In this document: positions 1-21,549 of the stretch, piece after piece
Numbering within the stretch: the first letter of the stretch is position 1
How the letters are laid out: each line of letters opens with the position of its first letter
Virus record (IMG/VR): IMGVR_UViG_3300042317_001116
Coordinates: 1 to 21,549 of that record
Reading direction: 5' to 3' (one strand)
Source of the DNA: a virus
Length of the DNA stretch: 21,549 nt
Notes under the pieces: generated by a model
Told to the model about the DNA's origin: nothing
Seen by the model: the letters and a program-made list of their open reading frames with translations, nothing else
Database searches by the model: none
Made by a program: the position numbers and the translations under genes

Positions 1-318
1 AGCCTTGAATCCGACCACCCCGTACACGACCCCGTCCCGGTTGCGGCCGATGTATTTCGATTTGACGGTCGCGGCCCGGCGCAATGAGCCGCCCCGCCGC
101 TTGAAGTTGTCCTTCCTCTGCCCGCGGACGATCGTCGACTGGATCGTTTTCGTGCCGCCTTTCGGCGTCAGCCGTTTCAGGAGCGGGACCTGCGGGCGGA
201 GAACCCGCTTCATGACGGCCTTCAGGTGTTTCTTCGCGATGTGCCGGGGCAGAGCATCGAATCGGCCCATCAGGGATCCGATCTCTCCCTGCATTCCCTG
301 CCAGTTCAACGTGATCAC
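1..318 (-). CDS. HK97 gp10-like head-tail/neck protein, partial
   Basis: The reading frame is open from a GTG at 318 to the left edge, giving 106 residues with the C-terminus outside the window. It begins VITLNWQGMQGEIGSLMGRF and continues with a basic stretch (RHIAKKHLKAVMKRVLRPQV) followed by LLKRLTPKGGTKT. Proteins of the HK97 gp10 family have this pattern: a short helical start, then a positively charged region leading into a beta domain, and they join head to tail completion. The GTG overlaps the stop of the preceding head-closure gene (GTGA), so translation is probably coupled. Its place after a gp6-like connector and a head-closure protein fits the HK97-type order. Family assignment is by pattern and position. 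Confidence 0.7.
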   Translation of the reverse strand, partial: MITLNWQGMQGEIGSLMGRFDALPRHIAKKHLKAVMKRVLRPQVPLLKRLTPKGGTKTIQSTIVRGQRKDNFKRRGGSLRRAATVKSKYIGRNRDGVVYGVVGFKA

Positions 319-647
319 GTCGCCTGCTCCTCGACGACCAGCTCGAGCTCCTCGCGGCGGCCCCGCTCGACGACGCCGGCGATCATCAGGATCCGGTCGT
401 CCCGGGAAACCCACCGGAGCCGCATCAGGCCGGTCACCCCGGCGACGTACCGGATCCGGACGGTCGCCTGGAGGTTGCCGCCGATCTGGCCGCGGCGGGC
501 CTGCTCCGAATAGCTGACGGCCTCGTAGGACCCATAGACCTGGCGGACGGCCTCCCAGGTGGTCACGCTCTCGCCCGCGGCGTTCCGCGTCGAGACGGGT
601 TCCTGGATCTCGAAGACCTCGGTCAGGATGCCGGAGGGGACGGCCAT
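315..647 (-). CDS. phage head closure / head-tail adaptor protein
   Basis: A 110-residue protein starting MAVPSGILTEVFEIQEPVST. The pattern 'EVFEIQEPVSTRNAAGE...TWE' followed by '...YGSYEAVSYSEQARRGQ' and a beta-rich second half (TVRIRYVAGV, LRWVSRDDRILMIAGVVE) is typical of the SPP1 gp16-like head-tail adaptor family, small beta-barrel rings that close the portal after packaging. I chose the ATG at 647, which overlaps the upstream stop as TGATG and has a G-rich ribosome site just upstream. A GTG one codon earlier (650) is possible. It lies between a gp6-like connector and a gp10-like protein, the standard order of head-completion genes. Confidence 0.8.
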   Translation of the reverse strand: MAVPSGILTEVFEIQEPVSTRNAAGESVTTWEAVRQVYGSYEAVSYSEQARRGQIGGNLQATVRIRYVAGVTGLMRLRWVSRDDRILMIAGVVERGRREELELVVEEQAT

Positions 648-1213
648 CACCAGCCCCCGTTCCAGCTGCTCGCGGCCAGGAGGGTGTCGAATGCCTGGGG
701 CAGTTCCGTGGACCCATCGGTCGCGATCACGCCCCGATTGTTGAACTGGTGGTCGACGTAGGCCAGGATCGCGGAGCGGAGGAGCGGGTCGATCGGATCG
801 CCGGGCTCGACCCCGGCCCAGTAGGTGACGACCACCCGCTTCCCGGTTCCCTTCGACAGCTCGATCGTGGCCGGGACAGCGTCGGCCTCGACCTCGTAGT
901 CGTCGCCCTCGTCCAGCTCGACGTCGTCGGCGGTCACCACCAGGCCGTAGGCGCTGCCCGTCAGCAGCGGCGGAGCCGGGAGCCGAAGGACCGCCGGGGC
1001 CGTCTTCCAGGTGGCCCGGTATTCGGTGGCCAGGATCGCGATCCCCAGCCGGGCCTCGATCAGCCGGCGGGCGGTGGCGATCTGGCCGGCCAGGAGCGCG
1101 TCGTGCTCGTCCTGGTCGGGCATCAGCCCGATCTGGGCCTTCGCCTCCTCGAGCGTCACCGGCTCGGACTCCGGCGGCGTCAGGACCTTCAGGGTGTCGG
1201 GGCGGGCGTTCAT
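647..1213 (-). CDS. phage gp6-like head-tail connector protein
   Basis: A 188-residue protein starting MNARPDTLKVLTPPESEPVT. The segment EPVTLEEAKAQIGL, a helix with 'ATARRLIEARLGIAIL', and a later segment 'LLRSAILAYVDHQFNNRG' are characteristic of the phage gp6-like head-tail connector (adaptor) family, which forms a dodecameric ring under the portal. The middle is beta-rich and acidic (DDVELDEGDDYEVE). The ATG overlaps the upstream stop by ATGA (1210-1213), so it is coupled to the preceding structural gene. It is the first of three consecutive connector genes that end at the left window edge. Confidence 0.85.
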   Translation of the reverse strand: MNARPDTLKVLTPPESEPVTLEEAKAQIGLMPDQDEHDALLAGQIATARRLIEARLGIAILATEYRATWKTAPAVLRLPAPPLLTGSAYGLVVTADDVELDEGDDYEVEADAVPATIELSKGTGKRVVVTYWAGVEPGDPIDPLLRSAILAYVDHQFNNRGVIATDGSTELPQAFDTLLAASSWNGGW

Positions 1214-1719
1214 GATCCGATCGCTCCCTCGCCGATCAGGATGATGTCGTAGGTGGCGGCGGTGGTCGAGGAATCGTTCGCAAAACTGATTTGCTCGCCG
1301 CCGCTGGCAACAGCCCAACCGGTCGCGCTGGGGCTGGTGATCAGCATCACACCACCGGGCGGAATGATCACCCCGAATCCCTCCTCGACGTACAGCGGAC
1401 CGGTAGCCCAGTGGTCTGCCAAACCGAGAGCCAGCCAAGGAATGGCGACGGTCCCAGTGTTACGGACGTAGATCGCCTTGACTGCGGTCAGGTCTACGCT
1501 GCCGCGGTCGTCCGCGAGCGCCGTCAGATCGAGAATATCTTCGCCGTTCGTCGCGATCGTCCGCGAGTCGCTCCACACGATCTCGGCTTGGTTGGCCCCG
1601 ACGCCGTTGGCAAAGTTGATCGTCCGCGAGACGTTGGTGACCCGCGTCGTCGACGACAGGTCGGACGAGCTGGACTCCGTGGCCAGGATCTGGAGCAGGA
1701 TCTTCGCCGTCAGCGTCAC
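1210..1719 (-). CDS. putative virion structural protein
   Basis: A 169-residue protein rich in Ser, Thr, Ala and Gly with alternating hydrophobic residues, suggesting a beta-sandwich. It starts with GTG at 1719 (GTGA overlap with the upstream stop) and reads VTLTAKILLQILATESSSSD. Later segments include 'WSDSRTIATNGEDILDLTAL', 'AVKAIYVRNTGT' and 'GVIIPPGGVMLITSPSATGW'. Proteins of this style occur in head-tail regions as decoration or tail-tip-like structural proteins, but I cannot name a family. The location between capsid and gp6-like connector supports a head role. Base composition is a little lower in GC than its neighbours. Confidence 0.6.
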   Translation of the reverse strand: MTLTAKILLQILATESSSSDLSSTTRVTNVSRTINFANGVGANQAEIVWSDSRTIATNGEDILDLTALADDRGSVDLTAVKAIYVRNTGTVAIPWLALGLADHWATGPLYVEEGFGVIIPPGGVMLITSPSATGWAVASGGEQISFANDSSTTAATYDIILIGEGAIGS

Positions 1720-1925
1720 TGGATCACTCCCCGGTACTCAGCGGCCGCACCGCACACGGCCCGCTCGACCGCGGCCCGCGGCTTGTCCGGATTCCCATCG
1801 ACGTCCGTCGTGGCCAGGCCGGTCTCGACCAGACGTCGGGCCAGGGCCGGGGTCGCGTGGATCACCCGCCCCGGCGGGACCGAACGGTAGGTCTTCAGGA
1901 GGCGGATCGGGGTGAGCGCGGCCAC
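1716..1925 (-). CDS. small protein in the head gene cluster, function unknown
   Basis: A 69-residue protein starting with GTG at 1925 (VAALTPIRLLKTYRSVPPGR), preceded by a good ribosome site GGAGG about six bases upstream. The segment 'YRSVPPGRVIHATPALARRLVETGLA' resembles short proteins placed just after the major capsid gene in many siphoviruses, often about 60-70 residues and without an assigned role. It follows the capsid gene and a strong hairpin, and its stop overlaps the GTG start of the next structural gene. An alternative frame over the same bases is Gly/Pro/Arg-rich and looks like a GC-driven shadow. Confidence 0.6.
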   Translation of the reverse strand: MAALTPIRLLKTYRSVPPGRVIHATPALARRLVETGLATTDVDGNPDKPRAAVERAVCGAAAEYRGVIQ

Positions 1926-1947
1926 GAGATCCTCCAGAAACGCCAGG

Positions 1948-1981
1948 GCCCGGCGGGCGGCATCCCTGCCACCCGCCGGGC
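1948..1981 (-). terminator. strong hairpin just after the capsid gene
   Basis: A 10-bp perfect stem (GCCCGGCGGG at 1948-1957 with CCCGCCGGGC at 1972-1981) encloses a second 4-bp stem (GGCA 1959-1962 with TGCC 1967-1970) and a 4-base loop. It lies 19 bases after the capsid stop and before the next ribosome site. There is no clear T-run after it on the minus strand, so it may be a partial terminator or an RNA stabiliser that lets capsid be made in excess over the connector genes. Confidence 0.5.
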
Positions 1982-1999
1982 ATCCCGCGAGAGTTACGT

Positions 2000-3226
2000 T
2001 CAGCTGCTGCCGGCGGCGACCAGCTTGGCCACGAACTGCGGGTCGTGGTTCGCCAGGCCGAACCGCTGGAGGCCGCGGTAGACGATGCCGTTCGACTTGA
2101 ACGCCGCGTGTTCCGAAGCCGCGACCTCGAGGCCGTTCTGCTTCAGGACCACGGCGGTCGCCATCGCGAAGTCGCCGTAGAGGGCCAGCGTCCCGGCGGG
2201 GAGGCCGAGCACCCGGTAGACCGGAGCACCCATGACCGTCGGCAGGACGCGATCGCCGACCGTGGTCGACTGGCTGATCACGCTCGACTTCAGCATGTGC
2301 GTCCAGCCTTCGCCCGACACGACCCAGGCCGTGTTCGAGGCCCGGGTGTCGATCTTGCCGACCAGCTCGGCCAGGTCGCCACCGTCGAAATCGGTGCCGG
2401 CCTCGACCTCGTTGTCCTCGTCGACCAGGTCGACCAGGCCGTCGATTTCCTTGGCGTTGTCGCCGTTCAGCCAGACGTTGTCGATCTTGGTCGCGACCGC
2501 GATCGAGATCTGGCGATTGAACACGGTCGCGAGGTTGGCCACGCCGGCCGCGTCGTCGAGCAGCCGCCGCGAGATCGTGACCAGGCGGCCGACCTCGTTC
2601 AGCTTGATGTCCTCGCGGCTGGTCGGGAGCGCCTCGTCGTCGACCTCGGTCAGCTCCTCGACCCAGTCGGCCTCGATGTCGCCGATCTTGGGAACCTGGA
2701 ACTCGTTCGAGGTCGTCTCGAACAGGGTCGCGAGCTGCACACCCACCGACTGGTAGGCGAGCGTCTCGAGGAACCCGCGGTACAGCTCCGGGGAGACCAG
2801 CTCGACGCCGGCCCCGTCATAGGTGGGCGAGGTCTCGCCCATGTTGCGGAGGTCGATGGCCTTCGCACCCATGCCGATCGCCCGGAGGAACGAGCCACCG
2901 GCCACCAGGTCGGCGGCCGCCACCGGGCCGCGCTTGGCGATGTGGATGGCCGGAGCCTTCCGGGTCGCCTTCTCGACTTCGCCGGCGGGGGCGGAGGCGG
3001 GCGTGGCCGCCGTCACCTTCCGCAGCCCTTCGAGGCGGGCGTCGATCGCGTTCTCGCGGGCGGCTTCGACCTCGACCTGGGCGGCGCGGGCCTCGGCGGC
3101 GTTCAGCCGCTCCTGGATCGACGCGGAGTCGGCGTCGTCCTTGGGCTCCATGGAGCGAAGGTCGACGATGGTCTTCGAGAGCGTGGATGCTTCATCCTGA
3201 AGCCGGGCGAGCTTGGGGCTGGGCAT
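2000..3226 (-). CDS. HK97-family major capsid protein
   Basis: A 408-residue protein with the layout of HK97 gp5-type capsid precursors. The first ~75 residues are a charged helical region (LARLQDEASTLSKTIVDLRS, then IQERLNAAEARAAQVEVEAA) expected to be the delta/scaffold domain removed by the prohead protease. A basic linker (KATRKAPAIHIAKRG) follows, then the mature shell domain, including 'GVELVSPELYRGFLETLAYQ', 'TSNEFQVPKIGDIEADWVEE', 'LVTISRRLLDDAA' and a C-terminal P-domain 'VLPTVMGAPVYRVLGLPAGT'. Two ATGs (3229, 3226) follow an AGGAGGG ribosome site; 3226 has the better spacing. The protease is encoded upstream but separated from it by five envelope-type genes, whereas these two genes are usually adjacent. 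Confidence 0.93.
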   Translation of the reverse strand: MPSPKLARLQDEASTLSKTIVDLRSMEPKDDADSASIQERLNAAEARAAQVEVEAARENAIDARLEGLRKVTAATPASAPAGEVEKATRKAPAIHIAKRGPVAAADLVAGGSFLRAIGMGAKAIDLRNMGETSPTYDGAGVELVSPELYRGFLETLAYQSVGVQLATLFETTSNEFQVPKIGDIEADWVEELTEVDDEALPTSREDIKLNEVGRLVTISRRLLDDAAGVANLATVFNRQISIAVATKIDNVWLNGDNAKEIDGLVDLVDEDNEVEAGTDFDGGDLAELVGKIDTRASNTAWVVSGEGWTHMLKSSVISQSTTVGDRVLPTVMGAPVYRVLGLPAGTLALYGDFAMATAVVLKQNGLEVAASEHAAFKSNGIVYRGLQRFGLANHDPQFVAKLVAAGSS

Positions 3227-3286
3227 CATGCCCTCCTGTGAGCGTTGGTAGTTGTCCGAAACCTCTCGCACGATAAAGACGACCGC

Positions 3287-3299
3287 CCGAACCCTTGAA
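3287..3299 (-). repeat. 13-bp repeat in the gap before the capsid gene
   Basis: On the minus strand this reads TTCAAGGGTTCGG, and an identical copy lies at 8760-8772 in the gap before the portal gene. Both copies follow a stop codon closely and precede a head gene. The ~78-base gap here is one of the few real intergenic gaps in the late region, so it may carry a promoter, a processing site or a regulator site. Confidence 0.45.
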
Positions 3300-3304
3300 G
3301 CAAA

Positions 3305-3613
3305 TCAGGGGCGACATTTTCCGTCCGGGCACGACTCCGGCACCCTGCCCTGTTGCCGCTGCCGCTTGCATCGTTCGCAGTTGCAGCGGCAGACCTGTTC
3401 GACGCGGCCGTCGGGCTTCCACACTCCGTTGACGCAGGTCTGGCCGCAGTCGCAGTCGGTCGGGGCCGGGGCCGGGGGCGCAGGCGCGGCCGTCACCATC
3501 GAGGCCCGGGCGGCCGACACGGCGGCCGCGGCCTTCGCGTGCTCGAGGTCCACAGCGTCGGGCGCGGCCGACAGCCAGACCAGGAGCGAGATCAGCCAGC
3601 GCCAGAGGTTCAT
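3305..3613 (-). CDS. secreted or membrane-anchored Cys-rich small protein
   Basis: A 102-residue protein. The first ~18 residues (MNLWRWLISLLVWLSAAPDA) look like a signal peptide or signal anchor. An Ala/Pro-rich spacer follows, and the last ~50 residues contain nine cysteines in a CDC...C...C-C-NC-RC...C...C arrangement (TDCDCGQTCVNGVWKPDG, VCRCNCERCKRQRQQ). This could bind metal or form disulphides after export. The ATG overlaps the upstream stop (ATGA, 3610-3613). It is the last gene of the envelope-type block ahead of capsid. Proximity suggests a role in lysis or envelope modification; no family is recognised. Confidence 0.6.
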   Translation of the reverse strand: MNLWRWLISLLVWLSAAPDAVDLEHAKAAAAVSAARASMVTAAPAPPAPAPTDCDCGQTCVNGVWKPDGRVEQVCRCNCERCKRQRQQGRVPESCPDGKCRP

Positions 3614-3864
3614 AGGGTGTTCCCGTTTTCGAGGATCTGGAACCCGTCCCGATCGACCCGCGACTTCACCACCGCGGCCGGCGGCTCCGGCGGGGCCGGC
3701 TCGACGAACACCGCGACCCACAGGAGGTTCTTCGCGGCCTTGGCGATCCAGCGGACGACGGGCCGATCCTGGGGGCCGGGGCCGGGGGCGGGCCTCGAGC
3801 TGGTCCACCAGCCGGCCGCGAAAACGACCACCAGGACCAGGAGCGTGTTTCGGTCGAGCTTCAT
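3610..3864 (-). CDS. small single-span membrane protein
   Basis: An 84-residue protein starting MKLDRNTLLVLVVVFAAGWW, with one clear N-terminal transmembrane segment (about residues 7-22) after a short basic start. A Pro-rich stretch (RPAPGPGPQDRP), a second weakly hydrophobic patch (AAKNLLWVAVFVEP) and a polar C-terminus follow. The ATG at 3864 has a GAGGA ribosome site 6 bases upstream; an earlier GTG at 3876 would overlap the previous stop. It directly follows the papain-like peptidase gene and precedes the Cys-rich secreted protein. A spanin-like, holin-like or peptidase-partner role is possible but not shown. Confidence 0.55.
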   Translation of the reverse strand: MKLDRNTLLVLVVVFAAGWWTSSRPAPGPGPQDRPVVRWIAKAAKNLLWVAVFVEPAPPEPPAAVVKSRVDRDGFQILENGNTL

Positions 3865-3872
3865 GGTTTTCC

Positions 3873-5006
3873 TCACAGTGCAAGGTCGAGGCCGGGGATC
3901 ATCACCGGGCCGTCGTCGGGCGGGGGCGGGGCGAGGACGTCGTTCGAGAGATCACGCCAGCCGAAGCCGGCGACGGAGCCGACCGCGAAGGAGTCGGGCT
4001 GGCTTCCCAGCATCCGCTCCACGGTGGACCGGCGGACCCAGAAGCTGCCCTCCGGCATGTCGGCCGGCCACTTCGGGCCGGAGATCCATCGCGGCCCCCA
4101 GCTGTTCAGGCACAGGAGCGCGTCTTCGGGCGACCCGTTCTTCGCGTAGCGGACCGCCACGAAAACCATGCAATGGGCCCACTGGCCAGAGGCCCGCGCG
4201 TACCCGTGCTGGTCGCGGACACTCTCGAACCCGACAAGGCAACAGACCGGGATCGGGAACCCGGCCTCGATCGCGGCGGCCGCCTCCGCGAACGTCTTGA
4301 CCATCGCGACGTGCTGGGCCGGGTGCCGCTTCGCGATCGCGTCGAGCTTGCCGCCGTCGCCCTGGCCGCCGTTGCCGTAGGCTCCCCACTTCTTCGCCCG
4401 GTCGGCGGAGTAGACGCGGAGATCGTGGCCGCCGACTTCCTCGCGGTAGACGATCCCCCAGTCCTTCACCCACCGGGCCGCGGCCGCGCCGTAGCTGCCG
4501 TCGCTCCAGCCGCCGACAGCGGAGCGCCCGTCCCCCGGCCGGCCCCGCGCCTCGACGCGGCTCCCGCCATAGATCGCTTCGGTCGAGGGGAACGGCGGCG
4601 GGTTCGCCAGTCGGCCCGTCTCCCAGTCCACGCATTGAGCGACCCAGACCCCGTGGGCCCATCCCCAGGAAACGCAGTCGCCGATCCCCTGCCGCTCGAC
4701 CACCCACGGCCGGCCGTAGAGGGCGGCGTGGGCCTTGTAGGCGGCGCGGTACAGGAAGGTGTCGACCCCCCTCGACTCCCGGATCGTCTCGGCCCCGGCC
4801 TGGCGGAACATCGGCTCCGGCAGCTCGCGGAGGAACGCGGCCACGCCGTCGGGATCCGGGTGGTATCCGAAGTCGCCGTCGGCCTCGAGGCCGAACAAGC
4901 CGCCGGCCGGGCGGCCGCGGAGGCCGCCGATCAGGAAGGCGGCGGCCACCCCCAGGAGCAGGACGAACGCCAGAAGGCGAATGTGCCGAAACTCAGCGCG
5001 AGACAT
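3873..5006 (-). CDS. membrane-anchored papain-like (C1 family) cysteine peptidase
   Basis: A 377-residue protein with an N-terminal membrane segment (residues ~8-28, IRLLAFVLLLGVAAAFLIGG) and a papain-like catalytic domain. The papain signature can be traced: Gln106 and Cys111 in RQGIGDCVSWGWA, His278 in GQWAHCMVFVAV, and Asn301 in CLNSWGPRW, which match the oxyanion Gln, nucleophile Cys, His and Asn of C1 peptidases. The start at 5006 overlaps the previous gene by 14 bases and has a GAGGG ribosome site. It sits among small membrane proteins where an endolysin would be expected, and no lysozyme, amidase or transglycosylase is visible in the window. I infer a lysis or cell-wall-protein-degrading role. 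Cleavage of a virion protein is an alternative. Confidence 0.8.
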   Translation of the reverse strand: MSRAEFRHIRLLAFVLLLGVAAAFLIGGLRGRPAGGLFGLEADGDFGYHPDPDGVAAFLRELPEPMFRQAGAETIRESRGVDTFLYRAAYKAHAALYGRPWVVERQGIGDCVSWGWAHGVWVAQCVDWETGRLANPPPFPSTEAIYGGSRVEARGRPGDGRSAVGGWSDGSYGAAAARWVKDWGIVYREEVGGHDLRVYSADRAKKWGAYGNGGQGDGGKLDAIAKRHPAQHVAMVKTFAEAAAAIEAGFPIPVCCLVGFESVRDQHGYARASGQWAHCMVFVAVRYAKNGSPEDALLCLNSWGPRWISGPKWPADMPEGSFWVRRSTVERMLGSQPDSFAVGSVAGFGWRDLSNDVLAPPPPDDGPVMIPGLDLAL

Positions 5007-5547
5007 CGGCGGCCCTCGCGATCTCGCGGTAGGCGGCGATCCAGGCGGACCGCTGGGCGGGCGACATCGGCGCGCCGCTCGTGCCGGCCGTGCGGTCGAG
5101 GTACTCGCGGATCGCCTCGCGGGCCCGGGGGTATTTCTCACCCAGCGAGACACCCTTCCACCGCAGGGCCTTCGCCCGGGTCCGCAGCTCGTCCCAGGCC
5201 ACGCCGCTTTTCACCAGCGGCTCGGCCGACATGCCGTCCCATTCCAGCTCGTCGGCCAGTTCGGCGAAGTGGGCCGAGACCGCCGCGGCGTCGGCGGCCG
5301 CGTCGGGGCCGACGAACATCCCGCGGAGGTCGATCGCGGCGTCGGGGGCGGGCGGCGCGGGCGTGGGGGCCGTCGGCCCCGACCGGGCCCACATGACCGC
5401 GGCCGCCGCCAGGAGCGCCGCCCCGGCCAGGTGCTTCCGCTCGATGGTCGGGGCCTTCTCGGCGAACGACGCGACCAGGTGGGTGATCCGGTCGCCGGCG
5501 AACAGGTAGACCGCCCCGGCGATCAGGAGCAGGACGACGAGATCCAT
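4993..5547 (-). CDS. membrane protein with two hydrophobic segments, envelope/lysis block
   Basis: A 184-residue protein starting MDLVVLLLIAGAVYLFAGDR. The first membrane segment is at residues ~2-18 and a second at ~41-54 (AGAALLAAAAVMWARS). A Pro/Ala linker (PTAPTPAPPAPDAA) follows, then a soluble, mostly helical C-terminal domain (FAELADELEWDGMSAEPLV, REAIREYLDR). No known domain is recognised. It ends inside the start of the C1 peptidase gene (14-base overlap), so the two are probably made together. A helper or holin-type role for the peptidase is inferred from topology and neighbourhood only. Confidence 0.55.
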   Translation of the reverse strand: MDLVVLLLIAGAVYLFAGDRITHLVASFAEKAPTIERKHLAGAALLAAAAVMWARSGPTAPTPAPPAPDAAIDLRGMFVGPDAAADAAAVSAHFAELADELEWDGMSAEPLVKSGVAWDELRTRAKALRWKGVSLGEKYPRAREAIREYLDRTAGTSGAPMSPAQRSAWIAAYREIARAADVSR

Positions 5548-5549
5548 AG

Positions 5550-5921
5550 TCAGGCCCTCACGAGTGGCAGCAGCTGTTCGATCGCCCCGGAGGCCAGGGC
5601 CAGGACCAGCGACCGGACGGCCGGCCGGGCGATCAGCCAGAGCGGGTAGACGACGGCGGGGACGGCCTGGTCGGCCACCGCGTCGAACAGGTGGGCCACG
5701 GCCTCGAGGGCCAGGGCCTTCTTCTCCGCGCCGGTCATCGAGCCGACCGTGTCGAGGGCGGTCACGACCAGGCGGAGCAGGGCCAGCATCAGGTCGCCGA
5801 ACTCGACCCAGGTCAGGCCGTCGGCGGCGGCCGACTTCGAGGCCTCGACGAAGGCGTGGATTTTCCCCAGGAGGCCGGCGTCCAGGTTCGTGGCCACGGC
5901 CACGGGGGCGGAAGAAATCAT
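5550..5921 (-). CDS. hydrophobic small protein, possible holin-like, function unknown
   Basis: A 123-residue protein starting MISSAPVAVATNLDAGLLGK, with an AAAGGAA ribosome site about 8 bases upstream of the ATG at 5921. It contains several hydrophobic helices (WVEFGDLMLALLRLVVTALD, ALALEAVAHLFDAVADQAVP, AVVYPLWLIARPAVRSLVLALA), the last of which could enter a membrane. It opens the block between prohead protease and capsid and ends two bases before the next membrane-protein gene. A holin-like role is possible, but the segments are also compatible with a soluble helical protein. Confidence 0.5.
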   Translation of the reverse strand: MISSAPVAVATNLDAGLLGKIHAFVEASKSAAADGLTWVEFGDLMLALLRLVVTALDTVGSMTGAEKKALALEAVAHLFDAVADQAVPAVVYPLWLIARPAVRSLVLALASGAIEQLLPLVRA

Positions 5922-5935
5922 GGGTCGGTTTCCTT

Positions 5936-6907
5936 TCAGCCGGTGACGATTCGCATCCGGGCGGCGGCGGCCGCTGCCGCGGCCCGGGCCCCGGCCAGGG
6001 TCGAGACCTTGACCGGCGGCGTCCCCCGCGGGACCGGCGCGGCGTCCGGGATCCCCTCGGGGTAGTCGTCGATCCACACGTCCACCTCGAGGCCGGCGGC
6101 GGCCGCGGCGGCCCGCTTCTGGGTGCCGGTGCCGCAGAGCAGCAGCCCGGCCAGGTCGAGGTCGCCGAAGGCCAGCCGCAGCTCGTCGCGGTTGGCTTCG
6201 TTGTCCTCGCGGCGCGAGATGCACACCACGCGATTGCCGCGCCCCGTGGCGTCCACGATGAAGGACCGCCACAGGCCGGGCGCGGCGGTGAACGTGCGGT
6301 CGTAGTCGATCGAGATCGTGAGCGGCTTCGGCTCGGCCCGGTGGGCGACCACGCTCCGGAACCGCTTCCAGAGCGGCAGCGACCTGGCCGACAGGCTCGA
6401 GGACGGGTAGGCGGCCCGGGTGACTGGCGACACGTCGTAAAGGCCGGAGGCCTCGTGGACCGTTCGCGTCACGCCGCCGCGTTCGTCCTCGACCCACTCC
6501 TCGCCCTTCGGGTTGACCGTGAACGCGAACGACGACCCGAAGATCGTCTTGGTCCTGATCAGCGTCAGGACCTTCTCGGCGTCGGCCGTCGGCACGGGGT
6601 CGCCTTCGTAGGCCAGACCCTTGTCCGCCTTCGAGATCCGGAGCGTTCCGTTGGTCGTCCGGGCCAGGATCTGGGAATCGTCGTGATTGAACAGGAGCGG
6701 AACGTCCAGCCGCTTCTTCGCCAGGATCTTGTCGAACGACGTCGACGCGAACTTCTCCCGGAATCCTCCCAGGTCCACGGACAGCGAATCCCACGGCGGG
6801 GCGATTCCGCGAATCTTCGGGGCCTCGCCCTCGCGCTCCTCGACGAACAGGCCGTCGTCGCCGATGGCGTCCAGCGACAGGTAGCGTCGTTCGATCTGCT
6901 CGTTCAT
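5936..6907 (-). CDS. HK97 prohead serine protease fused to a compact HAD-like domain
   Basis: A 323-residue protein. Residues ~1-180 are a U35-type prohead protease: 'IRGIAPPWDSLSVDLGGFRE', a candidate catalytic His75 in PLLFNHDDS, candidate Ser125/126 in IFGSSFAFTV, and the conserved strand 'GLYDVSPVTRAAYPSSS'. Residues ~195-285 carry all four motifs of a HAD-superfamily phosphohydrolase: D201-x-D203-x-T205 in LTISIDYDRTFT, S231 in VVCISRRE, K264 in GTQKRAA and D280/D281 in VWIDDYPE. The tail is Ala-rich. HK97-type proteases are usually shorter and lack this part. The ATG overlaps the portal stop (ATGA). The protease would mature the capsid; the HAD domain's substrate is unknown. Confidence 0.85.
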   Translation of the reverse strand: MNEQIERRYLSLDAIGDDGLFVEEREGEAPKIRGIAPPWDSLSVDLGGFREKFASTSFDKILAKKRLDVPLLFNHDDSQILARTTNGTLRISKADKGLAYEGDPVPTADAEKVLTLIRTKTIFGSSFAFTVNPKGEEWVEDERGGVTRTVHEASGLYDVSPVTRAAYPSSSLSARSLPLWKRFRSVVAHRAEPKPLTISIDYDRTFTAAPGLWRSFIVDATGRGNRVVCISRREDNEANRDELRLAFGDLDLAGLLLCGTGTQKRAAAAAAGLEVDVWIDDYPEGIPDAAPVPRGTPPVKVSTLAGARAAAAAAAARMRIVTG

Positions 6908-8697
6908 GGCTGGTCTCCTGACTGCTGGTCGGGCGGCGGCAGGGGGATCGCACCCTCGACCATTTGCTGGGCGAGGTCGGGCGACACGGTCGGAAACGCG
7001 GACGTGATCAGGGCGACCGCGGCCGGCTTCTCCAGCGTTCCGGCAGAGACCTGGGCCAGGACCTCGAGGAGCGCCGTGACCTGGGCACCGTTTAGGGCAG
7101 TGGCCGCGAGGTCGTCCGTGATGCCGGTGGCCGGCAGCTCGTCGTCGGCGGGCTCCGTCTCCTGCCGATCGACCGGCGTGGCAGACAGCTCCGAGACCCG
7201 CTTGCCGACCAGCATCTCGGACGGTTGCCCGTCCTCGTAGACGCGGACCAGCGCGGCCGGCTCGGCCTCCGTGGCGGCGATCGCGAACGGCGAGCCCTCG
7301 ACCCCAAGGACCCCGGAAACCATCAGGTGTTCGATCTCGCCCTCGCCGCCAGCCCAGTAGACGACCTGGCCCTCGCGGAAGCCGCCGGCCTCCGGCACTC
7401 CTTGGCCCTGGCCGACACTCTCGACCGGCTCGCCTTCGGGGGCGGCCGCCGCGGCCGCGGCGTTGCCCAGGGTCGAGAACCCAAGCTGCATGAAGGTCTC
7501 GTTCGCGGCCTGGTCGTCGAGAACCTCGAGGTCCTCGAAGTCGCGGATCTCGTTCGGGGTGATCGCCCCCATGTTGAACATCGACTGGTAGAGCGCCGCG
7601 CGGCTCGCGGAGTCGCCCCGAAGGAGCCCGCGGTTGTCGAGCCGGACGTAGACGTCGTCGCCGTAGACCGGCTGGAGCGCCATATCGAACGGCCCCTCCA
7701 TCCGCTTTTGCCAGGGCAGCATGCACCACACCTGCGCGGAGAGATGCTCCTGCTCCGGGTTCGAGTAGCGGGCCATCTTGGCATCGCCCAGGAGCGTCGA
7801 GGGGACACCCCAGTGTCGGCAGATGTCGGGGAGGATCGCGTCCCGGAGCTGCTGGTACTGGCTCTGCTCCATGCTGTTGGATTGCATGGGCGTCAGCGTC
7901 ATCTTCTTCGTCATGACGGCCGGGGCTCCGCGGTTGGCCCCGCCGTACATCTCGCGGAACATCGTCCGCAGCTGGTCGATCGCGGCCTCGTCGAGCTTCT
8001 CGTCGGTCTGGATCACGAAGTCGGGCCGGGCCCCGTTCCGCCAGTAGGCGGTGGCCGCCACGTCGAGCTGACGGGCCAGGCCGATCGAGGTCGCGCACAC
8101 CTCCGACGGAGCCATTCCCCAGAGTCCGTTTTCGCTCATCCACTTCCAGTGGAGGACCTCGGTCTGGGCGAGGGTCTCCCAGCCGCCCTTCTCCTGGAGG
8201 AACTGGTAGCGGATCGAGTAGTCGGGCAGCTGCTCCACCTTGACCCGGGTCGGGTGCATGGGGATCAGCGTGGACATGAAGCCCCGCTCGCCCGGCAGGA
8301 TCCGGGCGAAGCCGTTGCCGTGGAGCGCCGTCCAGTAGGCCTGGAGCGACATGAAGTCGAACGACGTCTGCCACGGGTTCGGCCGCCGGCGGATTGCGTA
8401 GGCGGACGGCGGATTGAACGGGACCTTCCGGCCGTTCGGTAGCGTCTGGTGGATGTGGACCGGCATCACGCCGACCCCCTGCCCGATAAACCGGCAGACC
8501 GCGAAGATCGACGACACCCGGACCGCGATCTCGGGGGTAATGTGGCCCCCCAGCAGATTCCCGCCGGTGCCGCTCCAGGCCGAAGGCGACAGGGCCAGGT
8601 TTGACCCCCGGACGGAGAACATCACCGGCCCGGTCGCCTTGCCGCGCCGCCGCGAGGGCCGCTTCGTGGTGGTGGCGGTGGCCTTCTTGGCGGGCAT
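6904..8697 (-). CDS. HK97-family portal protein with C-terminal extension
   Basis: A 597-residue protein. Residues ~28-410 match the HK97 portal layout: 'GGHITPEIAVRVSSIFAVCR', 'MSLQAYWTALHGNGFARIL', 'EVLHWKWMSENGLWGMAP', 'HWGVPSTLLGDAK' and the C-terminal motif 'MGAITPNEIRDFEDLEVLDD'. After an Ala-run (AAAAAAAPEG) there are about 170 extra residues. One part (~441-505, EGQVVYWAGGEGEIEHLMVS...LVGKRVSEL) resembles the small SH3-like DUF2945-type module that I recall from other phage head proteins. The end (ALLEVLAQVSAGTLEKPAAV) is helical. The portal forms the dodecameric DNA gate. It precedes the protease gene with an ATGA overlap and follows large terminase after an 84-base gap. Confidence 0.92.
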   Translation of the reverse strand: MPAKKATATTTKRPSRRRGKATGPVMFSVRGSNLALSPSAWSGTGGNLLGGHITPEIAVRVSSIFAVCRFIGQGVGVMPVHIHQTLPNGRKVPFNPPSAYAIRRRPNPWQTSFDFMSLQAYWTALHGNGFARILPGERGFMSTLIPMHPTRVKVEQLPDYSIRYQFLQEKGGWETLAQTEVLHWKWMSENGLWGMAPSEVCATSIGLARQLDVAATAYWRNGARPDFVIQTDEKLDEAAIDQLRTMFREMYGGANRGAPAVMTKKMTLTPMQSNSMEQSQYQQLRDAILPDICRHWGVPSTLLGDAKMARYSNPEQEHLSAQVWCMLPWQKRMEGPFDMALQPVYGDDVYVRLDNRGLLRGDSASRAALYQSMFNMGAITPNEIRDFEDLEVLDDQAANETFMQLGFSTLGNAAAAAAAPEGEPVESVGQGQGVPEAGGFREGQVVYWAGGEGEIEHLMVSGVLGVEGSPFAIAATEAEPAALVRVYEDGQPSEMLVGKRVSELSATPVDRQETEPADDELPATGITDDLAATALNGAQVTALLEVLAQVSAGTLEKPAAVALITSAFPTVSPDLAQQMVEGAIPLPPPDQQSGDQP

Positions 8698-8759
8698 CAG
8701 GCGGCATCCGGGGACCCGGCGCGTACTGCGGCCGGGGGTGGCATTGTCCGGCGGCCTGT

Positions 8760-8772
8760 CCGAACCCTTGAA
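8760..8772 (-). repeat. 13-bp repeat in the gap before the portal gene
   Basis: On the minus strand it reads TTCAAGGGTTCGG, identical to 3287-3299 before the capsid gene. It begins 10 bases after the large terminase stop. A related 12-mer (CAGGTTCAAGGG on the minus strand) is at 8765-8776 and again at 12939-12950, near the end of the HTH gene. The 84-base gap around it holds no convincing gene. Confidence 0.45.
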
Positions 8773-8781
8773 CCTGTGGCC

Positions 8782-10410
8782 CTACCAGAGCGACACGATG
8801 CGGTAGTCGTCGGGGCTCGGCCCGTCGAGCTGCTCGTCGGAGTCGATCGCCATCGCGAAAGCGTTGGCCGCGGCCGCCAGGCCGTCGATCTTCTCGGTGC
8901 TCTTGCCCTTGTCCGGTTTGATCATGCCGGTCGCGTCCGTGTAGACCAGGCAGTGGTTCGCGTTCCAGAGGAGGATCGGATTCTCGAACCGGAACGTCCC
9001 CTCGACGACCAGTCCCTCGAGCATCTTGCACGGCGAGTTAAGCCGCTGGGTCGTCTGGGCCACCCCCTTCACCTCGAGGCCCTCGCGTTGCAGGAACGTC
9101 GCGAGCGGCCCGACTTGCCAGGGGTCGCTCCCGACCTTCACGATCCGGTGGTCCTGGCCAAACGCGATGATGTCGCGGGCGACCGTCTCGTGATCGAGCC
9201 GCGCCCCCGGCGTCACGGTCAGCCAGCCCTCGCGGATCCAGGTCGAGTAGGGGACGCGGTCCTTCCGCTCCCGCTCGGCCACGGTCTCCTCCGGCACCCA
9301 GTACCTCATCAGGGCATCCCAGGATCCGTCGGCCGCCTTGAACAGGAAACAGGCCGCGGTCATGTCGAGGTTCGACGCCAGGTCCACGCCGACGACGCAG
9401 GGCCGGCCGGCGAGCGGCTCCGGCGGGGGCCGGCGGCAGCTCGCGAAAGCGTCCCCCTTGAACCACTGCTCATCGCGGCCGTCGGCCCAGACGTTGAGCG
9501 AGTAGCGGAGCCAGCGCGAGAACTTCCGGGAATCGGTGGTCGCGTCCTGGTGGTCGGCCGCGAACTCCTCCTCGGAGAACGTGATCCCCATCGACGGATT
9601 CGCTTTCCGCCAGACGGCCGGATCGGAGAAGTCGTCGTCGGGGGCGGCCGCGTAGATCAGCCCGTAGAAGCTGGGGTTCGCGGCCGGGTCGCCGCCGTGT
9701 TCGTGGCTCACGAGCTGGGCGTCCTTCCACCACTGGTATCCGACCCCGTTCTTGTTCTCGCCGGCCGTCGAGATCGCGAGGACTAGGCCGTTCGGCGTGG
9801 CCCGGGTCGCGTAGGTCAGGGCCGCGATCAGCGCGTCCGACTTGTGGGCGTGGATCTCGTCCACGATCACGGACCCGTTCAGGCCTTCGTTCCGGTAGGC
9901 GTCGGCCGACAGGCACCGGAGGACGTTCCCGTTCTCGCGGTTTTTGATCAGGCTCTTCGAGTCGACGACCTCGAGCAGCTTCGCCAGCTGCGGGGAGGCC
10001 CGGACGAACTTCGACACGACCCGGTAGATCTCGCGGGCCTGGAGGCGGTCGACCGCCGCCAGGTAGACGTCGGAGATCGGGTGGTGAGCGGTCAGGAGGT
10101 ACTGGGCCAGGGCCGCCATCAGGAAACTCTTCCCCTGCTTCTTCGGGCAGAAGATCCCGGCCCGGCGGTAGCGGAGCCGGCCGTCCGGCCGCTTCCACCC
10201 GAACAGCGGCTCGACGACCCGTTCCCGCTGCCAGTCGATCAGGCGGAGCGGCTCGGGAGCGCCGCCCGTGGTCGAGGGCATTCGGCAGAATCGCTCGATG
10301 AACTCGACCGGCCGGCGGGCGGCCGCGAGATCGAAGACGTAACCCGGGCAGGCCTCGGGGCGGTCATCCCCCGGTGAAGGCCCGGAGGGCATCGTCTTCG
10401 TCTTCGCCAT
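8782..10410 (-). CDS. terL: large terminase subunit (TerL)
   Basis: A 542-residue ATPase/nuclease that pumps DNA into proheads. A Walker A-like motif is in IFCPKKQGKSFL (~88-95), Walker B in SVIVDEIHAHK (~181-186), and the coupling motif as LAISTAG (~211-217). The nuclease domain begins at 'PCVVGVDLASNLDMT', with D343 as the expected first metal-binding acid; further acids lie in 'KVGSDPWQVG' and near 'MAIDSDEQLDGPSPDDYR'. Length is normal for HK97-type TerL. The ATG at 10410 has a GGAG ribosome site and overlaps the small terminase gene by 47 bases. It is followed by portal and protease, the canonical packaging order. Confidence 0.95.
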   Translation of the reverse strand: MAKTKTMPSGPSPGDDRPEACPGYVFDLAAARRPVEFIERFCRMPSTTGGAPEPLRLIDWQRERVVEPLFGWKRPDGRLRYRRAGIFCPKKQGKSFLMAALAQYLLTAHHPISDVYLAAVDRLQAREIYRVVSKFVRASPQLAKLLEVVDSKSLIKNRENGNVLRCLSADAYRNEGLNGSVIVDEIHAHKSDALIAALTYATRATPNGLVLAISTAGENKNGVGYQWWKDAQLVSHEHGGDPAANPSFYGLIYAAAPDDDFSDPAVWRKANPSMGITFSEEEFAADHQDATTDSRKFSRWLRYSLNVWADGRDEQWFKGDAFASCRRPPPEPLAGRPCVVGVDLASNLDMTAACFLFKAADGSWDALMRYWVPEETVAERERKDRVPYSTWIREGWLTVTPGARLDHETVARDIIAFGQDHRIVKVGSDPWQVGPLATFLQREGLEVKGVAQTTQRLNSPCKMLEGLVVEGTFRFENPILLWNANHCLVYTDATGMIKPDKGKSTEKIDGLAAAANAFAMAIDSDEQLDGPSPDDYRIVSLW

Positions 10411-10825
10411 GGTCGATCTCCGCGGCCGGTAGCCGCGCCTCGTCGGCGGCGGTCAGGCCGAACTTCGCCGCCAGTGTGACGAAGTCCCGGCGCGAGTCAC
10501 GCAGCAGCCGGGCCACCGGCGACACCGCCTGGCCCTTGTCGGTCGCGGTGATCCACCCTTCCGCGGCGATCGTGCGGCCCAGCTCGCGGACGTCGGCGAA
10601 CAAGTGGCAGAGCTGGGCGAAGGCCTCCGCGTGGATCTGGCGGAGGCGGCCTTCGGCCGACAGGGTCGGGGCGTGGGCCTCCCAGAAGGCGGCGGCCAGC
10701 GGCCGCTCGGCCAGGTGGGCCGGGGGAGTGACCGACTCCACTTCGGTCGCGGGTCGGGCGAGGGTGTTCCGGCCGGTTGTCGACCGCTCGGATGTCGGAT
10801 CAGGCAGGGGGCCGCGTCTTCCCAT
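10364..10825 (-). CDS. terS: small terminase subunit, P27 family
   Basis: A 153-residue protein starting MGRRGPLPDPTSERSTTGRN, the typical opening of P27-type small terminases (G-R-x-G-P-x-P plus a flexible basic tail). The pattern 'PPAHLAERPLAAAFWEAHAP' is followed by helices (EAFAQLCHLFADVRELGRTI), a 'GWITATDKGQAVSPVARLLRDSRRDF' segment and an acidic end (DHGEDEDDALRAF). The small subunit recognises the packaging site and regulates TerL. Position directly before TerL and after a small HNH protein matches many HK97-like phages. Confidence 0.9.
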   Translation of the reverse strand: MGRRGPLPDPTSERSTTGRNTLARPATEVESVTPPAHLAERPLAAAFWEAHAPTLSAEGRLRQIHAEAFAQLCHLFADVRELGRTIAAEGWITATDKGQAVSPVARLLRDSRRDFVTLAAKFGLTAADEARLPAAEIDHGEDEDDALRAFTGG

Positions 10826-10834
10826 TTTGAAGCC

Positions 10835-10927
10835 TCACGATTTTTGGGAAACCCGACAGAAACTCGCGTTGGGGTCGCGTGGGGTCTTCCGTGGGATGTT
10901 GATTTTGTAGGCGACCCCACCCCCCAT
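10835..10927 (-). CDS. possible 30-residue peptide coupled to the HNH gene
   Basis: An ATG at 10927 overlaps the HNH stop as TAATG and opens a 30-codon frame (MGGGVAYKINIPRKTPRDPN...). A GAGGGG ribosome site lies about 8 bases upstream. It fills the only gap between the HNH and small terminase genes. No family is recognised, and it may be untranslated spacer. Confidence 0.3.
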   Translation of the reverse strand: MGGGVAYKINIPRKTPRDPNASFCRVSQKS

Positions 10928-11223
10928 TACAGCGCCCCTCGCCGCCGCTGCTCGGCCCTGGTCTTCCGGCCGTGGCAGGCCGAACACCGCCAGGCCAGGT
11001 TCGCTTCGTCGTCGCTGCCGCCGTCCTCGAGCGGGACGATGTGATCGGCGTGGCCGTTCTTCCCGTAGGCCACACGGCCGCAGTCCCGGCACACGAAGGC
11101 GTCCCTGGTCCCGATCCGGATCCGCTTGGCCCTCCATTCCGCCGTGCAGTAGTGGGCGTGTTCCTTCGTCTGCTCGACGGCCAGGAATCGCGGCGGCTTC
11201 CAGCGTTCGATCCGGGCTGGCAT
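10927..11223 (-). CDS. HNH endonuclease next to terminase
   Basis: A 98-residue protein with a complete zinc-type HNH fold: CRDCG (first Cys pair), 'GHADHIVPLEDGGSDDEANL' holding the HNH His-Asn core, and 'CSACHGRKT' (second Cys pair). Proteins of this type beside terminase are known in HK97-like phages to work with the terminase during cos cleavage and packaging. Its gene precedes small terminase. No clear ribosome site precedes the ATG at 11223, which may lower its level. A free homing nuclease is less likely given the location and size. Confidence 0.88.
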   Translation of the reverse strand: MPARIERWKPPRFLAVEQTKEHAHYCTAEWRAKRIRIGTRDAFVCRDCGRVAYGKNGHADHIVPLEDGGSDDEANLAWRCSACHGRKTRAEQRRRGAL

Positions 11224-11246
11224 GGCGTCACATTGTGCGTCTAGCG

Positions 11247-11522
11247 TCAGAGCGGCGGCAGCACCGCCGCGTACTGCTCGGCCGTGATTTCCTCCACCAG
11301 CCCGGCGGCGATCAGTTGCGGGAGCAGCTCGCTCGGGAGGTTGTAGTCGCAGTAGGCCGCCGACACGGCGAGATACACGCGGCCTTGCCCGTCGCTCGGC
11401 AGATCCGCCGTCAGCGGCAGAGACCGCAGCGTCTTCGTCGCCGCGTTTGGGTAGCCGTAGGCCGCGTCCAACTGGCCGCAGATGTCGTCGTACACGGCGG
11501 GTGCGGCGCGGAAGTATCTCAT
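11247..11522 (-). CDS. hypothetical protein in the fibre block
   Basis: A 91-residue protein starting MRYFRAAPAVYDDICGQLDA at an ATG that overlaps the preceding stop (ATGA, 11519-11522). Segments include 'LPSDGQGRVYLAVSAAYCDY' and 'LLPQLIAAGLVEEITAEQYA'. The C-terminal part (LVEEITAEQYAAVLPPL) looks like a short helical hairpin. Being coupled to a LamG-like fibre gene suggests a chaperone or accessory of the fibre, but no family is recognised. GC content is lower than in the head genes. Confidence 0.55.
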   Translation of the reverse strand: MRYFRAAPAVYDDICGQLDAAYGYPNAATKTLRSLPLTADLPSDGQGRVYLAVSAAYCDYNLPSELLPQLIAAGLVEEITAEQYAAVLPPL

Positions 11523-12256
11523 GAAATGGCGATATTCCACTTGCGCGACAGGTAGCGGGCCACCTGTGTCACTTCGCCATCCGTCAAGTCGCGGTCGTAA
11601 TAGATAAACTCAGCAATGCCACCATTCAGTGGCAATGCGGGCAACGTACTCAACGCGAATAACTTCATGTCGTAACTGCCGGACAGTTGCAGGGTGTATG
11701 TGGCATCCGCGCCGAAGACACCGTTCTGGTACACGCGGACGCTGCCAGTGCGTACGACGCCTGCCCCGATAACCCAGGTGTTGAAAGAATATGCCGGCCC
11801 TTCCGCATGCACCTGCGTTGCAGCAGTACCATGAATGGTGGTACGCAGGCGTGGGCCGGCGGAGGCTGGGTCTTGCACGGCATTTCTGGGGCCGTTATTG
11901 AGGGCTCCGCGCTGCCAAATCCCTTGATTGCTGTTGGCTGCGCGGAACACAAACAAGGCAGTGTTGCTTGGGGTGTACGTCCACGCCGGGATTACCATGT
12001 GCTGGGCAGCTGCCGTTCTTAGCGTGGCGCGTCCGTTGAGATCGTTGGCCGTGTAGGTCGGCTGCGCTGCGGCTGTGGCCTGCGCCGCGTGCCGAGCGTT
12101 GCCGCTCTTGTCTCGCCACTCGCTGACGGTGGAACCGTTGAGCGTGATGGTGGTCGAATCAGACCCATCTAGCCATACAGCCAGGCTGGCTAACTGCCTG
12201 GGGTCTGTCAGGCCGCTGGCCCTTGGGCGAAGCAATCTCGGATTCATCGGGCACAT
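11519..12256 (-). CDS. LamG/concanavalin-like tail fibre or receptor-binding protein
   Basis: A 245-residue protein. After a short basic start the sequence 'LASLAVWLDGSDSTTITLNG' followed by 'VSEWRDKSGNARHAAQ' and 'QPTYTANDLNGRATLR' is the recurrent opening of LamG-like/concanavalin jelly-roll modules found in phage and surface proteins. The end, 'NGGIAEFIYYDRDLTDGEVT' then 'VARYLSRKWNI', is the matching conserved C-terminus of that module. This points to sugar or surface binding. The start could be the ATG at 12256 or at 12247; neither has a good ribosome site. Lower GC and different codon use than the head genes suggest recent exchange. Confidence 0.7.
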   Translation of the reverse strand: MCPMNPRLLRPRASGLTDPRQLASLAVWLDGSDSTTITLNGSTVSEWRDKSGNARHAAQATAAAQPTYTANDLNGRATLRTAAAQHMVIPAWTYTPSNTALFVFRAANSNQGIWQRGALNNGPRNAVQDPASAGPRLRTTIHGTAATQVHAEGPAYSFNTWVIGAGVVRTGSVRVYQNGVFGADATYTLQLSGSYDMKLFALSTLPALPLNGGIAEFIYYDRDLTDGEVTQVARYLSRKWNIAIS

Positions 12257-12291
12257 GCGGGCGCGTCTCTAGAGTGGTGATGTGGCGACGT

Positions 12292-12738
12292 TCAGATAAC
12301 CCGCCAGCGGTCCGTCGTGCCGTCGTACACGAGCAGGGCCGCACCGCCCTTGGCGGCCAGGACGTAGTCGCCCTCCCAGGGGACCAGGATCCGGTTCACG
12401 TCCGTCGAGTCGGCGCTGGCGTGCTTCAGCGTGATCGCGTCGGTCGAGTCGACGTTGATCAGGAGAATCGCGTCCCCGTCGTTCCGGGCCACGATCCCGG
12501 TGATGTTCCGGGCCGCGTTGGCCGTGAGCCGGAAGATGTCCTTCCCGGCCCCGGGCTCGTAGTTGTTTTGGTTCGCGGTGATCTCCGCCGGGCTCTGGAC
12601 CGTGTTGGTCCTGGCCAGGTCCACGATCGACCCGATCGTGACCTTCTGGGTCTCGGTGCCGGCCGCGTTGGTGGCCGGGACGATCGCCCCAGCGGCGGCG
12701 CTGCCGGACGGTAGTTCGGAGATCTTGACGTCTGCCAT
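12292..12738 (-). CDS. phage tail fibre/structural protein
   Basis: A 148-residue protein starting MADVKISELPSGSAAAGAIV. The opening 'VKISELPSGSAA...VPATNAAGTETQKVTI' is a recurrent N-terminus of phage tail-fibre or virion proteins with a beta-prism attachment module. The rest is beta-rich (ITGIVARNDGDAILLINVDS, GDYVLAAKGGAALLVYDG) and ends DGTTDRWRVI, an end common to short beta-sandwich virion proteins. It is followed by the LamG-like gene after a 35-base gap. The two may form an adaptor plus receptor-binding pair. Confidence 0.7.
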   Translation of the reverse strand: MADVKISELPSGSAAAGAIVPATNAAGTETQKVTIGSIVDLARTNTVQSPAEITANQNNYEPGAGKDIFRLTANAARNITGIVARNDGDAILLINVDSTDAITLKHASADSTDVNRILVPWEGDYVLAAKGGAALLVYDGTTDRWRVI

Positions 12739-12742
12739 GGTG

Positions 12743-12910
12743 TTATTGCTCCGTCCGGAGGAAGTGGCCGTTCTCGGCCTGGAGTTGGTTCCCGGCCTCG
12801 GTCAGGATCGTGTTTGGGCTGGCCGGCTTCCGCCGCAGCTGCTTCCGCAGCAGCGAGAGGATCCGGTTGTTCCGGGGCGGGCTGCGGCGCGGCGGGGGGA
12901 TTCTGGTCAT
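12743..12910 (-). CDS. small basic hypothetical protein
   Basis: A 55-residue frame starting MTRIPPPRRSPPRNNRILSL and ending near NGHFLRTEQ. It is basic and Pro/Arg-rich at the start with a short helix (ILSLLRKQLRRK), then a polar C-terminus. It fits tightly between the HTH gene (4 bases apart) and the fibre gene, and its 3' end supplies the GGAG-type ribosome site of the next gene. There is no good ribosome site of its own, so coupling or non-coding status is open. Confidence 0.45.
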   Translation of the reverse strand: MTRIPPPRRSPPRNNRILSLLRKQLRRKPASPNTILTEAGNQLQAENGHFLRTEQ

Positions 12911-12914
12911 GGTG

Positions 12915-13280
12915 TCAGGGTAGGGGTGGGTGGCCGGTCCCTTGAACCTGGCCCCGCCAGCGTTGGTCGCGTTCCTCGTCGCTCCAGGCCTGCTGCTCGA
13001 GCAGCGTCAGCCGGCCGTAGATCTCCTCCTCGGTGGGATCGTTCGGCCGCCGTCGGCCCCCGGTGCCGCGGCCGCGCTTCGGCAGGCCGGCGAGCTGGTC
13101 CTGGAGGCGGGCCTTCAGGGTGTCCACGCTCACCCCGATCGCCTTGGCGATCTGCTGCTGGGTCTCGCCGGCGAGCCAGGCCTGGCGGACCTGTTGGATC
13201 TGCCGGGCCGTCAGGACGTTCCGCCGGGATCCGCGGAACTGGTTCGTCCCGTCCCGGGCCCGAATCGGAAGCCGGCTCAT
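12915..13280 (-). CDS. HTH DNA-binding protein, possible late-gene regulator
   Basis: A 121-residue protein starting MSRLPIRARDGTNQFRGSRR. A clear helix-turn-helix of the resolvase/sigma-4 style lies at ~24-58: LTARQIQQVRQAWLAGETQQ then QIAKAIGVSVDTLKARL. A basic Gly/Arg linker (KRGRGTGGRRRP) and an acidic helical end (EEEIYGRLTLLEQQAWSDEE) follow. The ATG overlaps the RusA stop (ATGA). It is the last gene before the virion genes, so a role in turning on the late operon is plausible by position. A DNA-packaging helper is an alternative. Confidence 0.65.
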   Translation of the reverse strand: MSRLPIRARDGTNQFRGSRRNVLTARQIQQVRQAWLAGETQQQIAKAIGVSVDTLKARLQDQLAGLPKRGRGTGGRRRPNDPTEEEIYGRLTLLEQQAWSDEERDQRWRGQVQGTGHPPLP

Positions 13281-13720
13281 GGCTGGAGCCTCCGGATCGT
13301 GACGATCGTCCGCGGGCGCTCGCCGTCGGCCGCGTAACGCTTCCGCCCGCTCCACTCGACGACCTGGTCGTCGTCGAGCCACACGGACCCGGAGTCCGTG
13401 ATCGCGTCACAGGCCCCCTTGCACAGGTTGTCCCAGTCCCCGGACCGCTTCGGGGGCCAGAGCGGGGCCTTCGCCGTCAGCGACCCGTCCTTCCGTCGAT
13501 GGGACGGCGGCCGCTCGATCACGAACTCGAGGTCGATCGCGTGGGCGTTCGCCGACGGGGTCCGGCCGGCCGCCGCGATCCGGGCCGCCAGGACCGCCGC
13601 GGCCTTGTACCCCGCGATCCCGTTGTCCGGCGTGTAGACGTGGCCGTTCCTGGCCATCCGGGCCCGCGGCTGCGGGAACGGCTGGCCGGGGATCTCGAAC
13701 GTGATCGCGGTCGCATCCAT
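13277..13720 (-). CDS. rusA: RusA-type Holliday junction resolvase
   Basis: A 147-residue protein starting MDATAITFEIPGQPFPQPRA. The RusA fold is shown by the N-terminal 'IPGQPFPQPRARM' strand, the catalytic cluster D95-W-D97-N-L with K101 (SGDWDNLCKGACDAITD, including D105), and acids in 'VWLDDDQVVEW' (D116-D118). These correspond to the metal-binding Asp residues and Lys of RusA, which cuts four-way junctions. In phages it resolves replication or recombination branches before packaging. A GTG four codons upstream (13732) is a possible alternative start. It precedes the HTH gene with an ATGA overlap. Confidence 0.93.
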   Translation of the reverse strand: MDATAITFEIPGQPFPQPRARMARNGHVYTPDNGIAGYKAAAVLAARIAAAGRTPSANAHAIDLEFVIERPPSHRRKDGSLTAKAPLWPPKRSGDWDNLCKGACDAITDSGSVWLDDDQVVEWSGRKRYAADGERPRTIVTIRRLQP

Positions 13721-13798
13721 GCGGCCCGCCACGGTAGGCGATCCGCGGCGCGAGTCCAGCGTTCACCGCGTGGCCAAGGTTTCAATCGAGCGGGGTTC

Positions 13799-14095
13799 TC
13801 AGTCCAGCCGTTCCAGTGCCGTGTTGATAATGACCGCGATGTCCGTCCGGCCAGCGTCCTCGCAGATGCAAGCGGCCGCGCTGATCGCCTCCCGCTCCTC
13901 GTCGGTGAGCGTGGGCGAGCGGTAGAGCCGGACGACGCCGTGATTGCCAGTCACCGCCTCGTCAATCGCCTTGGCTTCCTCTTCGATGGCGTAGACATCG
14001 TAGATGCGGTCGCCGTCCGCGAGCATGACAGCCCACGCCACCGCCTCCCGGTGAGAACCACGCGATCCAACAGACCGCTCATTCGTCTCGTTCAT
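13799..14095 (-). CDS. hypothetical protein
   Basis: A 98-residue protein starting MNETNERSVGSRGSHREAVA at 14095, chosen because a perfect AAAGGAGG ribosome site lies ~9 bases upstream; a frame-extending ATG at 14152 lacks one and would lie in a hairpin. Mostly helical and acidic: 'AWAVMLADGDRIYDVYAIEE', 'PTLTDEEREAISAAACICED', 'AVIINTALERLD'. No family is recognised. GC is lower than in adjacent genes. It is preceded by a strong hairpin and so may have separate expression. Confidence 0.6.
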   Translation of the reverse strand: MNETNERSVGSRGSHREAVAWAVMLADGDRIYDVYAIEEEAKAIDEAVTGNHGVVRLYRSPTLTDEEREAISAAACICEDAGRTDIAVIINTALERLD

Positions 14096-14144
14096 GTTCG
14101 CCGCCTCCTTTGTTCGCGGCTGCTGATCTCCGGCGTTCCACGAT

Positions 14145-14180
14145 TTCAGCATTTTCCGGTGCCGGAAAACCGCTGCTGAA
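14145..14180 (-). promoter_or_regulatory. large inverted repeat, operator or terminator
   Basis: Outer arms TTCAGCA (14145-14151) and TGCTGAA (14174-14180) flank an inner palindrome TTTTCCGG-TG... reading TTTTCCGGTGCCGGAAAA (14152-14169). The repeat fills the ~95-base gap between two small genes. No extra T-run follows on the minus strand. It could end transcription of the replication block or be bound by a dimeric regulator. Confidence 0.5.
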
Positions 14181-14189
14181 TGAAAGCTT

Positions 14190-14492
14190 TCACCGCGTGG
14201 CGATCTCGATCGAATGGCGGGACAGGTCGTCGCGGTCCATCAGGTTGTAATACACGCAGAAGACCACGTTCGCCTGGCCGTGGCGGCTGATCAGGACGTC
14301 CCGCAACTTCTCCAGGTTCGTCAGGGCTCGATACTGGAACTTCTCCGGGAACGACACCCGGACGAACGTCGTCAGCGGAACCCCGACGAAGTGGTCGAAG
14401 AAGATCTGGGCCGGGGCGTCCTTGTACGCTTCCGGCTCGTAGACCACCCGGCAGGCGTCCCGCAGCTCGTCGGGGGTGATGGCCAGGTACAT
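14190..14492 (-). CDS. hypothetical protein following the replication initiator
   Basis: A 100-residue protein starting MYLAITPDELRDACRVVYEP at 14492, two bases after the stop of the initiator gene. It contains 'PAQIFFDHFVGVPLTTFVRV', 'ALTNLEKLRDVLISRHGQAN' and ends RHSIEIATR. The alternating pattern suggests an alpha/beta fold. No family is recognised. The close spacing implies co-translation with the initiator, so a role in replication is inferred from position only. Confidence 0.55.
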   Translation of the reverse strand: MYLAITPDELRDACRVVYEPEAYKDAPAQIFFDHFVGVPLTTFVRVSFPEKFQYRALTNLEKLRDVLISRHGQANVVFCVYYNLMDRDDLSRHSIEIATR

Positions 14493-14494
14493 GG

Positions 14495-15448
14495 TCAGGC
14501 CGCCCCCTCGCGGAGCTTGCGGATCATCTCCGCCTTCGTCCGCTCCAGGTCGTCCCCGTCCCCCGGCTCCGCCGTGGACCCCTTGGCCGCCTTCGCCTCG
14601 AGGTAGGCCTGGCGGCGGGCCGCCTGCTCCGAAGCCCCGCGGGCCCACTCCGACGCGGCCTCCGCCGCCGGGCGGCGCTCGTCGCCCGGCCGGGGGCCGC
14701 CGCGCTGCTCCCGGGGGTTGTCGAACTGCCCCCCCAGGACCTTGTCCACGAAGCCGGGGGCGACCAGCTGCGGCAGGGTGACCGGATCCCGGAAGTAGCG
14801 GCACCGTGGCAGGGCCTCGATCGCCGCCAGGGCCTTCTGGAACCATCCCTCCTCCGCCAGCCGGTCCGCCGCCTTGTCCGGGGCGTCCGGCAGCTTCCAG
14901 GGCCTCCCAGTCCCCGCCGCCCAGGCCTTCCGGAGGGTGTCCCAGCCGGGCGGCCCGGCAGGGCCGCTGCCCTGGTCCCCCTGCGCAGCATCCCCGGGGG
15001 AAGAAGAAGAATTTCTCTCTCCTCTATCTCTTCTCTCTGGTGCGCGTTTGCGCACCGACACGTGCGCGACAGCGCACGCACCCGTGCGCTCCTGCGCACC
15101 AGCCCGTGCGCCGTCCGCCCGGACGGAGTGTAAAGCCCGTGACTTAGCGGACTTAGAGAATCGGCGATCCCATCCGGGGATAGCAACGGTCCCGTTGTCC
15201 GCGTCGATCACCAGCCAGCCCACCGCCTCGACCTCCCGCCAGAAGTCCTCGTCGCCCCCGCAGATCCTCCCCAGGAGCCGGACCGACATCCGGGCCGTCC
15301 CGTCGGAGCTGTTCAGGGCCGCCCAGCCCCAGAGCATCAGGAGCCGGCCGACGACCTGGTCGGGGGCCAGCCCCGTCCGGTCGACCAGCTCGAGGACCTC
15401 GGGCTTCTGGGGGAGGCAGACGTCGTAGGGAATCCATTCACCGGCCAT
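14495..15448 (-). CDS. putative phage replication initiator / replisome organiser
   Basis: A 317-residue protein with two domains. The N-terminus (~1-105), MAGEWIPYDVCLPQKPEVLE with 'GRLLMLWGWAALNSSDG', 'LGRICGGDEDFWREVEAVGW' and 'VAIPGWDRRFSKSAKSRA', has the winged-helix pattern of phage replisome-organiser N-domains. A low-complexity linker (~106-165) follows. The C-terminal part (~168-317, GWDTLRKAWAAGTGRPWKLP, LPRCRYFRDPVTLPQLV) is helical, possibly a helicase-loading or partner-binding region. The linker-coding DNA holds an exact 22-bp iteron array, as expected for an initiator that binds inside its own gene. The start at 15448 has AAAGGAGG upstream and overlaps the previous small gene. 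Confidence 0.75.
   Translation of the reverse strand: MAGEWIPYDVCLPQKPEVLELVDRTGLAPDQVVGRLLMLWGWAALNSSDGTARMSVRLLGRICGGDEDFWREVEAVGWLVIDADNGTVAIPGWDRRFSKSAKSRALHSVRADGARAGAQERTGACAVAHVSVRKRAPERRDRGERNSSSSPGDAAQGDQGSGPAGPPGWDTLRKAWAAGTGRPWKLPDAPDKAADRLAEEGWFQKALAAIEALPRCRYFRDPVTLPQLVAPGFVDKVLGGQFDNPREQRGGPRPGDERRPAAEAASEWARGASEQAARRQAYLEAKAAKGSTAEPGDGDDLERTKAEMIRKLREGAA
15000..15126. other. candidate replication origin: 22-bp iterons plus AT/pyrimidine-rich tract
   Basis: GTGCGC occurs at 15040, 15062, 15084 and 15106, exactly 22 bp apart. In the first three copies it is followed after four bases by GCGCAC (15050, 15072, 15094), giving three perfect palindromes; the fourth copy is a half-site followed by another hairpin (CCGTCC/GGACGG, 15111-15126). 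Next to the array lies an unusual low-GC pyrimidine-rich run (about 15000-15038, e.g. TTTCTCTCTCCTCTATCTC), a possible unwinding element. Since 22 is not a multiple of three, the repeat shifts through all frames and is not a protein repeat. The layout matches an initiator-gene-embedded origin. Confidence 0.7.
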
Positions 15449-15599
15449 CCTGGCCTCCTTTCAACCGTGGCGGCCTCGACAGGATCGCCAGCCGCAGGGC
15501 CTTCGTCATGTATGCCGCCCGCTGCTCCGGCGTCACTCGCCGGAAGGCGGCCAGGAGGTCCGCGAACCAGCGGCGGGGGTTGGGGGTGTTACTGTTCAT
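15438..15599 (-). CDS. small protein between HNH and initiator genes
   Basis: A 53-residue frame starting MNSNTPNPRRWFADLLAAFR with a GGAGG ribosome site seven bases upstream, inside the end of the HNH gene. It contains a helical segment (RVTPEQRAAYMTKALRLAIL) and a basic tail ending GGQDGR. Its last codons contain the AAAGGAGG ribosome site of the initiator and it overlaps that start by 11 bases. No family is recognised. The ribosome sites and tight packing support a real gene. Confidence 0.55.
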   Translation of the reverse strand: MNSNTPNPRRWFADLLAAFRRVTPEQRAAYMTKALRLAILSRPPRLKGGQDGR

Positions 15600-16032
15600 G
15601 GTTGGCCTCCGTAGTCAGTTCGCTTCTCAGGTAGTCCTCGATACTCATTTCCCGTCGCTGGTTGTTGTGTGCCCGGCACTCGATCTGGCCGTTTGCGACA
15701 TTCAGCGGGCCGCCCTTGCATCTGGGAACGACGTGCCCAGCCTCTACTTCGTCGGAGCAAGGCCCCTTGCCGCGGCGCTTGAAGTAGCACTCCGTCCCAT
15801 GTGCGAGCGCGATGTCCACCTTCGTCTTTGCCTCACTGCTCTTTCGTAGGTGGATACTCCACTGCTCGATGTCGTCGATCGTGAACGGAAAAAAGGAATC
15901 GCTCGTGAGGTTGACCCATTCCGCCATCACCGAGAGAGCGGCGCGGCGGCGCTGGTCGGATGTTGGCCTGTCTGCGCCGCCAAGGTCGGCCAGGCGAATG
16001 GCACAGCACAAATGCAGTTCGTTCTCTGTCAT
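15589..16032 (-). CDS. HNH endonuclease coupled to the methyltransferase
   Basis: A 147-residue protein starting MTENELHLCCAIRLADLGGA. The N-terminal ~75 residues are helical and unassigned. The C-terminal HNH domain shows C82, C92, the core 'GHVVPRCKGG' (H100) with N111, and 'IECRAHNNQRR' (C119, H122), a full zinc-type HNH. The ATG overlaps the methyltransferase stop (ATGA, 16029-16032), so both are made from one message. It could be the cutting partner of the methyltransferase, a homing-type nuclease or a DNA-processing enzyme. Lower GC than the flanking genes matches the methyltransferase gene and suggests they moved together. Confidence 0.8.
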   Translation of the reverse strand: MTENELHLCCAIRLADLGGADRPTSDQRRRAALSVMAEWVNLTSDSFFPFTIDDIEQWSIHLRKSSEAKTKVDIALAHGTECYFKRRGKGPCSDEVEAGHVVPRCKGGPLNVANGQIECRAHNNQRREMSIEDYLRSELTTEANHEQ

Positions 16033-17435
16033 GACGCGGTGATCCTCTTGGTGGCGATGTCTGCAAAAATCTCGCTCTTTTCAATGCCGACGTATTTCCG
16101 GCCGTTTCGCACGGCCGCAACGCCGGTGGTCCCGCTGCCGTTGAACGGGTCCACGACCAGGTCGCCTGGCATTGAGGCGCACAGCACGACGGCCTCGACC
16201 AACGCGATCGGAAGCTGGGTCGGGAAGTCTGGGATCCGCTCGGCACATGTCCCAGTCAATCGCGGGATCTGCCAAACGTCGTCCCACAACTTGCCGCCGG
16301 CGGCAGCCCGGCTGTCGCCGTACTTCGTCTGCCGGTCGCTGGGCCGCGTCACGGGCTCAGGGTTAAAAACGAACGACCCAGGATCCTTGACGGCGTAGAA
16401 AATGTGCCGGCTTGTCCGGTTGAACTTGTTCGAGCAGTTCACGCCAAACGTCTCGTACCACTTGATCCACGATCGGATCGTGTATCCGGCGGCCTTCAGC
16501 TCGACGGCATACTCAGCGGCGTACTCGTCGCCGATCATCACCCACAGCGAACCGTCGTCAGTCAGGCAGTCCCAGCACAGCGCAAACCACTGCCGCACCC
16601 ACTTCATGTAGGCTGCGTCCGCGAGCCGGTCGGCCTGCTCGCCGTCTCCGTAGTCGATGCCAATGTTGTACGGCGGGTCTGTGAAGATCAGCCGCGCCGG
16701 CCCGTGTTCGCCGCGGACAGACTCCAGCCCGTCAAGAACGTCCACGTTGAGAATCGACCATTTCGGACGATCTGATTCGTGCCGCTCTGCCGCCGCCTTG
16801 GCGGCAGCCTGCTCGAGTTCCTGGCGGCGCTTGTCGCTGCGGATCTCGCGGAGCGCCTCGGCAGGCTTGATCTCACCGTGAATCACTTTCCTCGCGAGGT
16901 CCGGCCGCTTTGCGATTTGCTCAGCGCGACCCATCGTCGCCGGCGAAACCTTGGCCTCAGCAGCGCGGGCCTCGCGAGTGACAGCCACCTTCGGCTTTTT
17001 AGCCACTGGTTGATCATTGTGATCAACTTCTGGACGAGACTTCAGCCGCCCCGCGTTGTCGCGCGGCCTAACAGCTGCCGCCTGAGACTTCTTGCGATTT
17101 CCTTCCTCGGCAATCTTCGCCAGTTTTGCAGCCCACCTCGCGGACCCCTTGTCGCACTCCAGCTTGATCAGCGCTCGCCGAACGTCCTCAAGGTCGCGCC
17201 GCGCCCCGTTGAGCGACCAGGCGAACGCCCACGGGTCGCCGTCAAACTCCCGCGTTACTGGCTCGACGCCGGCCTCCAGGCAGGCCCTGTAGCGGTTGCG
17301 GCCGTCAAGAATCATGCCGTCGCACAGCGTGATGGGCTCCCGCTGGCCGTTCTCGCGAACGTCGGCCAGCAGCTCGCCGTAGCGGCCGTCGTCCATCATC
17401 GGGAAGGTGTCGGCCGCTGGGTGGTTCTTCATCAT
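16029..17435 (-). CDS. ParB-domain DNA methyltransferase (N4-cytosine/N6-adenine)
   Basis: A 468-residue protein. Residues ~15-110 are a ParB/sulfiredoxin-like domain (EPITLCDGMILDGRNRYRAC). Residues ~160-200 form a ParB-type HTH (SPATMGRAEQIAKRPDLARK). The catalytic domain has motif IV FTDPPYNIG (253-256 DPPY) before motif I DPFNGSGTTG (~429-438), the beta-class order for DNA amino-methyltransferases. The enzyme would methylate A or C within a site. The start at 17435 has an AGAGGA ribosome site ~8 bases upstream; earlier in-frame codons lack one. Codon use is less GC-rich than the neighbours. It may protect phage DNA or mark it for regulation, or act with the coupled HNH nuclease. Confidence 0.9.
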   Translation of the reverse strand: MMKNHPAADTFPMMDDGRYGELLADVRENGQREPITLCDGMILDGRNRYRACLEAGVEPVTREFDGDPWAFAWSLNGARRDLEDVRRALIKLECDKGSARWAAKLAKIAEEGNRKKSQAAAVRPRDNAGRLKSRPEVDHNDQPVAKKPKVAVTREARAAEAKVSPATMGRAEQIAKRPDLARKVIHGEIKPAEALREIRSDKRRQELEQAAAKAAAERHESDRPKWSILNVDVLDGLESVRGEHGPARLIFTDPPYNIGIDYGDGEQADRLADAAYMKWVRQWFALCWDCLTDDGSLWVMIGDEYAAEYAVELKAAGYTIRSWIKWYETFGVNCSNKFNRTSRHIFYAVKDPGSFVFNPEPVTRPSDRQTKYGDSRAAAGGKLWDDVWQIPRLTGTCAERIPDFPTQLPIALVEAVVLCASMPGDLVVDPFNGSGTTGVAAVRNGRKYVGIEKSEIFADIATKRITAS

Positions 17436-17458
17436 GACTCTGATCCTCTTTGGAATGA

Positions 17459-17488
17459 TGCAAACACTTCCGCGCTCTGTTACGTCAA
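17459..17488 (-). promoter_or_regulatory. possible promoter of the methyltransferase cassette
   Basis: The gap between the winged-helix gene and the methyltransferase has a T-run ending TTTTTTGACG. TTGACG (17483-17488) matches a -35 box and is followed after 18 bases by TTTGCA (17459-17464), a weak -10. The gap is A/T-rich for this genome. The cassette may therefore have its own promoter, as morons often do. Confidence 0.3.
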
Positions 17489-17497
17489 AAAAGCCTC

Positions 17498-17857
17498 TCA
17501 CGTCTTCACCCTCCACACCCGCGCCCCGGCCGTCCCGTGGCCCTTCCTCCGGGCCGCGAACCCGACCGCCTCGATCTGCCCCCGGCGGGCCAGCGTCCCG
17601 ATCACGGCCCCGAAGGCCCTGGCGTCGTGCGGGACCAGGCCCAGCCGCTGGCAGTGGTCGACGATCTCCTCGCCGGAGCGGGGCCGGCCGTCCGCCAGCA
17701 GCTCGAGCACCGCGGCCCGGGCGGCGTCAGCGTCGAAGCCGCGCCGCTCGGCCTTCTCCAGGCAGGCGGCCCCGGCCGCGATCCCGGCCTGGCGGGGCGC
17801 GGCGGCCTGGGTGAACAGGGGGCCGAAGTCGGGCCGCTCGGGGTAGTAGTCGCTCAC
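17498..17857 (-). CDS. winged-helix-like DNA-binding protein
   Basis: A 119-residue protein starting with GTG at 17857 (VSDYYPERPDFGPLFTQAAA), overlapping the previous stop as GTGA. Residues ~45-115 look like a winged helix: 'AAVLELLADGRPRSGEEIVD', 'AFGAVIGTLARRGQIEAVGF' and the wing 'GHGTAGARVWRVKT'. Similar small proteins occur in phage replication blocks near resolvases and SSB. Its partner or target is unknown. It is the last GC-rich gene before the methyltransferase cassette. Confidence 0.65.
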   Translation of the reverse strand: MSDYYPERPDFGPLFTQAAAPRQAGIAAGAACLEKAERRGFDADAARAAVLELLADGRPRSGEEIVDHCQRLGLVPHDARAFGAVIGTLARRGQIEAVGFAARRKGHGTAGARVWRVKT

Positions 17858-18054
17858 GACTCGTCCTCCCCGACGAGCCGCCGGTCGAGATCCGCGTTGA
17901 CGTCCCGGAGCGCCCGAACCAGGGCCAGGGCCCGGCAGTACATCTCGTCCCGGCGAGCGATCCGGTCCCGTAGTTGATCGTTCTCCGCCTCGAGCATCCG
18001 GGCCACCTCCGCCAGGTGGGCCCGCTGCCGCCGCTCTCGCATCCATCGAAACAT
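17854..18054 (-). CDS. small coiled-coil protein
   Basis: A 66-residue protein starting MFRWMRERRQRAHLAEVARM. Heptad-like hydrophobic spacing (LAEVARMLEAENDQLRDRI) marks a coiled coil, and the end is acidic (LVGEDES). Three ATGs follow a GGAGG ribosome site; 18054 has the best spacing. Its stop overlaps the GTG start of the winged-helix gene. No family is recognised; a small oligomerising partner is possible. Confidence 0.5.
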   Translation of the reverse strand: MFRWMRERRQRAHLAEVARMLEAENDQLRDRIARRDEMYCRALALVRALRDVNADLDRRLVGEDES

Positions 18055-18151
18055 CATCATTCCTCCGTGGTGATTTGGCCCCGTGACGTGGGGCGGACGG
18101 TCGGTCCAGGGTTCGGGAAGGTAAACCGCTCCTGGGTGCCGACAGCCGGTG

Positions 18152-18517
18152 TTACTTCGCGACCTCCGGCGGCGCTGTCCCTGCGGTCGTGATGCCGCTG
18201 CGGCCGGGACCGGCCGGATGGTCGTCTTCGAGCGCCATGACCTCGTAGATGGCGTTCTCGATGTCACGACGAAGCCTGGCGAAAATGCCCTGGCAGTGGG
18301 CGACGGCCTCGACGTGGTGCCGGAACACCCGCTTGTCCGTCGTCGGCCAGTAGTGGTCGACGCGGCCGTCCTCGTAGTGCAGCAGCTCGTACCCTCGCTG
18401 CGGCCGCTCGAACGTGGCCCGCCGGATCCGGTAGCAGGGCCGCTGGTCGTTCGAGATCCACGCGAACGCTTCCCAGACGGTCTCTCCGTGCTCGAACCGA
18501 TCAGAATGGGATGTCAT
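18152..18517 (-). CDS. hypothetical protein downstream of the SSB-like gene
   Basis: A 121-residue protein starting MTSHSDRFEHGETVWEAFAW. It contains aromatic beta-like segments (YRIRRATFERPQRGYELLHY, GRVDHYWPTTDKRVF) and a helix (HHVEAVAHCQGIFARLRRDI), then a disordered Pro/Gly-rich end. The ATG has a GGGAGGG ribosome site and overlaps the SSB-like gene by 17 bases. No known family; placement in the recombination block suggests a DNA-related role. Confidence 0.55.
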   Translation of the reverse strand: MTSHSDRFEHGETVWEAFAWISNDQRPCYRIRRATFERPQRGYELLHYEDGRVDHYWPTTDKRVFRHHVEAVAHCQGIFARLRRDIENAIYEVMALEDDHPAGPGRSGITTAGTAPPEVAK

Positions 18518-18968
18518 CGGGCGACCCTCCCTGGCCGGCGGCCTCCACCTTTTGCTTCGAGGTCCGGGCCGCGGCCTTCGCCGGCGGGGCGGCCGTCCCG
18601 GGGTTGGCCGACGCGGCGAACCCGTTGACGTAGATCACCGGCTCCCCGGTCGTCTTCTTCGTGCCGCGCTTCGTCGTGACGATCACCCGCCGGCCGACCG
18701 CGTCGTCGCCCAGGTCCTGGTCGCGGGGGATCCCCAGCGCGTCCAGGAGTTGCATCGCCGACTTGTGGTCCCGCTTCTGTGACGGGTCCAGCCACTTCTC
18801 GATCGGCGAGTAGTCGCCCTCCACCGGCTGGAGCGTGACGATCAGCGCCGTTCGGCTCTGGTCCTTGGCAGACCACTCATTCACCTTGACGATCTCGCAC
18901 TCGTGATCCCCGTCCGGCAGCAGCTGCTCCGCCGCCTCGTAGTCCTGGTCGAACTGTTCAAACCGCAT
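18501..18968 (-). CDS. single-stranded DNA-binding-like protein with acidic C-tip
   Basis: A 155-residue protein starting MRFEQFDQDYEAAEQLLPDG. The pattern 'LLPDGDHECEIVKVNEWSAK', then 'TALIVTLQPVEGDYSPIEKW' and 'VGRRVIVTTKRGTKKTTGEP' followed by 'VIYVNGF' suggests an OB-type fold similar to phage DUF669/SSB-like proteins. A flexible Ala/Pro/Lys linker ends in SPDDIPF, nearly identical to the tip that SSB uses to bind partners. The start at 18968 has a GGGAGGAG ribosome site; an upstream in-frame start would overlap the previous gene. It follows a Sak4-type ATPase, and annealase/ATPase plus SSB pairs are common in phage recombination. Confidence 0.75.
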   Translation of the reverse strand: MRFEQFDQDYEAAEQLLPDGDHECEIVKVNEWSAKDQSRTALIVTLQPVEGDYSPIEKWLDPSQKRDHKSAMQLLDALGIPRDQDLGDDAVGRRVIVTTKRGTKKTTGEPVIYVNGFAASANPGTAAPPAKAAARTSKQKVEAAGQGGSPDDIPF

Positions 18969-19233
18969 GGGCCGACTCCTCCCTGACTCGCAAGACCAAA
19001 CCCTCGCGGTCCGCATACGCTCGGACCGCCTCAACGTGTTCCGGCTGATATGAAAAGTGGCCGTAGGCCTTCGGCGGTGGCCACAGGCCCGCGGCCTCGA
19101 GGACCCGTTTCACCTCCCAGATCCCCATCGCGATCCGCTCGTCGATCAGCAGCTGCTCGAGCTGCCGGCGAGTGATCCCGGACAGTGGCCAGTCGCCCCT
19201 CATCCGCGTCCAGGTGGTGTGCCATTCAGGCAT
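18958..19233 (-). CDS. hypothetical protein between ATPase and SSB-like genes
   Basis: A 91-residue protein starting MPEWHTTWTRMRGDWPLSGI, with a GGAGGTG ribosome site before 19233. Helical segments 'TRRQLEQLLIDERIAMGIWE' and 'VKRVLEAAGLWPPPKAYGHF', then 'YQPEHVEAVRAYADREGLVL', resemble a small HTH/winged DNA-binding unit. No family can be assigned. It overlaps the ATPase gene by 8 bases and the SSB-like gene by 11 bases, so the three are probably one translation unit. Confidence 0.55.
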   Translation of the reverse strand: MPEWHTTWTRMRGDWPLSGITRRQLEQLLIDERIAMGIWEVKRVLEAAGLWPPPKAYGHFSYQPEHVEAVRAYADREGLVLRVREESAHAV

Positions 19234-20158
19234 TCGCCACCTCCGGCTCGATCTGGTCGTGTCGCTGGCCGATCAGGGCCTCGAGCTGCTTGACCTGGTC
19301 GGCCGTCAGCTGGCCCTCGCTGCCCATCTGCTCGACGTAGTCGCCGGCCTTCCCCAGGGCCTCGACGATCTTGCAGGCGGCGATCCGTTCGGCCAGCCGG
19401 TCGAACAAGCTGGGCTCCGCCCGGGTGGCGGACGGGGCCGGCGCGGCCGCGAAGATCGGGGCCAGGGCCTCGATCGTCATCGGGATCTCCGGGGCCAGCC
19501 CGAACCGGTTCTTCGCGTCCCAGGCCGCGGTCCGCTCCGTGAACAGGACCCGCTCCTTTCCGCCCTTGGCCCGGTTGCGGCCGTCGGCACCCTCGACGAT
19601 CCGCGTCCGGTAGTTGGCGAACAGCAGGAGGTCGCTCCATTCCTTGACCAGCGGCCCGACCTGTTTCGACAGCTTCAGCTCGTAGCGGTCCCAGCCCTCG
19701 TCCATGTCGGGCGGGCTCGTCCGCTTCACGGTCGAGTGACCGACCAGCAGGACGTGGACGCCACGGTCGACGATCTGGTCGCAGAGGCCCAGCAGCGTCG
19801 AGAACTGCTCGGCCAGCTTCACGAACCCCTTCCCGAATCCGTAGTCCTCCACGGACCGCTTCCCGTCCTTCTTCAGCATGTGATCGAGCAGCGACCGTTC
19901 CGCCCAGTCGATCGAGTCGATGACGACCGTCCCGAACCCCTGGGGGTCGCCGCTCAGATCGACGAGCGCCCCGTACAGGGTCATCCAGTCCGGGCACCGC
20001 ACCCGGGCCACGTCGAGCCGCCCCGTCCCGTCCTCGGTGTCGAGGATCACCGGGTTGGGCCACTGGGCGGCCAGCGTCGACTTCCCGATCCCCTCGGTCC
20101 CGTAGGCCACCCCGCGGACGGCCCCCTTCCTGATCCCTCGCTCGATCTTCAGCGCCAT
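19226..20158 (-). CDS. Sak4/RecA-like phage recombination ATPase
   Basis: A 310-residue P-loop ATPase. Walker A is VAYGTEGIGKST (GTEGIGKS at 20-27), after the short strand pattern 'GIRKGAVRGVAYG'. Walker B is GFGTVVIDSIDWAE (~78-82). Downstream come 'VLLVGHSTVKRTSPPDMDEG' and 'GPLVKEWSDLLLFANYRT', typical of the AAA_24 / phage nucleotide-binding group that includes Sak4 single-strand annealing proteins. The C-terminal ~80 residues are helical (FDRLAERIAACKIVEALGK). The ATG at 20158 has AAGGAG upstream. It heads a block with an SSB-like gene, as in other phage recombination modules. A helicase-loader role cannot be excluded. Confidence 0.85.
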   Translation of the reverse strand: MALKIERGIRKGAVRGVAYGTEGIGKSTLAAQWPNPVILDTEDGTGRLDVARVRCPDWMTLYGALVDLSGDPQGFGTVVIDSIDWAERSLLDHMLKKDGKRSVEDYGFGKGFVKLAEQFSTLLGLCDQIVDRGVHVLLVGHSTVKRTSPPDMDEGWDRYELKLSKQVGPLVKEWSDLLLFANYRTRIVEGADGRNRAKGGKERVLFTERTAAWDAKNRFGLAPEIPMTIEALAPIFAAAPAPSATRAEPSLFDRLAERIAACKIVEALGKAGDYVEQMGSEGQLTADQVKQLEALIGQRHDQIEPEVANA

Positions 20159-20159
20159 C

Positions 20160-20381
20160 TCACTCTCCTTGGGTAAAAACGCCGCGGGCGGGCTCCGCCA
20201 CCCGCGGCCGGTTGCATCCCTGCCCCCGCCGGCTCCGCCGGCTTCCTGCGGCCCGGCATCCCGTGCCGTGCCGCTCCTCCTGAATCTGAATCGCGACCAG
20301 GGCCAGCCCAGCCAGGGCCACCACCACGAAGGTGGCCGCCATGGCCGCGACCGCGATCACGACACCGTGGACGATGGTCAC
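20160..20381 (-). CDS. small single-span membrane protein
   Basis: A 73-residue frame beginning with GTG at 20381 (VTIVHGVVIAVAAMAATFVV), overlapping the previous stop as GTGA. One transmembrane helix spans residues ~5-29 (continuing VVALAGLALVAIQ). The tail is basic and Cys/Gly/Arg-rich and is encoded by two GC-rich hairpins, so the true C-terminus could serve mainly as RNA structure. The function is unknown; small membrane peptides in early regions sometimes act in superinfection exclusion. Confidence 0.5.
   Translation of the reverse strand: MTIVHGVVIAVAAMAATFVVVALAGLALVAIQIQEERHGTGCRAAGSRRSRRGQGCNRPRVAEPARGVFTQGE
20181..20242. repeat. two tandem GC-rich hairpins sharing GGCTCCGCC
   Basis: GCCGCGGG (20181-20188) pairs with CCCGCGGC (20201-20208) around an inner GGC-TCC-GCC. 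About 20 bases later GCCGGC-TCC-GCCGGC (20228-20242) forms a second stem. Both carry GGCTCCGCC in the loop region. They lie just before the ATPase ribosome site and could modulate its expression or act as partial terminators. Confidence 0.45.
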
Positions 20382-20629
20382 TCGAAGACCTCCCCTTCGG
20401 TGTCGTTCGCGAGCGGCCGGAACTCGTCCAGCGTGGCCTTCGCCCGCAGCAGCAGCGCGGCCCCGGCCGGGATAAAGTAGGTGTTCACCCCGACCGGCCG
20501 GATCTCGGAGACCAGCCGCTCGAGGACCCGGCCGGGGGCGATCAGCTTTTGAACGATCTCGGCCCGCCGCTGCGCCCAGCGGTGCTCCGGTCCCTTGCGG
20601 TACATGGCGCGGTGTCGTCCCTGAACCAT
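20378..20629 (-). CDS. hypothetical small protein
   Basis: An 83-residue protein starting MVQGRHRAMYRKGPEHRWAQ. It has a basic helical start, then 'IVQKLIAPGRVLERLVSEIR', 'GVNTYFIPAGAALLLRAKAT' and an acidic end (ANDTEGEVFE). No family is recognised. It begins three bases after the previous stop and ends overlapping the GTG of the membrane protein, so it is part of the early operon. Confidence 0.55.
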   Translation of the reverse strand: MVQGRHRAMYRKGPEHRWAQRRAEIVQKLIAPGRVLERLVSEIRPVGVNTYFIPAGAALLLRAKATLDEFRPLANDTEGEVFE

Positions 20630-20632
20630 GGG

Positions 20633-20869
20633 TCAAAACTCCGCGATCATGGTGGGGTGGATGATGTGCTCCGTCCCCGACCGGTCGGCGATCACGATCA
20701 TTCCGCCGGCGTTCGCGTCGAGCACCCGGCCCGGGATCGGCATCGCGCCGACCGACGGCTGGAACCAGTGCTCCTCCCCCACCCTGATCGCGTGGCCGTA
20801 GGTCTCGGCCATCCCGGCCACCGCCGCGGCGGCCTCCGCATCACCTGGCATCCGTTCGCTGGCATCCAT
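20633..20869 (-). CDS. hypothetical small protein
   Basis: A 78-residue protein starting MDASERMPGDAEAAAAVAGM with an AGGAG ribosome site ~10 bases upstream. The second half is beta-rich: 'IRVGEEHWFQPSVGAMPIPG', 'RVLDANAGGMIVIADRSGTE', 'HIIHPTMIAEF'. This resembles a small beta-barrel, but no family is recognised. It is the first gene of usual size after the operator-like region. Confidence 0.55.
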   Translation of the reverse strand: MDASERMPGDAEAAAAVAGMAETYGHAIRVGEEHWFQPSVGAMPIPGRVLDANAGGMIVIADRSGTEHIIHPTMIAEF

Positions 20870-20899
20870 GCCGATGTCTCCTGTGAAGTGTCGGTATCT

Positions 20900-20968
20900 C
20901 TAAAACGAACCGGCCGCGATCAGCCGGGCAACGATCACCAGCAGCTCGATCCAAAACTCGACGTTCAT
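20900..20968 (-). CDS. 22-residue hydrophobic micro-ORF
   Basis: An ATG at 20968 with a clear GGAGG ribosome site opens a 22-codon frame ending TAG: it starts MNVEFWIELLVIVARLIAAG and ends SF. The peptide is a likely membrane helix. It lies between the operator-like palindrome and the first early gene, in the leader of the operon. It may be a small toxin-like or membrane regulator, or a leader peptide that sets translation of what follows. Confidence 0.45.
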   Translation of the reverse strand: MNVEFWIELLVIVARLIAAGSF

Positions 20969-20992
20969 GTCGTCCTCCGTGACGATGGGCCA

Positions 20993-21020
20993 GACGATAT
21001 GGAGTTATCTCCAAATCGTC
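20993..21020. promoter_or_regulatory. 28-bp palindromic operator-like site
   Basis: GACGAT-A-TGGAG-TTAT-CTCCA-A-ATCGTC is an almost perfect palindrome (11 of 12 arm pairs match). Its right half, TATCTCCAAATCG (21006-21018), is repeated as TATCTCTAAAACG about 115 bases away, just before the stop of the micro-ORF (near 20894-20906), with 11 of 13 bases equal. This fits an operator for a dimeric regulator in the leader of the early genes, or a terminator after the excisionase-like gene. Confidence 0.55.
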
Positions 21021-21055
21021 AACAGCATTTCTTTCGGCTGCAAAACCGTGGCACT

Positions 21056-21307
21056 TTAGGCCGATTTCCGCCCGCCTGGGCGGCGGCCGCAGAGCTTGCC
21101 GGCCTTGCGGAGCCGCTCTCGCTCCACGGCCAGGCGCTCGATCTCGTCGGCGTCGTAGACGAAGGCCCGCGCGGACACCTGCTCGGACCAGATTTCGCCG
21201 CGGGTGGCCATGCCGCGGATGTGCGAAACGCGGCACCCGTAGATTTCCGCGGCTTCCTGGGTGCCGCATACGCGGCGCTTCGGTGGCAGTCGGACGGACA
21301 TCTTCAT
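21056..21307 (-). CDS. excisionase/MerR-like small DNA-binding protein
   Basis: An 83-residue protein starting MKMSVRLPPKRRVCGTQEAA. The pattern 'VCGTQEAAEIYGCRVSHIRG' then 'MATRGEIWSEQVSARAFVYD' followed by 'ADEIERLAVERERLRKAGK' is that of helix-turn-helix_17/excisionase-type winged proteins, which recognise DNA through the N-terminal HTH; the end is strongly basic (RRPGGRKSA). The G-rich ribosome-like sequence is unusually far (about 17 bases) from the ATG. Upstream in-frame codons run to 21535 but read like non-coding sequence. It could direct excision of a prophage or repress the early operon; no integrase is in the window. Confidence 0.65.
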   Translation of the reverse strand: MKMSVRLPPKRRVCGTQEAAEIYGCRVSHIRGMATRGEIWSEQVSARAFVYDADEIERLAVERERLRKAGKLCGRRPGGRKSA

Positions 21308-21401
21308 GGCCCGGATCGTAGGGCCCCTCCTCCGTGAATCAATACGGGCCGACTTGCCCTGGGGGTCCGGCCGCGCGTAGCGTTCCCTGCTGGCGGGATC
21401 G

Positions 21402-21442
21402 GGCGAACCTTCGGATCCCCGGACGGGATCCGAAGGTTCGCC
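21402..21442. terminator. 18-bp perfect inverted repeat near the right edge
   Basis: GGCGAACCTTCGGATCCC (21402-21419) pairs perfectly with 21425-21442 around the loop CGGAC. No T-run follows on either strand, so it is not a textbook intrinsic terminator. A smaller hairpin (CCACC/GGTGG, 21462-21476) lies beside it. The region 21308-21549 shows no convincing gene on either strand. It may separate transcription units or be a recombination or protein-binding site. Confidence 0.5.
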
Positions 21443-21549
21443 AATGGCGGGGACAGGATCGCCACCCCTTCGGTGGTCACAACCCGCACGACCTGCGCCA
21501 GCGGCATCCGAATGGACCAAGGGTGCTGGCCGCACGGATTTTCCGGTGG

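Follow-up and report, generated by a model that had tools for sequence, protein, structure and literature searches.

Lysis of bacteria by double-stranded DNA phages is taught as hydrolysis of peptidoglycan. In phages such as lambda and P21, the holin, endolysin and spanin genes form compact, mobile cassettes of small membrane proteins and one exported hydrolase that recur across unrelated phages; the P21 endolysin is signal-anchored. In methanogen viruses, the PeiW and PeiP proteins are pseudomurein endopeptidases of family C71. The cassette analyzed here, in a 21.5-kb linear fragment of a viral genome from IMG/VR (hereafter, the window), resembles those of lambda and P21 in its compactness and mobility but its hydrolase is, by inference, a protease, it includes a putative redox partner, and it lacks a muralytic enzyme and any recognized holin or spanin. 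Like PeiW and PeiP, the window enzyme is a viral cysteine peptidase that would act on a host wall without bacterial murein, but it belongs to a different family, and its substrate would be wall proteins instead of pseudomurein peptide. In the open-access literature searched (subscription journals were outside the search), no description of a protease lysis cassette was found. The peptidase is probably the catalytic part of a cassette with which phages of planctomycetes lyse their hosts, by proteolysis rather than by hydrolysis of peptidoglycan, the role in lysis being an inference.

Table 1. Features of the window around the peptidase gene and the replacement cassette of related phages
Feature	Coordinates	Strand	Remarks
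HK97-type major capsid protein	2000..3271	-	Slot border
Gene 6, exported Cys-rich protein with DnaJ-like CxxC pattern	3305..3613	-	Prophage homologues carry a thioredoxin domain
p88, N-terminal transmembrane segment, second amphipathic segment, conserved C-terminal tail	3610..3876	-	Shares 4 nt with the gene for the peptidase
Membrane-anchored papain-family (C1-like) cysteine peptidase, 377 aa	3873..5006	-	Residues Q106, C111, H278, N301
TM184, N-terminal transmembrane segments and conserved ~110-aa domain	4993..5547	-	Contains the first 14 nt of the peptidase gene
hyd134, ~123-aa hydrophobic/amphipathic protein	5550..5921	-	Constant in both cassette types; holin candidate (inferred)
HK97-type prohead protease (S78)	5936..6829	-	Conserved slot border; start codon not fixed
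Type II cassette: exported Trypsin_2 protease, 290-aa candidate cysteine peptidase, small transmembrane proteins	L274:5140-8320; L238:5800-8690

The papain-type active site that the earlier note had read from the sequence alone is borne out by its conservation and by the predicted fold. The oxyanion Gln, the catalytic Cys and His, and the third residue, Asn, are all present, with Q106, C111 and H278 identical in all 69 aligned diverged relatives and N301 in 68 of 68 (one row of the 69-row alignment is gapped at this position). The AF2 model built from this alignment has a papain fold and high confidence (pLDDT 93.5, pTM 0.92); a model from only 18 close sequences reached a pLDDT of 46, and it was the 69-sequence alignment that resolved the fold. 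Structure comparison using Foldseek and VIA yielded papain-family proteins throughout among the matches listed, the nearest solved structure being xylellain (3ois; Z 22.4, 236 residues, 2.8 A), with procathepsins and papain next. The profile of the 69 sequences retrieved eight PDB matches, all from the papain family (chains of cathsilicatein, cathepsin H and papain), albeit with weak scores (E 0.04-2). The curated C1 profiles of Pfam and NCBIfam do not recognize the peptidase up to E=1, and there was no match in PHROGs, in a phmmer search of the PDB, or in a tblastn search of 50,697 phage records. Because this is a divergent branch without a match to a curated C1 profile, the protein was assigned to the papain fold family but to no named subfamily; it is a divergent member of this family, and its proteolytic activity is only inferred. 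The fold, the Q/C/H/N set and the NSWG motif are common to the peptidase and the papain family (MEROPS C1; xylellain, cathepsin B, papain) but, unlike the known C1 enzymes, to which it is about 12-19% identical, the window peptidase is membrane-anchored and encoded in a phage cassette. Two phage-encoded proteins with the papain fold (Peptidase_C1 of uncultured Caudovirales; BFVD A0A6J5TCZ4 and A0A6J7XQB9) are clearly similar in structure but show only 14-18% identity and have no known function. The N-terminal stretch of the model aligns with the proregions of procathepsins, so the peptidase might be a zymogen, although this is an inference.

Relatives of the peptidase are encoded in >400 IMG/VR stretches, and the gene evolves under purifying selection (dN/dS 0.12-0.31). 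The membrane anchor, also proposed in the earlier note, is apparent as a hydrophobic N-terminal segment in 134 of the 137 distinct homologues, and in 106 of the 137, the catalytic domain is predicted, by charge bias, to lie outside the cytoplasm. More distant relatives in planctomycete genomes (L363-L368), with no cassette genes detected, may be host proteins or belong to other prophages.

The peptidase gene belongs to a five-gene cassette with the order hyd134, TM184, peptidase, p88 and gene 6, in which each of the last three junctions is an overlap, of 14, 4 and 4 nt, respectively (Table 1). The full order is found in 152 of 220 loci, the remainder being without one or more of the genes, in some cases through the end of the contig; in 17 large contigs, the peptidase and TM184 are present in all 17, hyd134 in 16 and p88 in 14. 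These loci were retrieved via the peptidase, so that its own universal presence is by construction but that of its neighbors is not; the loci are contig windows that overlap between searches, and the distinct proteins represented are 141 peptidases and 61 of type II (see below). Nearly all peptidase, TM184 and p88 proteins have N-terminal hydrophobic segments. In the peptidase, the charge bias points to export of the catalytic domain; in TM184 and p88, it is weak. A TM184 homologue in two planctomycete genomes carries a lipoprotein-type leader (LLPGC), so that the TM184 domain is probably located outside the cytoplasm. In two loci (L361 and L362), TM184 and gene 6 homologues have lipoprotein-type leaders, and a neighboring transmembrane gene resembles TM97 of the type II cassette (21 bits). 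The three hydrophobic or membrane neighbors of the peptidase are real and conserved, as originally suspected, and the exported Cys-rich gene 6 has to be added as a fourth. Small membrane proteins are present, none of the cassette proteins being assignable to a known family of holins or spanins.

The homologues of gene 6 (174 matches, with a median of nine cysteines) are Cys-rich proteins with an N-terminal hydrophobic leader. Thioredoxin domains score above the Pfam cut-off in three of these (from L105, L357 and L362), and the homologue from L362 combines the Cys-rich motif with WCGPC in one protein behind a lipoprotein-like leader. The identification of gene 6 as a DnaJ zinc finger was rejected, the score being under the Pfam cut-off.

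The cassette moves between phages as a unit; hundreds of viral contigs contain it, as do prophages of the Blastopirellula type. Two of the genomes look finished, one of 52,593 bp with a 123-bp terminal direct repeat (G026) and the other of 35,575 bp with a 127-bp terminal direct repeat (G029), and outside the cassette, these are unrelated to each other. The content that G026 has in common with 16 other contigs is almost confined to the cassette (the few exceptions include DNA methylases), which matches the expectation for an exchangeable functional module. In the window type and many relatives, the cassette lies between the prohead protease and the capsid gene. This location inside the head module is unusual for lysis genes and is evidence against a role in lysis; it is also what could suggest a role for the peptidase in the virion or in morphogenesis (head maturation or entry). 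The cassette, however, lies elsewhere in G026 (after the tail genes) and in B. marina and G442 (upstream of the terminase), the peptidase has a predicted membrane anchor, and the S78 protease is already present. Given the variable position and the anchor, a virion protease was set aside as very unlikely. The C-terminal extension of the prohead protease in the window matches PHROGs of unknown function (phrog_4919 and phrog_4256).

The absence of a visible muralytic enzyme from the window, remarked on in the earlier note, is confirmed: the 36 ORFs contain 15 Pfam families, none of them muralytic, and no classical endolysin is identified. The window being only a fragment, the search was extended to larger relatives, and no endolysin was found there either. 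In targeted searches, lysozyme, M23, NlpC/P60 and SLT domains were detected in none of 31 large contigs, CHAP in none of 34 and Amidase_2 in none of 17; control genomes matched in each of these searches. Most of the contigs are fragments, so that the weight of the evidence is carried by the two genomes with terminal repeats. Among their called ORFs, 24 (G026) and 25 (G029) Pfam families were identified, none of which is muralytic. Thus, Pfam reveals no other lysis enzyme in these genomes, but unknown muralytic folds among the unannotated ORFs are not excluded; the PHROG scans of the complete genomes cannot prove the absence of lysis PHROGs, being limited to the matches listed (25 families).

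Further evidence comes from phages in which the cassette is replaced. Two related phages (L238 and L274), with the S78 protease identical to that of the window at 92% and 67%, respectively, have the same head genes and retain hyd134 but are without TM184, the peptidase, p88 and gene 6. The slot between hyd134 and the capsid gene is occupied in these phages by a tight seven-gene operon, the type II cassette. Its Trypsin_2 protein (77 bits against a cut-off of 27.6) follows a leader with paired Cys motifs, and the second candidate cysteine peptidase, PapII (290 aa), has invariant Q77, C83, H235 and D253; with no profile tie to papain, the candidacy of PapII rests on these residues alone. The type II cassette was detected in 82 loci and the peptidase in 220, with none containing both, and in the 17 full contigs, type II was not found together with the peptidase. 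This replacement bears on the possibility that the cassette alters the envelope in some other way, as in superinfection exclusion or receptor removal, and that lysis depends on unrecognized genes. The membrane-tethered, exported proteins and the carriage by prophages would fit exclusion, and no match to a known holin is seen. A dispensable function, however, would need no refilling of the slot where the cassette is missing, and refilling by another protease cassette is what is observed; nor is there any other lysis candidate, by Pfam, in the two finished-looking genomes. Such an alteration of the envelope therefore appears improbable.

Planctomycete genomes, among them that of Blastopirellula marina DSM 3645, carry prophage copies of the cassette, in agreement with the earlier guess of a host with a protein-rich envelope. 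According to one study, peptidoglycan genes are missing from most Planctomycetales, and cysteine-rich YTV proteins are present in walls (PMC8567305), although several planctomycete species have been reported to contain peptidoglycan and to be sensitive to lysozyme (PMC4432640), which is evidence against the proposed lysis. The cysteine-rich YTV wall proteins were detected in all five host genomes searched and in none of the 14 controls. Peptidoglycan transpeptidase is absent from four of the five host genomes (10 of the 14 controls are positive), and the only genome with this enzyme, G052, is also the only one with murG above the curated cut-off. The peptidase relative in G052 is without a transmembrane segment, and no cassette genes were detected, so that the exception fits the pattern, with the caveat that there are only five genomes, four of them MAGs of unknown completeness. 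The B. marina copy lies in a compact ~24-kb prophage (contig C2, about 3955141-3979325; L175-L177) in which no obvious integrase was seen; it may be domesticated or GTA-like. A second isolate genome (L105) contains a 26-kb element that closely resembles it, and near relatives of the peptidase from this prophage are encoded in three further planctomycete genomes.

The papain fold is distantly related to CHAP and NlpC. The peptidase could, accordingly, be a muralytic endopeptidase that cuts peptide stems, like CHAP and NlpC/P60 of clan CA, in which case lysis would be ordinary in principle; weak similarity to mycobacteriophage Lysin A in BFVD and the reported presence of peptidoglycan in some planctomycetes are compatible with such an activity. 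This is quite unlikely, considering that the best structural matches are true papain-family proteases rather than CHAP or NlpC, that most of the host genomes are missing the transpeptidase and that the alternative cassette employs a trypsin-like protease.

Lysis by a protease in place of an endolysin, the central proposal of the earlier note, is thus supported by the lack of a detected endolysin and by the planctomycete hosts, with the function in lysis remaining inferred. The peptidase would be anchored in the inner membrane, exposing its active site to the periplasm. Control or permeabilization of the membrane, and the timing of lysis, may be the task of the small membrane proteins hyd134 and p88, joined in some lineages by another small transmembrane protein. 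Host wall proteins are envisaged as the target of the peptidase, no substrate being known, and its Cys-rich or thioredoxin partner might reduce or exchange the disulfide bonds of the cysteine-rich proteins of the wall or, alternatively, keep the thiol of the peptidase reduced. Because planctomycete walls consist largely of protein and a papain-like protease is encoded where an endolysin would be expected, bursting of the cell by digestion of wall proteins is possible. The evidence supports a cassette that works like a lysis cassette, but its membership is incomplete, since none of its proteins could be assigned to a holin or spanin family and lysis has not been observed; there are no experimental or expression data. 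The more specific scenario, in which a membrane-tethered papain-type protease and an exported thiol-disulfide protein dissolve a cysteine-rich wall, and at least two interchangeable protease cassettes have arisen for such peptidoglycan-independent lysis, is tentative, with the odds slightly against it. If true, protease-based lysis would show how phages exit from cells with a mainly protein wall, and would provide independent evidence on the disputed planctomycete wall along with enzymes to open these bacteria. The question of what holds the planctomycete cell together would then become testable with defined enzymes.

Follow-up and report, generated by a model that had tools for sequence, protein, structure and literature searches.

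Gene organization and the protease domain

The window, the whole stretch of DNA analyzed here, is a 21,549-base IMG/VR viral record. An ORF of 323 aa on its minus strand (5936-6907) encodes a prohead protease fused to a HAD domain, and the gene sits between the portal and major capsid genes. Its start codon (ATG at 6907) has AGGAGA upstream and overlaps the stop codon of the directly upstream portal gene (6904-8697, minus strand; PF04860, E 2e-72). The major capsid protein gene (2000-3271, minus strand) carries an N-terminal extension and was assigned by matches to PF05065 (residues 158-417, E 3.5e-21) and PHROG_10.

Several other ORFs were observed at this and related loci. The gap between the protease and capsid genes holds an ORF (3873-5000, minus strand) with papain-like motifs (QGIGDCVSWGWAHG, followed by HCMVFV and NSWGPRW) and a hydrophobic segment at the N-terminus; searches of Pfam, PHROG, and PDB sequences turned up nothing for it, and ORFs resembling it are present in the relatives L168, L319, and L330. 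In most relatives a small zinc-ribbon-like ORF (CxxC...CxxC) lies directly 3' of the protease gene (L168, 3855-4061; L172, 3735-3920; and many fused loci); none was noticed in the window. The HAD as a replacement for this ORF behind unfused proteases was ruled out because 132 fused loci carry both. Elsewhere in the window (16029-17516, minus strand) an N4/N6 DNA methyltransferase is joined to a ParB-like N-terminal region.

Residues 24-175 of the fusion protein (6383-6838, minus strand) match Pfam Peptidase_S78 (PF04586; E 1.5e-30, 106.9 bits vs a cut-off of 21), as do all 25 members of alignment A1. The window protease also matches TIGR01543 (65.9 bits vs a cut-off of 59) and PHROG_80. His75 and Ser126 are invariant in alignments A1 and A4. 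When the full-length model was compared with solved structures by VIA-align, residues 2-165 matched the T4 gp21 protease (Z 11.4 over 143 residues), and herpesvirus proteases scored Z ∼6 against the protease domain. By these matches this part of the protein is an HK97-type prohead protease of the Peptidase_S78 family (S78 is the present name of U35) with an assemblin-like fold, predicted to cleave itself and the capsid protein in the prohead.

Fold and catalytic motifs of the HAD domain

The protease helix is followed on the minus strand by a linker (residues 181-195, 6323-6367), the HAD domain (residues 196-286, 6050-6322), a Pro/Ala-rich variable linker (residues 287-300, 6008-6049) marked by gaps and low conservation in alignment A1 and by pLDDT <50, and a conserved Ala-rich C-terminal helix or tail, VKVSTLAGARAAAAAAAARMRIVTG (residues 299-323, 5939-6013). 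AlphaFold modelled the full-length protein (25 sequences) as two domains, with pLDDT <50 after residue 283, and the isolated HAD domain (55 sequences) with a pLDDT of 97. In the model D201-Y-D203-R-T205 comes after strand 1, strand 2 ends at S231, with R233 just beyond, K264 is the first residue of a helix, and D280-D281 come after strand 4. Motifs II and IV are 49-51 residues apart. With only 30 residues between motifs I and II, the domain is capless (C0-type), with no C1 or C2 cap insert.

The closest solved fold to the isolated HAD domain was the 3'-phosphatase of T4 polynucleotide kinase/phosphatase (Pnkp), with Z 10.5 and 2.2 Å over 92 residues (VIA-align); residues 192-286 of the full-length model matched the same enzyme with Z 9.2. 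HAD folds head the neighbor list from Z 10.5 down to ∼7. Nearly all the other solved neighbors belong to the HAD superfamily (bacterial Pnkp1, MDP-1, lipin-type phosphatases, AphA, BT_0820), and Pnkp outscores the other phosphatases only narrowly (Z 10.5 vs 8-9). Foldseek against the PDB at E 0.001 gave no match for the full-length protein or the isolated domain; against BFVD it matched stand-alone phage proteins, with E down to 1.6e-8. The HAD assignment thus rests on VIA-align Z-scores, the motifs, and these BFVD matches.

In profile searches residues 196-286 matched PHROG_4919 (E 1.4e-16) and PHROG_4256 (E 9.6e-15), both without a recorded function, and all 55 non-redundant fused domains matched these two families. 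Pfam and NCBIfam gave no match to the HAD part of the window protein, so annotation pipelines would miss it. Weak matches to Pfam MEDS (best 0.00065) were judged to be due to chance. The HAD profile retrieved only unconvincing PDB sequences (a designed protein, E 0.0019; an SDR, E 0.34).

We concluded that residues 196-286 are a capless HAD domain, as predicted by the models, with all four motifs intact. A sequence-only reading of this DNA had proposed a full U35-type protease followed by a compact HAD, with DxDxT, Ser, Lys, and DD in HAD order. The profile matches bear out this architecture, the Rossmann-like HAD core is present in the C-terminal part (models and VIA-align neighbors), and the motifs lie where that reading put them, the D, S/T, K, and DD residues being kept across homologues. 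A chance order of motifs is ruled out by the fold and the conservation. What it missed was the cassette nature of the domain, its stand-alone family, and the conserved C-terminal tail.

Spread and conservation of the fusion

The search for other protease-HAD fusions, which the same reading had suggested, yielded 210 fused ORFs in the fetched IMG/VR loci, at least 147 of them distinct at the DNA level. No fused gene was found in ∼50,000 annotated phage records, none of which covers 80% of the window protein, and the HAD insert was not seen there; scans of genome contigs confirmed no relative, cellular or prophage. The HAD is carried by most of the protease clade members that were sampled. The fusion is, by these sequence counts, widespread among uncultured phages.

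Among 100 distinct fused domains (window included), no substitution occurs at D201, D203, T205, R232, R233, K264, or D281; position 231 holds either Ser or Thr, and a single domain (L003) has Glu in place of D280. Median pairwise dN/dS values were 0.26 (HAD), 0.48 (protease), and 0.16 (C-terminal tail), all of them rough, with many pairs near saturation. The estimates show apparent purifying selection on the HAD domain.

This pattern bears on whether the HAD, having lost its phosphatase role, could have a structural or binding part in the protease or scaffold and tune head assembly as a spacer or by binding phosphate or DNA. HAD folds can be non-catalytic binders, and the insertion adjoins a conserved C-terminal helix in a head-assembly gene. 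Yet all catalytic residues are kept in ∼100 distinct domains, retention of D201, D203, S/T231, K264, and D281 is not what one would expect of a pure spacer, and the HAD is entirely missing from several unfused relatives. We therefore regard a purely structural role as quite improbable.

The HAD domain as an inserted cassette

Seven complete relatives have no HAD. When the unfused L165, L168, and L172 were compared with the fused L322, L323, L330, and L341, nucleotide identity was 69-77% in the protease and 68-82% in the C-terminal tail, and the HAD with its short linkers was the only large difference. The window-type tail is conserved in the fused relatives; tail identity between fused and unfused members is clear in another subgroup (L319-L341), whereas window-type and unfused tails matched only weakly in an HMM comparison. 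Because the protease and, in the clearest set, the same C-terminal tail persist in unfused relatives, the HAD is an inserted cassette. On the protease tree, which is quick and unrooted and so does not distinguish gain from loss, well-supported branches carry at least four changes of the fused state. Since the HAD was repeatedly gained or lost, the protease does not need it.

The linker at residues 181-195 is also a recombination junction: in five pairs DNA identity jumps there from ∼60% before to mostly 93-100% after. In L017 the HAD protein is 100% identical to that of the window, the protease in front of it belongs to another subtype (58% identical), and the changeover falls in the linker. 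Compared with the window (5936-7410, minus strand), L017, L018, L020, and L021 have the portal end and the protease domain replaced as one cassette, and the flanks of the swapped segment keep ∼89-97% DNA identity to the window. With the protease swapped ahead of an unchanged HAD, the two domains seem to need no co-evolved interface, the HAD being apparently a module that is not fitted to the protease.

Taken together, the locus comparisons show a HAD cassette inserted behind the catalytic part of the protease, ahead of the conserved C-terminal tail, and repeatedly gained or lost. An accessory insert of little function that is only transient and is spread through the portal-protease region by recombination might also be gained or lost repeatedly and show recombination at its junction. 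We find this reading very hard to credit, since the dN/dS is 0.26, the catalytic residues are invariant, and most of the clade members sampled by their protease have the HAD.

Stand-alone HAD relatives and a second head-gene lineage

The HAD domain is also a widespread phage protein in its own right. A wider scan found 80 loci with ∼61 distinct stand-alone HADs and no S78 protease in the fetched flanks (≤4 kb). In Vequintavirinae the stand-alone HAD gene comes after a MazG-like pyrophosphatase gene, and the MazG-HAD pairing occurs in five scanned loci (a raw count without a background rate). Other stand-alone HADs lie near genes for dATP/dGTP diphosphohydrolase (PF18909), ThyX, or ribonucleotide reductase (RNR). 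Such neighbors were seen in only a minority of the 61 distinct loci, with few nucleotide-metabolism genes probed; the neighborhoods offer modest evidence pointing to nucleotide chemistry.

In a second head-gene lineage, with a GpA terminase and a lambda-type portal, the closest stand-alone HADs, those of L255, L258, and L317, are encoded immediately behind the portal gene. A protease-like gene lies a short way further on in L255 and L258, which places their HAD between portal and protease-like gene. In L255 the ORF behind the HAD has no Pfam or PHROG match and was named protease-like from its position and GHD/GLSIAF motifs. No HAD was found at that site in nine relatives with the portal end on the contig. 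Two arrangements thus bring the HAD into the same late-operon region, one as a gene of its own and the other within the protease.

The starts of the stand-alone HAD genes in L255 (1667-1996) and L317 (4001-4333) resemble a small ORF (MPYAVRKTPTGWVKV...) that sits between the portal and protease-like genes in HAD-less relatives. By this resemblance the second-lineage HAD looks as if it had been grafted onto a copy of the small ORF's start. In BFVD, three entries named XkdF or prohead protease (A0A6J5N6Z6, A0A6J7WEB6, and A0A6J5NAI8) gave a weak HAD-like fold match; by model comparison they are possible further protease-HAD fusions and a possible second fusion lineage.

The stand-alone relatives are ordinary small genes, several of them in non-structural regions near DNA polymerase, ThyX, MazG, or RNR. 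This would suit a HAD active in the cytoplasm late in infection, on the nucleotide pool or in dephosphorylation of host factors, with the fusion providing late expression and procapsid targeting being incidental; exchange of the protease without change in the HAD would fit as well. We consider a cytoplasmic role rather unlikely, because the insert lies inside one ORF with a conserved tail behind it and is not a coupled separate gene, and the second lineage also has a HAD beside a protease-like gene. In addition, no internal start codon is conserved at the HAD boundary, and 30 of 99 genes have none within the 21 codons examined, which led us to reject an independently translated HAD.

A possible route for an enzyme into the phage head

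The reading that we prefer, and to which we give an even chance of being right, is that the HAD is an optional phosphohydrolase cassette that enters the procapsid as a passenger on the protease, is probably cleaved free, and acts on nucleotides or nucleic-acid ends. In HK97 and T4 the maturation protease is built into the inside of the procapsid, and by analogy with these heads the HAD would be carried in with the protease. During maturation it may be cut free within the flexible linkers (residues 181-195 and 287-300). It would then act as a Mg2+-dependent phosphomonoesterase, inside the head or, after ejection, in the next host. The most likely substrates would be (deoxy)nucleotides or 3'-phosphate nucleic-acid ends, for which the stand-alone neighborhoods and the Pnkp-like fold each give modest evidence. 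Large or extended substrates are common for capless HADs, so phosphoproteins are also possible.

Head maturation proteases are usually seen as single-purpose processing enzymes. A conserved phosphatase cassette, repeatedly gained or lost, suggests that the protease can also serve as a route for enzymes into the head. The broader proposal is that these proteases are modular loading vehicles, into which an active phosphohydrolase has been repeatedly spliced, to be self-cleaved in the procapsid and to process nucleotides or DNA ends while DNA is being packaged or once the next cell is infected; we offer it tentatively, as somewhat more likely wrong than right. The natural pairs with and without the HAD make the loading idea testable, and PHROG_4919 and PHROG_4256, without a function on record, gain a likely biochemical class.

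Comparison with known systems

Both domains come from known families; their combination was found in no paper searched, the literature search having returned none on a protease-HAD fusion, and appears to be new. The window protease shares with HK97 gp4-type prohead proteases (MEROPS S78, formerly U35; PF04586) a common sequence family, the gene position between portal and capsid, the conserved His and Ser, and a fold close to that of T4 gp21. It differs in having a HAD insert, which was not seen in the gp4-type proteases of annotated phage records. The stand-alone proteins of PHROG_4919 and PHROG_4256 (SU10_045, GAP31_040) have a homologous HAD that shares the motifs, S/T-x-R and WIDDxP among them. 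They are encoded by separate genes of roughly 92-150 aa without a protease, whereas the window HAD is fused.

The motifs of T4 Pnkp (DxDxT, S-x-R, and DD) are in the same order as in the window HAD. Its 3'-phosphatase (1rrc, 5uj0) aligns over 92 residues with 16% identity, and a sequence search of the PDB did not link the two. Unlike T4 Pnkp, which has a kinase domain and longer loops, the window protein has no kinase domain and its loops are shorter. The small HAD of BT_0820 type (2obb) is single-domain like the window HAD (Z 8.0, 79 residues aligned, 23% identity) and differs from it in having no protease attached. A survey of polyvalent and virion-packaged phage proteins (PMC5512222) does not mention HAD or phosphatase in its text and names the prohead protease only in its reference list. 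The likeness to the proteins that it describes lies in the idea of head-borne enzymes linked to structural or protease parts.

What the first reader, a model, noticed from the sequence alone, without database searches (positions are those of the whole stretch)
15000..15126. Iteron-type origin embedded in the replication initiator gene on an exact 22-bp period
GTGCGC recurs at 15040, 15062, 15084 and 15106, each exactly 22 bp apart, and the first three are completed to GTGCGC-N4-GCGCAC palindromes. The period is not divisible by three, so the encoded residues are not repeated; the constraint is on the DNA. The array maps to the linker between the two domains of the putative initiator and is flanked by a low-GC pyrimidine tract. 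Lambda ori has the same logic: iterons plus AT-rich DNA inside gene O. The iteron sequence itself is not one I know.
Basis: partly seen in the sequence, partly recalled or inferred. Interest (0 to 1): 0.85.

Follow-up and report, generated by a model that had tools for sequence, protein, structure and literature searches.

The report
Phage origin inside its initiator gene
The repeats are almost certainly the start site for copying this phage's DNA, hidden inside the gene for the protein that recognises it; related phages keep the layout but swap, as one short cassette, both the repeats and the protein helix that appears to read them.

Summary
Three GTGCGC-N4-GCGCAC dyads plus a half-site lie exactly 22 bp apart (15040-15111) inside a phrog_2509 replication-initiator gene (14495-15448, minus strand). 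None of 50,000 synonymous recodings reproduces the array.

The architecture is general. Nearly all of 168 distinct homologous linkers (phages and prophages of Pseudomonadota, Planctomycetota and Verrucomicrobiota) show: winged-helix domain, basic helix, half-sites about one helical turn apart, then a polypurine tract abutting the last half-site. Tract arginines are 94% AGA, against 4% elsewhere in the same genes. At least ten half-site 'spellings' occur. They co-vary with residues 107, 111 and 114 (one helix face) far more than with the winged helix. Otherwise near-identical genes have exchanged helix plus repeats as a ~100-bp cassette. Four loci fetched after the rule was formed fit it.

Best reading: an in-gene iteron origin with a self-contained initiator-origin specificity cassette. 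In-gene origins are known (lambda O, SPP1 gp38, pSK41 Rep); the helix-iteron covariation and minimal cassette appear new. Binding and origin function are untested.

The parts
14495..15448 (-). Replication initiator gene (317 aa, P0001), phrog_2509 family
   Evidence: ORF; phrog_2509 E 4e-24 over residues 1-150; all 49 aligned homologues hit phrog_2509
15173..15448 (-). Winged-helix N-terminal domain, residues 1-92
   Evidence: AF2 pLDDT about 90-98 over residues 11-90, 70-72 in the first ten; best structural neighbours are the RepA_N plasmid initiator domain (5kbj, 4pql, 4pt7; Z 6.2-6.4, 83-84 aligned) and CAP winged helices
15071..15154 (-). Proposed specificity helix, residues 99-126. Class-tracking residues are 107 (15128-15130), 111 (15116-15118) and 114 (15107-15109)
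   Evidence: Helix in AF2 (block pLDDT 53-76); residues 111, 107 and 114 have the highest mutual information with iteron class of all positions
15040..15055 (.). Iteron dyad 1 GTGCGC-GTTT-GCGCAC, abutting the polypurine tract
15062..15077 (.). Iteron dyad 2 GTGCGC-GACA-GCGCAC
15084..15099 (.). Iteron dyad 3 GTGCGC-TCCT-GCGCAC
15106..15111 (+). Orphan half-site GTGCGC in 22-bp register
15013..15038 (-). Polypurine tract on the gene strand (AGAGAGAAGAGATAGAGGAGAGAGAA), proposed DNA-unwinding element
   Evidence: Only 26-mer with at least 25/26 purines in the window; present in nearly all homologues, usually 1-2 nt after the last half-site, arginines almost all AGA
14996..15011 (-). Polypyrimidine block on the gene strand (TTCTTCTTCTTCCCCC) after the tract
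   Evidence: serine codons are TCT 67% here against 8% elsewhere in the GC-rich clade
14498..14944 (-). C-terminal region, residues 169-317, presumed replisome-recruiting part
   Evidence: Helical in AF2; no Pfam family; in a Uetakevirus homologue the equivalent part is a DnaT domain

Best explanation
The 15000-15111 segment is the phage's theta-type replication origin, embedded in its own initiator gene. Initiator protomers bind half-sites spaced about one helical turn apart (10/12 bp alternating here, giving the 22-bp dyad period), so all sit on one face of the DNA. The last half-site abuts a polypurine/polypyrimidine, lower-GC tract that melts. The C-terminal part then recruits the helicase-loading machinery. 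Base-specific reading is done mainly by the basic helix that follows the winged-helix domain (residues 107, 111, 114). Because that helix is encoded directly beside the iterons, helix plus iterons form a ~100-bp cassette that can be exchanged as one unit, giving a phage a new and self-consistent origin specificity without touching the rest of the initiator. Shown here: array, spacing conservation, tract and its codon constraint, class-residue covariation, cassette replacement between near-identical flanks. Inferred: protein binding, melting, origin activity, the helix as reading head, and the selective reason for swapping (escape from incompatibility or from origin-directed antagonists).
For: Coding-aware null 0/50,000. 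Dyad period 22 bp in 34/34 (GTGCGC) and 61/62 (GGGGCGC) intervals, in all three codon frames. Same module in nearly all of 168 distinct homologous linkers from viral contigs, prophages and named phages. Best repeated hexamer averages 4.0 per linker against 2.1 after synonymous recoding; 127 of 168 individually p<0.05. Tract adjacency: purine run starts 0-2 nt after the last half-site in 118 of 146; AGA is 93.5% of 372 tract arginines against 4.1% of 3,819 elsewhere. Normalised mutual information with class: residue 111 0.90, 107 0.76, 114 0.71; winged-helix columns average 0.32, maximum 0.67. GTCCGG with D107/K111 recurs in three places separated by well-supported branches. L009/L032 and L040/L056 have flanks mostly 80-100% identical around a cassette at about 30-50%. 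Four loci read later fit the rule: L282, L283 and L285 (K111 with GTCCGC) and L284 (V111 with GTAACGC). phrog_2509 and a RepA_N-like winged helix.
Against: No binding or replication data exist for any member that I found. Cumulative GC skew in the window does not show the minimum expected at a bidirectional origin; it peaks at ~13.5 kb. The tract is not the most AT-rich place in the window. Half-sites are not avoided elsewhere in a class-specific way. The helix is predicted at only moderate confidence. Few tree branches are strongly supported. Adjacent residues could partly hitchhike with the iterons, and residue 114 is iteron-encoded in the window's own class. A few homologues (e.g. L208) lack a recognisable array.
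Confidence: 0.87

Rival explanations
1. The array is an operator: the initiator, or another dimeric phage regulator, binds it to repress transcription through the gene (autoregulation), and it is not the origin.
For: 16-bp dyads on a 22-bp period suit a dimeric DNA-binding protein. Binding without origin function would still give class-residue covariation.
Against: It lies about 340 bp inside the coding region, and in nearly all homologues it is tied to a polypurine tract kept by strong codon constraint, which an operator does not need. The gene is a replication initiator. Lambda O, SPP1 gp38 and pSK41 Rep place origins inside the initiator gene too.
Confidence: 0.07
2. The repeats act in mRNA as hairpins (attenuation, translation pausing or mRNA stability).
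For: Each dyad could fold as a GC-rich hairpin in the transcript (sequence).
Against: In relatives half-sites occur as direct as well as inverted repeats at ~11-12 bp (>> and << pairs), which does not make hairpins but keeps helical phasing. Class-residue covariation with a DNA-binding protein is not predicted.
Confidence: 0.02
3. The origin reading is right, but the winged-helix recognition helix reads the bases; residues 107/111/114 merely hitchhike with the neighbouring iterons during recombination. (A variant of the best explanation; it shares its origin part.)
For: These residues lie within about 40 bp of the array, and whole-cassette exchange links them. RepA_N proteins use a winged HTH for DNA contact (PMC5703833).
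Against: Only one helical face (107, 111, 114) tracks class; neighbours 105, 106, 108 and 110 do so weakly or not at all (0.14, 0.15, 0.31, 0.0). Winged-helix domains at 92-95% DNA identity go with different iterons. The same residue-class pairs recur in distant lineages.
Confidence: 0.2
4. The repeats are a by-product of low-complexity linker coding or of slippage, with no function.
For: Linkers tolerate change and are rich in Arg, Ala and Glu.
Against: The 22-bp period is out of frame and the peptide is not repeated; coding-aware null 0/50,000; conserved across lineages with different encoded residues.
Confidence: 0.01

Closest known systems
Bacteriophage lambda ori in gene O
   Same: Four ~18-bp iterons in the middle of the initiator gene (39034-39118, codons ~117-144; spacing 20, 24 and 23), followed by an AT-rich tract (PMC7466680). 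The window's array is at codons 113-137.
   Different: No detectable sequence homology between the families (hhalign probability 0.05 on a scale of 100). Lambda iterons vary little among the relatives compared in PMC7466680; here at least ten half-site classes occur, and the tract is polypurine.
RepA_N plasmid initiators (pSK41 and pTZ2162 Rep)
   Same: Winged-helix N-terminal domain binds Rep boxes centrally inside rep; the origin-encoded linker is dispensable; C-terminal part contacts host machinery; the pPR9 chimera exchanged N-terminal domain and origin together (PMC5703833). Closest full-domain structural neighbour of the window protein (Z 6.4).
   Different: No Pfam RepA_N hit. There a ~500-bp domain-plus-origin unit was exchanged; here the winged helix stays and only a ~100-bp helix-plus-iteron cassette changes.
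PLE satellite RepA_N/ori modules of Vibrio cholerae and the ICP1 nuclease Odn
   Same: Origin and DNA-binding domain co-vary and are swapped as a compatible module; cognate pairing was shown experimentally, and an origin-directed nuclease supplies a selective reason (PMC8263062).
   Different: In PLE the origin is intergenic and the whole DNA-binding domain changes.
SPP1 gp38/oriL and other replisome organizers
   Same: Origin with direct repeats and AT-rich DUE positioned within the initiator gene (PMC6316719).
   Different: Different named protein family; no specificity cassette described in the source read.

Membership tests
phrog_2509 phage replication initiation protein | Profile match over the N-terminal domain | tested here: met
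   E 4e-24 over residues 1-150; 49/49 aligned homologues match
Lambda O / lambdoid origin | Sequence homology to lambda O | tested here: not met
   No Pfam hit; hhalign of the family profile against lambda O, probability 0.05 of 100 (the lambda side is a single sequence, so power is low)
Lambda O / lambdoid origin | Iterons in the middle of the initiator gene next to a low-GC tract | tested here: met
RepA_N initiators | RepA_N domain by sequence (PF06970) | tested here: not met
   No RepA_N match at E 0.1 for the window protein or eight relatives
RepA_N initiators | RepA_N winged-helix fold | tested here: inconclusive
   Top structural neighbours of the isolated domain, Z 6.2-6.4 over 83-84 residues, but CAP-type domains are within 1 Z unit
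RepA_N initiators | Origin boxes inside the rep gene between N- and C-terminal domains | tested here: met
   Repeat array at codons 113-137 between domains 1-92 and 169-317; that the repeats are bound as boxes is not shown
Iteron-type replication origin | Initiator binds the repeats | not testable with these tools
   Only indirect: class-residue covariation
Iteron-type replication origin | Replication starts at the repeats | not testable with these tools
   GC skew is uninformative or contrary

The most novel reading that the evidence does not exclude
phrog_2509 initiators read their origin with one helix appended to a largely unchanged winged-helix body, under a partly decipherable amino-acid-to-half-site correspondence (V111-GTAACG, A111-GTGCGC, H111-GGGGCGC, N111-ACGCGC, K111-GTCCG[G/C], M111-GT[T/G]GCG). 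Helix and cognate iterons are encoded side by side as a ~100-bp exchangeable unit, so one small recombination event creates a new, self-compatible replicon specificity. Phages of hosts in several phyla would use this to escape incompatibility or origin-directed antagonism.
Probability: 0.6. Interest if true: 0.82.

Novelty: new variant of a known kind. Interest (0 to 1): 0.68.

Why it matters
It gives candidate origins, by sequence alone, to a family of phages for which I found no mapped origin, including cultured ones (Pseudomonas, Xanthomonas, Escherichia, Cobetia) and a circular phage-plasmid record. It also offers a natural data set of paired initiator helices and DNA half-sites, so the question of how initiator-origin specificity changes without an incompatible intermediate becomes directly testable by exchanging a dozen residues or a 100-bp cassette.

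Tried and rejected
Class-specific avoidance of half-sites elsewhere in the genomes: not found; the apparent depletion of GTGCGC in the window vanishes with a higher-order expectation. GC skew as origin evidence: no minimum at the array, so it does not help. Homology to lambda O by profile comparison: none found. Treating K-12 YdaU as a direct relative: wrong. K-12 YdaU has an unrelated N-terminus (annotated DUF1376) and shares only the C-terminus with the MN652886 Rac variant, so oriJ literature cannot be transferred directly; the oriJ papers found do not place it in the gene. Independent-pairs sign tests: too few well-supported pairs to reach significance for any one class; the pairs shown went in the predicted direction (output partly cut). 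No existing description of the cassette or of the covariation was found in eight literature searches; subscription journals are mostly not held. Structure search of the full model gave no match at E<0.001 in PDB.

Full report
Observation. The four GTGCGC motifs at 15040, 15062, 15084 and 15106 and the three completed dyads are present exactly as described. The array lies in an ORF on the minus strand, 14495-15448 (317 aa), whose N-terminal 150 residues match phrog_2509, 'replication initiation protein' (E 4e-24). The surrounding genes include a Sak4-like ATPase (19226-20158), a single-strand-binding protein (18501-19034) and RusA (13277-13732), a replication/recombination module. The window is an IMG/VR virus record. 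Given the encoded peptide and the gene's own codon usage, none of 50,000 synonymous recodings produced three in-register dyads, and it is the only such array in the window.

The homologue test. 79 viral loci encoding relatives were fetched. Their linkers differ in length and peptide, but the DNA carries tandem dyads just before a polypurine tract. In the window's clade three iteron sequences occur: GTGCGC-N4-GCGCAC, GGGGCGC-N3-GCGCCCC and ACGCGC-N3-GCGCGT. The dyad period is 22 bp in 34/34 intervals for the first, 61/62 for the second, and 21 or 22 bp for the third; dyad starts fall in all three codon frames in the first two classes. Loci with an extra 22-bp unit keep the reading frame: L032, with four dyads, has 21 more coding bases in the linker than several three-dyad genes.

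A family-wide architecture. Deeper searches brought relatives at roughly 26-40% identity from named phages and from genomes of Pseudomonas, Enterobacterales, Planctomycetota, Verrucomicrobiota and others. In 168 distinct linkers the same order recurs in nearly all: winged-helix domain, basic helix, half-sites, polypurine tract. Half-site spellings include GTAACGC (most common), GTCCGG, GTCCGC, GTCACG, GTGGCG, GTTGCG and GTAGAC besides the three above. Adjacent half-sites are mostly 9-13 bp apart in direct or inverted order, about one helical turn. In 125 of 146 arrays the last half-site points the same way, and the purine run begins 0-2 nt later in 118. The tract is held by codon choice: AGA is 93.5% of tract arginines and 4.1% of the others in the same genes; in the GC-rich clade 91.8% against 2.3%, and serine TCT 67% against 8%. 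The best repeated hexamer averages 4.0 per linker against 2.1 in recodings.

What reads the repeats. AlphaFold2 gives a confident winged-helix domain (1-92) followed by a long basic helix from residue 99 to about 122-126 at moderate confidence. The nearest full-domain structural match of the isolated N-terminal part is the N-terminal domain of a RepA_N plasmid initiator in a Rep-DNA complex (5kbj, Z 6.4, 83 residues), though Z is below the level that would settle kinship. Across 90 non-redundant rows and 11 classes, the positions most informative about iteron class are 111, 107 and 114 (normalised 0.90, 0.76, 0.71), an i, i+4, i+7 helix face; the winged-helix average is 0.32 (maximum 0.67) and immediate neighbours are lower. 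Residues 107 and 111 lie outside the array DNA in the window, so the association is not a trivial result of the iterons coding for them; residue 114 is iteron-encoded in the window's class. Class changes at least 22 times on the best winged-helix tree and residue 111 at least 19 times; GTCCGG with D107/K111 appears in three places separated by well-supported branches. Four loci read after the rule was stated all fit: Salmonella E15-type, Cobetia Carin1 and phiPSA1 (K111, GTCCGC) and a Pusillimonas circular element (V111, GTAACGC). Exceptions and limits: K111 goes with more than one half-site, one ACGCGC row has H107, and a group of GTAACGC relatives has a shortened helix in which the register is my assumption.

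A swappable cassette. L009 (GTGCGC) and L032 (GGGGCGC) are 93% identical in winged-helix DNA and 96% in downstream DNA, yet 33-53% identical in the helix-plus-iteron blocks; L040 and L056 show the same pattern. The exchanged segment runs from near codon 104 to the last half-site; tract and C-terminal part are retained. Precedents for exchanging an origin with its binding domain exist (pPR9, PMC5703833; PLE, PMC8263062), but with the whole domain.

Mechanism and rivals. The simplest account is an in-gene theta origin like those of lambda O, SPP1 gp38 and pSK41 Rep. Anatomy, conservation, tract and covariation are shown; protein binding, melting and origin firing are inferred. An operator function alone does not explain the tract; mRNA hairpins do not explain direct half-site repeats or protein covariation. 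The open point is whether the helix or the winged helix contacts the variable bases; I put about 0.75 on the helix. GC skew gives no support, and class-specific avoidance of half-sites elsewhere was not found.

Verdict. Origin inside an initiator gene: a known kind. Not lambda O by sequence, not RepA_N by sequence, RepA_N-like in layout and possibly in fold. New here, as far as the searched literature shows: the family-wide demonstration, the helix-half-site correspondence and the minimal exchangeable cassette.

Noticed in passing
L280:5620-6477 (E. coli K-12 ydaU): K-12 Rac YdaU has an unrelated N-terminus (annotated DUF1376) but shares its C-terminus with the phrog_2509-type YdaU of MN652886 (L081). 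Its linker carries TGTTCAAACA repeats (6011-6021, 6045-6054, inverted at 6068-6078), so a second initiator family may use the same in-gene layout.
   Followed up: partly
L088, L093: In Uetakevirus-type homologues the C-terminal part is DnaT-like (Pfam DnaT E 1.6e-18 in L088; L093 is annotated 'primosomal protein I'), so the winged-helix/origin half is joined to interchangeable replisome-recruiting halves.
   Followed up: partly
L284 / L286 (NC_015459, 41,205 bp): A circular 'plasmid' of Pusillimonas is a phage genome whose only recognisable replication-initiation genes are a phrog_2509-type initiator with the GTAACGC module and an adjacent ATP-binding protein: a candidate phage-plasmid replicating from this origin type.
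   Followed up: partly
window:16029-17516: N6/N4 DNA methyltransferase fused to an N-terminal part with a weak ParB-like match (phrog_4715 E 1e-4), close to the initiator.
   Followed up: no
window:12000-13500: Strong AT skew (about -0.32 to -0.34 on the + strand), sharper than anywhere else in the window, and the cumulative GC skew maximum at ~13.5 kb; not explained.
   Followed up: no
L208: A Verrucomicrobia homologue with no recognisable half-site array in the linker; may be a decayed prophage or an initiator with a distant origin.
   Followed up: no
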